From the NCBI GenBank assembly GCA_000756795.1, contig CCSI01000007.1, forward strand, positions 1 to 64,000: DNA of 64,000 bases, in the 5' to 3' direction. Both the position numbers and the translations under genes were made by a program. Below, piece after piece: positions 1 through 64,000 of this stretch (positions are counted from its first letter, which is position 1; every line of letters starts with the position of its first letter). This stretch comes from Qipengyuania vulgaris. Its GTDB lineage: Bacteria > Pseudomonadota > Alphaproteobacteria > Sphingomonadales > Sphingomonadaceae. The notes under the pieces were generated by a model that saw only the letters and a list, made by a program, of their open reading frames with translations, was not told the DNA's origin and ran no database searches.

Positions 1-83
1 AGCATGGACGGACTCCGGGCCTTTTCCGCCCCCCTATTTTTTCAAATCCCCATCGCCATCAACGCCCGGAGTCCGTCCATGCT
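1..83. repeat. Perfect 20-bp inverted repeat over the ahpF start
   Basis: Bases 1-20 are the exact reverse complement of bases 64-83, with a 43-base loop between them. The right arm contains the GGAG Shine-Dalgarno (68-71) and the ATG (79-81) of ahpF. A transcript running through both arms could fold so that the ribosome-binding site is masked. The left arm starts at base 1, so it may extend outside the window. If base 1 is a real contig end, a fold-back assembly artefact is also possible. Confidence 0.85.
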
Positions 84-1668
84 CGATGCAAACCTGACCC
101 AGCAGCTGAAGACCTATCTTGCGAACCTGCGCGAGCCGGTGGAACTGGTCGCTTCGCTTGAAAACGACGAGAAGTCGCGCCAGACGCGCGAATTGCTCGA
201 AGAGATTGCCGCGCTGCACGACATGGTGTCCGCCAGCTTCGACGGCACTGACGGACGCAAGCCCAGCTTCGTCATCCGCCGCGCCAGCGATGCGGAGAAG
301 TGGGTCCGCTTTGCGGGCCTTCCGATGGGTCACGAGTTCACTTCGCTAGTGCTCGCGCTGCTGTGGGCCGGCGGTCATCCGCCCAAGGTCGATGCCGACT
401 TGCTCGAACAGGTCCGCGGTCTCGAGGGCGATTTCCATTTCGAGATGTATTTCTCGCTCAGCTGCCACAACTGCCCCGATGTGGTGCAGGCACTGACGCT
501 GATGGCGCTCGAAAACCCGCGCGTCACTGCTACGCTCATCGAGGGCGGCACCTACAAGGACGAAGTCGAGCAGCGCGAGGTGATGGCCGTGCCCGCGACC
601 TTCCTCAATGGCGAGCCCTTCTACAACGGTAAGATGGAACTCGCGGAAATCCTCGCCAAGGTGGATACGGGCGCGGATGCAAAAGCAGCCGAGAAGCTCG
701 CCGCCAAGGACCCGTTCGAAGTGCTCATCATCGGCGGTGGTCCTGCGGGCGCGGCTTCGGGCATCTACACCGCGCGAAAGGGCTTTCGCACCGGTATCGC
801 GGCGGAACGCTTCGGCGGCCAGTTGCACGACACGCTCGGCATCGAGAACCTGCCCGGCACCGCCTACACCGAAGGCCCGAAACTGGCTGGCGAGCTTGAG
901 AGTCAGATCGGCGAAAACGACATCGACCTTATGAACCTCGCCAAGGCAGTGAAGCTCGTTCCGGCGAAGGAAGAAGGCGGTTTGCACACGGTCGAACTCG
1001 GCAATGGCGCATCGCTCAAGGCGCGCAGCCTCATCCTTGCAACCGGCGCGCGCTGGCGGAACCTCGGTGTTCCGGGCGAAGCCGAATATCGCAACAAGGG
1101 CGTTGCTTATTGCCCGCATTGCGACGGGCCGCTGTTCAAGGGCAAACGCATCGCGGTCATCGGCGGCGGCAATTCGGGCGTCGAGGCAGCCATCGACCTT
1201 GCCAAGATCGTCGGCCACGTCACGCTCATCGAATATGACGACAAGCTGCGGGCGGACGAAGTGCTCCAGAAGAAACTGCGGAGCATGAGCAATGTCGAAA
1301 TCATCACCAGCGGCCAGACCACCGAGATTACCGGCAAGGATGGCAAGGTCGACGGACTCGTCGTGAAGGATCGCACAACCGGCGATGAACGCCGCATCGA
1401 TCTGGAAGGCGTGTTCGTGCAGATCGGTCTCGTGCCGAACACCGAATGGCTCGAAGGCAGTGGCCTCGAACTGACCAAATTCGGTGAGATCGTCACCGAC
1501 GAAGAAGGCCGAACCAATCTGCCGGGCATCTTCGGCGCGGGGGACGTCACCGACGTGCCCTACAAGCAGATTGTCGTGGCGATGGGCGAAGGCTCGAAAG
1601 CCGGTCTCTCGGCCTTCGATTACCTCATTCGCACCGAGCCTGCCGAGGATATTGCGCAGGCCGCGTAA
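79..1668 (+). CDS. ahpF: Alkyl hydroperoxide reductase subunit F (NADH:peroxiredoxin reductase)
   Basis: This flavoprotein passes electrons from NADH through FAD and two disulfide centres to the peroxiredoxin AhpC, which reduces H2O2 and organic hydroperoxides in the cytoplasm. The N-terminal double thioredoxin fold carries C-H-N-C at residues 129-132, which is the E. coli AhpF numbering and supports the start at 79. That start also has GGAG seven bases upstream. [13 protein letters not shown] motif (about 220), the redox pair C-P-H-C (346-349) and a [13 protein letters not shown]-binding motif (about 363) follow. The length of 529 residues matches the family (about 520). The frame stays open upstream to base 4, but that extension has no family counterpart. 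ahpC is not in the window and probably lies just upstream. katG follows 200 bases downstream. Confidence 0.95.
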
Positions 1669-1763
1669 TTCGCACGGAAGCTTGAACCGAAAGCGTCGTC
1701 ATTCCAGCGGGATGGCGGCGTTTTTCGTATGTGGGGCACGCTTCGGCGCTCAATCGCTTATGG

Positions 1764-1791
1764 CAATCAATTTGAACCGTTTAATCGATTG
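1764..1791. promoter_or_regulatory. Imperfect inverted repeat upstream of katG (candidate LysR/OxyR-type site)
   Basis: CAATCAATT (1764-1772) and AATCGATTG (1783-1791) form a dyad with one mismatch and a 10-base spacer, about 80 bases before the katG start. The surrounding 200-base gap is AT-richer than the genes around it. A dyad of this size upstream of a catalase-peroxidase fits a LysR-family peroxide regulator such as OxyR. No regulator gene is in the window, so this assignment is inference. Confidence 0.4.
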
Positions 1792-1868
1792 GACGGATTA
1801 TTGGGCGGGGTTCACTGTGCTCTCATTCTCGGACGGGAGACCGAGTCTTTTTAAAGGAGAGAGCTTTC

Positions 1869-4085
1869 ATGGACGCAAAGACCGGAGATATCAGCGGATG
1901 CCCCTTTCACGGCGATAGCGGCACACGCGACTTGTTCGGACGCCGCAACCGTGACTGGTGGCCTGACCAGCTTGACCTGGAAATCCTCACGGAGGGTGGG
2001 CGTGCCGCCGACCCGATGGGAGACGACTTCGACTATTGCGAAGCCTTCAACGCCCTCGATTACAAGGCGCTGAAGCAGGACCTCACCGATCTCATGACCG
2101 ACAGCCAGGAATGGTGGCCGGCCGATTATGGCCATTACGGTCCGTTCTTTATCCGCATGGCGTGGCATGCTGCGGGCACCTATCGTACCGGCGACGGGCG
2201 TGGTGGCGGCGGCAGCGGCCAGCAGCGCTTCGCCCCGCTCAACAGCTGGCCCGATAACGGCAATCTCGACAAGGCGCGGCGCCTGCTCTGGCCGATCAAG
2301 CAGAAATACGGCAAGCACATCAGCTGGGCCGACCTTTTCATCCTCACCGGCAACGTTGCCATCGAGAGCATGGGCGGTCCCGTGTTCGGCTTCGGCGGCG
2401 GTCGTGCCGACGTATTCGATCCCGAAACCGTCTATTGGGGTACGGAAGAAAAGTGGGTCGATACGGGCGCTGAAACCCGCATTCATCCCGATGAAGGCCG
2501 CGCTCTCGAAAACCCGCTCGCCGCGATCCAGATGGGTCTCATCTACGTTAATCCGGAAGGCCCGGGCGGCAATCCGCATGATGCCGAAGGCATGGCGCGC
2601 GACATGCGCGAAACCTTCTCCCGCATGGCGATGAACGACGAGGAAACCGTCGCGCTTACCGCTGGCGGCCACGCTTTCGGCAAGGCGCATGGTGCAGCCC
2701 CCGCGGATACCTTCGGCAGTGCGCCCGAAGGCGAGACGCTGCACCGCATGGGCTTCGGCTGGCTGACCGACCCTGAAGAAATTGGCAAGGGCCATATCAC
2801 CACCTCCGGCATCGAAGGCGCGTGGACCCCCAACCCGACGCAGTGGGGCGGCGATTATTTCCGCCTTCTGTTCAAATACGATTACGAGCTGGTCCAGTCG
2901 CCTGCTGGTGCAAACCAGTGGCAGCCGGTCAATCCGGACCCCGAGGATATGGCGCCCGACGCGCGCGACCCGTCCAAGAAGGTCCCTACCATGATGACCA
3001 CCGCCGACATGGCGCTGAAGCGCGATCCGGAATATCGCAAGATTTCCGAGCGTTTCCGTGACGATCAGGCCGCGCTCGACGATGCCTTCGCCCGCGCGTG
3101 GTTCAAGCTGTGCCACCGCGACATGGGTCCCAAGGTCCGTTACCTCGGCCCCGAAGTGCCCGAAGAGGACCTGATCTGGCAGGACCCCGTTCCCGCCGGA
3201 ACGCAGGTTTCGGATGGCGATGTCTCGTCCTTCAAATCGAAGGTGCTCGATAGCGGTCTGACCGTCGCCGAACTGGTGAGGGCAGCCTGGGCCTCGGCCT
3301 CGACCTATCGCAATTCGGACCATCGCGGCGGCGCCAATGGCGCGCATATCCGCTTCGACGAGATCAAGAACTGGAAGGTCAACGACCCCGAGGAACTGGG
3401 CAAGGTCCTCACCAAGCTCGACGAAATTCGTGGCGGCATCTCGATGGCCGATGCCATCGTCATCGCCGGTTCGGCTGCGGTCGAGAAGGCGGCGAAGGAT
3501 GCCGGTTTCGATATCTCCGTTCCCGTCACCACGGGCCGCGGCGATGCCAAGCGCGAAGACTTCGATGCCGAAAGCTGGGAGCCGCTGGAGCCGTTTGCCG
3601 ACGGTTTCCGCAATTATCTCAAGACCAAGGCATCGGTGAAGACCGAGGACATGCTGATCGACCGGGCGCATCTGCTCGGCCTATCGATCCCAGAAATGAC
3701 CGTGCTGGTCGGGGGTCTGCGCGCCATGGGTGCGGTGACCAAGCACACGACGCATGGCCACAAGATGGGCGTCCTCACCGACACCCCCGGCAAGCTCGAC
3801 AACAGCTTCTTCACGAACCTGCTCGGCATGGGCGTGATCTGGGAAGTGGTCGACGAGAGCGGCGACGAGGAATTCGTCGGCACCTGCCGCAAGACCGGCA
3901 AGGAACTGTGGCGCGCGACGCGCACCGACCTCGTCTTCGGCTCCAATTCGCGCCTGCGCGCAGTGGCCGAAGTCTATGCCGAGAATGGCAATGAAGAAAA
4001 GTTCGTACGCGACTTCGTGCACGCCTGGACCAAGGTCATGGACGCAGACCGCTTCGACCTCACTTACGCGAAATACCACAAGTAA
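1869..4085 (+). CDS. katG: Bifunctional catalase-peroxidase KatG
   Basis: This haem enzyme dismutates H2O2 and has a broad peroxidase activity. At 738 residues it has the usual length, with an N-terminal catalytic half and a duplicated haem-free C-terminal half. Visible residues are the distal R96-W99-H100, the proximal haem ligand H268 in [10 protein letters not shown], and W99, Y226 and M253. The last three match the Met-Tyr-Trp crosslink that gives this family its catalase activity. The start is set by AAGGAG at 1853-1858, ten bases before the ATG. It is adjacent to ahpF in the same orientation but separated by 200 bases holding a dyad, so it probably has its own promoter. A strong terminator follows at 4115. 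Confidence 0.97.
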
Positions 4086-4114
4086 GGGCCGCCAAGGACC
4101 CTTCGGGACTGCAG

Positions 4115-4146
4115 AAAGCCCCCGGTGGAGACGCCGGGGGCTTTTT
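4115..4146 (+). terminator. Rho-independent terminator after katG
   Basis: AGCCCCCGG and CCGGGGGCT form a 9-bp GC-rich stem with an 8-base loop, followed at once by a T-rich tract. It lies about 30 bases beyond the katG stop. Confidence 0.9.
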
Positions 4147-4176
4147 CTTTGCGAGGCTCGTGTTTACGGCGACGTC

Positions 4177-4788
4177 ATGACACTCTTTTCGCAGCAGGCC
4201 CGCATTGCGGCGGCGGCTATTTCCATCCTCGCCTTTGGTTCGCTCGTCGCACAGGTGGCGGCGAACATGGCCGATGGGCAGGAATTCGCTTTCACCCTTG
4301 GCTGGATGTTCCAGTTCTTCACCATCTGGGGGAATTTCGCAGCCGGACTGGTGTTCGCGTGGATCGCCTTGCGCGCCACGATAGAGCCGCGCGTGCCCTT
4401 TGCCCTCTCCGCTGCGCTGGTCATTATCGCGGTTGTCTACCACGTGCTTTTGGCCGACGTACACCACCCCGAAGGTATCGACTGGTGGACCAATATTGCG
4501 CATCACACACTGGTCCCGCTTGGCGGCGTGTTGTGGTGGCTGGCCTATTCGCGCGAACAACTGGTGAGCTGGCGTTCGCTGCCGGTCGTGGTGCTGGTAC
4601 CGCTGGCCTACGGCGGCTTTGCGCTGGTCAATGGCGCGATCACCGGCTTCTACCCCTATTTCTTCCTCGACCTGCCGACCCTAGGCTGGCCAATGCTGCT
4701 CGCCAATATGGTTGGGTTGGCGCTGCTGTTCATGCTTGTCGCAGCGCTACTGCTCGGCATCCGCAGCTTCGTTACCGCTCGCGCCTGA
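4177..4788 (+). CDS. Pr6Pr-family (FAR-17a/AIG1-like) integral membrane protein
   Basis: The 203-residue protein has about six hydrophobic segments and no signal peptide. The short polar stretch LADVHHPEGIDWWTNIAHHTLVP, with several His and Trp residues between helices 3 and 4, together with the overall pattern resembles the Pr6Pr / FAR-17a/AIG1 group. No catalytic function is assigned with confidence; some eukaryotic relatives act on lipid esters. The ATG at 4177 was chosen because the frame upstream runs through the katG terminator. The 3' end overlaps the convergent Smr gene by 17 bases. Confidence 0.7.
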   Translation: MTLFSQQARIAAAAISILAFGSLVAQVAANMADGQEFAFTLGWMFQFFTIWGNFAAGLVFAWIALRATIEPRVPFALSAALVIIAVVYHVLLADVHHPEGIDWWTNIAHHTLVPLGGVLWWLAYSREQLVSWRSLPVVVLVPLAYGGFALVNGAITGFYPYFFLDLPTLGWPMLLANMVGLALLFMLVAALLLGIRSFVTARA

Positions 4789-5323
4789 GCACGATGTAGA
4801 GCGCGCCCTCGCCGCCGTGGCGGATGTGGGCGCGGCGCACGGCAGCGATGGCGGAGTGGTGGCTCGAGGCAGCCAGCCAGTCGAGCACCTTGGCGCGGAT
4901 CGCACCGCGCTTGGTGCCACGGTCAGCAGGGTCTACGGGGCGCGGCTTGCCGGTCACCAGCAGGATAGTGCGAGCACCCATGGCGCGGGCCTGCGCCACT
5001 CCGCTCATCAGACGATTGTAAGCGGCATCGAGACCGTGCCCGTGCAGGTCGAGCGTGAAATCGGGCTGGATGGCGCCGGACTTGAGCCGCTTGTCCCACT
5101 GCCCGTCGAGATTGCCGGGAGGGTTGGGTGCGGGCTTGGGCGCAGGTGCCTTCTGCGGGGCAGGCCGCTGCGGCTTCAGCAAAATCTTCTTTGGGAGGAC
5201 CGGCGCGGGGTCCGGCTTGGTGATGGCTTTTTTAACGGGGCGCGCATGCATCGGTTCCACGGTCGCCGCGACCTTTTCCCATGCTTCCGCTTCCTCGGCA
5301 CTCAGGCCGCGCGGCGCGCTCAT
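4772..5323 (-). CDS. Smr/MutS2 C-terminal domain protein
   Basis: The 183-residue cytoplasmic protein has a Pro/Ala/Lys-rich linker (residues about 40-75) and a C-terminal Smr domain with the signature DLHGHGLDAAYNRL. It also has TILLVTGKP and a final GGEGALYIVLRR strand. Smr domains are small nuclease-like or nucleic-acid-binding modules found alone or fused to MutS2. The ATG at 5323 leaves a 22-base gap after the mltA stop. An earlier start would run into mltA and add a low-complexity extension. It is the last gene of the Tim44-like / mltA / smr minus-strand operon. Confidence 0.85.
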   Translation of the reverse strand: MSAPRGLSAEEAEAWEKVAATVEPMHARPVKKAITKPDPAPVLPKKILLKPQRPAPQKAPAPKPAPNPPGNLDGQWDKRLKSGAIQPDFTLDLHGHGLDAAYNRLMSGVAQARAMGARTILLVTGKPRPVDPADRGTKRGAIRAKVLDWLAASSHHSAIAAVRRAHIRHGGEGALYIVLRRER

Positions 5324-5345
5324 CGCGCCCACCGATAAACCGCGG

Positions 5346-6530
5346 TCATTGCTTGAGGCGCGCGAGCGTCCCCTTGGGCAGGAGCAGGTAGGCCTTGCCG
5401 CCACTGCTCATGCCGCCCGCAATTTCACGCGCATCAGCGCCATTGCCCCAGAAGGTGTCGAAGCGGTTCGCGCCCTTGATGGCACCGCCGGTATCCTGCG
5501 CGATCCAGAGGCCGTCCGCCACGTCCGCTTCCATATCGAGCCATACGGGCGCGCCATAGGGCACGAACTTGGGATCCACCGCCACGCTGTCCTGCCGGAA
5601 AACCGGCACTTCAAGCGAGCCCAGTGGCCCCTCGGTGTCGAGTTCGCGGAAGAAGATCCAGCTCTTGTTGAGGTTCATGATGTCGTCGGCGCGCTCCGGA
5701 TTGTCGCGCAGCCAGCCAATCAATCCCTGCATCGAAGTGGGATAGTCGGTCCCGTCGCCAATCAGCCCCTGCTCGCGCATAGGGCGACCGATTGCGACAT
5801 ATTCGCGGCCGTTCTGGCCCGCATAGCCGATGCGCATGACACCTCCGTCCGGCAGGCGCAGCAAGCCGCTGCCCTGTATCTGCAGGAAGAAGAATTCGAC
5901 CGGGTCTGCCGCCCAGGCGATGACCGGCACCTTGCCGTCGAGCGCGCCCGCGACGATTTCGGAGCGCTCGAAATATTGCACGAAGTCGCCGTTCTCGTCG
6001 TAGCGTCCAAGCGGCGGGCGTCCGGTACGCTCGGCCTCTGGCATATCGGCAGGCCAAGCCCTTTCGAGGTCGTCAGGGTAGGCATAGACCGGCACTTCGT
6101 AGCCGGGAGCCTTCACCCTGCTGCCCAGGATTTCGGGCTCGTAATAGCCGGTCGCGAAAGCATCGCCATCGCCGACTACTACCGTCTCGAACTGCGCGCG
6201 GAAAAAGTCGGCGGCATTTCCCGACCAGTTGGCCGCCGCACCGCAGGGCGCTTGCCAGTCGACGCGGCGGGTCAGCCCGCTCACGTCGTCGCGGAAGAGG
6301 ATCTTGTCGCAGGAGCGCTTGAAAGCTGCCAGCGCCGGACTTGCGTCCCAATCGGCAAACGGCATGGTCTCGATAGGCGGACCGGCGCTTAGCGTTGCTG
6401 CCAACGCCGTGTCGGCGGGAATAGGCTCAGGCTGGTCTACCGCACCGCTGTCCAGCGGCGGTCGGGCATCGGGAATGGCAGTGCATCCCGCGAGGCTGAT
6501 GGCTGCGACCAGCCCGGCGAGACGATGCAT
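5346..6530 (-). CDS. mltA: Membrane-bound lytic murein transglycosylase A (MltA)
   Basis: This enzyme cleaves the MurNAc-GlcNAc bond in peptidoglycan and leaves 1,6-anhydromuramyl ends. The 394-residue protein starts with a lipoprotein signal ending LAGC, so it should be anchored in a membrane by Cys15. The MltA core (residues about 100-270) contains TGYYEPEILGS. The C-terminal 3D domain shows the DTGGAIKGANRFDTFWG motif with its conserved Asp residues. It is 30 bases downstream of the Tim44-like gene and 22 bases upstream of the Smr gene, consistent with one operon. Confidence 0.93.
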   Translation of the reverse strand: MHRLAGLVAAISLAGCTAIPDARPPLDSGAVDQPEPIPADTALAATLSAGPPIETMPFADWDASPALAAFKRSCDKILFRDDVSGLTRRVDWQAPCGAAANWSGNAADFFRAQFETVVVGDGDAFATGYYEPEILGSRVKAPGYEVPVYAYPDDLERAWPADMPEAERTGRPPLGRYDENGDFVQYFERSEIVAGALDGKVPVIAWAADPVEFFFLQIQGSGLLRLPDGGVMRIGYAGQNGREYVAIGRPMREQGLIGDGTDYPTSMQGLIGWLRDNPERADDIMNLNKSWIFFRELDTEGPLGSLEVPVFRQDSVAVDPKFVPYGAPVWLDMEADVADGLWIAQDTGGAIKGANRFDTFWGNGADAREIAGGMSSGGKAYLLLPKGTLARLKQ

Positions 6531-6560
6531 ATACCTTGCTCCGGTCTTGTATGGGGTGGA

Positions 6561-7226
6561 TCAGCCCTGGTCGGTTTCGTCGAGAACCCAGTTCGGATCC
6601 CGAGCATCGACATTGCGGGTAAAGGTCCAGATGTCACGGCTCTCGACCGCATCGTCGAGCGAGCCGTCGATGACATTGCCATCCTTGTCGCGCGTGAGTG
6701 ATGCGATATCGGCGACAAACAACACCGAAATCCGCGCAGTGCGTTTGTCGAGATCTGCCGAATGAATGGTCGCGTCCTCGATCCGGATAAGCCGGTTTTC
6801 CAGCTTTTCGCCGGCCGCTTCGCGCGCGTCGATGGCTGCCGAGAAGCCGGCATAGACATCATCGTCGGTCAGTTCGCGCAGGGTTTCCTTGTCGCCGCTC
6901 CAGAACGCTTCGAGGACCATTCCGTAAGCAGCCTTGGCGCCTTCGAGGAAGGCGAGGAGGTCGAAGCGCGGATCGGCGCTGGCAATGGCGCGAATGGCGC
7001 TTTCATTAGCCGAGGAGGCATTGTCCACGCTGCGCAGCTTGACCGGCTGGCGAACCGGCTGCGCGGCGGGCTGGGCGGCAGGCGGCACCTGGCTGTCGGG
7101 CGCATCGAAGCGATGGCGCGCGGGCTCTTCCTCATGCTCGCTACGTTCGCCGAGCACGGAGTAAAGGCGCAGCCCGAGAAAGGCGGCGATAACGGCGAGA
7201 ATGACGATCTCGGTGATCACAATCAA
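6561..7226 (-). CDS. Tim44-like domain protein (TimA-like)
   Basis: The 221-residue protein has one N-terminal membrane helix (residues about 2-25) and a Pro/Ala/Gln-rich linker. The C-terminal Tim44 domain starts near residue 75, with DPRFDLLAFLEGAKAAYGMVLEAFWSGD and a final strand ending in WTFTRNVDARDPNWVL. Bacterial Tim44-like proteins are inner-membrane, and some have been linked to membrane-protein interactions. The head-to-head arrangement with secB across a 229-base gap is a common alphaproteobacterial arrangement and hints at shared control with protein export. It heads the mltA operon. Confidence 0.88.
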   Translation of the reverse strand: MIVITEIVILAVIAAFLGLRLYSVLGERSEHEEEPARHRFDAPDSQVPPAAQPAAQPVRQPVKLRSVDNASSANESAIRAIASADPRFDLLAFLEGAKAAYGMVLEAFWSGDKETLRELTDDDVYAGFSAAIDAREAAGEKLENRLIRIEDATIHSADLDKRTARISVLFVADIASLTRDKDGNVIDGSLDDAVESRDIWTFTRNVDARDPNWVLDETDQG

Positions 7227-7455
7227 TTGTCCAATCAGGTGTTCTTGTCTGCCTACGTGCCACGTGGGCGTGCAGTTCCATATATACCTGCCTTAGATAG
7301 GGAGGAATTACAAACGGGCAATGACCTGCCGCACGCCATTTGCGGCGCATTGCTCCGCTCGGCGGGGAGTGCTAGGCGCGCCCACGAACCTTAGACGGGT
7401 AGCCGAGGGGCCGCCCAAACTCCCGATTCGATTTACGTGAAAGCAGTGATTTCCC

Positions 7456-7986
7456 ATGGCCGATGAAAACGATGTACTGACCGACCTCAACACGGATCCC
7501 GCAGCCGGTGCCAATGGCGCAGACAACCGCCCGACCGTCGGCGTTATCAACCAGTACATCAAGGATCTCTCGGTCGAGAACCCGAATGCTCCCAAAAGCT
7601 ACCAGTGGAAGGAGCAGCCCAAGATCGACGTGCAGGTGAATATTGCATCGCAGCAGATCACCGACGAAGTGCATGAAGTCGAACTAAAGCTGACAGCGCG
7701 CGCTGATACGGAACAGGGCAATCTCTATATCGTCGAGCTGTCATATTGCGGCCTCGTCGGCATCCGCAATGTTCCTGACGAACACGCGCACGGCTTCCTC
7801 TTTGCCGAGACGCCGCGCCTGCTCTTCCCCTTCGCGCGCTCGATTATTGCCGAAGCGACCCAGAACCTTGGTTTCCCGCCGCTGATGCTCGATCCGATGG
7901 ATTTCGACGCACTGTACCAGCAGCAGCTCCAGGCCCGCGCGGCGCAGCAGGGCGAAAACGCTCCTGCACCGGCCGGCGACGCCTGA
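7456..7986 (+). CDS. secB: Protein-export chaperone SecB
   Basis: SecB is a cytoplasmic tetrameric chaperone that keeps preproteins unfolded and delivers them to SecA. The 176-residue protein carries the typical core QPKIDVQVNIASQQ followed by YIVELSYCGLVGI and the HAFLFAEaPRLLFPFARS-like stretch (here HGFLFAETPRLLFPFARSII). It also has GFPPLMLDPMDF. It has the acidic N-terminus and Ala/Gln-rich tail usual in alphaproteobacterial SecB. The Shine-Dalgarno is weak. murJ follows after 22 bases. Confidence 0.96.
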   Translation: MADENDVLTDLNTDPAAGANGADNRPTVGVINQYIKDLSVENPNAPKSYQWKEQPKIDVQVNIASQQITDEVHEVELKLTARADTEQGNLYIVELSYCGLVGIRNVPDEHAHGFLFAETPRLLFPFARSIIAEATQNLGFPPLMLDPMDFDALYQQQLQARAAQQGENAPAPAGDA

Positions 7987-8008
7987 TAGACGAAAGACCA
8001 GCTAGGCC

Positions 8009-9613
8009 ATGAGCCTGCTCAAACATGTCGGGACGATCGGCTCGCTCACCATGGTGAGCCGCGTCGCCGGCATGGCGCGCGAAATGATTTTCAGCCGCGT
8101 GCTCGGCGCCAATGCGGTGACCGATGCGTGGTTCCAGGCCTTCATCATCCCCAACGTCTTCCGCCGCCTGTTTGCGGAAGGGGCGTTTTCGGCTGCCTTC
8201 GTGCCGATGTTCTCCAAGCGCCTCCACGGTGACGGAGGACTGGAAAGCGCACGCAGCTTTTCCGACGATGTGCTGAGCATTTTCCTGCCGGTCCTCATCC
8301 TGCTCTGCGCAGTGATGATGATTGCCATGCCCTGGGTCATCTGGGTGCTGTCAGAAAAGCCCATCGATCCGTCCGAGTTCGACATGGCGGTTCAGTTCGC
8401 CCGCATCATGTTCCCCTACATATTGCTGGTCAGCCTCGTGACCTTGTTCACCGGCATGCTGAATTCGGTCAGCCGGTTTGCCCCGGGCGCAAGCTTCCCG
8501 ATTATCCTCAACCTCGTCCTCATCGCCGCGCTTCTCGGCAGCGAATATGCCGCAGAGAATTTCCGCTGGAGCGTGGAGCGGGTCGGCCTCGTGGTCGCCT
8601 GGGCGGTCCCGGTGGCGGGCGTGCTGCAACTCGTGTGGCTCTATACCTGGACGCGGGTGGAGGGGTTCCGCCCGCGTGTCCTGTGGCCGCGCATCACGCC
8701 AGAAGTGAAGCGCCTGTCCATTATCGCCCTGCCCGCGGCCATCGGAGGCGGCGCGTACCAGATCAACACGCTGGTCCAGCTCTACTTCCTCAACCAGCTC
8801 TACGAAGGCTCGGTCAGTCACATGAACTATGCTGACCGGCTGAACCAGCTGCCGCTCGGTATCATCGGTATTGCCTTGTCGACCGCCATCCTGCCGACGC
8901 TGTCGAAGTTCGTCGGCGGCAACAACAAGGAAGGCGCGGACCGCATCCAGTCGGACGCCATCGAACTGTCGATGCTTCTGACCATTCCGGCAGCCGTCGC
9001 CATGGCGATTTGCGCGACGCCCTTCATCACGATGATTTTCCAGGGCGGACGCTTCACCATGGAGGACGCTGCCGCCGCCGGTTCGGTGCTCGGCGTGCTC
9101 GTACTCGGCCTGCCGGCCTATGTGCTGGTGAAGGTGCTGGTGCCCAACTTCTACGCGCGCTCGGACACGAAAACGCCCGTAGTTGCCGCTTTCATCTCGC
9201 TATTCGTTTTCGTCGCAAGCTGCGTATGGAACATCGGCCTCACCTTGCCCGGACTAACCATTGAGCCGCTCGGTTACGGCGTTCCCGGGATTGCTGCCGC
9301 CAGCGTCATCGGCGCATGGATCAACGTCGCTTATCTCTACGCCGTGCTGGTCAAGCGCGGATATTACACCGTTCCGCTCGCCCTGCTGGGCCGCGTGGCG
9401 CGCCAGCTTATCGCCGCTGCCGCCATGGGCGCCGCCTTGTGGTTCGCGCGCGATTTGCTAACCGGCTGGTACTCCGCCGGTCTGTTCGAGCGACTGGGCG
9501 CCTTGCTGGTGCTCGTCGGCTGTTCGGCAGTGGTCTATTTCAGCGTCGCCTTCATGGTCGGCGCCGTCGACAGGCAGCGCATTGCTGCCCTCACCAAGAA
9601 GAGAGTTCCCTAA
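8009..9613 (+). CDS. murJ: Lipid II flippase MurJ
   Basis: MurJ (MviN) moves lipid II across the inner membrane for peptidoglycan synthesis. The 534-residue protein has about 14 hydrophobic segments and the family N-terminus, with SRVAGMAREMIFSRVLG and GAFSAAFVPMFS. ANFYARSDTKTPV-like sequence (here VPNFYARSDTKTPV) marks the conserved cytoplasmic loop. It sits between secB and trpS, 22 bases after the former and 6 before the latter, so the three are probably cotranscribed. Confidence 0.96.
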   Translation: MSLLKHVGTIGSLTMVSRVAGMAREMIFSRVLGANAVTDAWFQAFIIPNVFRRLFAEGAFSAAFVPMFSKRLHGDGGLESARSFSDDVLSIFLPVLILLCAVMMIAMPWVIWVLSEKPIDPSEFDMAVQFARIMFPYILLVSLVTLFTGMLNSVSRFAPGASFPIILNLVLIAALLGSEYAAENFRWSVERVGLVVAWAVPVAGVLQLVWLYTWTRVEGFRPRVLWPRITPEVKRLSIIALPAAIGGGAYQINTLVQLYFLNQLYEGSVSHMNYADRLNQLPLGIIGIALSTAILPTLSKFVGGNNKEGADRIQSDAIELSMLLTIPAAVAMAICATPFITMIFQGGRFTMEDAAAAGSVLGVLVLGLPAYVLVKVLVPNFYARSDTKTPVVAAFISLFVFVASCVWNIGLTLPGLTIEPLGYGVPGIAAASVIGAWINVAYLYAVLVKRGYYTVPLALLGRVARQLIAAAAMGAALWFARDLLTGWYSAGLFERLGALLVLVGCSAVVYFSVAFMVGAVDRQRIAALTKKRVP

Positions 9614-9619
9614 ACCATC

Positions 9620-10636
9620 ATGCGTGTAGTCTCCGGCATCCAGCCCACCGGCAACCTCCACCTCGGCAATTACCTGGGCGCCATCCGTAACTGGGTGCGT
9701 ATGCAGGACGAGATGGGTGAAGGGGAGCAATGCCTGTTCTTCCTCGCGGATCTGCATGCGATCTCGATGCCGCATGATCCGGCGGAGTTGAAGAAGGGTA
9801 CGCTGGAAATGGCCGCAGCGCTGGTCGCCTGCGGGATCGATCCGGCCAAGAGCATCCTCTTCAACCAGGCGCAGGTGCCGCAGCATGCCGAACTGCAGTG
9901 GCTGCTGGGCGGCACGGCAAGGATGGGCTGGCTCAACCGCATGACGCAGTGGAAGGACAAGGCGGGGAAGAACCGTGAAGGCCAGTCGGTTGCATTGTTC
10001 ACTTATCCCGTGCTGCAGGCCGCCGACGTGCTGCTTTACCAAGCCACGCACGTGCCCGTGGGCGAAGACCAGAAGCAACATCTGGAGCTGGCACGCGACA
10101 TTGCGCAGAAGTTCAACAACGACTTCGCATCCGAGGACGCGCCGGTCTTCACCCTGCCCGACCCAATCGTGCCGCCACAGGCCGCGCGCATCATGAGCCT
10201 GCGCGACGGGGCGAAGAAAATGAGCAAGTCGGACCCCAGCGACATGAGCCGCATCAACCTCGCCGACGATGCCGACGAGGTGATGAAGAAGGTCAAGAAG
10301 GCCAAGACCGACCCCGAGCCCTTGCCGAGCGAGGAAAAGGGGCTGGCGGACCGCCCCGAGGCGCTGAACCTCGTGACGATCTATGCCGCACTCACCGACA
10401 AGAGCGTAGACGATGTGCTGGGCGAATTCGGCGGCGAAGGCTTCGGCAAGTTCAAGCCCGCGCTGGGCGAGCTGCTGGTCGAAACGCTGCGCCCGATTTC
10501 CGAACGGTTCAACGGCCTCCTAGAAGACCGCGAAGCATTGGACGCCATCCTTGCGCGCGGCGCTTCGCAGGCGCGCGAGATTGCCGTGCCGACGCTGGAG
10601 AAAACCTACGAGGCACTTGGCCTGGTGAGGGGTTAA
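9620..10636 (+). CDS. trpS: Tryptophanyl-tRNA synthetase
   Basis: This class I aminoacyl-tRNA synthetase charges tRNA-Trp. The 338-residue protein has the HIGH-type motif as HLGN near residue 16, followed by YLGAIRNW, and the KMSKS motif ([10 protein letters not shown]) near residue 197. The length and motifs are standard for bacterial TrpS. It starts six bases after murJ and its stop overlaps the convergent YbjQ-like gene by four bases. Confidence 0.97.
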
Positions 10637-10980
10637 ATCCTGACAGCGGTCCCGCTGGCGGAGACCATCAGCATCGAGCCGGTGTCGCCGATGACTTCGT
10701 AATCGAGGTCGATGGCGACCACCGCATTACCGCCGAGCGTGGCGGCTTCGGCCTGGATTTCCTCTATAGCCTGCTTGCGCGCATCGGCAAGGATGCGTTC
10801 GTAGCTACCCGAACGCCCGCCCACGATGTCGCGGATATTGGCGAAGAGGTCGCGGAACAGGTTCGCGCCGACGATGACCTCGCCCGTCACGATGCCGAGA
10901 TAGTCCTGTATCGGACGGCCTTCGATGGTGGGCGTGGTGGTGACGATGACGCCGCGCGCATCTTTCCAGGGACCGGGCAT
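10633..10980 (-). CDS. YbjQ/UPF0145 family protein
   Basis: The 115-residue protein has the family's opening [23 protein letters not shown] and the central [20 protein letters not shown]. The closing section is [15 protein letters not shown]. The family forms homopentamers and has been described as putative heavy-metal-binding, but I see no Cys or His cluster, so that role is unproven. It is last in a minus-strand run (DUF1244, gapR, small membrane protein, this gene) and lies 10 bases after its neighbour. Confidence 0.88.
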
Positions 10981-10990
10981 GAACTATCTC

Positions 10991-11242
10991 CTATCGGCGG
11001 TTGGGGAATGAGGTTCGCAGGAAGGTCGCGATAAAGCCCAGCATGGCACCCAACTGCCACGCCGGGATCTCCTCTCCGAATATCAGAGTGGTCAGCCGCT
11101 CGAAGACCTGCGGGAAAATCAGCCCCGCAAGCCAGCCGGCGGCGGCGCCGAATAACATGGCCAACACAGAGACGACTGCGATGATGACCGGCCCGAACAG
11201 GACCAGCCCAACGAACTTCGAACCACTGCTTGTACGCGCCAT
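10991..11242 (-). CDS. Small two-helix membrane protein, unknown function
   Basis: The 83-residue protein has two hydrophobic helices (residues about 10-40 and 60-75) joined by a short loop and a basic C-terminus. The first helix is rich in Ala and Gly. I do not recognise the family. Its position between gapR and the YbjQ-like gene on the same strand supports it being a real gene. Confidence 0.65.
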   Translation of the reverse strand: MARTSSGSKFVGLVLFGPVIIAVVSVLAMLFGAAAGWLAGLIFPQVFERLTTLIFGEEIPAWQLGAMLGFIATFLRTSFPNRR

Positions 11243-11305
11243 GCAACCCTCCCCTGACTTGCTTGGTGTATTGCTGCACTAAGTCACGCAGGAAAGCAAG
11301 CAATA

Positions 11306-11542
11306 TCAGCCCATTCCGAGCGCTGCCTTGTAGGTGTCGAGGATCGTTTCCTGCTCGCTGCGCTCGTCGGGCTTCATCTTACGAAGCTTGATGATCTGGC
11401 GCATGATCTTGGTGTCATATCCGACCGCCTTGGCTTCGGCGTAAACGTCGCGGATATCGTCGGCGATGCCCTTCTTTTCTTCTTCGAGGCGTTCGATGCG
11501 CTCGATGAGAAGGCGCAGGCGGTCGTCGGTGGCTTCGGCCAT
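11306..11542 (-). CDS. GapR-family (DUF2312) nucleoid-associated protein
   Basis: GapR proteins bind overtwisted AT-rich DNA ahead of replication and transcription in alphaproteobacteria and stimulate topoisomerases. The 78-residue protein shows the family pattern: a first coiled-coil helix ([17 protein letters not shown]), then [28 protein letters not shown]. The C-terminus is [19 protein letters not shown]. The length is typical. Confidence 0.92.
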
Positions 11543-11624
11543 TTTCGTGAAAACTCCAGTGAAATGAGAATCGGTTGGAGGACCGGATAGCCACCCGTCC
11601 GGCCCGGGTGAAGGCGGCGACTCG

Positions 11625-11936
11625 CTAGTCCACGCGATTTTTCGCGATACTGGCTTCCATGCGCGCCAATTGCTCTTCGGTTGCGGGTGTCTGGCGGGTC
11701 GCCTTCCACTCGTCCTGCGGCATTCCGTGAATGAGCTCGCGCGCGGCCAGCTTGTCGCCTTCGAACCCTGCGTCGATTATCCAGTCGGCAAGGCAATTCC
11801 GGCAGAAACCAGACAATCCCATGAGGTCGATATTCTGCGCATCGTGGCGATGCTGCAGATGGCGCACCAGCCGCCGGAAGGCCTGTGCCGCTACTGCATC
11901 GGGCAGGTCATCGAGTGCATCTGAATTGGTATCCAT
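11625..11936 (-). CDS. DUF1244 family protein
   Basis: The 103-residue protein matches the DUF1244 pattern [35 protein letters not shown], with two close Cys residues, followed by a GMPQDEWKA stretch. No function is established. The ATG at 11936 was chosen because the frame further upstream is antisense to pyk. It is divergent from pyk with a 49-base gap, and gapR follows 82 bases downstream. Confidence 0.88.
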
Positions 11937-11985
11937 CGAAAGCTTGTCCTTGAGTTGCCACACGTCTCTGCCATAGGCGTTGGCC

Positions 11986-13440
11986 ATGCAAAAGCTCGAT
12001 CCGAGAGGCCGCAAGGTCAAGATCCTCGCCACCGTAGGCCCCGCCAGCCGCTCTCCCGCAATGCTTGCCCGCCTGTTCAAGGCCGGCGTCGACGCCTTCC
12101 GCGTCAACATGAGCCATGGCGAGCATGCCGACCACGAGAAGACCATCCGCGCCATCCGCCAGATGGAAAAGGACTTCCACCGCCCCATCGCCATCCTCGC
12201 CGACCTGCAGGGGCCGAAGCTGCGCGTGGGCAAGTTCAAGGACGGGCAGGCGGTCATCCGGCATTCGGGCCATTTCACACTCGACCGCAAGGAAGAACTA
12301 GGCGACGAAACGCGCGTCCAGCTTCCACATCCCGAGCTTTTCGGCCTGCTCGAAAAGGGCCAGCGCCTGCTGATCAACGACGGCAAGATCCGCCTCAAGG
12401 TCATCCGCGCGGACGAGAATGAAATCCTCTGCTCGGCCGAAGTCGGCGGCGTGATTTCGGACCGCAAGGGCGTGAACGTACCCGATGCCGAAATTCCCAT
12501 TCCGGCGATGACCGACAAGGACCGCAAGGACCTCGCCTTCGCCATGTCGCAAGGCGTCGACTGGGTCGGCCTCAGCTTCGTCCAGCGTCCCGAGGACCTT
12601 GCCGAGGCCCGCCGCCTGATGGGCGGCAAGGGCTCGCTCTGCGCGAAAATCGAAAAGCCCATGGCCGTGCGCCGCCTCGATGAAATCATCGAGATGTCGG
12701 ACGGCATCATGGTCGCGCGCGGCGACCTCGGCGTCGAACTCGAGCCGCAGGAAGTCCCGCCGCTGCAAAAGCAAATCGTCAACAAGGCGCGCACAGCGGG
12801 CAAGCCGGTCATCGTAGCGACGCAGATGCTCGAGAGCATGATCGAAAGCCCCGCCCCGACCCGCGCCGAAGTCTCCGATGTGGCCAATGCGGTCTATGAC
12901 GGCGCCGATGCAGTGATGCTTTCTGCCGAGACCGCGGCGGGCGACTGGCCCGAAGAGGCCGTCACTATCATGCACCGCATTGCGCGGCAGGTGGAGGGCG
13001 ACGAGGCCTATCTCGACCGCGTGCGCTTCCTCGACACCCCGCCCGACAAGACTACCGCCGACGCGCTGGCCCATGCCTGCATGACCGTGGCCGACACGGT
13101 GAAGATCGAAGCGATTACCGTCTTCACCGGTTCGGGTTCGACCGCCCGCCGCGTGGCGCGCGAACGGCCGAGCGTGCCGATGCTGGTGCTCACGCCGAGC
13201 ATGACAACCGCGCGCCGCCTCGCCCTCTTGTGGGGTGCGCATGCCGTTGCGACCAAGGACATCGGCAGCTTCGAAGAGATGATTGCCAAGGGCAAACGCA
13301 TGGCGCTGCGCCACGGTTTCGGCAGCGCGGGCTCCAAGCTTGTCGCATTGGCCGGGGTGCCCTTCGGCACGCCGGGCTCGACCAATCTCATGCATGTCGT
13401 CACCATTTCGGGTGACGAGCTCGACAAGCACGAGGGCTGA
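11986..13440 (+). CDS. pyk: Pyruvate kinase
   Basis: This enzyme converts phosphoenolpyruvate and ADP to pyruvate and ATP in the last step of glycolysis. The 484-residue protein has the substrate-binding DAFRVNMSHGEH (about residue 38), GVDWVGLSFVQ, the catalytic MVARGDLGVELE (about 242) and IVATQMLESM. The C-terminal domain is complete. A TTG two codons upstream is an alternative start; the ATG at 11986 was preferred. DUF1244 is divergent 49 bases upstream. Confidence 0.96.
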   Translation: MQKLDPRGRKVKILATVGPASRSPAMLARLFKAGVDAFRVNMSHGEHADHEKTIRAIRQMEKDFHRPIAILADLQGPKLRVGKFKDGQAVIRHSGHFTLDRKEELGDETRVQLPHPELFGLLEKGQRLLINDGKIRLKVIRADENEILCSAEVGGVISDRKGVNVPDAEIPIPAMTDKDRKDLAFAMSQGVDWVGLSFVQRPEDLAEARRLMGGKGSLCAKIEKPMAVRRLDEIIEMSDGIMVARGDLGVELEPQEVPPLQKQIVNKARTAGKPVIVATQMLESMIESPAPTRAEVSDVANAVYDGADAVMLSAETAAGDWPEEAVTIMHRIARQVEGDEAYLDRVRFLDTPPDKTTADALAHACMTVADTVKIEAITVFTGSGSTARRVARERPSVPMLVLTPSMTTARRLALLWGAHAVATKDIGSFEEMIAKGKRMALRHGFGSAGSKLVALAGVPFGTPGSTNLMHVVTISGDELDKHEG

Positions 13441-13509
13441 CGGCCTAACTGGACTCTTGCTCTAACGCATGTCACATTTTCCCTTCGCGCAATCGAGGGG
13501 AGAGACGAT

Positions 13510-14079
13510 ATGCGTAATCTGGCATTGGCAATCGCATTGGGCGCAGTCGTATTGAGCGGCTGCACAAATGTAGAGGAAGAACCGCAGACAGAAACCGCCA
13601 GTGCGACCGATACCGAGCGAAACAAGGAAATTGCCCGTAAATTCTACGAAGACCTCTGGTTTTCGAACAACACCGGCGCTTATGCCGACTATGTGGCCGA
13701 CGAGTACGTCGTGCACGATATCGGCGAACGCAAAGGCATTACCGAGGAAGCCAGTGCCCAGAAGGGCATCGCCGATTTCTTCCATTCTATGGGAGAGATG
13801 ACCGGCGAAATCGACTACCAGATTGCCGAGGGCGACAAGGTCGCCACGCGCTGGTTCCTGACCATGACCCCATCGGACTTCGCCCGCGAGCGCGGGATGG
13901 AGGATGTCGACCGGGTGGCAATCATCAATGTCATGCGGTTCAACGACGAAGGCAAGATCGTCGAGTTCTGGAACCACCGCCACGATGTCGAACTGCCGCA
14001 ACCGCGCAATGACGATGGTAGCCTTTACCGTGGAACCGACGATCAGGCCGATGCACCGACGGAGGCTGCCGCAAGCTGA
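13510..14079 (+). CDS. NTF2/SnoaL-like domain lipoprotein
   Basis: The 189-residue protein has a lipoprotein signal ending LSGC (Cys18), a short acidic linker and an NTF2/SnoaL-like fold at about residues 36-165. Visible elements are NKEIARKFYEDLWFSNNTGAYADYVADEYVVHD and the closing FNDEGKIVEFWNHRH. Related soluble domains bind small ligands or act as isomerases, but no substrate can be named. GGAGAG lies seven bases before the ATG. It converges on the SulP gene with three bases between stops. Confidence 0.75.
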   Translation: MRNLALAIALGAVVLSGCTNVEEEPQTETASATDTERNKEIARKFYEDLWFSNNTGAYADYVADEYVVHDIGERKGITEEASAQKGIADFFHSMGEMTGEIDYQIAEGDKVATRWFLTMTPSDFARERGMEDVDRVAIINVMRFNDEGKIVEFWNHRHDVELPQPRNDDGSLYRGTDDQADAPTEAAAS

Positions 14080-14082
14080 GCG

Positions 14083-15792
14083 TCAGGTGGGCGCGATATC
14101 GGCATCGAGCTGCACGCCGCAACATTCTACCGCCTGGCCTACCGTGCGATGAAAGCTGCAAACCTCGCTGTCGATCAGGCCAAGTTTCTCGGCGATCGGC
14201 TCGTGCGTGGCTGCGAAATGCAGGGCAATCCCTTGGGACTTCAAGCGCTGGACCGTACGACGAAGCATCGCCACGCCGCTTGCGTCGATGTCGTTGACCG
14301 CGCTCATGTCGAGCACAAGGTCGGTTACCCCTTCGTGACGCGATAACCGATTGAAGAGCTTTTCCTCGATGAACGCCGCATTGGCGAAATAGATCGACCG
14401 GTCGATGCGCACTGCCAGCGTCGGCAGGGTGGTAAGTTCGACATGCTCTCGCTCGATAGAACGGAAGGTAGCACCGCCGTCGTCGGTTCCGATGCGTGTG
14501 ACGCGCGGGACGCTGGAGAACCACAGGAAATAGGCAAGTCCGAGCAAGGCGCCGACTGCCAGGCCCAGCCGCACGCCAAATGCGAGGGTGGCGATGAAGG
14601 CAGCCAGGATGATGATACCCTCCATGCGGTCATGCTCCCACACCGCGCGCATATCGCGCAGGTTGATGAGCCCGAAGACTGCACTGATAACCAGTGCTGC
14701 GAGCGCCGTTTTCGGGAGGTAGGAAAGCAGCGGAGCCAGAAAGAGTAGCACTGCGATAATGGCAAGCGAAGCAACAGCCGAGGCCAGCGGTGTGCGCCCT
14801 CCGCTATCGCGCACGAGAGCCGAGCGGCTGAGGCTCGCACCGACTGCGTATCCGCCAGTGAAAGCTGCCGAGATATTCGCGGCACCAAGCGCTACCGCCT
14901 CGCGGCTGGTGTCGAGCTCGCTGCGGTCTTCCCCTGCCAGCGCCTTGGCGACCGCGGTGGCCGTCACGAAGATAATGACTGCGACGGCGACTGCGCTGGG
15001 CAAGAGATTAAGCCAATCCGATATCGTCCCGAAACTCGTGAACGGGTTTGGCAACCCGCCCTCGATCGCCTGCACGGTCGGAATTTCGGCCTCCACGCTG
15101 AGCGCGGCCCAGCCCGCCACCACGATGACGACCAGCGGGAGGGACTTTGCCAGCGCGAGCCGGAACGGCGGCTTTACGCCGATTTTCCAGAGGATTGCTG
15201 CAGCGTAGCGATTGGCCAGCAGCAGCGCGACGAGTGCAGTGCCGCCGATTATTGCAGTGTAGGGGCGCAGGTCCGGAAGACCGGCCCAGAGTGCCTGCAA
15301 CGCCGTCGGCAAATCGCCGGCGCGCGCAACCTCTATGCCGAGCAATGTGGGGAGCTGGCTCGCAGCAATCAGGAACGCGGCTGCCGCGGTGAAGCCCAGC
15401 AACACCGGCTCGCTGATGAAATTGACCAGCCGGCCAAGACCGAAGCCTCCAAGGAGAAGGAGAAGCAAACCCGCTTGAATCGCGACAATGGCCGCTCCTG
15501 CCTGGGGCTCGAGGCCGCTATTCCCAACCGCCTCCCCGATGACGAGCGAAACCAGCGCGACCGGCCCGACAGACACGAAGGGGCTGGTCCCGAAAAAGAA
15601 ATACAGCAACGGCGGGGTCAACGCCGCGAAGAGGCCCATCTGCGGCGGCAGGCCCGCCAGCTGCGCATAGGCCATGGCTTGCGGAACGAGCAGTATGGAA
15701 AGCACGAGGCCGGCGACGGCATCCCGCATTGCGCTACCCGGCGAACTCGCCGCGAGCCACCGTCTTGAAGGCACCAGCGCCCTACCTGCCAT
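14083..15792 (-). CDS. SulP-family anion transporter with STAS domain
   Basis: SulP proteins are inner-membrane sulfate, bicarbonate or dicarboxylate transporters. The 569-residue protein has the family signature near its N-terminus (AGLVLSILLVPQAMAYAQLAGLPP) and about 12 hydrophobic segments. A cytoplasmic STAS domain occupies residues about 440-560, with VTDLVLDMSAVNDIDASGVAML. The substrate cannot be read from the sequence. It lies 48 bases after gltX. A 12-bp perfect palindrome abuts the start codon. Confidence 0.9.
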   Translation of the reverse strand: MAGRALVPSRRWLAASSPGSAMRDAVAGLVLSILLVPQAMAYAQLAGLPPQMGLFAALTPPLLYFFFGTSPFVSVGPVALVSLVIGEAVGNSGLEPQAGAAIVAIQAGLLLLLLGGFGLGRLVNFISEPVLLGFTAAAAFLIAASQLPTLLGIEVARAGDLPTALQALWAGLPDLRPYTAIIGGTALVALLLANRYAAAILWKIGVKPPFRLALAKSLPLVVIVVAGWAALSVEAEIPTVQAIEGGLPNPFTSFGTISDWLNLLPSAVAVAVIIFVTATAVAKALAGEDRSELDTSREAVALGAANISAAFTGGYAVGASLSRSALVRDSGGRTPLASAVASLAIIAVLLFLAPLLSYLPKTALAALVISAVFGLINLRDMRAVWEHDRMEGIIILAAFIATLAFGVRLGLAVGALLGLAYFLWFSSVPRVTRIGTDDGGATFRSIEREHVELTTLPTLAVRIDRSIYFANAAFIEEKLFNRLSRHEGVTDLVLDMSAVNDIDASGVAMLRRTVQRLKSQGIALHFAATHEPIAEKLGLIDSEVCSFHRTVGQAVECCGVQLDADIAPT

Positions 15793-15803
15793 ACCCCGGG
15801 GTA
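15792..15803. repeat. Perfect 12-bp palindrome at the sulP start
   Basis: TACCCCGGGGTA overlaps the last base of the sulP start codon (minus strand) and lies within the gltX-sulP gap. A second overlapping palindrome, GGGGTACCCC, occupies 15798-15807. The G-rich run also supplies the purine-rich stretch that could serve as ribosome-binding site. Regulatory meaning is not shown. Confidence 0.5.
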
Positions 15804-15840
15804 CCCCTCGTGCTTTTGTCGTACGAGGGATGGAACGCGG

Positions 15841-17187
15841 CTAAGCGGCTGCGCGTTCCAAGCGCGCCCGCGCTTCCTGTTCGCCGATGAGCGGCAGCAG
15901 TTCCTTCATGTCCGGTCCGTGGTCCATGCCGGTAAGTGCTTGTCGCAGCGGCAGGAACAGCGCCTTGCCCTTGCGGCCGGTGCTGGCTTTGAGCTTGGCG
16001 GTAAGGTCCTGCCAAGGCGTCTCGGACCATTCTAGATCCTCAGCGGCATCGCGCAGGAAGGCGCAGTCCTCGGCCGAGAATTCCGGCTGTTCGATGGGGC
16101 CGGTGACAAGGCGCCACCAGTCGCCAGCCTCGCCGACATGCGAAAGATTCGGCTGGACAGCGTGCCACCCGGCAGCGTCCATTCCTTCCGGCAGGCGGTC
16201 CTTCACCTGTTCGAACGGCATTTGATGAACGATTGCCGCATTGATCCGCTCGAGCTCGGCATCATCGAATTTCGCAGGCGCACGACCGAAAGTCGAAAGG
16301 TCGAAGGTCTCTACCAGCTTCGCCCGGTCGGCGATGGGCTCGACTGGCTGCGAGGTGCCGAGACGTGCCAGCATGGCGACCAGCGCTTCGGGCTCGACAT
16401 CGCGCTCGCGAAAGGCGTCGCAGCCGAGCGAGCCCAAGCGCTTGGAGAGCTTGCCCTCCTTTCCGACGAGTAGCGCCTCGTGCGCGAAACGTGGCATCTG
16501 AGCGTCAGGATATTGTGCAGCAACAAGCGCGGTAAACATCTGAATTTGCACAGCTGTGTTCGAAACGTGATCCTCACCGCGCAGCACGTCGGTCACACCC
16601 ATGTCGAGATCGTCGACTGCGCTCGGCAGCATGTAGAGCCAGCTGCCGTCGGCGCGGCGGATGACAGGATCGGACAATTGGGCGGGGTCGAATTTCTGTG
16701 CGCCCCGCACGCCATCGTCCCAGCGGATAGGCTCCTCGTGGTCGAGCCTGAAACGCCAATGCGGGGCGATGCCTGCCGCTTCCTTGGCGGCGCGTTCTTC
16801 CTCTGTCAGATCCAGCGAGGCGCGATCGTAAATAGGCGGTAGTCCCCGCCCAAGCTGTATCTTGCGCTTGAGTTCGAGTTCCTGCGCGGTCTCGTAGGCC
16901 GGATAAACCCGCCCTGCAGCCTTGAGCGCTTCAAATGCGGCCTCGTATTTCTCCAGTCGCTCGGACTGGCGCTCATCGCCATCGGGTTCGAGCCCCAGCC
17001 ATGCGAGATCGGCACGGATGGCGTCAACAAATTCTTCGCGGCTGCGCGCGGCATCGGTGTCGTCGATGCGCAGCACAAAGCGGCCGTCGGCTTTCCTTGC
17101 CAGCATCCAGTTGTGGAGCGCGGTACGGATGTTGCCGACGTGGAGGCGCCCGGTCGGAGACGGCGCGAAACGGGTAATAGTGGTCAT
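15841..17187 (-). CDS. gltX: Glutamyl-tRNA synthetase
   Basis: This class I synthetase charges tRNA-Glu and, in many alphaproteobacteria, tRNA-Gln for later amidation. The 448-residue protein opens with TRFAPSPTGRLHVGNIRTAL, containing the HIGH-type motif HVGN. It carries LRIDDTD and the KMSKS-type KLSKR. Alphaproteobacteria often have two gltX copies and I cannot tell which this is. The ATG at 17187 matches the usual family start, with an alternative ATG at 17199. It lies close after the META-like lipoprotein gene and before sulP. Confidence 0.93.
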   Translation of the reverse strand: MTTITRFAPSPTGRLHVGNIRTALHNWMLARKADGRFVLRIDDTDAARSREEFVDAIRADLAWLGLEPDGDERQSERLEKYEAAFEALKAAGRVYPAYETAQELELKRKIQLGRGLPPIYDRASLDLTEEERAAKEAAGIAPHWRFRLDHEEPIRWDDGVRGAQKFDPAQLSDPVIRRADGSWLYMLPSAVDDLDMGVTDVLRGEDHVSNTAVQIQMFTALVAAQYPDAQMPRFAHEALLVGKEGKLSKRLGSLGCDAFRERDVEPEALVAMLARLGTSQPVEPIADRAKLVETFDLSTFGRAPAKFDDAELERINAAIVHQMPFEQVKDRLPEGMDAAGWHAVQPNLSHVGEAGDWWRLVTGPIEQPEFSAEDCAFLRDAAEDLEWSETPWQDLTAKLKASTGRKGKALFLPLRQALTGMDHGPDMKELLPLIGEQEARARLERAAA

Positions 17188-17215
17188 CGAGCGCGCCATT
17201 AGCGCAAGGCGAAGA

Positions 17216-17647
17216 CTATTGCGAGAACAGGGTTACGCTTCGGCCATTGCCTGAGATCAACACGCCGTTTTCCGGTGTCCGCTCGATCCGGTCGGCATCT
17301 TCCAGCGCTGACCAGATTTGCGCGAGTTCTTCGGGATAGCCGATATCACAGACTTCGAGATTGGCGTTGCTGCGCATGGGTGCGAGGAAGGTGTCGCCCG
17401 AGATACTGTAGTCGCGATATTGCAAGGCGCATTCCGGCTCCCACCAGATGCTGTTCTCGTCGGCCACGAGCGCGATAGCGTAGGGCGCATCGATGGGTTT
17501 GCCATCCAGACCTGCGACACGCCAGTTTCCTTCAAGCCCGATTGCGGCCTCGATGGCAGGCGTCTCTACCCTCGTGGCATTATCGGAATTGTCCTGCGTG
17601 GGAGCGCATCCTGCCAGCAGCAAGAGTAGGGACAGCTTGCGTATCAT
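17216..17647 (-). CDS. META-like domain lipoprotein
   Basis: The 143-residue protein has a lipoprotein signal ending LLAGC (Cys14) and a small beta domain starting LEGNWRVAGLDGKPID. That opening resembles META/HslJ-type proteins, some of which are envelope stress factors. Two further Cys residues (in PECALQY and EVCDIGY) could pair in the periplasm. Its start overlaps the GGDEF-EAL stop by four bases (ATGA), indicating translational coupling. Confidence 0.6.
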   Translation of the reverse strand: MIRKLSLLLLLAGCAPTQDNSDNATRVETPAIEAAIGLEGNWRVAGLDGKPIDAPYAIALVADENSIWWEPECALQYRDYSISGDTFLAPMRSNANLEVCDIGYPEELAQIWSALEDADRIERTPENGVLISGNGRSVTLFSQ

Positions 17648-20016
17648 CCGGCACTCTTGTCCTGTGTGCGTCGGCCAAGATCCCGCCTTCTTGTACGATA
17701 GGTTTCAAAGTCTGCAGCAAGGACGACCTGGCCCTCACCCTTATCGGCATCGAAAAGTTCCTCGGGAGGAACGGGTCGGGAGATCAGGAAACCCTGCGCT
17801 TCTTGGACCCCGAGCTTGCGGAGCAGTTCCAGCTGTGCGGAGTCCTCGATACCTTCGGCGGTCGTATCCATGCCCAGTGCATCGGCCAGCCGGGTAATCG
17901 TCGAGACAATCGCCTGGCTACCCAAATCGCTGGCAACCTCGGTGACGAAGCTGCGGTCGATCTTAATCCGGTCGAACGGAAACCGGCGCAGGTAGCCGAG
18001 TGATGAATAACCGGTCCCGAAATCGTCGAGCGCGATGCGAATGCCCAGCTCGCGAAGGCGCATGAGGGTGGTATGCCCGTTCTGCTGGTCTTCCATCAGG
18101 ACATGCTCGGTTATTTCCAGCTCGACGCGCTCAGGTGCGATATTGGTCGCGTGGAGGGCCTGGGCGACGGTGGCGACGAGGTTGGGGTTTTTCACCTGCG
18201 TTGGAGACAGGTTGATCGCGATACGCAAATTGCCCGGCATGGCAGCCACGTCGGCTAGCGACTGGCGGATGACCCATTCGCCAAGCGAGCCGATCAGTCC
18301 GGTCTCCTCGGCAACCTGCAGGAACTCTCCTGGTGCCATGATGCCGCGTTCGGGATGATGCCAGCGCAGCAACGCTTCGAAGCCTGTCGTATCGCCCGAG
18401 TCGAGATCGATGACCGGCTGGTACTGCATGCGCATCTGGCCCTTGCGCAGAGCCTCGGACAAATCGTTTTCGATCCGGCGCCGCTCGCGCGCCGCGATAT
18501 CGAGCGCTGGTTCGAACAGGGCCAATTTGTCGCGTCCCTGCTCCTTCGCGGTGTAGAGGGCAAGGTCGGCACGCCGCATCAATTCTTCTGCGTCACACTC
18601 GCCCTCGGATGAACGGGCTACGCCGACGCTGGTGGAGATGCGATAGGAATTGCCCTCGATTTCATAGGGCGCGCGCACGACCGAAAGGAAACGGTGCGCG
18701 CGTTCGATGAGGAGGCCGTCTCCCGCACGGGTCTCGATCAGTACCGCAAATTCATCGCCGCCAAGACGGGCCACCAAGTCCTCGTTGCGCACCTCCTGTT
18801 CCAGCCGCGTCCCGACTTCTCGCAAGAGGCGGTCACCTACCAGATGTCCGCGCGTATCGTTAATCGCCTTGAAGTCGTCGAGGTCGAGATAGAAGAGCGC
18901 AATACTGGAGCCTTCGGCTTCCCTGCGCCCGGTAAGTGCACGCAGGCGTTCGTTGAAGAGGTAGCGGTTGGCGAGGCCGGTGAGATTATCGTAGTGCGCC
19001 ATGAAAGCGACGCGTTCCTCGATCAGGCGATCGGCAGTGACATCGCGGGCCACCCCGCTCATCCGGCCATCCTCGCGCGGGCGTGCGGAAAGGCGCCAGA
19101 AACGCTTTTCGCCATTGACGCGCAAACTCACGAGCACATCGCGGAACGGCCGCCTTTCGATGACGCAGCGCGCCAGTTCCTCGACCTCCTCACCATTGTG
19201 AAAGAGGCGCGTGATGGGCGTGCCCTCAAGTTCTCCAGGCTGGCGTCCTGCGGCGTGGGCTAGGCGTTCGCTTACATCGCGCAGATTTCCGTGAGGTCCG
19301 ACAGTCCAAAGCCAGTCCGACGACTGCTCCTCGTAATCGTTGAGCAGCATGCCGACCGTTGCCGTGCTCTCGCGCCGCTCTATCTCGGTCATTCCCGCGC
19401 TCACGAAATAGCGTTCCTGCGCGCGCGTCTCGCCGACCAAGGCGATGGCGAATGCGCCGATGAGCAGGATTGTCGGCCAGGCACCCCACTGACCAATCAG
19501 GAAGGCTGAAACAACCAGCGACGGGGCCATGGTCAAGGTATGGAAGAGCGCGGCTTGCGGCGCGTTACGGTGGACCAGCAAGGTCCCGCAAAGGACAGCC
19601 GTGCCGATGATGCCCAGTACGGCGATTTCCAAGCCTGCCGCAAATGGCGCGAGGTACGGAAATACGACGAACCAGATTGTGCTACCGAGCGACTGGAGGA
19701 TGAGGATGCGCCGCCAGTGGGCCTGCATCTGCTCGAATGACGCACTTTCCAGCTCGAGCTGTTTGTCGAGCACGACAAAGGTGCAAAGCTGCGCGATCTG
19801 CGCAAGCGCCCAGAGCAGGATGACCAGTTGCGGCGCGTTGTTCCAGAAGGTCCACAGCAGGGCGAAAATCGACCCGAGCGCAGGCAGGAGCGACGTCCAC
19901 GCCCCCGAACTCAGGCTCCTGATACGACGGTAGAGGAGCAGGCGCTGCAAAGGGTCTTCGCGCACGGCGTCATCCCCATCGACCTCTAGATCGGCCACAT
20001 CCTGGCTTCGCGACAC
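17644..20016 (-). CDS. Membrane-anchored PAS-GGDEF-EAL cyclic-di-GMP enzyme
   Basis: The 790-residue protein has about six N-terminal membrane helices (residues 35-205) and a PAS-like domain (about 225-330). A GGDEF diguanylate cyclase domain follows, with LGGDEFAVL near residue 419, then an EAL phosphodiesterase domain from about 530. The GGDEF motif is intact and preceded five residues earlier by R-N-E-D, which fits the RxxD inhibitory site. The EAL domain keeps EALLRW, ITEHVLMED, DDFGTGYSS, KIDRSFV and AEGIED. Both domains therefore look catalytically competent. It would set the second messenger that controls LapA-type adhesion and pili, though it lies more than 20 kb from those loci. Confidence 0.93.
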   Translation of the reverse strand: MSRSQDVADLEVDGDDAVREDPLQRLLLYRRIRSLSSGAWTSLLPALGSIFALLWTFWNNAPQLVILLWALAQIAQLCTFVVLDKQLELESASFEQMQAHWRRILILQSLGSTIWFVVFPYLAPFAAGLEIAVLGIIGTAVLCGTLLVHRNAPQAALFHTLTMAPSLVVSAFLIGQWGAWPTILLIGAFAIALVGETRAQERYFVSAGMTEIERRESTATVGMLLNDYEEQSSDWLWTVGPHGNLRDVSERLAHAAGRQPGELEGTPITRLFHNGEEVEELARCVIERRPFRDVLVSLRVNGEKRFWRLSARPREDGRMSGVARDVTADRLIEERVAFMAHYDNLTGLANRYLFNERLRALTGRREAEGSSIALFYLDLDDFKAINDTRGHLVGDRLLREVGTRLEQEVRNEDLVARLGGDEFAVLIETRAGDGLLIERAHRFLSVVRAPYEIEGNSYRISTSVGVARSSEGECDAEELMRRADLALYTAKEQGRDKLALFEPALDIAARERRRIENDLSEALRKGQMRMQYQPVIDLDSGDTTGFEALLRWHHPERGIMAPGEFLQVAEETGLIGSLGEWVIRQSLADVAAMPGNLRIAINLSPTQVKNPNLVATVAQALHATNIAPERVELEITEHVLMEDQQNGHTTLMRLRELGIRIALDDFGTGYSSLGYLRRFPFDRIKIDRSFVTEVASDLGSQAIVSTITRLADALGMDTTAEGIEDSAQLELLRKLGVQEAQGFLISRPVPPEELFDADKGEGQVVLAADFETYRTRRRDLGRRTQDKSAG

Positions 20017-20145
20017 CCTAGTCCCCCGTGTGCATGCGCCCCGCAGCCGCGGTTCCCTGCGGCTACAGGAAGATGGTGCAACCTCGCCGAGTGATGGTCA
20101 AGCCTTAGAGTTTCTGCGGGATTCAGGCTTCTTTGATGCTGCCCA

Positions 20146-20178
20146 AGAAAAAGCCCCGCCGGATCGCTCCGGCGGGGC
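20146..20178 (-). terminator. Rho-independent terminator after rpoC
   Basis: Read on the minus strand, GCCCCGCCGG and CCGGCGGGGC form a 10-bp stem with a 6-base loop, followed by TTTTTC. It lies about 27 bases past the rpoC stop and separates it from the GGDEF-EAL gene. Confidence 0.93.
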
Positions 20179-20204
20179 CAATTCCTTAGTCGCTATTGAC
20201 TGGC

Positions 20205-24530
<4,326 letters not shown>

Positions 24531-24590
24531 GACTTAATTCCCTAAGGGGTAATTCTAATGGGCGGAGAGCGGTGGGGAGCTTGCGCCCCC

Positions 24591-27500
24591 CTATTCCGCC
24601 GCGATCGCGAGGCCGTCGTCGTCCTCGTCGTCGGCGAGCGACTTGAGTTCGACATTGAGACCCAGGCTGCGCATTTCCTTGACGAGAACGTTGAAGCTCT
24701 CGGGAATGCCGGCCTCGAAGGTGTCGTCACCCTTGACGATGGCTTCGTAGACCTTGGTACGGCCGATGACGTCGTCCGACTTGACGGTGAGGATTTCCTG
24801 CAGCGTGTAGGCTGCACCGTAAGCCTGGAGTGCCCAGACCTCCATCTCACCGAAGCGCTGGCCGCCGAACTGCGCCTTACCGCCCAGCGGCTGCTGGGTG
24901 ACGAGGCTGTAGGGGCCGATCGAACGGGCGTGGATCTTGTCGTCCACGAGGTGGTGCAGCTTGAGCATGTAGATGATGCCCACGGTGACCTTGCGGTCGA
25001 ATGCTTCACCGGTGCGCCCGTCGAAGAGGACCGACTGGCCGTCAGCATCGAGGCCTGCCTTTTCCAGTTCCACGGTCACATCGCCTTCGCGCGCGCCGTC
25101 GAACACCGGGGTACCCATCGGGACGCCGCGGGCAAGGTTGCCTGCAAGCTCGACGATTTCCTCGGTCGAACGCGATTTGAGGTCTTCGGCGTAACGGTCG
25201 CCATAGACTTCGTTCAGGCGCTCGATCACGGCTTCGGGCGGCTTCGCCTTGGCGTAGTCTTCCGAAGCGTTCGGGTTGGCCTTCTTCCAGTCTTCGAGCT
25301 GCTCGCCGATCTGCATGCCCAGGTTACGGGCTGCCATGCCGAGATGCGTTTCGAAAATCTGTCCGACGTTCATGCGGCTAGGCACGCCCAGCGGGTTGAG
25401 GACGATATCGACCGGCGTACCGTCGGCGAGGAACGGCATGTCCTCCACCGGCAGGATGCGGCTGATGACACCCTTGTTCCCGTGACGGCCAGCCATCTTG
25501 TCGCCCGGCTGGAGCTTGCGCTTCACGGCAACGAAGACCTTGACCATCTTGAGCACGCCCGGGGCGAGTTCGTCACCACGCTCGAGCTTTTCCTTACGGT
25601 CTTCGAACTTGTCGTCGATGACCTTCACGCTCTCGTCGTACTGCGACTTGACCGCTTCGAGCTGGGCCTGGCGATTGTCGTCGGCAACGGCGAACTTGAA
25701 CCACTCGTGCTTGTCGACACCTTCGAGCACATCCTCGGTGATTTCCGTGCCCTTCTTCACGCCCTTGGGCGCTGCCGAAGCCGTCTGGCCGACGAGCATG
25801 TCGCGCAGGCGGTTGTAGGTTGCACGGTTGAGGATGGCGCGTTCGTCGGCGGCGTCCTTGCGGAGGCGTTCGATTTCCTCGTTCTGGATGGCGCGCGTAC
25901 GGTCGTCGATTTCGATACCGTGGCGGTTGAAGACACGGACTTCGACGACGGTACCGGCAACGCCCGGCGGCAGGCGGAGCGAGGTGTCGCGCACGTCGCT
26001 GGCCTTTTCGCCGAAGATGGCGCGCAGGAGCTTTTCTTCCGGCGTCATCGGGCTTTCGCCCTTCGGCGTGATCTTGCCTGCGAGGATATCGCCCGGGTGC
26101 ACTTCGGCGCCGATGTAGACGATGCCCGCTTCGTCGAGGTTGCGCAGCGCTTCCTCGCCGACGTTCGGGATGTCGCGGGTGATGTCTTCGGGCCCGAGCT
26201 TGGTGTCGCGGGCCATGACTTCGAATTCCTCGATGTGGATCGAGGTGAAGACGTCGTCCTTCACGATACGCTCGGAGATGAGGATACTGTCTTCGTAGTT
26301 GTATCCGTTCCACGGCATGAAGGCGACGAGGCTGTTGCGGCCCAGTGCCAGTTCGCCGAGGTCGGTCGAAGGACCGTCGGCAATCACGTCGCCCGGCTCG
26401 ACCGTTTCACCGACCTTCACCAGCGGACGCTGGTTGATGCAGGTGTCCTGGTTCGAACGCTGGAACTTCTGCAGCGTGTAGATGTCGACGCCCGACTGGC
26501 CGGGTTCGACATCGCCGATGGCGCGGATGACGATACGCGTCGCGTCGACCTGGTCGACCACGCCGCCACGCTTGGCGGTGATGGCCGCGCCCGAATCGCG
26601 CGCAACGGTTTCTTCCATGCCGGTGCCGACCCAGGGCGCTTCCGCCTGGACGAGCGGCACGGCCTGGCGCTGCATGTTGGCGCCCATCAGTGCGCGGTTT
26701 GCGTCATCGTTTTCCAGGAACGGAATGAGCGATGCACCGACCGAGACGAGCTGCTTGGGCGAAACGTCCATCAGCGTGATGGTTTCACGCGGAGCCATGA
26801 GGTTGTCGCCGGCCTGACGGGCCGAGACCAGCTCTTCCACGAAGCCGCCCTTGTCGTCGAGTTCGGCCGAAGCCTGTGCGACAGTGTGCTTCTGCTCTTC
26901 CATCGCCGAGAGGTAGATGACCTCGTCGGTGACCTTGTTGTCCTTCACCTTGCGATACGGCGTTTCGATGAAGCCGTACTTGTTGACGCGCGCGAAGGTC
27001 GAGAGCGAGTTGATGAGACCGATGTTCGGGCCTTCCGGCGTTTCGATCGGGCAGATACGGCCATAGTGCGTCGGGTGAACGTCGCGGACTTCGAAGCCTG
27101 CGCGCTCACGCGTAAGGCCGCCCGGGCCAAGCGCCGAAACGCGGCGCTTGTGGGTGACTTCCGAAAGCGGGTTGGTCTGGTCCATGAACTGCGAGAGCTG
27201 GCTGGAGCCGAAGAACTCGCGCACGGCAGCCACGGCGGGCTTGGCGTTGATGAGGTCGTTCGGCATCACGGTCGACACATCGACCGAGCTCATGCGCTCC
27301 TTCACCGCGCGTTCCATGCGCAGCAGGCCGACGCGGTACTGGTTTTCCAGCAGTTCGCCGACCGAGCGGACACGGCGGTTGCCGAGGTTGTCGATGTCGT
27401 CGACTTCGCCCTTGCCATCCTTCAGGTCGACCAGTTCCTTGACCACGGCGAGGATGTCTTCCTTGCGCAGCGTGGTGACGGTGTCTTCGGCGTCGAGTTC

Positions 27501-28772
27501 AAGACGCATGTTGAGCTTGACGCGGCCGACAGCCGAAAGGTCGTAACGCTCGCCGTCGAAAAACAGGCCTTCGAAGAGCGCTTCTGCGGTTTCCTTGGTC
27601 GGCGGTTCGCCGGGACGCATAACCTTGTAGATGGCCTCGAGGCCTTCATCACGGTTCTCGGCCTTGTCGACCTTCATCGTGTTGCGGATCCACGGGCCGG
27701 TGTTGACGTGGTCGATGTCGAGCAGCGTCAGGCTGTCGACGCCGGCAGCGTCGAGAACTTCGAGGTTCTCTGCCGAGACTTCGTCACCGGCTTCGATGTA
27801 GATGCGGCCGGTGCTTTCGTCGATCAGGTCTTCGCTGGCGAAGCGGCCGAAGATTTCCTCGGTCGGAAGCAGCAGAGTTTCAAGACCGTCCTTGGCAGCC
27901 TTGTTGGCAGCGCGCGGCGAAATTTTCTGCGCAGCGGGGAAGACTTCTTCGCCCGTCTTGGCATCGACCAGCGGGAAGGCCGGCTTCTGGCCGCGCCAGT
28001 TTTCGGCGACGAAGGGAATTTCCCAGCCGTCCTTGGCGCGCTTCCACACCGACTTGCTGTAGAAGTGCGAGAGGATGTCTTCGCTGTCGAGGCCGAGGGC
28101 ATAGAGCAGCGCGGTGACCGGCAGCTTGCGCTTGCGGTCGATACGCACGTTGACGATATCCTTGGCGTCGAATTCGAAGTCGAGCCAGCTGCCGCGATAA
28201 GGAATGATGCGGGCAGCGAAGAGGAGCTTGCCCGAGCTGTGGGTCTTGCCGCGGTCATGGTCGAACAGCACACCCGGCGAACGGTGCATCTGCGAGACGA
28301 TGACGCGCTCGGTGCCGTTGATGATAAAGGTACCGTTGTCCGTCATCAGGGGCATGTCGCCCATGTAGACGTCCTGCTCCTTGATATCGAGGACCGAGCG
28401 GGTCTCGGTTTCCTGGTCGACTTCGAAGACGATCAGGCGCAGCGTGACCTTCATCGGCGCGGCATAGGTGATGCCGCGCTGCTTGCATTCGACGATGTCG
28501 TGCTTGGGCGGCTCGAGCTCGTAGTGGACGAAGTCGAGTTCGGCAGTGCCGGCGAAGTCGCGCAGCGGGAAGACCGAGCGCAGCGTCTTTTCGAGGCCCG
28601 AAACATGGCCCGCATCCTTGTCGGAGCGCAGGAACTGTTCGTAGCTCTCGCGCTGGACCTCGATGAGGTTGGGCATGTCGACGACTTCATGGATATCGCC
28701 GAAGATCTTGCGGATACGCCGCTTTGCGGTACCCGAAGCCGTGCTGCGGGGTGCCTTCGCCTTGGTAGCCAT
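24591..28772 (-). CDS. rpoB: RNA polymerase beta subunit
   Basis: The 1393-residue beta subunit is full length. The rifampicin region reads [20 protein letters not shown] then [12 protein letters not shown]. It keeps the Asp, His and Ser residues that correspond to E. coli 516, 526 and 531, so it carries none of the commonest resistance substitutions. [12 protein letters not shown], with active-site lysines, is present. Unusually, the upstream neighbour is a divergent phosphatase gene, and rplJ-rplL lie 5 kb away on the other strand. Confidence 0.99.
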
Positions 28773-29132
28773 AAGGGGTAGTTACCTCTTCTCGTGTGCT
28801 TGCTCCCCAAGTGTCCTTTGGCGCGGACAGGAGCGAATTGGGTTCTCATGCGCGTGAGAGCCATATCGCTGGAGACGCAAAAAGGCCGCAGCGAATGCAC
28901 ACCGGTAGCGGCGGCAGCTGCAGCTCATGAAAAGCGTCGCGATATGGAAACGCCGCTTCCATCCTGTGTCCGATCCCCGCGCATGAATCAGACTCGCTCG
29001 AAGCGTGCGGTCGAAGGGGCATGTAGGAATTCGCCAGCCCTAGGTCAACCGCGCAAAAAGGCGGCTACGGATATTGCGACAACACGCCCTCCTTTTGTGC
29101 TATTATACGCTGTCTTTCGAACAGGAGGTAGC
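28773..29132. other. 360-base divergent intergenic region, rpoB leader
   Basis: The region separates rpoB (minus) from the phosphatase gene (plus). It holds the candidate rpoB promoter at 29020-29048, leaving an rpoB leader of about 240 bases. On the plus side a TATTAT -10-like hexamer occurs at 29101-29106, but no convincing -35 lies at the right distance. I see no ORF with coding character in it. Confidence 0.6.
29020..29048 (-). promoter_or_regulatory. Candidate rpoBC promoter
   Basis: On the minus strand TTGACC (29048-29043) and TACATG (29025-29020) are separated by exactly 17 bases. This is a good sigma-70-type arrangement and the best one seen upstream of rpoB. Confidence 0.55.
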
Positions 29133-30230
29133 ATGCGCCGACTGTTAATCTGGCTGGTGGCACTGGCGGCCCTGCTTGCAGCGCCGGCGGTCGGCCGCGC
29201 CGAGGAGAAGGTCCCAGCACGGATCGTTGCGATCGGTGACCTTCACGGCGACTTCGGCGCCTGGGAAAAGATCGCTCGCGAAGCCGGATTGATCGACGCG
29301 GACGGAGCGTGGAGCGCGGGTGACGCTACGCTCGTCCAGATGGGCGACATCACCGACCGCGGGCCCGACTCGCTCAAAATCATTCGCCACCTGCAACGGC
29401 TTCAGGAGGAAGCTGCCGACGCGGGCGGCAAGGTTATTGTCCTGCTCGGCAATCACGAGGCGATGAATGTCATCGGTGATCACCGCTATGTCCACCCGGG
29501 CGAATACGAGGCCTTCAGGGATCGCCGCTCCGAAAGCCGCCGCGAGGCCACTTGGAAGGCAAACAAGGAAAACCTGATCGCTTTCTACCGGCAAGCAGAC
29601 CCGGACCTTACGGATAAAGAGATCAAGGCAAAATGGATTGCCGAAACGCCGCTCGGCATGCTTGCGCATCGGCGTGCCTGGATGCCCGAGGGTGAGCTCG
29701 GCAGATGGGCGGCGGGCCTGCCCGCCGCGGTCCAGATTGGCGAGACTCTGTTCGCTCACGGCGGCCTTAGCGAGGAATTCACCCGCGAGCCCATCGAAGC
29801 TATCAACGAGCGCTTCCGCTACGCTCTGGGGCCGGCCCCGCTTACCGACCGCGCCATACTCGAAGACCCGCTCGGACCGCTCTGGTATCGCGGCAATGTC
29901 ATGCGCGAGCCAGTGGCCCAACCGTCGACGCCCACCGAGGGTGACGAGGTAGCCAGCCAATCCTCCGAACCGCGGCCCGGGCGCGCTGAAGAACTTGGCC
30001 TCGTCCTGTCACGCTACGGAGCGCGGCGGCTGGTAGTCGCGCACACCCCCTCAACCATAGGCATTGTGTCCGACCTCGATGGCAAACTGCTCCGGATCGA
30101 TACCGGGATCTCGGCGCATTATGGCGGGTCTGCCAGCTATCTGGTCATCGAAGGCGAAGCGGTGCGCGCGTTCCGCCGCGAGGTGGACGGTAGCTGGAGT
30201 GCACAGCTACTCCCCAAGAGCAGCCCGTGA
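29133..30230 (+). CDS. Exported PPP-family (Shewanella-like) metallophosphatase
   Basis: The 365-residue protein has a Sec signal peptide (cleavage near residue 23) and the PPP phosphoesterase signature set. These are GDLHGD (35-40), GDITDRGPDS (71-80), GNHEA (106-110), then AHGG and AHTP, which supply the dinuclear metal ligands. The pattern fits Shewanella-like protein phosphatases. The target is unknown; a periplasmic or surface phosphoprotein, sugar phosphate or nucleotide are all possible. The start is set by AGGAGG at 29123-29128. Its TGA overlaps the GTG start of the CotH-like gene. Confidence 0.88.
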   Translation: MRRLLIWLVALAALLAAPAVGRAEEKVPARIVAIGDLHGDFGAWEKIAREAGLIDADGAWSAGDATLVQMGDITDRGPDSLKIIRHLQRLQEEAADAGGKVIVLLGNHEAMNVIGDHRYVHPGEYEAFRDRRSESRREATWKANKENLIAFYRQADPDLTDKEIKAKWIAETPLGMLAHRRAWMPEGELGRWAAGLPAAVQIGETLFAHGGLSEEFTREPIEAINERFRYALGPAPLTDRAILEDPLGPLWYRGNVMREPVAQPSTPTEGDEVASQSSEPRPGRAEELGLVLSRYGARRLVVAHTPSTIGIVSDLDGKLLRIDTGISAHYGGSASYLVIEGEAVRAFRREVDGSWSAQLLPKSSP

Positions 30231-31252
30231 AGGTCTTCGCCCCGGCATTCGCGGCGGCAGCTGTTGCGGCGCCGCTGGCGGCACAGGATGACGCAGGTAC
30301 TGTCACGCCGCTTTTTGCTTCCGATACGACGCTGGAAGTGACCCTCACCGGTCCGTTAGATACGATCGCGAAGCGGGCGGAACGTTCGACCAAGCCGCAT
30401 CCGGCCCGGCTCGAGACGGCTGGAGAGATGCACGCGATCACTCTTGCCGCCCGGGGCAAGACCCGGCGGGAGAAGAAGAACTGCCAGTTTCCGCCGCTGC
30501 GCATCGCATTCCCCGACAAGCCGGAGGCGCAATCGCTGTTCTACAGGAACAGCCGGATCAAACTGGTCACCCATTGCCGCGACAATGACCGGTTCGAGCA
30601 GGCGGTGCTGCGCGAATATACCGCATACCGGCTATACAACCGGGTGACGCCCGAGAGCCTGCGCGTCCGCCTCGCGCGTATTACCTACATGGACAATGGC
30701 CAAAAGGTGGCCGAGCGCCTCGGCTTCTTTATCGAAGATGTCGACGATACCGCGCGCAGGCTTGGCCGCAAGGAAGTGGATGTCGTCAAGGTCCCTGTGG
30801 CCGCGCTCGACCAGCAGGATGCCGCGCGATACGCCCTATTCCAGTACCTTATCGGCAATACAGACTGGGCCTTGGCGGTCGGCCCACCGGGCGATCGCTG
30901 CTGCCACAACTCCCGGCTCATCGGGGACAGCGCCGGGGCACGCAGCGGGCTCACCCCCATCCCCTACGACTTCGACAGTTCCGGGTTAGTCAATGCCAGC
31001 TACGCCGTTCCGAACGAGGGGATCCGCGCACGTTCGGTGAGGCAGCGGGTCTATCGCGGCCTGTGCCGCTTCAACGCCCTCGTTCCCGCCGAGGCCGAGC
31101 GGTTTCGCGGCATTAGGAACGAATTCGAGCAGGAAGTCGCGGCCACGCCGCATGTCACGCCACGGTCCCGCGAAAGCATGGCTCGATACCTGGACGGCTT
31201 TTTCAAGGACATCACGAGGCTTGAACAAAAAGTCCTCGCCCATTGCCGCTAG
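30227..31252 (+). CDS. Exported CotH-like (atypical kinase fold) protein
   Basis: I recognise this only by motif. The 341-residue protein has a short signal-like N-terminus (ends near Ala19). It then carries elements in the order seen in CotH-family spore-coat kinases. These are an RIKL strand with Lys112, an LARITYM stretch and GFFIEDVDDTARRLG (166-180) matching the E-x-x-D region. GNTDW (210-214), a downstream HN pair (227-228) and PYDFD (246-250) follow. In CotH the two Asp motifs bind nucleotide and metal. Cys115, Cys225 and Cys226 are extra. The GTG start overlaps the phosphatase stop (GTGA), so the two proteins are probably made together. Kinase activity is inference. Confidence 0.6.
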   Translation: MKVFAPAFAAAAVAAPLAAQDDAGTVTPLFASDTTLEVTLTGPLDTIAKRAERSTKPHPARLETAGEMHAITLAARGKTRREKKNCQFPPLRIAFPDKPEAQSLFYRNSRIKLVTHCRDNDRFEQAVLREYTAYRLYNRVTPESLRVRLARITYMDNGQKVAERLGFFIEDVDDTARRLGRKEVDVVKVPVAALDQQDAARYALFQYLIGNTDWALAVGPPGDRCCHNSRLIGDSAGARSGLTPIPYDFDSSGLVNASYAVPNEGIRARSVRQRVYRGLCRFNALVPAEAERFRGIRNEFEQEVAATPHVTPRSRESMARYLDGFFKDITRLEQKVLAHCR

Positions 31253-31261
31253 CGCGCCGAT

Positions 31262-31942
31262 TTATTTGCTTCCCTCGCCGGATTGTCCGCGATCGTCGTC
31301 ATCCTCGTCATCGAGGGCTGGCGACTTGCTACCGGGTGAGCGCAAATAGCGATGCGTGCCGTCCTTGCCGCCATAATCCGCCATCCAGAGGAAAGCGAAG
31401 GCGTAGTTGAAGGTGATGGTCATCACGAGAGCAATTTCCAGCGCCCCGATGCCCGCGGCAAGCCCGATACCGATCGCGAGCAGGATGTATATTGCATCGC
31501 CGGTGCTCTTGAGCGTGTTACGAAAACGGACGCCGCCGACGATCCCTGCCAGCGAGAAGGCGAGCGCCAGCGAATTGTGCACCATGACAACGATGGCGGT
31601 CACCGCGATGGGAAGCACGATCATCGTTTCGACCAGCGCCTGGTCATATTCGACGCGGCTGCGGCTGGCCATATAGGTCCACGTAAGTGGCACGGTCGTG
31701 AGGACGGCTCCGCCAACGGCGATGAAGAGCCACAAGACCGAACCGCCCAGATTGGCGACCTGCTTTGCAGCGATCCGCACGCCGGTCAGCGGATCTCCGC
31801 TCGACTGGCTGAGCAAGGTTTGTGCCCCACCCAGCGGCATGAAGTCCGCAAGGCCGGGATCGACCATGATCAGGGCGGCGACCGCGCCCGTCACCGACAG
31901 GTAGAAAAGGGTGAGCCGAACGAACAGCTTTCCGACGATCAT
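31262..31942 (-). CDS. DUF4956 family membrane protein
   Basis: The 226-residue inner-membrane protein has four hydrophobic segments. In the middle is the DUF4956-type block LVETMIVLPIAVTAIVVMVHNSLALAFSLAGIVGGVRFRNTLK. The C-terminal tail is very acidic (ALDDEDDDDR). Family members are often found beside polyphosphate or exported-CotH genes. That association, recalled rather than checked, would fit the CotH-like neighbour that converges on it with nine bases between stops. Confidence 0.8.
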   Translation of the reverse strand: MIVGKLFVRLTLFYLSVTGAVAALIMVDPGLADFMPLGGAQTLLSQSSGDPLTGVRIAAKQVANLGGSVLWLFIAVGGAVLTTVPLTWTYMASRSRVEYDQALVETMIVLPIAVTAIVVMVHNSLALAFSLAGIVGGVRFRNTLKSTGDAIYILLAIGIGLAAGIGALEIALVMTITFNYAFAFLWMADYGGKDGTHRYLRSPGSKSPALDDEDDDDRGQSGEGSK

Positions 31943-32013
31943 GCGGCAAGGTCCTCTCCCCACGCCCTATATATCAAAGGGCACAGGGTGCCAAACCGGG
32001 GGCAAATGCAGAC

Positions 32014-32030
32014 ATATCGATTTTCGATAT
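32014..32030. promoter_or_regulatory. Palindromic operator candidate 1
   Basis: ATATCGA and TCGATAT form a perfect 7-bp inverted repeat with a 3-base spacer. It lies just upstream of the -35 box of the DUF2975 operon and shares the core TATCGAT with the adjacent dyad. Confidence 0.6.
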
Positions 32031-32074
32031 TATCGATTGACAATAAGATCGACTCGACTTATTGATTATCGATA
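32031..32074. promoter_or_regulatory. Large imperfect palindrome over the DUF2975 operon promoter
   Basis: TATCGATTGACAATAAG (32031-32047) and CTTATTGATTATCGATA (32058-32074) pair at 14 of 17 positions around a 10-base centre. The dyad covers the candidate promoter entirely, so a protein bound here would block transcription. The XRE regulator encoded in the same operon is the obvious candidate. Confidence 0.65.
32037..32065 (+). promoter_or_regulatory. Candidate promoter of the DUF2975-XRE operon
   Basis: A consensus TTGACA (32037-32042) and TATTGA (32060-32065) are separated by 17 bases. Transcription would start about 25 bases before the 42-residue ORF. Confidence 0.6.
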
Positions 32075-32097
32075 TTGACCATCAAGGAGTTCGATAA

Positions 32098-32226
32098 ATG
32101 ACCCGCCTACCCAACAATTTCGCCGCTGCTTTTGCCGCCATCATCATCACCCTGATTTCGCTTCAGGCGGTCACCAGTGTGCCGCAGGCGCAGCTGGCCG
32201 TGATCGAAGCGCCGACGCTCGCCTAA
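32098..32226 (+). CDS. 42-residue single-helix membrane peptide, unknown function
   Basis: The ATG at 32098 is preceded by AAGGAG (32084-32089) and opens a 42-codon frame ending in TAA. The product has a short basic start, one Ala/Ile-rich hydrophobic helix (residues about 8-25) and a polar tail. It could be a small membrane protein or a signal-bearing peptide with an AxA-like tail. It is the first gene after the operator region and is 21 bases upstream of DUF2975. I do not recognise the family. Confidence 0.6.
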   Translation: MTRLPNNFAAAFAAIIITLISLQAVTSVPQAQLAVIEAPTLA

Positions 32227-32247
32227 GCCCACCATAGGGAGAGAAAT

Positions 32248-32787
32248 ATGACTGCCCGTCCCAACGACCCCCTCCTGCTTGCAGGCCGGATTATTGTCGT
32301 CGTCATGCAAGCCATTCTGGGCTTCGCAGCTATCGTGCTCACCATCGGCCTGCCGCTTGTCCTGTTCCTGCGTGACAAGATTACCGCCGAAGCCCGGATC
32401 GAGTTCGACAATCCCGAATTTGTTTTTCCGCTGGCCACCGTGCTCGGGCTGATGGTGTTCGCCATCATCTTCCTGGTCGGCGCTTTCTGGTTCCTGCTCC
32501 TGCTGCGCAAGATCATCGACACGGTCGGCGAAGGCGATCCCTTCGTGCCCGAAAATGCCGAGCGCCTGACCCAGATGGGCTGGCTTGCCCTTGCAGCACA
32601 GTTGCTCGCCATCCCCGCCGCCGGCGCAGCACTCTACATCGCAAAGATCTTCGAGGATCAGGAAGGCGTGACTGTCGATGCGGGCCTCGACCTCAGCGGT
32701 ATCGTGCTGGTCGTCGTGCTCTTCATCCTCGCCCGCGTTTTCCGCCAGGGATCCGCAATGCGCGCCGACCTCGAAGGGACTGTGTGA
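32248..32787 (+). CDS. DUF2975 family membrane protein
   Basis: The 179-residue protein has four hydrophobic segments, with the conserved cytoplasmic loop LLRKIIDTVGEGDPFVPENAERLTQMGWLAL between helices 2 and 3. DUF2975 proteins are commonly paired with a small XRE-type regulator, as here, and the pair is thought to form a membrane-linked regulatory unit. The stop codon overlaps the start of the regulator (TGATG). Confidence 0.88.
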   Translation: MTARPNDPLLLAGRIIVVVMQAILGFAAIVLTIGLPLVLFLRDKITAEARIEFDNPEFVFPLATVLGLMVFAIIFLVGAFWFLLLLRKIIDTVGEGDPFVPENAERLTQMGWLALAAQLLAIPAAGAALYIAKIFEDQEGVTVDAGLDLSGIVLVVVLFILARVFRQGSAMRADLEGTV

Positions 32788-33011
32788 TGCCAGCAGAAGA
32801 AGGAACCAATATCGTGGTCAAACTCGACGACCTGCTCCACGCCAAGCGCATGACGCTTACCGAACTGGCCGAGCGCGTGGGCCTCACCCTCGCCAACCTG
32901 TCCATCCTCAAGACGGGCAAGGCGAAAGCCATCCGCTTCTCCACGCTCGAGGCCATCTGCCGCGAACTGGAGTGCCAGCCGGGCGATTTGCTCAGCTACG
33001 AGAATGCCTGA
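32787..33011 (+). CDS. Small XRE/Cro-type regulator paired with DUF2975
   Basis: The 74-residue protein is almost entirely one helix-turn-helix domain. The core is VKLDDLLHAKRMTLTELAERVGLTLANLSILKTGKAKAIRFSTLEAICRELECQPGDLLSY, with the recognition helix around LTLANLSILKTGK. It matches the YozG-like group that accompanies DUF2975. It probably binds the TATCGAT palindromes upstream of its own operon. The ATG overlaps the DUF2975 stop by one base; a GTG one codon earlier is an alternative. Confidence 0.88.
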   Translation: MPAEEGTNIVVKLDDLLHAKRMTLTELAERVGLTLANLSILKTGKAKAIRFSTLEAICRELECQPGDLLSYENA

Positions 33012-33033
33012 CCGGCGAGCGGCGATAAAAAAT

Positions 33034-33060
33034 GCATCGGGGTCGCTCCCGGTGCGTTTT
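33034..33060 (+). terminator. Probable terminator of the DUF2975-XRE operon
   Basis: GCATCGGG and CCCGGTGC form an 8-bp stem with one G-U pair and a 6-base loop, followed by GTTTT, 23 bases after the regulator stop. Confidence 0.65.
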
Positions 33061-33133
33061 CCCTATTTGCGACTCGGAAAAATGTGGCTAATTTATGGCC
33101 ACGCCAATCATGGCGCTTAGGAACACGAATACC

Positions 33134-33364
33134 ATGAAGAAGATAGCTTTCGTCGCCGCTCTCCCCGTTGCTCTCTCGCTCGCAGCTTGCGGCGAAACCG
33201 CAACTGAAGAAGCTCCGGTCGAAGAAACCGCAACTGTCGAAGCTCCGGTTGAAGCTCCGGTCGTCGAAGAAACCGTCACCACCGACGAAGTTGCTGTCGA
33301 CGCGACCGTCGAAGCTGGTACCGAAGAAGCTCCGGTCGCCGAAGAAGCTCCGGCTGCCGAATAA
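33134..33364 (+). CDS. Small acidic Glu/Ala/Pro/Val-repeat lipoprotein
   Basis: The 76-residue precursor has a lipoprotein signal ending LAAC (Cys19). The rest consists almost only of short repeats such as EEAPVEE and VEAPVE. The mature part is strongly acidic and has no hydrophobic core, so it should be disordered. I do not recognise a family. The DNA also repeats (GAAGCTCCGGT occurs several times), so copy number could vary. The ATG at 33134 is chosen because the signal peptide starts there. Confidence 0.7.
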   Translation: MKKIAFVAALPVALSLAACGETATEEAPVEETATVEAPVEAPVVEETVTTDEVAVDATVEAGTEEAPVAEEAPAAE

Positions 33365-33410
33365 TAGTTCGCTCGGGCAGGCCACTCCGGCCTCCCGAAG
33401 ACCGACAGGA

Positions 33411-33438
33411 AGGGCCTGGTCCGCAATGACCGGGCCCT
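33411..33438. terminator. Terminator-like hairpin
   Basis: AGGGCCTGGTC (33411-33421) and GACCGGGCCCT (33428-33438) form an 11-bp stem with one G-U pair and a 6-base loop. The downstream sequence has only a weak T tract, so termination strength is uncertain. It separates the small lipoprotein gene from the rplJ promoter. Confidence 0.5.
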
Positions 33439-33469
33439 ATTCGTATCTGCTCACCCTGACAGGCAAAGC

Positions 33470-33497
33470 TTGACTCGCGCGCTCGAACGGCTAAATG
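33470..33497 (+). promoter_or_regulatory. Candidate rplJL promoter
   Basis: TTGACT (33470-33475) and TAAATG (33492-33497) are separated by 16 bases, a good match for a housekeeping promoter. Its position gives a leader of about 250 bases before rplJ. Confidence 0.55.
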
Positions 33498-33752
33498 CGC
33501 GCCCGTCCGCTGGTGGAGCAATCCGCAGGCGGTCATCCGTCCGAGACAGTTGGTGACCGGAATTTGCCGGTCTTAATTTCCAGCCTAGACGGGGAAAAGA
33601 GATTTTCATGGCGGGCCTCAAGCCTGCCGTTTCGCGCCATTTGGCGCACTCCTTCCCCATCAACGGACCCGGCCGTGTCGAAATATCGGCATGGACAAAC
33701 GTAGCCGATCGCTTCGGAGCCATCCGATGCGGTCATAGTGAAGGAGTATGGC
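33498..33752 (+). promoter_or_regulatory. Long rplJ leader (candidate L10 autoregulatory leader)
   Basis: No convincing ORF lies in these 255 bases. In many bacteria the rplJ leader is bound by the L10-L7/L12 complex, which represses its own translation. The length and position fit that model, but I could not confirm the conserved kink-turn fold by eye. AAGGAG at 33741-33746 is the ribosome-binding site. Confidence 0.4.
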
Positions 33753-34268
33753 ATGGATCGTTCGCAGAAAGCCGATTCGGTCGCCCAGCTCAGCGAAGTC
33801 TTCAACCAGGCTGGCGTGGTCGTCGTGACCCGCAACCTGGGCCTTTCGGTTGCTCAGTCGACCGAATTGCGCACGAAGATGCGTGAAGCTGGTGCGTCCT
33901 ACAAGGTTGCGAAGAACCGTCTCGCCAAGCTCGCCCTGAAGGACACCGACTACGCAGGAATCGATGAATTCCTGTCCGGTCCGACCGCCCTCGGTTATTC
34001 CGAGGATCCGGTTGCTGCAGCCAAGGCTGTGGTGGAGTTCGCCAAGACCACCGACAAGATCGAAATCGTCGGCGGATCGATGGGCGCGCAGAAGCTCGAT
34101 GAAGCTGGGGTCAAGGCACTCGCCTCGATGCCGAGCCTCGACGAACTTCGCGGCAAGATCGTGGGCCTCGTCAACGCCCCGGCAACCAAGGTTGCTCAGG
34201 TCGTCAACGCCCCCGCGGCCAAGCTCGCTCGTGTCTTCGGTGCCTATGGTGCCAAGGAAGCCGCGTAA
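33753..34268 (+). CDS. rplJ: 50S ribosomal protein L10
   Basis: L10 forms the base of the ribosomal stalk and binds L7/L12 dimers through its C-terminus. The 171-residue protein shows the family N-terminus ([18 protein letters not shown]) and [23 protein letters not shown]. The start at 33753 has AAGGAG six bases upstream; an in-frame ATG at 33738 lies before that site and is rejected. rplL follows 81 bases downstream. Confidence 0.97.
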
Positions 34269-34349
34269 GAGCTGGTTCTCGCACAGAACACATATTCATC
34301 GGGGCATTCGCCTGAGGGCACCCCGGCCTATTTATTGGAGTGAAACATC

Positions 34350-34727
34350 ATGGCTGATATCGCCAAGCTTGTTGAAGAACTGTCGAAGCTGACCGTCATG
34401 GAAGCCGCCGAGCTTGCCACGGCACTTGAAGAAGAGTGGGGCGTGAGCGCCGCTGCTGCTGTTGCTGTTGCTGGCCCGGCCGGCGGCGGTGACGCAGGTG
34501 CTGCTGCTGAAGAAAAGGACGAATTCGACGTCGTCCTCACCGGCGACGGTGGCAAGAAGATCCAGGTCATCAAGGAAGTCCGTGCCATCACCGGTCTCGG
34601 CCTCACCGAAGCCAAGGCTCTTGTCGAAGGCGCACCGAAGGCGCTCAAGGAAGGCGTCAACAAGGCTGAAGCCGAAGAAATCAAGGGCAAGATCGAAGCA
34701 GCCGGCGGTACCGTCGAGCTCAAGTAA
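34350..34727 (+). CDS. rplL: 50S ribosomal protein L7/L12
   Basis: This is the multicopy stalk protein that recruits translation factors. The 125-residue protein has the N-terminal dimerisation helix ([24 protein letters not shown]), the Ala-rich hinge and the C-terminal domain. The last contains [21 protein letters not shown] and [20 protein letters not shown] precedes the ATG. Confidence 0.98.
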
Positions 34728-34755
34728 GCTTCGCTTCCTCTTCGAGAAAACAAGG

Positions 34756-34785
34756 AAGGGCGGTGCCGCAAGGTGCCGCCCTTTC
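34756..34785 (+). terminator. Rho-independent terminator after rplL
   Basis: AAGGGCGGTGCC and GGTGCCGCCCTT form a 12-bp stem containing two G-U pairs, with a GCAA tetraloop and a short T tract. It ends the rplJL transcript 29 bases after the stop, so rplL is not followed by rpoB as in the classic operon. Confidence 0.8.
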
Positions 34786-34934
34786 TCGTGCGCAAGGCCC
34801 TTTCGGGCCAATTCTGGGCAATTCTGGTTTTTTCCTGAATTCGTACGCAACCCGATTGCATTTGAACCGCGCGCTCGCATAGGGCCGCGCTGTACTCCGG
34901 GGGGAGTGCGCGATAAAAAACAACGGGATCGCAA

Positions 34935-35279
34935 ATGTTCGTCTTCGCACTTCTGTGCGGCTACTTGGCCGCATGCTTCATCCTTGCCGCCTGCGTTATC
35001 CGCATGGCGAAAACCACTGTCAGCGCCCAGCAGATTTCCGACCGCGTGTGGCTGTTTCCCGCCTTGCCGCTGCTGCTCGTCGTCGATGCACTTGTCCTAA
35101 CTGGCGAGATACTCAGGAAGGTCTCGGGCGTCATCATGGACTGGTTCGACGGCTTTTCCGGCCGTCGCAACCGCACGCAATATGGCTATTTCAGCTATGG
35201 CTACGTTCCGCCGGCCCGCAAGATTGCCCGCAGCAAGCCTGCACACCGTTCGAGCGGCTCGCAACGCCGACGTGCCTAG
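34935..35279 (+). CDS. Small two-helix membrane protein with basic C-terminus (intact paralogue)
   Basis: The 114-residue protein has two membrane helices (residues about 1-25 and 40-60). A conserved stretch GFSGRRNRTQYGYFSYGY follows, then a Lys/Arg/Ser-rich tail ending QRRRA. Function unknown; the basic tail may face nucleic acid or phospholipid. A clearly related but broken copy lies at about 39570-39891, and the two bracket the glycosylation-type gene cluster. No strong Shine-Dalgarno is seen. Confidence 0.7.
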   Translation: MFVFALLCGYLAACFILAACVIRMAKTTVSAQQISDRVWLFPALPLLLVVDALVLTGEILRKVSGVIMDWFDGFSGRRNRTQYGYFSYGYVPPARKIARSKPAHRSSGSQRRRA

Positions 35280-35410
35280 ATCGCAAAAACCCGGGACCTT
35301 GCAAGTTCATGCAACGGACCGCCAGATCGCCCCTTCCCCTCCGGCAGGATGTCCTGCATCATCGGTCAAGCCGTAAAGCAATGCACAATCAAAGCGGCAG
35401 GGGGAATTGA

Positions 35411-35797
35411 TTGAAAGCCGAATTGAAACCCGAACTCGCCAGCATGGGACGGTTCGGTCTCGTGGGCCTGGCGTCCTGTGCGACCTACGTCGCCGTGGCC
35501 CTTGTTGCGGCACGCGTAGGTCTCGCGCCTCAAGTCGCCAATCTGGCTGGCGTACTGGCAAGCACGGCCCTCTCATTCATCGGGCACGCGCTATATTCCT
35601 TCGGGAAGGATGACATCACACGTGCCTACCTGCTGCGCTTCTGCGTACTTTCAGCTGCAGTTTATGTCCTAACCTACATGCTCACCTATGCTGGCGTCAC
35701 CCTGTTCGGCTGGCCGCGAGCCTTCGTGGTCCTTGGGATAGCGGCAATCATCCCGCTTTTCACATGGACGGTCGGCCGCTTCTGGGTTTTTCGTTGA
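35411..35797 (+). CDS. GtrA-family membrane protein (putative undecaprenyl-P-sugar flippase)
   Basis: The 128-residue protein has four membrane helices and the GtrA pattern: RFGLVGLASCATYVAVALVAA, then NLAGVLASTALSFIGHALYSFGK, and a final TWTVGRFWVFR. GtrA proteins are thought to flip undecaprenyl-phosphate-linked sugars used to decorate surface glycans. The TTG at 35411 has a purine-rich AGGGGGA just upstream; an ATG at 35444 is an alternative. The last 129 bases overlap the antisense 3' end of the GT-C gene. Confidence 0.87.
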   Translation: MKAELKPELASMGRFGLVGLASCATYVAVALVAARVGLAPQVANLAGVLASTALSFIGHALYSFGKDDITRAYLLRFCVLSAAVYVLTYMLTYAGVTLFGWPRAFVVLGIAAIIPLFTWTVGRFWVFR

Positions 35798-37591
35798 AGC
35801 GCTCCTGCGATCCACCGCGTAGAACAGTACCGCGCCCTCTTCGTCGTGAGGCTGCGGCACCAGCCAAGTCGGGATGCGTCCGTTAACTAGGTCGGCAGCA
35901 AGGCCGTCCGGCGCATGCCGCGCTAGTCGCCGCAACTCGTTGTCGTTACATGTGAGCACATAGGCAATCTCGCTCGCGGCAAGCTCTTCGCGCACGGCGG
36001 ATGTCGGCGCGAGAAAAAGCCGATAAGCAGTTCCGTTGCCTTTCACCGCCCGGTGATTTCCGACAGCCATGACGGAGTGGTGGGTATGGGTTAAAATTGC
36101 CGCGCCGGAATCGATGGCGTTGAGGACAAGGCCGGGCGGGACATCGTCGAATGCATCGGCCCGCAGCCGATTCTCGCAAATCTCGGTCATGCGATTGCGC
36201 GAAAGGTCCTCCGCCTTATCGGGCGCAAGCCGTGCCGACAGCGCAGGTCCGAGAAAGCCGTTGAGCGCGAGGATGCCGAGAACCAGCGAGGCTGCTCCAA
36301 TAAGCGTATCTCGCCTGCTCCAGAGATGACCGATGACGACCGAGCAGAGGAGGAGCGCAATCAGCGCTGCGCCGGAAGTGGCGCGGACCTGCCAGGTGGC
36401 GAGGGCGAACCCGGTAAGTCCGACCATCAGAGCCAGGAGCAAGCGCGGCGGCCGTCCCGTCGACAGGTAGACCCACGCCCCCGTGATCAGCGCCAGCACC
36501 GGATACAGATGCGCATCCAGCAGGCGACGAGGCGCCACCCGAGCGATATCCGCTGCGGATTCGGTTTCGAGAATGTTCTTTATCCAGAGCCGTTGCAGCA
36601 GTGGGTCGATTGAGGAGTAGGGGGCGGACAGGACGCCTGGAAAGCAGAGAAGGGCAGCCGCACTCGCGATTCCGGCGAGGCAGAGTATCGCAAGCCGATG
36701 CCGCGCCGTCGGCAAAGTGCCGGCCCGCAAGGAAAGCCAGAGCGCCGAACAACCGGCTGCGACGATGACGATGTGCCCAATGCCGACCTGGTCGTGCGTC
36801 TGGCGATCCCACGAAGAAGGATCTACCGACAAAGCATAAAGCATGACCAGCGCAGGCGGCAAACCGAAGACAAAGCCTTGCAACTGCGGCATCCTGCCGG
36901 CCCCTTCGACGACCCATCTCGAGGCCATCCATAGCGGCACCATCAAGAGCATCGGCGCCGTCTCGAGCCCGATCAGCAAGGACAGGGCGACGGGCAACGA
37001 TGTAAGGAAGCCGTTGCGCCAAGTGGGCGATGCCGTCGCCGCAGCGAGCGCGGCCGCCAGCAGGAATAGCTGCAGTCCGTGATGGTCGATGCGGCCCGGA
37101 AAGAACTGAACCAGGACAGGAAAGGTGACTATCAGCAGTAGCGGGACGGCCCGTTCGGCCGCCACGCCGCCAATATGGAATGCGGCCCGACCGAGAAACA
37201 GAACCGTGCCCAAAAGAAGGACGATCGGAAGCCCGACCACAGCCCATGTCTCTGCAACTTCCCTTCCGGTGAAAAGAGACAGGAGGGTGACCGCAAGTGC
37301 CAGGGGAATGTCCGCCAGACGCGACCAGTGCATCTGGAGGCCCTGCGGCGGATCGACCCGGTACTGGCGAGTATCCCACCATGACTGACCGCCAAGCCAG
37401 TCGCGAACCTCGACCAGGCGCTGGTAGTTATCGGGATCGTAGAGCAAGAGGTTCTTAGCACGCTCGCCCGCAGGCAGACCGAGAAACCAGGCGAAGAGAG
37501 CGCAAACGACGGCCAGTGCGAGCAACCAGCTGACTGCGTTCCGGTGCCAGCTATCTGGCAGGGCGGCAACGGAATTTCGCGGCGCTCGCAA
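35669..37591 (-). CDS. GT-C superfamily membrane glycosyltransferase, STT3-like
   Basis: The 640-residue protein has about 12 membrane helices. An early periplasmic loop carries YDPDNYQRLVEVRDWL (D52-x-D54), then SWWD and DPPQGLQMHWSRLADIPLA. GRIDHHGLQ (166-174) is the second acidic motif. This layout resembles oligosaccharyltransferase (STT3/AglB/PglB) first loops. No WWDxG motif is seen in the C-terminal part, so transfer to protein is not implied. It may instead be the GtrC-type enzyme that uses a lipid-linked sugar. The C-terminal 42 codons run antisense into gtrA and are rich in charged residues, suggesting a lost earlier stop. Confidence 0.7.
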   Translation of the reverse strand: MRAPRNSVAALPDSWHRNAVSWLLALAVVCALFAWFLGLPAGERAKNLLLYDPDNYQRLVEVRDWLGGQSWWDTRQYRVDPPQGLQMHWSRLADIPLALAVTLLSLFTGREVAETWAVVGLPIVLLLGTVLFLGRAAFHIGGVAAERAVPLLLIVTFPVLVQFFPGRIDHHGLQLFLLAAALAAATASPTWRNGFLTSLPVALSLLIGLETAPMLLMVPLWMASRWVVEGAGRMPQLQGFVFGLPPALVMLYALSVDPSSWDRQTHDQVGIGHIVIVAAGCSALWLSLRAGTLPTARHRLAILCLAGIASAAALLCFPGVLSAPYSSIDPLLQRLWIKNILETESAADIARVAPRRLLDAHLYPVLALITGAWVYLSTGRPPRLLLALMVGLTGFALATWQVRATSGAALIALLLCSVVIGHLWSRRDTLIGAASLVLGILALNGFLGPALSARLAPDKAEDLSRNRMTEICENRLRADAFDDVPPGLVLNAIDSGAAILTHTHHSVMAVGNHRAVKGNGTAYRLFLAPTSAVREELAASEIAYVLTCNDNELRRLARHAPDGLAADLVNGRIPTWLVPQPHDEEGAVLFYAVDRRSASTKNPEAADRPCEKRDDCRYPKDHEGSRPAEQGDASIGEHVG

Positions 37592-37655
37592 TCTTTACTA
37601 TTTCCCTTTAATACTGAGTGCGAGGATTGCTGGACTCATGGGGGGAAGTCAATTG

Positions 37656-38867
37656 ATGTCGAGCGAACAACTGATCGCGACAGAAGTCGCGCCGCAGGAA
37701 GAGACTTCGCGAAACGAGCTCGCGATCGTCATTCCCTGTCTAAACGAAGCGGAGACGCTGGGCTTGTGCCTCGAGAAGGCGCATCGGTTCTTACGGGCCT
37801 ACGATGTCAAAGGCGAAGTCATCGTCGCCGACAACGGCTCGACCGACGGGTCTCAGGAAATTGCCCGGGCAGCCGGCGCGCGCGTCGTCGATGTCGAGCA
37901 GCGGGGCTACGGGGCCGCACTGCGCGCGGGGATCGCCGCTGCGGACACGCCTTTTGTCGCCATGGCAGACGGGGATGACAGCTATGATTTCATGGGACTC
38001 ATGCCGTTCGTGGAAAGGCTTCGCGAAGGCCACGACCTTGTCATGGGCAACCGCTTCATGGGAGGCATCGGGAAAGGTGCCATGCCCCGCCTCCATCGCT
38101 GGATCGGCAATCCTGCGCTGAGTGCCGCCGGGCGCATGTTCTACGGCGCGCCTATCGGGGATTTCCATTGCGGGATGCGCGCCTTCAATCGTGCGGCCAT
38201 CCTTGACCTAGGCCTTTCATCGTCGGGCATGGAATTCGCATCGGAGATGGTCGTCAAAGCCCATCTTGCCGGTCTTCGCATGACCGAGGTGCCGACGACC
38301 CTCTCGCCCGATGGGCGTAGCCGCGCGCCTCATCTACGCAGCTTTCGCGACGGCTGGCGGCATCTCAAATTCCTCCTTCTTTTCGCCCCGCGATGGCTTT
38401 ATCTCTACCCCGGCCTCGCGCTGCTGTCGGTCGGTTTGCTGGCCATGCTGGCCATGCTTCCCGGCCCGCTGGTGCTGGGCGAGATCCGGCTTGCCGAGAA
38501 CTCGCTGTTATTCAGCGGCGCCGCTGTCCTGCTCGGCCTGCAGATCGTCAGCTTCGGGCTGCTTGCCGAACTCTTCGGCGCCCGCGAACGTTACTGGCTG
38601 GACAGCGGGCGGATCCGCTTCCTGCGAACTTGGGTCACTGTGGACAGGGCCTGCATCTTGGGCGGAGGGCTGTTCCTGCTAGGCGTTGTCGGCGGCGCCT
38701 ACGCCGTGTTCCTGTGGTACGGTGAAGAGTTCGGCAACATGGATACCGATGCTCTCGCGCGCATCACCATTCCCTCAATGCTGGCCTGCGCGGCCGGCCT
38801 CCAGATCGCCTTCACGGGGTTCCTGGCCGAACTCATTGGCCACCCGCAGCGCGGAGGACGGTCATGA
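37656..38867 (+). CDS. GtrB/DPM-like family 2 glycosyltransferase with C-terminal membrane helices
   Basis: The 403-residue protein has a GT2 catalytic domain (residues about 20-250). It shows VIPCLNEAETL, VADNGSTDGS and the metal-binding DGDDSYDF, followed by FHCGMRAFNR. Four membrane helices then run to the C-terminus. This is the architecture of polyprenyl-phosphate sugar transferases such as GtrB. The start at 37656 has GGGGGAAG eight bases upstream; an ATG at 37638 precedes that site. The stop overlaps the methyltransferase start (ATGA). Confidence 0.88.
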   Translation: MSSEQLIATEVAPQEETSRNELAIVIPCLNEAETLGLCLEKAHRFLRAYDVKGEVIVADNGSTDGSQEIARAAGARVVDVEQRGYGAALRAGIAAADTPFVAMADGDDSYDFMGLMPFVERLREGHDLVMGNRFMGGIGKGAMPRLHRWIGNPALSAAGRMFYGAPIGDFHCGMRAFNRAAILDLGLSSSGMEFASEMVVKAHLAGLRMTEVPTTLSPDGRSRAPHLRSFRDGWRHLKFLLLFAPRWLYLYPGLALLSVGLLAMLAMLPGPLVLGEIRLAENSLLFSGAAVLLGLQIVSFGLLAELFGARERYWLDSGRIRFLRTWVTVDRACILGGGLFLLGVVGGAYAVFLWYGEEFGNMDTDALARITIPSMLACAAGLQIAFTGFLAELIGHPQRGGRS

Positions 38868-39460
38868 AAAGAATTCACGACAAGCTTGTCTTCAACCGTC
38901 GGGTCCGGGTCCTGTCGCGCGAACTCGCGGCGCGCCTGCCCCTCAATGCCCGCGTGCTAGACATCGGCTGCGGTAGCGGCGACATGGCCGCAGCGATCAT
39001 GGCCAAGCGACCCGATGTCCTTATTGAGGGGGTGGACGTCCTCGTGCGGCCGGGAACAGCCATCGAAGTCAGGGAATATGACGGGACCACCATCCCCTTT
39101 GCCGACGACAGTTACGATGTAGCGATGTTGGTGGACGTGCTCCATCATACCGACGATCCGGGCGTGGTTCTTGCCGAAGCAAGCCGCGTCGCCTCCATGG
39201 GCGTCCTCGTCAAGGACCACTATCGCGACACGCCCCTTGCGGGAATGATCCTGCGGTTCATGGACTGGGTCGGCAATGCATCGCACGGTGTTAGACTGCC
39301 CTACAACTACCTTTCGCGCGCCCGCTGGCGGGACCTGTGGCAGCGCCTCACTCTGAGCCCCACCCGCACCGGAGAGGATCTCGGAATCTATCCCAGGCCT
39401 TTCGACTCCGTGTTCGGACGGGGCCTGCACTTCATAACGCTACTCACCAAAAGTGGATGA
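38864..39460 (+). CDS. Class I SAM-dependent methyltransferase
   Basis: The 198-residue protein has the SAM-binding motif VLDIGCGSGDMA (about residues 31-42), then VEGVDVLVRP-type motif II. FADDSYDVAMLVDVLHHTDDP is typical of methyltransferase family 11. The substrate is unknown; coupling to the GT2 gene (4-base overlap) suggests a lipid-linked sugar or related glycolipid. Its own stop overlaps (ATGA) a 66-codon ORF that reads into the decayed paralogue. Confidence 0.85.
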   Translation: MKRIHDKLVFNRRVRVLSRELAARLPLNARVLDIGCGSGDMAAAIMAKRPDVLIEGVDVLVRPGTAIEVREYDGTTIPFADDSYDVAMLVDVLHHTDDPGVVLAEASRVASMGVLVKDHYRDTPLAGMILRFMDWVGNASHGVRLPYNYLSRARWRDLWQRLTLSPTRTGEDLGIYPRPFDSVFGRGLHFITLLTKSG

Positions 39461-39487
39461 AGCATCGAAAAAGTTCTCCCGACCAAG

Positions 39488-39561
39488 AGTTTTTCGCACA
39501 GGTCAACACCGAAGGTAATTTCCGGCTCGAACGTGACGCGGCTTCCAAGGTCGATACGATA
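39488..39561 (-). pseudogene. Fragment of a second PagL-like outer-membrane protein gene
   Basis: Read on the minus strand, this stretch encodes RIDLGSRVTFEPEITFGVD followed by LCEK. The intact gene at 40399-40932 encodes RTDLGSRVLFEPEIAIGVD followed by MSDK. Sixteen of the 23 residues match in frame. Neither end of the gene is present. It lies in the 110-base gap between the methyltransferase stop and the decayed membrane-protein copy, so it marks a past rearrangement. Confidence 0.7.
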
Positions 39562-39569
39562 GCCGCAGA

Positions 39570-39891
39570 CCTTGGCGCATGGTTCTGCCTTGCCGCCTGC
39601 ATCATCCGCATGGCGAAATTCACCGTCGGCGCGCAGCAGATCGCAGACCGCGTGTAGCTATTTCCTGCTCTTCCGCTGCTGCTTATCGTCGATGCGCTCG
39701 TCCTGATCGACGAGGTGCTCAGGAAAGCTTCGGGAGTGCTCATGGACTGGTTCGACCGCTTTTCCGGCCGTCGCAACCGCACACAATTTGGCTATTTCAG
39801 CTATGGCTATGCGCCGCAGCCCCGTAAAAACTCGCGCAAGAAGTCGACCAATCGTTCCAGCCGCACGCAGCGTCGCCGGATGCGCGCCTAG
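39570..39891 (+). pseudogene. Decayed paralogue of the 34935 membrane protein, in-frame amber stop
   Basis: The translated frame matches the intact copy from about residue 14 onward. It reads LAACIIRMAKFTVGAQQIADRV, then TAG at 39655-39657 where the intact gene has TGG (Trp). It then continues without further stops through LFPALPLLLIVDALVLIDEVLR and GRRNRTQFGYFSYGYAPQPRK to a stop at 39889. The original N-terminus is missing. An ATG at 39457 overlapping the methyltransferase stop could still produce a 66-residue truncated fusion. Confidence 0.85.
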
Positions 39892-39903
39892 GCGGCTTTC
39901 CGC

Positions 39904-40380
39904 TCAGTCTTTGAAACGCTCGATGTAAGCGATGACCTGCGCGCGCTGGAGAGGGTCCTTGAGGCCCGCGAAACTCATCTTCGCCCCGGGGATCATCGCG
40001 CGCGGATTTTCGAGGAATTTATCGAGTGTCGCCGCGTCCCACACCAGCCCCGACTCCTTGAGGGCTGTCGAGTACCGGTAATTCGGCGCTGAGGCAGCAG
40101 GCCTGCCGTATGCGCCAGCGAGGGAGGGCCCAATGCCGTGGCGACCGGGGGCCGAAGTATGGCATGCCCTGCACTTGGCGAAAGAGCGGTCGACTTCGAC
40201 TACGCCCCCAAAATCTTGCGGAGGTTGGCTTAGCCGGTTCGGATTGGTCAGTACCGGGACGACCCTAACGGGCGGAGGATATGTCACGGGCGGAGCCGTA
40301 CCAGCATCGGAGCCTTCCACCGGCGGGCTGCTCGCACAGCTGGCGAGGGCAAGTGCCGCAAACGCTATTCCTGCCCTCAT
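39904..40380 (-). CDS. Lipoprotein class I cytochrome c
   Basis: The 158-residue protein has a lipoprotein signal ending LASC (Cys15) and a proline-rich linker (residues 20-60). A single cytochrome c domain follows, with the haem site C70-R-A-C73-H74. The sixth ligand is probably the Met of PGAKMSFAGL. It resembles membrane-tethered c-type cytochromes of the cyt c550/c-552 type. It would carry electrons in the periplasm. It is 18 bases downstream of the PagL-like gene on the same strand. Confidence 0.9.
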   Translation of the reverse strand: MRAGIAFAALALASCASSPPVEGSDAGTAPPVTYPPPVRVVPVLTNPNRLSQPPQDFGGVVEVDRSFAKCRACHTSAPGRHGIGPSLAGAYGRPAASAPNYRYSTALKESGLVWDAATLDKFLENPRAMIPGAKMSFAGLKDPLQRAQVIAYIERFKD

Positions 40381-40398
40381 CAGTCGCCCTTCCTGCTC

Positions 40399-40932
40399 CT
40401 AAAAGCCCATGTTTACCCGCAGGCCCATCATGTCGATACCCGGGTTCTGCTCGCTGTTGAAGAGGCGCGCATTGCTGATGTGGACCCAGCTCGCCTCGAC
40501 CGAAAATTTATCGGACATATCGACGCCAATGGCGATTTCGGGTTCGAACAGGACGCGGCTGCCGAGATCGGTGCGAAAGCCGTCGACGGGGTCGACCCGC
40601 AGTTCCGGCCCGTCATGGATGACAAGGCCTACGCCGGGGCGAAGGTAGACGGGTCCGACTTCGGCCTTCCAGCTCACCCCTGCCCCGACAAAGCTGGTGT
40701 CGCCATCGAGGTTCACCGAACCGAAGACATAGGGCTGCACATCGGCCAGCCCCTCGATGGGGTCGAAGCGAATGCCCGCCTGCAGATCTGTGCCGCCCTC
40801 GTTAGTTTCGAAGGTGAAGGGCGTTTCTACGGCATGCGCATAGACGCCGCCGTAAATCTCCTGCGCCATGACAGAGGCTGGCATCAGACTGGCAATCAGG
40901 GCGAGCGAGGTGAGAGTACGGGCAAGACGCAT
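40399..40932 (-). CDS. PagL-like outer-membrane beta-barrel (lipid A 3-O-deacylase family)
   Basis: The 177-residue protein has a signal peptide ending VMA-Q (about residue 23) and alternating beta strands ending in a C-terminal aromatic (NMGF). Near the end is WVHISNARL, matching the H-x-S-N-A active-site motif of PagL, followed by NPGID. The catalytic acid in PagL is Glu; the aligned residue here looks like Asp, so activity is uncertain. The ATG at 40932 is used; a TTG two codons upstream is an alternative. A decayed fragment of a second copy lies at 39488-39561. Confidence 0.7.
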   Translation of the reverse strand: MRLARTLTSLALIASLMPASVMAQEIYGGVYAHAVETPFTFETNEGGTDLQAGIRFDPIEGLADVQPYVFGSVNLDGDTSFVGAGVSWKAEVGPVYLRPGVGLVIHDGPELRVDPVDGFRTDLGSRVLFEPEIAIGVDMSDKFSVEASWVHISNARLFNSEQNPGIDMMGLRVNMGF

Positions 40933-41070
40933 CGGCAAAATCCCAAGTTTTGATGAATACGCGTTAGGTATTACTTCGTGCCAGCTTACGGGGGGCTGAA
41001 GCAGGAACTTACCCCGCCGTTAACCTTGCCCCGAAACCGTTCCTTGAACTTGCCGCCCTAGCAAGGGGGC

Positions 41071-42075
41071 ATGGTCGGAAAGCCAACCTCTATCTCCACC
41101 ATGCGCACCGCGATTGCCGGCGCTGCGCTGCTCGCGCTCGCACCCCAGGTAGCGCAGGCAGCCGTACCGGCCGTAGCGGTGCAGACCGTCGAGATGATGG
41201 CGGGCGATTGCGATACCTCTATTGCCGCACCCGCCGCCATCACCGACACAGCGATGAATAGCGTGGCTACTGCACCGATTTCCATCGCCGCCCGCGTGCC
41301 GAGCAAGGCTGCGCAGATTATCGGCGGCGCCAGCGCGCTCGACGCCATCCGCGCACAACAGACAGGCGCTCCCGCCTCGCACCCGCTGTTTTCGAGCGCA
41401 CCTGCCAAGAAGTTCGAACCGGCTGCCGCTCCCGTGGCGCAGCGCATTTCGGCATGTGCCGTCGGCGCTTCGCCCTTCGCTTCGGCAGGCACCATCGACC
41501 TCGGGCGACCGGCATTCGCCCGCCGCCCGATGGTCCAGAGCTATTACGCACCTGCGCCGCGCAAGGACCTCGTCTTCGGCAGCCGCATGGTGCCGATTGC
41601 ACGCACCAGCTTCGACGCGCAGTGGCAGCGTGTCGGCGCGAGCCGCGCCAACCTTTCTGCAACGCTCCTGCGTGTCGGCGACAAGCATGGCCAGCGCAGC
41701 GAGCTGGTCGCTTCGGTCAACCGCTGGGTGAATCGCGAGATTTCTCACGCCGAGGATATCGACCTGTTCGGCAAGAGCGATTACTGGGCCGATGCCGCGA
41801 CCACGCTGCGCCTCGGTAAGGGTGATTGTGAGGATTTCGCCCTGCTCAAGATGGAATTGCTCGCCGCGGCGGGCGTGTCGCGTGACGACATGGTGCTGAC
41901 GCTTGCGCGCGACCTCATCCGCCGCCGCGACCACGCGGTGCTACTGGTCAAGGACGGCGACGGCTGGCTGATGCTCGACAATGTCGGCAGCGCCCCGCTC
42001 GATGCCTCACTAAGCCACGGCTATCGCCCGGTCATGAGCCTCGGCGCGAAACAAAGCTGGCTGCACGGCTACTGA
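41071..42075 (+). CDS. LapG-type transglutaminase-like cysteine protease (BTLCP)
   Basis: LapG proteases sit in the periplasm and cut the N-terminal retention module of LapA-type adhesins when cyclic-di-GMP falls. The 334-residue protein has a signal-like N-terminus and an Ala/Pro-rich region to about residue 150. A BTLCP domain follows with the triad C253 (GKGDCEDFA), H288 (DHAVLLV) and D303 (MLDN). Another ATG at 41101 starts directly at the signal peptide; 41071 has AAGGGG just upstream. It converges on the secretion operon whose adhesin carries a matching P-A-A-G site. No LapD homologue was found in the window. Confidence 0.88.
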   Translation: MVGKPTSISTMRTAIAGAALLALAPQVAQAAVPAVAVQTVEMMAGDCDTSIAAPAAITDTAMNSVATAPISIAARVPSKAAQIIGGASALDAIRAQQTGAPASHPLFSSAPAKKFEPAAAPVAQRISACAVGASPFASAGTIDLGRPAFARRPMVQSYYAPAPRKDLVFGSRMVPIARTSFDAQWQRVGASRANLSATLLRVGDKHGQRSELVASVNRWVNREISHAEDIDLFGKSDYWADAATTLRLGKGDCEDFALLKMELLAAAGVSRDDMVLTLARDLIRRRDHAVLLVKDGDGWLMLDNVGSAPLDASLSHGYRPVMSLGAKQSWLHGY

Positions 42076-42083
42076 GCCTCACG

Positions 42084-42119
42084 CAAAAGGGGCGCGGAAG
42101 CCGTAGCCTCCACGCCCCT
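42084..42119 (-). terminator. Terminator of the adhesin secretion operon
   Basis: Read on the minus strand, AGGGGCG (42119-42113) and CGCCCCT (42094-42088) form the base of a hairpin, followed by TTTT. It lies 20 bases past the HlyD stop, between the convergent LapG-like and HlyD-like genes. Confidence 0.6.
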
Positions 42120-42138
42120 GCTCTCCCCCCAAAAAAAG

Positions 42139-43404
42139 TTACCTTTCGGTCATTGCGCGGTCGAAGGCGCGGTTCACCGGTTTGAAGAGGTATGACAACA
42201 CGCTGCGGCGCGCGGTCAGGATTTCGACATCGGCGACCATGCCGGGCACAATGGGGAGGCTCACCCCGCCCTTCTTAATGAAGGAACTGTCGGTTTCGAT
42301 GATGACCGAATAATAGGCCTCGCGCTCGACCTCGTCGAAAATGCTGTCGGCGCTGACCTGCGCAACCTTGCCTTTCAGCCCGCCGTAAATCGAGAAGTCA
42401 TAGGCGGTGATTTTGACATTGGCGTTGTCGCCCACTTTCACAAAGGCGCGGTCGCTGGGCGAAATGCGCGCCTCGACCAGAAGCTTGTCGCCCACAGGGA
42501 CGATTTGCATGATTTTCTCGCCCGCGCCGACGAAGCCGCCTTCGGTGGTAATCTGCACATCATTGACGATGCCGTCCGAGGGCGCGCGCAATTCGTTGCG
42601 GTCGCGGCGAGCCGATGCGCCGCGGATGCTCTGCTCGTTGACGGCAATGCGGGTGGCGACTTCACTGCGTTCGGCAAGCGCCTGCTGGCGGAAATCGGCG
42701 CGTGCCTGGTTGAGGTCGGCCTGTGCTTGGCGAATGGCCGCCGACGCACGTCCTGCGGCCTGACGCGCTGCCGAGAGGCGGCCCTGTAAATCAACCACCT
42801 CGCGCTGGGCGGAGAGAAGGTCTGTCTGCGGGACGATGTTCTTGGCCGCGAGCGGGCGCAGCATGTCCACCTGCTCGCGCGCAAGACGCAAGCTGCTTTC
42901 AAGGCTGGAAGCGGTTGCCTGTGCTTCGGACAAGTCGCGGCGGCGCTGTTCGACGGCCGATGCAAGCGAGGATTCGCGAGCTTGAGCCGTATCGCGGCGA
43001 GCCTGTGCGAGACGCGCTTCTTCGGCGCAGGGCGTGCCCGGCTCGCAGCCAATGGCGCTGCCCGATGCTTCGGAGTCGAGCCGCTGCGCACGTGCGGCGA
43101 GGCGTTCGTTCTCGGTCTGGAGCTCACCCAGCTGCGAGGCGCTCTGCGAATCGTCGAGACGGACGAGGAGGTCGCCCTTTTTCACGCTCTGCCCGCTGCG
43201 CACGAGGATTTCGGCCACCACCGAAGGCTCGGCCGGCTGGACCAGCTGTGCCTTGCTCGAAGGAATGACCTTGCCCGTGCCGCGCGTAATCTGGTCGACC
43301 TGCGCAAAGGCGGCCCATGCGAAAAGCACCGCGATGCCGACCGCAGCGGTGACGATCAGGCGCTGCGCCGCGCTCATCGTGTTCCAGCGCTGGAAGAGGG
43401 TCAT
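42139..43404 (-). CDS. HlyD/LapC-type type I secretion membrane fusion protein
   Basis: This periplasmic adaptor joins the inner-membrane ABC transporter to the outer-membrane channel. The 421-residue protein has a single N-terminal membrane helix (about 14-35) and a biotinyl-lipoyl-like half (VAEILVRSGQSVKKGDLLVRLDD). Long coiled-coil helices occupy residues about 95-260 and a C-terminal beta domain ends in RSVLSYLFKPVNRAFDRAMTER. Two Cys residues near 120-126 sit in a loop of the coiled coil. Its start overlaps the SleB-like stop by four bases. It is the last gene of the operon. Confidence 0.94.
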   Translation of the reverse strand: MTLFQRWNTMSAAQRLIVTAAVGIAVLFAWAAFAQVDQITRGTGKVIPSSKAQLVQPAEPSVVAEILVRSGQSVKKGDLLVRLDDSQSASQLGELQTENERLAARAQRLDSEASGSAIGCEPGTPCAEEARLAQARRDTAQARESSLASAVEQRRRDLSEAQATASSLESSLRLAREQVDMLRPLAAKNIVPQTDLLSAQREVVDLQGRLSAARQAAGRASAAIRQAQADLNQARADFRQQALAERSEVATRIAVNEQSIRGASARRDRNELRAPSDGIVNDVQITTEGGFVGAGEKIMQIVPVGDKLLVEARISPSDRAFVKVGDNANVKITAYDFSIYGGLKGKVAQVSADSIFDEVEREAYYSVIIETDSSFIKKGGVSLPIVPGMVADVEILTARRSVLSYLFKPVNRAFDRAMTER

Positions 43405-44417
43405 TGCTCTTGCTCCGAAGTCCCGGCGGGCTGCGCGACGGGCGCGCCCTGCGAGGAGAGGGTATCGCGATAGGATGCGCTGGCGGCGACCGGGTCGGGA
43501 ATGGTCAGACGCCAGGTCTTGGTGGTGTCGATACGCCCGCCGACATCGGCCTTGGCATGGCGGTCGGTCACATCGGGCGTAACCGTGAGCCCGGGCGTGT
43601 ATTCTGGCTCGGCTGCCATGGCGACAACGCCCTCATCCTTGGCGAGGAAGCGCGCGAAATCGACCTGCGGCTTGAACTCGCGTCCGCCCCAATTGCCGTA
43701 GAAGCTGGCAGCGCGGCCCGGCGAGCCGGGGAAACGGTAGAAGATGTGGCGGCCGATGGTGGCGAGCTTGCCCATCTTGAAGGCCCAGTAGGGGACGACA
43801 TAATCGGCGTGGTAATGGGTCGAGGTGCCGACTTCGGCGACTTCGCGCCCCGCCAGTGCATCGCGCGCAATCGCCTTCGACTTGCGCCACAGATCGGCCT
43901 GCGGCTTGCGCATCAGCGCGCCGTCACAAGTGAAGCTGAACTGGCAGACCGGCTGGTTCCAGCCCTGGTAGACGACGCCGCAAACGGTATTGGGATAGGC
44001 CGGGTGGCGGACACGGTTGAGAACAACCTGTGCCACCGCGCGCTGGCCCTGTTCGGGCTCCAGCGCAGCCTCGTAATAGACCGCCTGTGCGAGGCAATCG
44101 TTGGCCGTGCCGTAATAGTTCGACGACATCGGGATGCCGGAGAAGCGTCCTACCCGCTCGATGCGGCCCTGCATCGTCGGGATGGCCTCGTTGCGGGCGA
44201 GCGCATCGCTTTCGTCGATCTCGACGAGCGAATCCATCGCCTCGGCAGAGGTGGTCATCTCGGCGAGGTCGGCCTGCATTTCGGGGGCGAGCTTGGCCAT
44301 GGCCTCGGCCTTGTCCTGCGGCACCAGCAGCGATGAAGTGCCGATGACAAGGCTTGCGACGAGGAGGAAGGTGAAGCCCCATGCACGCTTGATCTTGGTA
44401 ATGGCAGCCTTGCTCAT
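43401..44417 (-). CDS. SleB-type cell wall hydrolase inside the type I secretion operon
   Basis: The 338-residue protein has an N-terminal membrane helix (about 12-33), a coiled linker and a Hydrolase_2 (SleB/CwlJ) domain. The domain opens with DCLAQAVYYEAALEPEQGQRAVAQVVLNRV, with catalytic-type Glu116, and continues through HYHADYVVPYWA. Such enzymes cleave peptidoglycan glycan strands. Four-base overlaps with the ABC gene before it and the HlyD gene after it show it is translated as part of the secretion operon. It may open the wall for the secretion complex or the very large substrate. Confidence 0.87.
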   Translation of the reverse strand: MSKAAITKIKRAWGFTFLLVASLVIGTSSLLVPQDKAEAMAKLAPEMQADLAEMTTSAEAMDSLVEIDESDALARNEAIPTMQGRIERVGRFSGIPMSSNYYGTANDCLAQAVYYEAALEPEQGQRAVAQVVLNRVRHPAYPNTVCGVVYQGWNQPVCQFSFTCDGALMRKPQADLWRKSKAIARDALAGREVAEVGTSTHYHADYVVPYWAFKMGKLATIGRHIFYRFPGSPGRAASFYGNWGGREFKPQVDFARFLAKDEGVVAMAAEPEYTPGLTVTPDVTDRHAKADVGGRIDTTKTWRLTIPDPVAASASYRDTLSSQGAPVAQPAGTSEQEQ

Positions 44418-46564
44418 GACACGCCTCCGCGCGCGCTTCCGGCCTTGGCGAGCACTTCCTGGATCGGCCCGTCAGCGGCAATGCGCCCCTTGTCGAGGAC
44501 GATGAGGCGGTTGCAGATGGCGAAGAGCGCCGGACGGTGGGTCGAGATGACCAGCGTCTGCTCGGGCGTCATCGCACCCGACAGGCGTTCGACGAACATC
44601 TTCTCGGTCTCGCTATCCATCGCGCCGGTCGGCTCGTCGAGGAACAGCAGTTCGCGCGGCTCGACGAGGGCGCGGGCGAGCGAGAGGAAGCTGCGCTGGC
44701 CACCCGAAAGCTGGCGACCGTCTTCGCCGACAGAGCGGTCGAACCCACCTGCATCGCGGCTGAGGAACTGGTCGGCACCGGTCGCACGCATGGCCTCGAG
44801 CAGCGCCTCTTCCGAAAGGCCGAGGCGGCCAAGCGTAAGGTTGTCGCGCACCGAGCCCGAAAAGAGTGCGGCGTCCTGTCCGACGAAGCCGAGCGCTTCG
44901 CGCAGCTGCTGCGGGCGGTACTGGCGGCTGTCGATGCCATTGACCATCATCGCACCCGCGCTCGGCGCGTAAAGACCGCAGAGCAGGCGGCCGAAGGTCG
45001 ACTTGCCCGAAGCAACGCGGCCGACGATGGCTATCCGCTCGCCCGGCTCGATGGTGAGGTTGAGGCCCGAAAGCGCGGCGGGTGCTTCTTCGGCATAGCG
45101 GAATTCGGCGTCTTCGAAGACGATGCGCGGGCGTTTGATGGCAGCGGGCGCGACGCTTGCACCAAGCTTGCGCTCGTCTCCGGTCTCGAACATGCGCTCG
45201 ATGCTGGCGAGCGTTTCCTTGGCCTGCCGCCCACGGGTGAGCAGGAAGGCAATCTGCCCGGCGGGCGCAAGCGAGCGCGACGCAAGCATGACGATGGCGA
45301 TAATCGCGCCCATCGTAATCTCGCCTGCCGCGAAGAGGTAATAGCCGCCGATAATCAGCGCCACGGTGGAAAGCTGCTGGAAGACCTGCGCGAGGCCGAC
45401 GGCAATCGAGTTGATGTTCCGCAGGCGCAGCTGCGAATGGCCGCCGACATCGGCAAGGCGATGCCAGCGTGAGAGCATGCCGCCCTCCCCGCCCATGGCC
45501 TTCAGCGTTTCGGCGCCGGTCAGCGATTCCACCAGCAGCGTCTGCTGGAGGCCGTAATCGGCCTGCGCATCCTGCGATGCCTCGACGACCTTCTTCTGCA
45601 GGACGAATCCTGCAATTGCCATGGCGGCAATAATGGCCAGCGGCACCAGCGCCAGCCAGCCCGCGATGATGGCGATGACGCCCACGAAGACCAGCAGGAA
45701 GGCGACGTCCACCAGCAGCACGACCGAGGTCGAGGCAAAGAAGTCGCGCACGATGGCATATTCCGCCACTCGCGCGGCCATCGAGCCGGTGTGGCCCTTG
45801 CGCTCTGCCAGCGGCATGGCGAGCAGGCGCGAGAAGATTTTCTGGCTCAGCTTGAGGTCAAGCCGCTGGGCAATCTCGTCGACAATCGAAGTCCGTGCAC
45901 GGCGCAGCGCGAATTCGAGCGCGAAGGCGAGCAGCACGCCGGTGCCCAGCACCCAAAGCGTTTCCTGCGCCTGGTTGGGGATGACGCGATCGTACACGTT
46001 CATCGTGAAAATCGGCAGCGCGACGGCGAGTAGGTTCACGAGCAGCGAGGCGAGGATGACCGGCGTGAACGCGCTGCGTTCGCGGCGCAGCTCGCCCCAG
46101 AACCAGTGCGTGCGGGCCTTGGTGTGCCACGGCGCTTCGTCGGCGCGCATGCGGTCGGGGTCGCCATAGACCGGTATCAGCGTGCCGGCATATGTCTCCG
46201 AAATGTCGAGGCGCTTTTCCCACGCCTCTGCGCCGGTCTCGGGACGCCAGACGAGCAATTCGTCGTCCTGCGCTTCGAGCAGCAGGATGAAGCCGCCCTC
46301 TTCCAATGCCGCGATGGCAGGAAGCTGCTTGGCGTTCGCCGGCAGGCGGCGCTGGCGCAGCATATCGTGGTTGAGGCCGGCGAGGTCGAGCGCGGCCGGC
46401 GCCTGGTGCGCGGGCAGCAGGCCTTCGGGATTGCGCGGCAATTGGGCGAGCATACCGCGCGAAAACGGCAAGCCATACCGGCTCGCCGCTTCACCAATGC
46501 AATCGACGAGCGGGTCCAGGACCCGCCCGCCGGTAATGTCAGCCCTTGGTTGTTCCATAGCCAA
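44414..46564 (-). CDS. LapB-type type I secretion ABC transporter
   Basis: The 716-residue inner-membrane exporter has an N-terminal C39-like domain (residues 1-140) without an obvious catalytic Cys-His pair, as in LapB/HlyB types that do not process their substrate. Six membrane helices (about 155-430) follow. The ATPase domain carries Walker A GRVASGKST, signature LSGGQRSFLSLARALV and Walker B ELLFLDEPTGAMD, with an H-loop STHRP. It is 21 bases downstream of the TolC-like gene. Confidence 0.94.
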   Translation of the reverse strand: MAMEQPRADITGGRVLDPLVDCIGEAASRYGLPFSRGMLAQLPRNPEGLLPAHQAPAALDLAGLNHDMLRQRRLPANAKQLPAIAALEEGGFILLLEAQDDELLVWRPETGAEAWEKRLDISETYAGTLIPVYGDPDRMRADEAPWHTKARTHWFWGELRRERSAFTPVILASLLVNLLAVALPIFTMNVYDRVIPNQAQETLWVLGTGVLLAFALEFALRRARTSIVDEIAQRLDLKLSQKIFSRLLAMPLAERKGHTGSMAARVAEYAIVRDFFASTSVVLLVDVAFLLVFVGVIAIIAGWLALVPLAIIAAMAIAGFVLQKKVVEASQDAQADYGLQQTLLVESLTGAETLKAMGGEGGMLSRWHRLADVGGHSQLRLRNINSIAVGLAQVFQQLSTVALIIGGYYLFAAGEITMGAIIAIVMLASRSLAPAGQIAFLLTRGRQAKETLASIERMFETGDERKLGASVAPAAIKRPRIVFEDAEFRYAEEAPAALSGLNLTIEPGERIAIVGRVASGKSTFGRLLCGLYAPSAGAMMVNGIDSRQYRPQQLREALGFVGQDAALFSGSVRDNLTLGRLGLSEEALLEAMRATGADQFLSRDAGGFDRSVGEDGRQLSGGQRSFLSLARALVEPRELLFLDEPTGAMDSETEKMFVERLSGAMTPEQTLVISTHRPALFAICNRLIVLDKGRIAADGPIQEVLAKAGSARGGVS

Positions 46565-46585
46565 AAGAGGCCCTTTGCGTAACGT

Positions 46586-47989
46586 CTAGTCTCCGTCGAC
46601 GCGCCGCTGCAGTTCGGCTTCCACGAGCGGTCCGTAATCGAACCGTTCGCGTTCTGCCTGACCCGCTCCGGCACCCGGAGCGATGTTCAGCGCATCGAGG
46701 AAGCGGTTGGTAGCAGCAAGCGTCTGGTACTGCGCGAACAATTGCGAGAAGCGTGCCGTTTCGAGACGCACTTGCGTATTGAAGCGGGTGTTCTGCGCGT
46801 CGAGCACGTCGAGCAGCGAACGGCGACCGATGTTGAACTGGCTGCGATAGCTCAGCAGCAGGTCGTCGCTGACCTGGCTCTGGCGGTCGAGCTGGCTCGT
46901 GATACGGCGCTGCGTGTCGAGCTGCTGCCATGCGAGACGAACGTCTTCTTCGGCTTCGCGCTGGCGGTCGTGCAGGGCGTAGCGTGCAAGGCTTGCCTGG
47001 CGCACCGTTTCCTGCAGCTTGGCACGGTTGATGCCGCCGTCGAACACGTCCCAGCGCAGCACCACGCGGGCCTGCAGGTCGTTCGTTTCACCCTGGAAGC
47101 CGTCGATGTCCTCGCCGATACGGGCGCGGCCTTCGAGGCTGATGGTTGGCCAGAGGTCGCCTTCGGCGGAATCGACCAGCGCGTTCGCCGCATCGACATC
47201 CGCCTGTGCTTCACGCACCAGCGGGTTATTGAGGCGGGCAAAGCCAATGGCGGTCGGAAGGTCAGCCGGCATGGCAGCCGACAGGTCGGGCGGCAGCGTG
47301 CCGGCCGTGATGTCGAGGCCGGTCAGGCGGCGCAGCGAGATATAGGCGTTCTGGAGTTCCAGGTCTGCTTCCTCGTTACGCACCAGTGCCGACTGGTAGC
47401 GTTCCTCGGCCTGTTGCTGGTCAGCGATCGAAATCGAACCTTCGTCCACGCCGCGCTGGAGGTCGCCCACCAGCGTTTGGTGGAACATCGCATTGTCGCG
47501 CGCCGCAGCAGACACGCGTTCCTGCAGCAGCACGTCGAGATACTGGCGAGCAATCTGGAGGGCGATGAATTCCGAACGCTCGGTCACGCGAAGCGACGCA
47601 CCATCGACACGGGCAGCCTGGCGCAGCAATTCGCCGCGACGGCGACCGAAGTCGAACACGGTCCATTCCGCGTTGAGGCCAGCCTCAAGCGGATAGAGCT
47701 CGTCATCGGCAATGCCGAGCGCACGGCGAGTGCCGTTTTCAAGGCGACGGATACCGGCCGAAGCTTCGAGGCCGACGCGCGGCAGGTAAAGCCCCTGCGC
47801 CTGCTTGCGTTCGAATTCGATCGCTTCCTTGTTGTACTGGGCCTGCAGGATGTCCGGGTTTGACTGCATGGCGATCGAAATCGCGTCCTGCATCGAGACC
47901 GGTTCGGTGGCGGCGGTCTGGGCCATCACGGCCGGAGCCGAGCCTGCCAGCAGGAGCGCCGCGGCACTTGCCAGGGTTGTCTTGCGCAT
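46586..47989 (-). CDS. TolC/LapE-type outer-membrane channel
   Basis: The 467-residue protein has a signal peptide ending VMA-Q (about 23). It has the two repeated helical halves of TolC-type outer-membrane factors, with SMQDAISIAMQSNPDILQAQYN at the start and WTVFDFGRRRGELLRQA plus VLRWDVFDGGINRAKLQE as the paired turn motifs. YRSQFNIGRRSLLDVLDAQNT near the end is typical. It provides the outer-membrane exit duct for the adhesin. Confidence 0.94.
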   Translation of the reverse strand: MRKTTLASAAALLLAGSAPAVMAQTAATEPVSMQDAISIAMQSNPDILQAQYNKEAIEFERKQAQGLYLPRVGLEASAGIRRLENGTRRALGIADDELYPLEAGLNAEWTVFDFGRRRGELLRQAARVDGASLRVTERSEFIALQIARQYLDVLLQERVSAAARDNAMFHQTLVGDLQRGVDEGSISIADQQQAEERYQSALVRNEEADLELQNAYISLRRLTGLDITAGTLPPDLSAAMPADLPTAIGFARLNNPLVREAQADVDAANALVDSAEGDLWPTISLEGRARIGEDIDGFQGETNDLQARVVLRWDVFDGGINRAKLQETVRQASLARYALHDRQREAEEDVRLAWQQLDTQRRITSQLDRQSQVSDDLLLSYRSQFNIGRRSLLDVLDAQNTRFNTQVRLETARFSQLFAQYQTLAATNRFLDALNIAPGAGAGQAERERFDYGPLVEAELQRRVDGD

Positions 47990-48004
47990 TGTTCGTCCCC
48001 TCTC

Positions 48005-48712
48005 TTACTGGTTGACCAGGATTTCGACGCGGCGGTTCTGCAACTCGCGCACGCCATCGGCGGTCGGCACGCGCGGGGTTTCTTCGCCCTTCGCCTGCGT
48101 GGTGATAGAAGCATCCGCAATACCGCGAGCAACCATCAGGCTCTCGATGGCATCGGCGCGGCGTTCGGAAAGGCCCTGGTTATAGGCGTTGCTGCCCGCA
48201 CGGTCGGTGTGGCCGACGACGGTGAAGCTCGTCCAGTTGCAAGGTCCCGCATTCTCGACGACATATTCGACCGTCTCGACCGCGTCCTGCTGCGGCGTGG
48301 CGGAATCGAATTCGAAGAAGATGAGGCCGGGGGCCTGCGCCGTGCAGACTTCAGGACGCGGCTCGGGCTCGGGCATGGGAGCCGCGACGCGCTGCTGCGG
48401 CACACGCTGCATCATGTCGTAGGCCATGGCGCACTTCGACAGGCTCACAGGATCCTTGGTGTTGGACTTGAGATAGCCAAGCGCGATGCCGCACTGTGCC
48501 TTCGCCTCGCTCGCCCAGGTAAAGCGCGGGTCGTTGGCGGCCACGATGGATCCGTCGTTGGTGAGCGCGAGCGCTGCATCGTAACGCATCTGGACGGCGC
48601 TGCGCAGTTCGCTGCCATCCAGTGCCATCAGGTCATCCTGCGCGAAGGCCGCAGCGGGGGTCATCCCCACTGCGGCTCCGGCAAGAGCGAAAATCGCGGT
48701 TGTTCTTTTCAT
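48005..48712 (-). CDS. OmpA-family peptidoglycan-binding protein of the adhesin operon
   Basis: The 235-residue protein has a signal peptide ending AFA-Q (about 25) and a helical middle part with three Cys residues. A proline-rich hinge leads to a C-terminal OmpA domain (about 125-235) with FFEFDSATP, VVGHTDRAGSNAYNQGLSERRADA and LQNRRVEILV. The Asp and Arg that bind diaminopimelate are present. It lacks a beta-barrel, so it is a periplasmic wall-binding protein. It follows the adhesin gene by 34 bases and precedes the TolC-like gene by 15. Confidence 0.9.
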   Translation of the reverse strand: MKRTTAIFALAGAAVGMTPAAAFAQDDLMALDGSELRSAVQMRYDAALALTNDGSIVAANDPRFTWASEAKAQCGIALGYLKSNTKDPVSLSKCAMAYDMMQRVPQQRVAAPMPEPEPRPEVCTAQAPGLIFFEFDSATPQQDAVETVEYVVENAGPCNWTSFTVVGHTDRAGSNAYNQGLSERRADAIESLMVARGIADASITTQAKGEETPRVPTADGVRELQNRRVEILVNQ

Positions 48713-48746
48713 TGCAAAGCCCCTTCTTGCAAACTTCTCTTTGCGA

Positions 48747-51700
48747 TTAGGCCGAAGCTGCTGCGAGGGCAGCCGCTTCGTCGGTTTGGTCCTGAGCCGG
48801 CAGGCCCATGGTCTGGTAAAGCGCCATATCGTGTCCGACCATGCTGTCGAGCAGCCCCTCGGTCGGCGTGACGGCCATGGCAGGCGCATCGGCGATGGCG
48901 AAATGGTCGACGATGGCATCGACCTGAGCTTCGGCAGCGAGGTCGGCTACAGCTTCGCCCAGCGCCTTGCCCGGCTCCATAACCGCCGCTTCTGTCAGCT
49001 GGGCCGGAGCCTGGAGCATCAGCAGCGCTTCCATCGCGTTCGCCGCTTCGCCATTGCCGGCGAAGCCTTCGAACACGCTCGGGCCGCCAGCGAAGTGCGA
49101 TGTCGCAGCCATGTCGGCCATGAAGTCGAACCCGCCGGTTTCGATGCCTGCCACAGCTTCGAACTGCGGCATGTCGAACGCGCCGCCTTCGAGGATATTG
49201 GCCATCATCGGACCTTCGAGCATCGCCGGAGCGGTCTCCACGAAGCCTTCGAAGCTGGTCGCGTAGGCTTCCGGAAGCTGCACGGCTGCCATGTCGAGGC
49301 CGCCTGCAAACTCGAAATTAACCATATGACCACCCGCGGAAGCGGTGCTGCCGAAGGTTTGCGAAAGGTCCGTCATGACTTCGGGCATGAAGAAACCCGA
49401 TGCCATCGCGGCAACCGTCGCCATTTCCATGCCGCGCATATCGAAACGCGGGTCGGAAGTGGTCTGGTTGGTGAGCGAGCTGGCGAACACCTCGTTGTCG
49501 TTGACCGCAAGGTCGAGCGTCTGTGCAGCGGCGAGCTTGCCCGGTCCTTCCATGTTCGTAAGGTTCGTCTGGTCGGCATCGAGCGTGACCGAGAGGTCTG
49601 CAACCGTTCCGGTCGGGTCGCCATCGGAGTCGAGCGCGCTGACCGTGAAGTTGAACTCCTGGTCCTGCGGCAGGACGGTCTTGTAGATGGTGAAGCCGGC
49701 AATCTGGATACGGCCACCATCATTGCTCACGCCAAGCTGGTCGACGTTCTCGATGTTGATGCGGTTAAATTCGATCGAAGGATCAATATTGATTGCACCG
49801 GTGCTGGTAACCGTTACCGTTCCGCTCTCGCTCTCGCCAGTAGCATCATTGTAGGCAGTCCATTCGAGCGTCACATTCGGCCCGCGGCTGTCGCCACCGG
49901 GGTTCGGACCCGAAGAGTCGCGCAACGTGTTGATATTGACGTCGATCGAGCTGAGGAATTCAGCGTCGGTGAGCGCGGGATCGTCGCCGTCCGTGCCCGG
50001 ATTGTGGAATTCCGCCTCGAACCATTCGCCTGCGTCGAGGAAGGAGTTCGACACACCGAAATTGTTGTTGTTGGCATTCACACCGGTTCCGTTCGACGTG
50101 AATTCCACGCGGCCATTCTCGTTCACCGCAGTGTTTTCATCGTCGTTTAGCTCGCGGAAGCCCGGGCCACCTGCAGCAAGCTGCGAGAACGAGAGGTCTT
50201 CCGAAGTCGACAGTTCCGGCTCGAGCAGCGTGTAGGTGTAGGTGCCGTCGACGTTCACTTCGAGAGTGAAGATATCGGTACCGTCGACCGAGCCGGTCAG
50301 GATGGCCTGGTCGTTCACCCCGTCATTATTCGTGTCGACCTGGACGGTGGAGTAGGTCACCCCGTCAATGGCCGCAGCATTGATGATGAACGAGCCGTGC
50401 CCGTCGCCACCCGGTGAGTAATCGAAGGTACCGCTCGCAGTGGCATTGGCCACGTTGGCAACAGTCGTCGTATCGGGGCTGAAGGTGCCGATGATCGGGC
50501 TGTCGTCCTCGAAGACCACCGTGATGCCATTGGCATTGGTCGTCTGCGTTGTGCCGTCGTCGGCAGTGACCGGTATGGTGATGGTATCGATACCCTCAAC
50601 ACCGTCGCCATAGGTATGGTCGATTTGCTCGTACTGGGTAACGTCAAAGTTACCATCATTATCGATGGTGACGCGCACGACTTCGGTGAACACGCCGTTG
50701 AGGTCGCCCGTATAGCCGAGCAGGGTCTGGCCATCGTCCTGCAGGTCCCACAGGACCGTCTCGCCACCCGACGAAAGGTCGCCAGTCGGGGTGCCGAGGG
50801 TCACCGCTTCGATATCTTCCGGCCCGTCGGGGTCGCCGATGGCCACCTGGCCAGAAGCAGTCGTTGAATTGGTCGTGTCGCCTGGCGTACCGGAGGTGTC
50901 CTGGTTACCCCCTGCGAGGCCTTCGTCAGATACGGCAACTGCATCGACACCAACTGTCGGCGCATTGTTAGTGCCGAAGATGGTGATGGTCACGGTAGCG
51001 GTATCGGTCACGTCACCGTCGGTAACCGTGTAGGTGAAGGTATCGGTGATGCTTTCGCCGTCATCGATTGCCAATACAAGCAGATTGTCGTTGTCGAGCG
51101 TGTAAGTGTAGCTGCCGTCGCCATTTATGACAATGGAGCCGAACGAGCCGGTAACGGGATTGCCCACGGTTCCTCCGGTCACACCCGACACGGTCAGCAC
51201 ATCGCCATCGACATCGGTGTCCGCCACGTCGGCGAAGCTGCCGCTCGGCGCGCCAGGATGGTTGATGCTTTCGAGCACGTTACCGCTGGTCGTCGGGTCG
51301 ATGTTAGTCGTCACGGCCATGACCCAATTGGTGTCGTCAGCTGCAACCGGAGCGTCGTTGTCACCGGTAATCGTGACTGCCAGCGTGGTGGTGCTGGTGT
51401 CGCCGTCGCCATCGGTGATGGTGTAGGTGAAGGTATCGACCACGCTTTCCGTGTCGTCGAGATACTGCACCGCGGCGGTGTTGAGGTTGTAGGTGTAGCT
51501 GCCGTCAGCGTTGAGCGTCAGCGTACCATAGGTGCCACCGACGCTTCCGCCGACATTGCCCGATACCGGGTTGGTCGTGTCGCTGCCCGAGGCAACACCG
51601 GTCACTTCGTTATCAGCAACTTCGGCGCTGTCAGCACCGATCGTGTCATTGGTGAGCACATCGCCGCTGACCGAAGCCGTGTCTTCGGAGAGCGTGTCGG

Positions 51701-54700
51701 TGTCCGCACGTGCGGTCGGAACGTCGTCGATGACGTCGATGGTGATCGTGCCCTGCACAGTGTTGCCGTCGGCATCAGTCGCCACATAGGTGAAGCTGTC
51801 GACGCCCGGAACGGTGTTCTCGTCATTGTCGGCAGTCATGCCGTCGACCGGGGTCGCCAGCGTGTAGCTGTAGGTGCCGTTCGCGTTCAGCGTCAGCGTG
51901 CCGTTCGAGCCCGTGCCCGAGCCGACCAGCGCATAGCTCACCGCGCCGTTCACATCGAGCGTGCCGCCTGCGGTCTCGCTGTCGGTGGCTGCTGCCGAGC
52001 CGATCACCGGAAGGCCGTCCTCGTCCACCGTGATGGTGTCGTTGTCGGCAACCAGCGTCACATCGGTGACGTCGATCGAGATGGTCGTGGTGCTCGTGTC
52101 GCCGTCGCCATCGGTGATGGTGTAGGTGAACGTGTCGGTCGCACCCGGCGCAGTGACCGCATCGGGGTCGCTGTCATAAGTGTAGCTGCCGTCGGCATTG
52201 ATAGTGATCGTGCCGTAGAGGCCATCGACGCTCATGCCGACATTGCCCGAGACCGGGTTCGACGTGTCGCTGCCTGCTGCAACGCCCGTCACCTCATTGT
52301 CGACGACTTCGGCGCTGTCTGCACCGATGGTGTCGTTCGCGAGCACATCGCCGGTGACCGAGCTGCCTTCCGACACGGTGTCGGTGTCCGCACGTGCGGT
52401 CGGAACGTCGTCGATGACGTCGATGGTGATCGTGCCCTGGACAGTGTTGCCGTCGGCATCGGTCGCCACATAGGTGAAGCTGTCGACGCCCGGAACGGTG
52501 TTCTCGTCATTGTCGGCAGTCATGCCGTCGACCGGGGTCGCCAGCGTGTAGCTGTAGGTGCCGTTCGCGTTCAGCGTCAGCGTGCCGTTCGAGCCCGTGC
52601 CCGAGCCGACCAGCGCATAGCTCACCGCGCCGTTCACATCGAGCGTGCCGCCAGCGGTCTCGCTGTCGGTGGCTGCTGCCGAGCCGATCACCGGAAGGCC
52701 GTCCTCGTCCACCGTGATGGTGTCGTTGTCGGCAACCAGCGTCACGTCGGTGACGTCGATCGAGATGGTCGTGGTGCTCGTGTCGCCGTCGCCATCGGTG
52801 ATGGTGTAGGTGAAGGTGTCGGTCGCACCCGGAGCGATGACCGCATTTGGGTCGCTGTCATAGGTATAGCTGCCGTCGGCATTGATGGTGATCGTGCCGT
52901 AGAGACCGTCCACGCTCACACCGACATTGCCCGAGACCGGGTTGGTCGTGTCACTGCCAGCAGCAACGCCGGTCACTTCATTGTCGACCACCTCGGCGCT
53001 ATCCGCACCGATCGTGTCGTTGTCGACCACATTGCCCGTGACCGAGCTGCCTTCCGACACGGTGTCCGTATCGGCAACTGCGGTCGGGACATCGTCGACA
53101 ATATCGACCTGGATGGTGCCGGTGCCGATGAAGTTGTTCAGGTCGTCATAGACTTCGTATGTGAAGCTTTCCTGGCCCGTCACGGTGTTGGCGTCGTTGT
53201 CGCCGCCCTGGCTCGGAGCGAGGCCGTCGCCATCGACATTGGTGGTGAGCGTGTAGGTGTAAGCGCCCGTGTCCGCATCGAGGACCAGCGTACCGTATGT
53301 GCCGGTGGCCGGGCTCGTCAGGACATAGGTGAAGTCGCCGGTCGCGTTGGTGACGGTGATCTGGCCGTCCGCGTCCACTTCGCTGTCGCTGGCAGCATCG
53401 CTGCCGAAGGACAGGCCTGCTTCGTTGACCGTCGCGCCATCGTCATCGACCGCGCCGGCGACATCGGTGATGTCGATGTCGAGCGTCGCTTCGGCAATGT
53501 CACCATCGGCATCGACGATGCGATAGGTGAAGCTGTCGGTCACATCCATGTTGGTGGCGTTGGCGAAGCTCTGGTACGTGTAGCTACCATCGGCCTGGAC
53601 GGTCAGTTCGCCATAGCTGCCGGTGACCACGAAGGGCGCACCATCGTCGCTGCCGCCAGTACCGGAGACATCGAGGATAGAGAGCGGACCATCGGCACCG
53701 CTGATGTCGACGCCGAAGCCGTCGTCGTCGGTCAGGAGGTTGCCGCTGGTGCTGTCGCCTTCGGTGACCGAATTGGTGTTGTCGGTCGCATTGGGCACGT
53801 CATCCACGACTTCGATGTCGAGCGAGGCAGTGTCCTGCGAACCATCGCTGTCGGTCGCCACCACTTCGAGACTGTCGACGAGATTGTCTTCGCCAGCTTC
53901 GTCATGGTCGAGCGTGTTGTCCGAAAGCTCGTATTCATAGGAGACGGTCGCCGCGACCACATCGCCATTCGCGTCGAGGGTCACGTCAACGTCGGTGATG
54001 CGGACTTCGCCATACTGGCCATTGACCGAAATCGGGTAGGTCTCGCCCGCACCCCAGACCTGCACACCGCCCACGGTGAGCGTGTCGAGGCCGTCGGGGC
54101 TGTCGACAGTGAACTGGCCCGACTGCACGAGGGCAGCCGCATCGGGCGAGGAGCCGTCCGACAGGTCGTCTTCGTCGACGGTGAGTTCGGGCGTTTCGAG
54201 GTCGAGGCCGTTGATCACGACCGGGTCGTCCGCACCGTTGATGGTGACGGTCAGCGTGGTGACGCTGGTGTCGCCGTCGCCGTCGGTCAGCGTGTAGGTG
54301 AAGGTTTCGGTCAGGCTCTCGGTTTCGTCGAGGCCCTGGACGTACTCGTTGGTGTTATCGAGCGTGTAGACATAGCTGCCGTCCGCATTGAGGACGAGCG
54401 AACCATAGGCACCGGCCGTCGCGCCGCCGACCGTACCGTCCGCGCCGCCGAATGCGACTGCGGTTACGCTGGCACCGTCTGCACCGGTAGTGTCCGCGCC
54501 GTTGTCGCCATTGGCTTCGGCATTGGTGATGACATTGCCATCTGCCGTCAGCGGGCCGTCTTCGGTGACGCTGTCGGCGTCTGCGACTGCGGTGGGGACG
54601 TCGTCCACGATCGCGATTTCGAGGCTGCCGGCATCGAAATCGCCATCCTTGTCGGTGACCACCACTGCGAAGCTGTCTAAGGTATCATCGCCGCTGGTAT

Positions 54701-57608
54701 TGGTGGTGAGCTCGTAGGTGTAGCCGACCGAACCTTCGGAAACCGAGGTGATGGTGAGCGTGCCGAAGCTGCCGGTGATGGTTTCGCCGACGGCTACGAC
54801 GGTGCCGTTGACGGTGACCGTGGCCGGGCCGTCAGGCGCGTCATAGGTGAAAGTACCGCTGGTGAACTCGCTGTCGCTGGCAGCGTCCGAGCCGGTGGCA
54901 AGGCCGGCTTCGTCGACCAGCGTGCCGTCGCCGCCGACAACCGGCAGGTCGAGCACGACCGGGCTATCGAGAATAGTGATGACGAGGTTGGCCGTGGCCG
55001 TGTCGCCGTCGCCATCGGTGATGGTGTAGCTGAAGGTGTCGGTCACGCCGCCGTCGGTGCCGGCATCGCGGGTGTAGCTGTAAGTGCCGTCGGCTGCGAT
55101 GGTCAGCGTGCCGTATTCACCCTGGATGGTGTCGCCTGCCGAGCCCGAGCCGCCCACGCCGGTGTAGGACGTGACGACGGCGGCGTCGGCGCCTTCGGTG
55201 TCGTTGACAAGGACATTGCCACCGACCGGGCCATATTCGCCGGCCGCAATCGTATTGGCGTCGTCTTCTGCCGACGGCATGTCGTCGACGATGTTCATCA
55301 CGAGCGTGGTCTGCGCCGTGTCGCCATCGCTGTCGGTGACGACGAGCGTAAAGTTGTCAGTGGTAGCATCGCCACTGGTATTGTCGGTCAGTTCGTAGCT
55401 ATAGCTGTACTGGCCGTCGTTCAGCGTGACGGTGAGCACACCGCGGTCGGTGGTGACCGTGCCGCCTGCTGTCACATCGACGCCATTGATGACAAGCGTG
55501 TCGACCGTGTCGCCGCCGGTCGTGATGTTGATGTTGCCGCTGGCAAACTCGCCGTCGCTGGCTTCGTTCGAGCCGGCCGGCTCACCATCGCGCGCTGCCA
55601 GTGCTTCTTCGAAGACGGTGTCTTCGCCGGTCACGCCGATTTCGGGCGTGGAGTCGGGCTGTAGGGTAATGGTCACCGTCGCGGTCGAGGTGTCGCCGTC
55701 ACCATCGGTGATCACATAGTCGAAAGTAACCGTGCCTTCTTCGCCGGCTGCAGGGGTGTAGGTGAAGGTGCCGTCGCCATTGTAGGCGACCGAGCCGCCG
55801 CCGCTGAGCGTGCCGTCGACAACGGCCACACCGGTGGCAAGGTCGACGCCGTCGGCGCCGGTCACGTCATTGTCGAGAGCGTCGACCGTGACGGGGGCAT
55901 TTTCGGGATCCTGCGCCGCGAAGTCGTCGAGCGCTTCAGGCGTGTCGTCGACGATGGTGATGACGAGGTCGTCTTCGGCCACGTCGCCGTCGAGGTCGGT
56001 GATGACAATCGGGAACTCGACCGTCGTTCCATCCGGATCGTCGGTGTTGTCGGTCAGCGTGTAGACGTAGGTGATTGTGCCTTCGCCTGTAGCCGGATCA
56101 TAGGTGTAACCCGTGACCGTGAGCGTGCCGGTATCGTCCGACACGACAACCTGCGGAAGGTTGTCCGGATCGATCACAGTCCCGCCGAGTGATACGGAAC
56201 CCACACCATCGGGCGAGGTGAAGGTGATGGTACCGGTCGCGGTCTCGTCGTCGCCGTCGAATTCGGAGCCTTCAGGTTCGTCATCGCGCGAACCGGTGGT
56301 CGGCGGAAGCTGGTCTTCATCTACAATCGAGACCCCCGGACCGCTGGGCACTTCGGTGATGGCGTCAGGCGCATCACCGATGTTGATCGTCAGCGTGGCG
56401 GTGCTGGTGCTGCCGTCGCCATCGACGACCGTGTAGGTGAAGTCTTCGCTCACTCCACCCGGCGTGTTGAAGAAGCGGGTGTAGGAATAGCTGCCGTCGG
56501 CATTGAGGGTAAGCTCGCCATAAGTGCCGGTGAGAGTCTCGCCTGCATTGGCGCTTCCGCCTGCATTGGAAAAGCCGCTGACGGCGCCCGAAGTGGCGTA
56601 GCCATCCGAACCGGATTCGTCATTGACGAGAACATCGCCGGTTACCGGACCATGCGTTGCAGGGGCGACTTCGGCGACATCATCCTGCGCGATCGGAGCG
56701 TCGTCGACGACATTGATCTGAAGCGTGGCATCGGCGCGGTCGCCGTCCACGTCAAACACGGTCATGACGAAAGAGCCGTCAAGACCATTGTCCAGCATAT
56801 TGTCTTCGAGCGTATAGCTGAAACCGATTTCACCGCCCGCAAGATTGATGCTGGTGATGGTCAGCAGGCCAAGTTCGCCCTGGAAGGTCTGACCGACTTC
56901 GGTAATGTCGACACCGTTGATCTGGACCGAGCCCACACCGTCAGGCGCATCGAACACGATGGTGCCGGCGGCGGTTTCGGAATTGGTTTCCTCGCGCGTA
57001 CCTTCCGCCTCGGCAACACCGTCTACGGTGCGAGCAGGCAGACCGTCTTCATCGACAGTGGCGATGGCATTGATGACGCCAACCGGATTGTCGGGCGTTT
57101 CGATAACGATGACGGGATCTTCCTCGACATCGTAAGGAATGACTTCGCGTTCCTCGGGCTGCGGGAACTGCAGCTCGGTGTAAGGGAGCAGGTTGCCGAT
57201 GGCGTAGGCGTCCTGGATGTTGCCCGGATCGACTTCGAAATTGCCGCCCGAGCTCTGCGGGTCGCCAGCGGCCGGCTGCGGCTCGTTGCCGGTCAGCAGG
57301 GCAGCAAGGTTGGCGGCAGGAACGGTTACGCCATCGACGACGATTTGCGGGACGATGATGGCGCCTTCGGGAATGATGACACGCGAGCCGTCGTCCAGGA
57401 CGATGACGAGGTCGCGCCCTTCGGCACTCATGTTCTCGAGGCTTGCACCTTCGGGGAGGACAACGACGCCATTGGCATCGGGCTGCAAGACAACGTCTCC
57501 GGGACGAACCGCCATTGCCGGGGTCGCATTACCCTGCGTTTCACCCGTGTCGGCGTTGCCGCCATCCTGGGCGTCGGCGAATTCGTTGCGCGTGTCGAAG
57601 CTGTCCAT
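48747..57608 (-). CDS. Giant LapA-like repeat adhesin secreted by type I system
   Basis: The 2953-residue acidic protein opens with an N-terminal retention-type module (residues about 1-125). It contains VVLPEGASLENMSAEGRDLVIVLDDGSRVIIP and the LapG-type site P-A-A-G at 112-115. About 17 bacterial Ig-like/VCBS-type domains follow, marked by linkers such as IVDDVPTAVAD and by TYTITDGDGDTSTTT. Two tandem units of 228 residues near 1516-1971 are almost identical. The last 250 residues are Met/Ala-rich, contain a GEAVADLAAEAQVDAIVDHF-like helix and have no GGxGxD RTX nonapeptides. It would be held in the outer-membrane channel and released when LapG cuts it. AAGGA precedes the ATG. Confidence 0.92.
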   Translation of the reverse strand: MDSFDTRNEFADAQDGGNADTGETQGNATPAMAVRPGDVVLQPDANGVVVLPEGASLENMSAEGRDLVIVLDDGSRVIIPEGAIIVPQIVVDGVTVPAANLAALLTGNEPQPAAGDPQSSGGNFEVDPGNIQDAYAIGNLLPYTELQFPQPEEREVIPYDVEEDPVIVIETPDNPVGVINAIATVDEDGLPARTVDGVAEAEGTREETNSETAAGTIVFDAPDGVGSVQINGVDITEVGQTFQGELGLLTITSINLAGGEIGFSYTLEDNMLDNGLDGSFVMTVFDVDGDRADATLQINVVDDAPIAQDDVAEVAPATHGPVTGDVLVNDESGSDGYATSGAVSGFSNAGGSANAGETLTGTYGELTLNADGSYSYTRFFNTPGGVSEDFTYTVVDGDGSTSTATLTINIGDAPDAITEVPSGPGVSIVDEDQLPPTTGSRDDEPEGSEFDGDDETATGTITFTSPDGVGSVSLGGTVIDPDNLPQVVVSDDTGTLTVTGYTYDPATGEGTITYVYTLTDNTDDPDGTTVEFPIVITDLDGDVAEDDLVITIVDDTPEALDDFAAQDPENAPVTVDALDNDVTGADGVDLATGVAVVDGTLSGGGSVAYNGDGTFTYTPAAGEEGTVTFDYVITDGDGDTSTATVTITLQPDSTPEIGVTGEDTVFEEALAARDGEPAGSNEASDGEFASGNINITTGGDTVDTLVINGVDVTAGGTVTTDRGVLTVTLNDGQYSYSYELTDNTSGDATTDNFTLVVTDSDGDTAQTTLVMNIVDDMPSAEDDANTIAAGEYGPVGGNVLVNDTEGADAAVVTSYTGVGGSGSAGDTIQGEYGTLTIAADGTYSYTRDAGTDGGVTDTFSYTITDGDGDTATANLVITILDSPVVLDLPVVGGDGTLVDEAGLATGSDAASDSEFTSGTFTYDAPDGPATVTVNGTVVAVGETITGSFGTLTITSVSEGSVGYTYELTTNTSGDDTLDSFAVVVTDKDGDFDAGSLEIAIVDDVPTAVADADSVTEDGPLTADGNVITNAEANGDNGADTTGADGASVTAVAFGGADGTVGGATAGAYGSLVLNADGSYVYTLDNTNEYVQGLDETESLTETFTYTLTDGDGDTSVTTLTVTINGADDPVVINGLDLETPELTVDEDDLSDGSSPDAAALVQSGQFTVDSPDGLDTLTVGGVQVWGAGETYPISVNGQYGEVRITDVDVTLDANGDVVAATVSYEYELSDNTLDHDEAGEDNLVDSLEVVATDSDGSQDTASLDIEVVDDVPNATDNTNSVTEGDSTSGNLLTDDDGFGVDISGADGPLSILDVSGTGGSDDGAPFVVTGSYGELTVQADGSYTYQSFANATNMDVTDSFTYRIVDADGDIAEATLDIDITDVAGAVDDDGATVNEAGLSFGSDAASDSEVDADGQITVTNATGDFTYVLTSPATGTYGTLVLDADTGAYTYTLTTNVDGDGLAPSQGGDNDANTVTGQESFTYEVYDDLNNFIGTGTIQVDIVDDVPTAVADTDTVSEGSSVTGNVVDNDTIGADSAEVVDNEVTGVAAGSDTTNPVSGNVGVSVDGLYGTITINADGSYTYDSDPNAVIAPGATDTFTYTITDGDGDTSTTTISIDVTDVTLVADNDTITVDEDGLPVIGSAAATDSETAGGTLDVNGAVSYALVGSGTGSNGTLTLNANGTYSYTLATPVDGMTADNDENTVPGVDSFTYVATDADGNTVQGTITIDVIDDVPTARADTDTVSEGSSVTGDVLANDTIGADSAEVVDNEVTGVAAGSDTSNPVSGNVGMSVDGLYGTITINADGSYTYDSDPDAVTAPGATDTFTYTITDGDGDTSTTTISIDVTDVTLVADNDTITVDEDGLPVIGSAAATDSETAGGTLDVNGAVSYALVGSGTGSNGTLTLNANGTYSYTLATPVDGMTADNDENTVPGVDSFTYVATDADGNTVQGTITIDVIDDVPTARADTDTLSEDTASVSGDVLTNDTIGADSAEVADNEVTGVASGSDTTNPVSGNVGGSVGGTYGTLTLNADGSYTYNLNTAAVQYLDDTESVVDTFTYTITDGDGDTSTTTLAVTITGDNDAPVAADDTNWVMAVTTNIDPTTSGNVLESINHPGAPSGSFADVADTDVDGDVLTVSGVTGGTVGNPVTGSFGSIVINGDGSYTYTLDNDNLLVLAIDDGESITDTFTYTVTDGDVTDTATVTITIFGTNNAPTVGVDAVAVSDEGLAGGNQDTSGTPGDTTNSTTASGQVAIGDPDGPEDIEAVTLGTPTGDLSSGGETVLWDLQDDGQTLLGYTGDLNGVFTEVVRVTIDNDGNFDVTQYEQIDHTYGDGVEGIDTITIPVTADDGTTQTTNANGITVVFEDDSPIIGTFSPDTTTVANVANATASGTFDYSPGGDGHGSFIINAAAIDGVTYSTVQVDTNNDGVNDQAILTGSVDGTDIFTLEVNVDGTYTYTLLEPELSTSEDLSFSQLAAGGPGFRELNDDENTAVNENGRVEFTSNGTGVNANNNNFGVSNSFLDAGEWFEAEFHNPGTDGDDPALTDAEFLSSIDVNINTLRDSSGPNPGGDSRGPNVTLEWTAYNDATGESESGTVTVTSTGAINIDPSIEFNRINIENVDQLGVSNDGGRIQIAGFTIYKTVLPQDQEFNFTVSALDSDGDPTGTVADLSVTLDADQTNLTNMEGPGKLAAAQTLDLAVNDNEVFASSLTNQTTSDPRFDMRGMEMATVAAMASGFFMPEVMTDLSQTFGSTASAGGHMVNFEFAGGLDMAAVQLPEAYATSFEGFVETAPAMLEGPMMANILEGGAFDMPQFEAVAGIETGGFDFMADMAATSHFAGGPSVFEGFAGNGEAANAMEALLMLQAPAQLTEAAVMEPGKALGEAVADLAAEAQVDAIVDHFAIADAPAMAVTPTEGLLDSMVGHDMALYQTMGLPAQDQTDEAAALAAASA
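51697..52380. repeat. 684-bp tandem repeat in the adhesin gene, unit 1
   Basis: The unit begins at TCGGTGTCCGCACGTGCGG and is followed directly by a second unit at 52381 that differs only at scattered bases over most of its length. Each unit encodes two Ig-like domains (228 codons). Homologous recombination between units would change adhesin length in frame. Confidence 0.9.
52381..53064. repeat. 684-bp tandem repeat in the adhesin gene, unit 2
   Basis: This copy matches unit 1 closely, with more differences towards 52830-53064. After 53064 the sequence diverges. A partial, more diverged copy of the unit end also precedes unit 1 (about 51540-51696). Confidence 0.9.
57264..57275 (-). other. 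Putative LapG cleavage site P-A-A-G in the adhesin
   Basis: The minus strand reads CCGGCCGCTGGC, encoding residues 112-115. LapG cuts Pseudomonas LapA between the two alanines of a T-A-A-G motif near residue 108, and P-A-A-G is a known variant from family knowledge. Position and residues therefore agree with the LapG-type protease at 41071. Confidence 0.7.
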
Positions 57609-58299
57609 GTCGTCCGTCCTTGCTTTGCCGGGCTGGAAGGACTGGCCTTCCGATACGAGCAGGTGACGGATGGTCGGGCCGATGGGGCCGGTCTCTTGCC
57701 CCGTAGTTGCCGGGTTTTCACCAGGCTCCGAGGCTAATCCGTTCTGTCTCGCGGTCCCGACTTTTTAATGTCCGCTCCCCGACGACTCGTGCCGGAGAAG
57801 AGATGTGTCGTTGCATGGAAAGAAACCACGCCCTCTCCTTATATGCAATCGAATTAACTTTCGCGCACGCGGCTATACGTGCACCGAAGGGGGCAGCAGC
57901 ACCCTTTGTGGGGACCATATGATTGATTTTTAGAGATAATAGTCTGCAGTCCTGATTTGGGACAGCGCGGGATGCGGGCGAGGGCCCCGGAGACGGTATT
58001 GTGGCGCCAGCAAAAGATTTCTGGGACGGGACAGGCTGCCTCCATCGATTCGCAGCCTCGTTGAATAACGAGCGTTCCTTGCAGGTCCGGATTTTCTGGG
58101 AGTTTGGGGGTTTTAGCGGCGGCCAGCCAGTCTGTGTAAAGTTCAGGACCCCCGCTCTCGCACGCGCGTAAGGCTAGTGCACAGCGCTCAGCCACTTCAT
58201 CGTTTTGGAACGCATGATCGAGGTCATTCGATTACGTGCGAATCGCTAACCGACTGAAGAGACGGTGGGAATTGTATGAAACCGCCATTTGGGAGTAAC

Positions 58300-58313
58300 C
58301 GAATCGCGATTCG
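58300..58313. promoter_or_regulatory. Perfect 14-bp palindrome in the flp-adhesin region
   Basis: CGAATCGCGATTCG is its own reverse complement. Related CGATTCGCAGC strings occur at its right flank and again near 58036, so the core is repeated within the region. It is a plausible regulator site about 330 bases before flp; no regulator is identified. Confidence 0.45.
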
Positions 58314-58374
58314 CAGCTGGAGCGGTCGCGCTGCCCGCCCTCACATTAACCGCAAAAATTAAACCCGGCCGTCG

Positions 58375-58413
58375 GCAAGCCGCTGTTTTTCGGAAATAAA
58401 AAATAGCGGTTGC
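58375..58413. repeat. Long imperfect hairpin upstream of flp
   Basis: The left arm (58375-58390) and right arm (58398-58413) pair over about 15 bases with one mismatch and one bulged G, around a 7-base loop. The inner half is T-rich against A-rich and the outer half carries CCGCT/AGCGG. It lies 230 bases before the flp start and could be a transcript structure, an operator or a terminator-like element. Confidence 0.55.
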
Positions 58414-58642
58414 ATGAAAGTTGACCGTAAGCTGCATTTGAGGGAAGTTTATAGGGCTTCGAAGGGAGCCAGCGTGAAACGAATTGGCGTGAGCCAGTTA
58501 GACAAAAACAGGGTCGCGCCGGTTCCATCACTACCCCCTTCGAGCGGCGGCTATCCGGAAATAGAGGCCGGGGCCATCGACCATAAAGACACGCTTCCCA
58601 TGGTGGGTGGCACCGTCTGAATTTAAACTTGGGGTAAATACT

Positions 58643-58828
58643 ATGATCAAGAACTTCCTTCGTGACGAGTCGGGTGCTTCGGCAGCTGAATACGCTCTCA
58701 TTCTCGCCATCGTCGGCGCAGCCATCGCAACCGCGATGCTCCTGCTCGGCGGCGAAATCCGCGACTCGATCGTGAACGCAGAACAGCAGATCCAGAACGG
58801 CCAAGGCAACCTCGCCGCTCCCGACTAA
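58643..58828 (+). CDS. flp: Flp-type IVb pilin
   Basis: This is the main subunit of Tad/Flp pili, used for surface attachment. The 61-residue prepilin has a short basic leader with a prepilin-peptidase site after Gly11 (ESG then ASAAEYALIL). The conserved Glu lies at position +5 and is followed by Tyr. One hydrophobic helix and a Gln/Asn-rich tail follow. GGGGTA precedes the ATG at 58643. A strong terminator-like hairpin follows before cpaB. Confidence 0.95.
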   Translation: MIKNFLRDESGASAAEYALILAIVGAAIATAMLLLGGEIRDSIVNAEQQIQNGQGNLAAPD

Positions 58829-58844
58829 GTTCGGAAATCGAATT

Positions 58845-58879
58845 CCGCCCCTCCCCTATTTCGGGTGAGGGGCGGTTTT
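58845..58879 (+). terminator. Terminator/attenuator between flp and cpaB
   Basis: CCGCCCCTC (58845-58853) and GAGGGGCGG (58867-58875) form a 9-bp stem followed by TTTT. It would end most flp transcripts, allowing pilin to be made in excess over the assembly proteins. Confidence 0.85.
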
Positions 58880-58957
58880 CAGCTGCGAATACAGAAAAAA
58901 TAGTGTATTGGTGGCCTGGGCGCAGACGAGTTCTATTGCTCAAAGGGGGGCGGAACG

Positions 58958-59884
58958 ATGCGAGGACGTAATCTCGTAATTCTCGGAATTGCCGTAGTCA
59001 TCGGACTAGTGGCGGTCTTCTTGGCCAATTCCTATTTCAGTGGCATCCAGGAGCGTGAAGAGCGCAGGGCCGAGGAGTTGCGCATGGCGCGCATCGTCGT
59101 CGCTACACAGGATGTAGCATTCGGCACCCGGATAACCGATACGAATACACGCCTGGTCAACTGGCCGGGGGATTCGGTGCCGCAAGGCGCCTTCACCAGC
59201 ATTCAGGAAGCAACGGCCGGCGGCCGTGTCGCACTTCGCCCGATGACTGTGGGCGAGCCGGTCCTGGCCAGCAAGGTCAGCGGTTCGGACGGACGCGCCA
59301 CGCTTGCTTCCAACCTTCCCGAAGATATGCGCGCGGTCGCCATTCCGATCGATAGCGTCGCAGGTGTGGGCGGCTTCGTTCGTCCCGGCGACGTGGTCGA
59401 CGTGATCCTGACCCGCCAGATACCGGGTGAAGGTTCGGCCGCGCAGGACAAGATGTCCACCGTGGTCCTCGAAAACGTTCTCGTGCTCGCGACCGGCCTT
59501 GTTGCCGACGAGCAGAATACCGAACCAGCCGTCAATCCCACCGCTACGCTGCAAACCGATCTGTTCGGCGCGCAGAAGCTGGCGCTGGCACGCGAGGTCG
59601 GGACCTTCACCCTGGCTCTGCGCAATGTCGAGAACCAGGAAGTCGGCGCAACCGAAACCGTGGTCGCGCGCGACCTCGGCGGCGAGAACCTGCGCATTTA
59701 TGGTCGTCGCGGAGGCGGCAATGCAGTTCCCGCCCAGACCCAGCCGGTCATCAACCTGACACCCGCCATGCTCGGCGGCCAGTCTCAGGCAGCCCGTGCC
59801 TCAACCACGCGCAGCCGCCCTCGCGGTCCTACGATGAGCATCGTACGCGGCACCGAGGCCCAGTCTTATGAAGTGGAGCGTTAA
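58958..59884 (+). CDS. cpaB: Flp pilus assembly protein CpaB/RcpC
   Basis: The 308-residue periplasmic protein has one N-terminal membrane helix (about 5-27) and a SAF domain (about 45-110) with IVVATQDVAFGTRITDTNTRLVNWP. A CpaB/RcpC domain follows, containing AVAIPIDSVAGVGGFVRPGDVVDVILTR. CpaB helps assemble or stabilise the pilus secretin. The secretin gene starts one base after its stop. Confidence 0.94.
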   Translation: MRGRNLVILGIAVVIGLVAVFLANSYFSGIQEREERRAEELRMARIVVATQDVAFGTRITDTNTRLVNWPGDSVPQGAFTSIQEATAGGRVALRPMTVGEPVLASKVSGSDGRATLASNLPEDMRAVAIPIDSVAGVGGFVRPGDVVDVILTRQIPGEGSAAQDKMSTVVLENVLVLATGLVADEQNTEPAVNPTATLQTDLFGAQKLALAREVGTFTLALRNVENQEVGATETVVARDLGGENLRIYGRRGGGNAVPAQTQPVINLTPAMLGGQSQAARASTTRSRPRGPTMSIVRGTEAQSYEVER

Positions 59885-59885
59885 G

Positions 59886-61346
59886 ATGAAACAGCTCAAA
59901 ACGCCCATCGCCGCCCTCGCCCTCGCGCTTGCCGGAACCGCGCTGGTCCCGACTGCAGCGCAGGCCCAGGTCTCTGGCGACAACGGCATGTCTATGCATG
60001 CCGGCACAGTGGAACTTGCCGTAAACAAGAGCCAGGTCCTTACGGCAGACACTGCCATCGACCGCGCCATGATCGGTAATGACGAAATTGCCGATATCCT
60101 GCCGGTATCGACCAATTCCATTTACGTGCTCGGCAAGGAAGTGGGGACGACCTCGCTTACCCTTTACGACCGTAGCAATCGCGTGATTGCTGTGATGGAC
60201 ATTTCGGTGGGACCCGATGTGGCGGGCCTTCGCGAACAGATGACGCAACTGATGCCCGGCCAACCGGTGCAGACACGCGTATCCAATGGCGCCATCGTCC
60301 TCTCGGGAACGGTTAGCGATGCGGGTGTTGCAGACCGCGCAGTCCAGCTTGCCCGCGCCTATGCCCCGGAAGAAAAAATCGTCAATTTGATGCAGCTCGG
60401 CGGCAGCCAGCAGGTCATGCTAGAAGTGCGCTTTGCAGAAGTATCGCGCAGTGTCGGCAAGGACCTTGGGGTTAGCAGCTTTATCACCGGTGGCCGCGTT
60501 GCCGGCGCAACCGGTAATGGCGCGGGCCTTCCGGGTGGTGCCTACGGAGGAATTGGCGGAGGCCGGAATCCGTTCCAGATCGACAGCATCCAGGGCGGCT
60601 TCGGCATTGTCGGCCGCGCGTTCAGCGACGTGCTGGGCGTCGATATCGACCTGTTCATCGACGCACTCGAGGAAAAGGGCATGGCCAAGACTCTGGCCGA
60701 GCCGACCCTGATCGCTCTTTCGGGCGAAACTGCTTCTTTCCTCGCGGGGGGTGAATTCCCCATTCCTGTCGTTCAGGCCGGAGGCGGCGGGGGGCAGGAC
60801 GGCGGCAATTCGGTTACGGTCGAATTCAAGCCGTTCGGTGTGAGCCTCGGTTTCACACCTACGGTCCTGTCGGACAAGGTCATCAACCTGGTCGTCCAGC
60901 CCGAAGTGTCTTCGATCGACCCGACGGCCTCGATCAACATCAACGGCCTGCAGATCCCCGGGCTCCAGACTCGCAGGGCGAACACGGTTCTCGAGCTGCG
61001 TGACGGTGAAAGCTTCGCGATTGCCGGTCTCCTGCAACGCGATTTCAAGACCACGGTCAATCAGGTGCCACTACTAGGCTCGATCCCGATCATCGGTTCG
61101 CTCTTCCGCTCGACCTCGTTCCAGCGCGGCGAAACCGAACTCCTGATCGTGGTGACTCCTCGTTTGGTGGCACCGATCAAGCCCGAACAGGTTCGCTTGC
61201 CGACCGACCGGGTCTACGATCCCAGTGAGGCCGATGTCCTGCTGCTCGATGGCGAAGGCTACAAGCCCCGCCCGCTCGAACCCATCACCGGCGACGTGCC
61301 GGCGGATGCCACTCCCGCAACGGAAGGTGACGATTATGACTATTGA
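59886..61346 (+). CDS. cpaC: Tad pilus secretin CpaC/RcpA
   Basis: This is the outer-membrane channel of the Tad pilus. The 486-residue protein has a signal peptide ending AQA-Q (about 27) and an N-terminal pilus-formation domain (VELAVNKSQVLTADTAIDRAMIGNDEIADI). A BON-like region (SNGAIVLSGTVSD) precedes the secretin core, which has VMLEVRFAEVSRSVGKDLGV, EPTLIALSGETASFLAGGEFPIP and ending TELLIVVTPRLV. The ATG at 59886 is used because an upstream ATG at 59868 falls inside cpaB. Confidence 0.95.
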   Translation: MKQLKTPIAALALALAGTALVPTAAQAQVSGDNGMSMHAGTVELAVNKSQVLTADTAIDRAMIGNDEIADILPVSTNSIYVLGKEVGTTSLTLYDRSNRVIAVMDISVGPDVAGLREQMTQLMPGQPVQTRVSNGAIVLSGTVSDAGVADRAVQLARAYAPEEKIVNLMQLGGSQQVMLEVRFAEVSRSVGKDLGVSSFITGGRVAGATGNGAGLPGGAYGGIGGGRNPFQIDSIQGGFGIVGRAFSDVLGVDIDLFIDALEEKGMAKTLAEPTLIALSGETASFLAGGEFPIPVVQAGGGGGQDGGNSVTVEFKPFGVSLGFTPTVLSDKVINLVVQPEVSSIDPTASININGLQIPGLQTRRANTVLELRDGESFAIAGLLQRDFKTTVNQVPLLGSIPIIGSLFRSTSFQRGETELLIVVTPRLVAPIKPEQVRLPTDRVYDPSEADVLLLDGEGYKPRPLEPITGDVPADATPATEGDDYDY

Positions 61347-61638
61347 GCCAAAACGCCTTGCCCTGCTCGGCCTCGCGGCCATGTCGGTCAGCGCCTGCAT
61401 GAACAACGACGGCCGCCTCGACCTCACGCAGGGCGACCCTTCATGGGGTGAGGCCAATCGCGCCACCATGGCAGCGCAGGTGGTGGACCCGTCGCCGGAG
61501 TACGAGAACCCCATCCCGCCCACTTCGGCCAGCAACGCCGTGCGCGCAGCCGACGCCTATCGCGCTGGCGAGGTTGAAGAACTCGAGAGTCTCAGCACGA
61601 CGGAATCCGTCGGCGGTGGCGGTGGTGGCGGAAGTTAA
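61336..61638 (+). CDS. Small pilus-locus lipoprotein in the CpaD position
   Basis: The 100-residue protein has a lipoprotein-like signal ending VSAC (Cys20) and a polar linker with Pro-rich PSPEYENPIPPTSASNAVRAADAYRAGEVEEL. The tail ends in seven glycines and Ser. Its start overlaps cpaC by 11 bases. CpaD, a secretin-associated lipoprotein, is normally encoded here and is about twice as long. This may be a shortened CpaD-like protein or an unrelated pilotin; sequence similarity to CpaD is not obvious. Confidence 0.7.
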   Translation: MTIEPKRLALLGLAAMSVSACMNNDGRLDLTQGDPSWGEANRATMAAQVVDPSPEYENPIPPTSASNAVRAADAYRAGEVEELESLSTTESVGGGGGGGS

Positions 61639-61660
61639 GCCAGTTCAGCGAGTATGTATC

Positions 61661-63226
61661 ATGAAAGCGATATCCTATAGGCGATTCAGGAGCGACGAGG
61701 CCGGCGCGGTGGCTGCCACCTATGCGCTTGCGTTGATTCCCCTGATTGCCTTCGCGGGTCTCGCATTCGATTACGCCCGACTGATGGGCGTCGACAGCGA
61801 ACTCCAGAACGGCGCCGACCAGGCCGCGCTGGCGGGAGCTACCCAGCTCGACGGGCAGGCAGGCGCTTGTGAGCGCGCGGCCAATGCGGCCTCGGGCATG
61901 CTGCAGAACCTTGTCATGATGGCTGCAGAGAGCAACCTCGTCACCTTGACGAGCGAGACGGCTTGCGACGCGGCGGGTCAGATCCGGTTCTACCAGGACA
62001 AGGAAAAGTCCAATCCGGCGACTACCGACGCCAATGCGCGCTATATCGAAGTAATCGTCGACACCCGCTCGGTCGACTATGCACTCATTCCGATAACCGG
62101 TCGTCTGGCATCGGGCCAGATTGGCGGCGTTGCCTTCGCCGGTCTTGGCTCTGCCATTTGCAAGGTGCCGCCGGTGATGATGTGCAATCCCGCCGAAGAC
62201 ACGGACCCGCAATTCACCACCGCCAACTATGTCGGAAAGGGCATCCGCCTGATCACCCAGGATGGCGGCGGGACCTATGGCAAAGGTGTCTTTGGCTATC
62301 TCGAAACCGATGCTGGATCGGGAGCAAATGTTACCAAGCAGCTGATCGGTTCGCGTGACATTCCCGGCAATTGCGTGCCCACTGACGGGGCCGATATCAA
62401 ACCCGGTTTGCAAGTCGTCGTCATGGACTTCCTGAACACCCGCTTCGACATCTATGCCAATGGCCTAAATGTCGTGTGCGGTCAGGACAAATCCAATTGT
62501 CCGCCCTCCGCCAATTCGAAGAATGATTACCTGAAAGGCAATGGCGCGGGCTGCGGCATCGTGACCGGCGGCGGCTCGAACGGGTGGTTGCAAGGTTCGG
62601 TGCCTTATCGCCCCACATCGAAGGACGTGCCGCTCGACCCGACCGTAGCGGCCGGTCTTTCGCCGATGGGCTATCCGCGGGACATGTGCCATGCGGTCAG
62701 CAAGCTCGGTCAATGCGCCGGAGACAAGATTGGCGACGGCGTCTGGGATCGGCGCGCCTATTTCCTGTCGAACTCGGCGAACTGGAGCTGGCCGTTCAGC
62801 ATGTCATCGGTGTTCGGCACGGAAACCCCGACGCGTTACCAGGTCTATAAATACGAAGCTGAAAACCCCTCCACCAGAATGCGGACGCAGGGAGATGTTG
62901 GTACGTCTTCGCTGACAGCGCATAGCGCGCCTGTCTGCGTCACACCCGGCGTCCCGGTCGCAGACACGGTTCCCGACCGCCGCGTACTGTCGGTGGCGGT
63001 GATCAATTGTGAGACCAACAATGTCGGTCCCAGCACCGATGACGCGCCGATCCAGAAATATGTCGACGTCTTCCTCGTCGAGCCGAGCGCCAATCGCGGA
63101 ACCGGCTCGAATGCCATCACCGAGAAAAGCGACGTCTATGTGGAGGTCATCGGCGAAACCTCGCTTGGTGGCGGGGCAACAGAAGGACAGAACATCAAGA
63201 AAGATGTTCCGTATCTTATCGAATGA
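61661..63226 (+). CDS. TadG-like pilus assembly protein
   Basis: The 521-residue protein starts with a TadG-type N-terminal segment: a charged leader, then GAVAATYALALIPLIAFAGLAFDYARLMGVDSELQNGADQAALAGA. A large periplasmic region with six or more Cys residues follows. TadG-like proteins are tail-anchored minor components of the Tad system. The ATG at 61661 is chosen because the upstream frame overlaps the small lipoprotein gene. It overlaps the TadE-like gene by four bases. Confidence 0.85.
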   Translation: MKAISYRRFRSDEAGAVAATYALALIPLIAFAGLAFDYARLMGVDSELQNGADQAALAGATQLDGQAGACERAANAASGMLQNLVMMAAESNLVTLTSETACDAAGQIRFYQDKEKSNPATTDANARYIEVIVDTRSVDYALIPITGRLASGQIGGVAFAGLGSAICKVPPVMMCNPAEDTDPQFTTANYVGKGIRLITQDGGGTYGKGVFGYLETDAGSGANVTKQLIGSRDIPGNCVPTDGADIKPGLQVVVMDFLNTRFDIYANGLNVVCGQDKSNCPPSANSKNDYLKGNGAGCGIVTGGGSNGWLQGSVPYRPTSKDVPLDPTVAAGLSPMGYPRDMCHAVSKLGQCAGDKIGDGVWDRRAYFLSNSANWSWPFSMSSVFGTETPTRYQVYKYEAENPSTRMRTQGDVGTSSLTAHSAPVCVTPGVPVADTVPDRRVLSVAVINCETNNVGPSTDDAPIQKYVDVFLVEPSANRGTGSNAITEKSDVYVEVIGETSLGGGATEGQNIKKDVPYLIE

Positions 63227-63717
63227 AGAATGTTCGCACCTTCCTTCGCGATACGCGCGGCGCTGCAGCGGCCGAAATGGCGCTGATGATCCCCTTCCTC
63301 GTGGTGCTGATGTATGGTGCCTTCGAAGCAGGGCACTTCTTTTACACCGAACAGAAGGTCATCAAGGCCGTACGCGAAGGCGCGCGCTATGCTGGCCGCC
63401 TGCCATTTTCCAATTTTCCCTGCGGCGGAACCGCCAACACCGTCGCTGTCGGCCAGGTGCAGAAGGTTACGCGCACCGGTACGCTGACCGGAACCGTGTC
63501 GCGCGTCCCGAACATGGTCGATGCGGATGTCACCGTTACCCATCGCTGCGATGCCAGCTGGGACGGTCAGGGCATTTACAAGGGCACCACCGGCGGCGCG
63601 CCTATCGTCCGCGTACAGGCGCGTGCCGATTACGCCTCGCTCTTCAACACGCTCGGCTTTATCGACAGCACTTCCAGCGTCTATGCCAGCGCCGAAGCGA
63701 CGGTGAACGGCATATGA
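63223..63717 (+). CDS. TadE-like pseudopilin
   Basis: The 164-residue protein has the TadE pattern RDTRGAAAAEMALMIPFLVVLMYGAFEAGHFFYTEQKVIKAVREGARYA. The short leader ends at Gly before the hydrophobic helix, with Glu at +5, as for prepilin peptidase substrates. The periplasmic part has two Cys residues. Its start and stop each overlap neighbouring Tad genes by four bases. Confidence 0.88.
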   Translation: MKNVRTFLRDTRGAAAAEMALMIPFLVVLMYGAFEAGHFFYTEQKVIKAVREGARYAGRLPFSNFPCGGTANTVAVGQVQKVTRTGTLTGTVSRVPNMVDADVTVTHRCDASWDGQGIYKGTTGGAPIVRVQARADYASLFNTLGFIDSTSSVYASAEATVNGI

Positions 63718-64000
63718 TGAGCTTCGCTTCATATATGCGCGATACGCGCGGCGCCGCGGCAGCCGAGTTCGCTCTCATCGTGCCGCTGATGGTCATCTTC
63801 CTGCTCGGCATCATGGATGTCGGATTTTACGCCTGGACCATCAACCGAGCGGAGAAAGCGACCCAGATGGGCGCGCGCTGGGCCGTCGCGACCGATATGG
63901 TTCCGCAGGACCTCTATAGTTACAGCTACGCCGTGAGCGGTGGCGTTCCGCAGGGGACCACTGTCCCGTCGGACAAATTTCCCGGCGTCACCTGCACGGA
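63714..64000 (+). CDS. Second TadE-like pseudopilin, truncated by the window edge
   Basis: The frame opens MMSFASYMRDTRGAAAAEF and continues ALIVPLMVIFLLGIMDVGFYAW, closely matching the leader and helix of the preceding TadE-like protein. It continues open to the last base. The start at 63714 overlaps the previous stop; an ATG at 63717 is equally possible. Further Tad genes (cpaE, cpaF, tadB, tadC) probably lie beyond the edge, although none can be seen. Confidence 0.85.
   Translation, partial: MMSFASYMRDTRGAAAAEFALIVPLMVIFLLGIMDVGFYAWTINRAEKATQMGARWAVATDMVPQDLYSYSYAVSGGVPQGTTVPSDKFPGVTCT

Follow-up and report, generated by a model that had tools for sequence, protein, structure and literature searches.

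Among the known systems closest to the one reported here are the Gram-positive pel loci, in which genes for CotH, a polyphosphate polymerase, DUF4956 and DUF4832 adjoin the pel genes, and for which it was suggested that CotH may regulate Pel via phosphorylation (PMC7112168). In Streptococcus intermedius, deletion of the CotH-like gene SIR_1594 left less Pel polysaccharide, whereas deletion of SIR_1592, which encodes a membrane protein, left more (PMC12345266); SIR_1592, read together with PMC7112168, would be the DUF4956 gene. Away from the Pel locus, the authors of the S. intermedius study found no instance of that three-gene order (PMC12345266). CotH itself is described as phosphorylating proteins, and changes of D228 and D251 inactivate the Bacillus subtilis enzyme (PMC7821199), while a Zetaproteobacterial CotH-domain protein has been described as Sfz6 (PMC8250860). 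As for the phosphatases, a signature of five motifs marks bacterial PPP enzymes in general, and the Shewanella-like group was defined in the same work (PMC535813).

Here we describe a locus from Qipengyuania vulgaris, found in a window of 64,000 nucleotides (the whole stretch of DNA that was analysed), in which genes for a CotH-like protein, a PPP phosphatase and a DUF4956 protein lie together. Among the matches listed for the openly licensed literature, no title or opening of an abstract named a pair of a CotH-like kinase and a PPP phosphatase. Good descriptions of reversible phosphorylation exist for the cytoplasm, but there are hardly any for the space outside it in Gram-negative bacteria, partly since no source of ATP is known there. 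A compact and conserved set of kinase, phosphatase and membrane-protein genes would make extracytoplasmic phosphorylation testable in Gram-negatives, and DUF4956, a Pfam domain of unknown function, would gain a setting from it. With slightly better than even confidence, we propose that an exported CotH-like kinase and an exported PPP phosphatase, made by coupled translation, form one extracytoplasmic phosphorylation module together with DUF4956.

Organization of the locus

The features of the locus, with positions in the window and the basis of each assignment, are as follows.

29133 to 30230, plus strand: gene for a PPP-family (Shewanella-like) metallophosphatase of 365 aa (Pfam, PDB match, PPP motifs)
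29133 to 29204, plus strand: probable signal peptide of the phosphatase, approximate (by eye; loose heuristic on relatives)
30227 to 30230, plus strand: GTGA stop/start overlap of the phosphatase and kinase-like genes (read in the sequence)
30227 to 31252, plus strand: gene for a CotH-like atypical kinase of 341 aa (AF2, Foldseek, conserved catalytic residues)
30227 to 30286, plus strand: probable signal peptide of the kinase-like protein, approximate (by eye; loose heuristic on relatives)
30863 to 30865, plus strand: codon of D213 of the kinase-like protein (equivalent of the CotH catalytic Asp by motif order)
30968 to 30976, plus strand: codons of D248, F249 and D250 of the kinase-like protein (D248 corresponding to D251 of B. 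subtilis CotH by motif order)
31262 to 31963, minus strand: convergent DUF4956 gene, 233 aa (Pfam, helical model, loci)

The phosphatase gene starts with an ATG preceded by AGGAGG, and the kinase-like gene starts with a GTG. The GTGA overlap of the two genes, which the original prediction had pointed out, is present and holds the stop of the first and the start of the second, while a four-base stop/start overlap (ATGA or TTGA) was also readable in seven of the nine relatives from the same taxonomic family. Nine bp separate the end of the DUF4956 gene from the stop of the kinase-like gene. The start of the DUF4956 gene may be the ATG at 31942. The set is flanked on one side by rpoB (24591 to 28772, minus strand; named by eye) and on the other by a DUF2975 gene and the genes for ribosomal proteins L10 and L7/L12 (the latter two recognized by eye). 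A promoter scan found none, and terminator-like sites, which were set aside, numbered eight, compared with 2.9 expected.

In comparisons with two relatives, dN/dS was 0.14 to 0.21 for the phosphatase and kinase-like genes and 0.09 to 0.12 for DUF4956; all three genes are under purifying selection. Among the fetched loci, which included the best 80 of at least 553 relatives, the closest was that of Qipengyuania polymorpha, with 89% in the kinase-like protein.

Predicted fold and active site of the kinase-like protein

The motifs RIKL, GFFIE, GNTDW (with D213) and PYDFD (with D248 and D250), from whose order a CotH fold had been proposed, are all present in the 341-residue protein. Its AlphaFold2 model, built on an alignment of 78 sequences, had a pLDDT of 94.3 and a pTM of 0.90, and when this predicted model was used as the query for Foldseek against the PDB, the top two matches were Bacillus cereus CotH structures, 5jd9 and 5jda (E 1.4e-11 and 5.5e-11; TM 0.57 and 0.55; probability 1.00), so the proposed fold was borne out at the level of the predicted structure. 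The third match was a phosphatidylinositol 4-kinase (E 6.3e-4).

The Pfam CotH profile (PF08757) scored 14.3 bits on this protein (E 0.029) and thus missed its cut-off of 23.8, while 19 of the 78 aligned rows matched it at E ≤ 0.1, the best at 9.5e-7. An hhalign comparison with ten CotH domains that pass the Pfam cut-off gave 52.5% (E 1.4e-4) over 75 columns, which represent part of the N-terminal half, and sequence profiles of the family found no match among PDB chains. Since the Pfam cut-off was missed, we call the protein a member of a divergent CotH-like family, its fold being a predicted one.

Residues R76, R80, E130, E170, N211, H227, N228, Y247, D248, F249 and D250, among others, are invariant in all 78 rows; K112 is kept in 77, and position 213 is D in 77 and E in one. 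The order of an N-x-D and then a W/Y-D motif matches the alignment of the ten canonical CotH domains, and by this order we map D213 tentatively to D228 and D248 to D251, the two residues of B. subtilis CotH whose change inactivates that enzyme (PMC7821199). A CCHN segment, absent from the ten canonical domains, stands between the two Asp motifs of the kinase-like protein.

This segment bears on another reading of the protein, namely that its kinase fold performs a different transfer (e.g. nucleotidylation) or belongs to a pseudoenzyme that scaffolds the phosphatase. In its favour are the CCHN segment and the fact that other kinase-fold families have changed their reaction. Against it, each catalytic position expected of a kinase is conserved in 77 or all 78 of the rows, unlike in most pseudokinases. 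Taken together, we consider a role of this sort very unlikely.

Identity of the phosphatase

The phosphatase matched Pfam Metallophos (7.7e-12), and its best PDB sequence match was the Shewanella phosphatase 2z72 (E 2.3e-24), the next kind of match following at 2e-4. It carries all five PPP motifs (GDLHG, GDITDRG, GNHE, HGG and IDTG), with 99 residues between GNHE and H(A/G)G. Across the 34-row PPP alignment, the counts were 29 for GDxHG, 32 for GDxxDRG, 34 each for GNH(E/D) and H(A/G)G, and 22 for (I/L/V)D(S/T)G. Going by its best PDB sequence match, the enzyme is a Shewanella-like PPP. In PHROGs, it matched general phosphatase or phosphoesterase families only.

Predicted export of both enzymes

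The N-termini of the phosphatase and of the kinase-like protein both resemble, by eye, signal peptides. A crude signal heuristic was positive in 55 of 64 PPP relatives and 82 of 88 kinase-like relatives, and it is a loose one, being positive in seven of 21 ribosomal L10 controls as well; even as a loose test, it separated the kinase-like set from these controls (Fisher 1.8e-8). Furthermore, the kinase-like protein has three conserved cysteines, C86 and C117 in all 78 rows and C280 in 77, which would fit an oxidising compartment such as the periplasm. These features suggest an extracytoplasmic location of both enzymes.

The DUF4956 protein

The product of the convergent gene passed the Pfam cut-off for DUF4956 (PF16316; 4.8e-9, 36.6 bits against a cut-off of 30.6), and all 39 rows of its relatives matched the domain at E ≤ 0.01. 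Its model is helical (pLDDT 80.4), and the protein is probably a membrane protein. Compared with the PDB by fold, the model gave no significant match (best E 0.95) and hence no structural clue to the protein's role.

Co-occurrence of the three genes

Of 199 genomes from the taxonomic family, 11 gave a hit for the kinase-like gene, one of them holding a fragment with two TGA. Full-length PPP was present in ten (E ≤ 2.1e-86, the next best match being 7.0e-19) and DUF4956 likewise in ten, and the ten genomes with the kinase-like gene, full-length PPP and DUF4956 were identical. The three genes were together in all nine family relatives that were fetched; in three of these relatives, about 0.8 kb separates DUF4956 from the kinase-like gene.

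In the phylum sample, the kinase-like gene was present in only two of 398 genomes, and co-occurrence was for this reason tested in the family and in the genomes of the fetched loci. The same two genomes were the ones with a PPP match at E ≤ 1e-100, and eight more had weaker matches (1e-31 to 1e-39) and no kinase-like gene; in reading these counts, it should be considered that the rows of the PPP profile came from copies adjacent to the kinase-like gene, which builds in some of the specificity, and that many genomes are incomplete. Proteins with a CotH domain are in themselves no rarity in this phylum: 29 of the 398 genomes have one above the Pfam cut-off, and of the 30 with any CotH match, 18 belong to one genus.

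Pairing across a wider set of loci

A contig scan gave at least 589 pattern matches, among which at least 553 relatives were confirmed. The best 80 of these at least 553, together with the nine family loci and after removal of one locus (L037) that was a copy of another (L017), made up a set of 88 loci, a choice that favours close relatives. They span Pseudomonadota, Bacteroidota and, with one locus, Gemmatimonadota.

Adjacent PPP and kinase-like genes were found in 64 of the 88 loci, with PPP upstream and codirectional in 34, convergent in 13, divergent in 13, and downstream and codirectional in four. On a tree of 89 sequences, which was made by a quick method and has 31 of its 86 inner branches weakly supported, these four arrangements required at least five changes. 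DUF4956 lies near the kinase-like gene in 55 loci, and both PPP and DUF4956 do so in 46. In 15 loci, neither was present in the fetched stretch, several of these being cut by contig ends and several being second copies.

The 24 loci without an adjacent PPP come from 23 genomes, of which 14 matched PPP strongly (E ≤ 1e-100), among them G199 and G205, both of which had contributed rows to the PPP profile. The possibility that these strong PPPs were lone copies was rejected, for in 11 of the 14 genomes PPP adjoins a second kinase-like copy (G199, via L084, G205, G599, G603, G209, G206, G598, G207, G208, G595 and G604), although in G595 and G604 the second copy is partial or lies at the end of a contig. 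Several of the loci lacking PPP are thus second copies in genomes that have the full set, a result that slightly favours the pairing. PPP and a kinase-like gene are about 2 kb apart in G596, while G600 and G601 have no kinase-like gene within the 7 kb fetched around PPP, and G208, G595 and G604 each have a further PPP whose surrounding stretch shows no kinase-like gene.

The remaining nine of the 23 genomes gave no match to PPP at E ≤ 1e-100, and the pair is therefore not obligate. The nine include Qipengyuania xiamenensis, Q. proteolytica and Sphingomicrobium lutaoense, in which the kinase-like gene is kept with DUF4956.

The pair of phosphatase and kinase-like genes is real. The conserved pairing expected by the original prediction was found, both as several arrangements in which the pair is kept and as presence in the same genomes, and its suggestion that DUF4956 might belong to the system was likewise supported, the gene occurring in the same ten family genomes and near the kinase-like gene in the wider set. 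One might object that unrelated genes have come together beside rpoB by chance, with no joint function, since in the source and in most of the nine family relatives the cluster is near rpoB or L10, in a stable region. This hardly credible explanation would have to accommodate a locus with no rpoB or L10 match in 14 kb (L020), an adjacency that survives at least five changes of arrangement, and the exact co-occurrence in 199 family genomes.

Other neighbouring genes and alternative substrates

Since clustering of neighbouring ORFs was muddied by shadow ORFs, we scored neighbours by single-family profiles. A gene for an SdiA-regulated or phytase-like propeller was near in 20 of the 88 loci; in all 20 it and the kinase-like gene were on opposite strands, and in 19 it was downstream of the latter. 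An unassigned hydrolase-like gene lay just downstream in 13 loci. Directly upstream of DUF4956 and on the same strand, PPK2 was found in ten loci, all of one Sphingomonas-type clade, and all eight of these neighbours that were scanned matched Pfam PPK2. No match for the VTC polyphosphate polymerase was found in the source genome, while Corynebacterium glutamicum and Methanosarcina acetivorans, used as control genomes, had matches to CotH, DUF4956 and VTC alike. No defence system was matched in PADLOC, PHROGs had no match for the kinase-like or the DUF4956 protein, and a tblastn search of a plasmid collection found no relative.

The propeller gene is one of several observations compatible with a small molecule, a lipid or a surface polysaccharide as the substrate; the CotH-fold enzyme would then phosphorylate a glycan or lipid headgroup, which the phosphatase would trim or recycle, and the setting would be the building of the envelope or of exopolysaccharide rather than a protein switch. 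Phosphatidylinositol kinases are the next fold matches after CotH, and in S. intermedius Pel is lowered without SIR_1594 and raised without SIR_1592 (PMC12345266). Against this, CotH itself is described as a protein kinase (PMC7821199), and no polysaccharide genes were recognized beside the pair, where annotation of the neighbours is partial. Altogether, we regard such a substrate as unlikely.

The PPK2 neighbours raise another possibility, that DUF4956 moves or senses polyphosphate (or a nucleotide) at the inner membrane, which the exported enzymes would use or hydrolyse. This would be in keeping with the co-presence of CotH, DUF4956 and VTC in C. glutamicum and M. acetivorans, and with the Gram-positive Pel loci, where CotH and a polyphosphate polymerase accompany DUF4956 (PMC7112168). 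Yet the source genome lacks a VTC match, the PPK2 neighbours of that single clade may be an accident of lineage, and the DUF4956 model matches no PDB fold significantly, so that we consider a polyphosphate or phosphoryl-donor system quite unlikely.

A putative extracytoplasmic phosphorylation system

Our preferred reading is that the three-gene set is probably an extracytoplasmic phosphorylation system. The kinase would phosphorylate a substrate in the envelope or at the surface (protein or glycan), the PPP phosphatase would remove the phosphate again, and DUF4956, as an inner-membrane protein, might connect the two enzymes with the membrane or with a supply of phosphoryl donor. Two enzymes opposed on one substrate would be the simplest reading of the pairing. 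The reversible phosphorylation put forward in the original prediction is in this sense supported in part. Export, catalysis, sharing of a substrate, the donor, antagonism and the role of DUF4956 are what we infer in putting the system together in this manner.

No ATP is known to be present in the periplasm, which counts against the preferred reading. A lead as to the donor is that DUF4956 occurs alongside enzymes of polyphosphate metabolism, namely VTC in Gram-positives and, in one clade, PPK2. A bolder version of the system, which we rate as rather unlikely, would have DUF4956 bring a donor derived from polyphosphate or nucleotides across the inner membrane to an exported CotH-fold kinase, with an exported PPP opposing it, as reversible extracytoplasmic phosphorylation in Gram-negatives.

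Comparison with known systems

The phosphatase is like the Shelphs (PDB 1v73 and 2z72) in its PPP motifs, including IDTG, and in its best PDB sequence match; it differs from them in being coupled to a CotH-like gene. The kinase-like protein resembles B. cereus CotH (PDB 5jd9 and 5jda) in the fold of its model and the order of its catalytic motifs, whereas (i) identity in the structural match is 12 to 13% and the protein is below the Pfam cut-off, (ii) it has the extra CCHN segment and conserved cysteines, and (iii) it comes from a Gram-negative and has a phosphatase gene as its partner. With the Gram-positive Pel loci, the set described here shares a secreted CotH-like protein (export here being predicted) and a DUF4956 membrane protein, but it has a PPP phosphatase gene, no match for the VTC polyphosphate polymerase was found in the source genome, and no Pel genes were recognized at the locus. 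On these grounds, we judge the three-gene set to be a new Gram-negative version of the known CotH/DUF4956 association.

Neighbouring genes and variant loci

Among the 88 loci compared (the best 80 of at least 553 confirmed relatives plus nine family loci, less one duplicate), a gene that we named hydrolase-like by eye lies just downstream of the kinase-like gene in locus L074 (8062-9039, in the locus's own coordinates, as for all loci below) and in 12 more, and the single such gene scanned gave no Pfam match. L074 also exemplifies the Woeseiaceae-type loci, in which the PPP phosphatase frame is about 610-660 aa long (5061-6947 in L074); no Pfam family matched the extra sequence itself. A gene of the polyphosphate kinase family PPK2 sits immediately upstream of DUF4956 and shares its strand in L042 (8699-9589), L017 (4842-5729) and eight more loci, all of them Sphingomonas-type. 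Where the usual DUF4956 gene is missing, a weakly DUF4956-like gene was found near the kinase-like gene in L040 (8025-8774; E 4.5e-4 in the Pfam scan, below the cut-off) and L048 (8975-9805; recognised by eye).

Copy number and integrity of the kinase-like gene

At least two kinase-like copies per genome were present in the gammaproteobacterial genomes of L151, L152, L154, L157, L158, L160 and L162, one of them within a full set of PPP, kinase-like, hydrolase-like and DUF4956 genes. In Sphingomonas sediminicola (L067), two overlapping frames (6875-8020 and 7435-7944) match the kinase-like family, and the gene looks degraded; the genome search revealed no PPP match at the strong-match level (E <= 1e-100). 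Another genome (G126) carries a kinase-like fragment (L011 / L021) with two TGA codons, and the search of this genome found neither DUF4956 nor a full-length PPP match.

Repeats beside DUF4956

The intergenic stretch between DUF4956 and DUF2975 in the Qipengyuania vulgaris window contains the following feature:

Positions 32011-32076: a 16-nt repeat present three times, as TATCGATTTTCGATAT and in variant forms at 75-88%

Inverted repeats are also present there, and this arrangement may be an operator.
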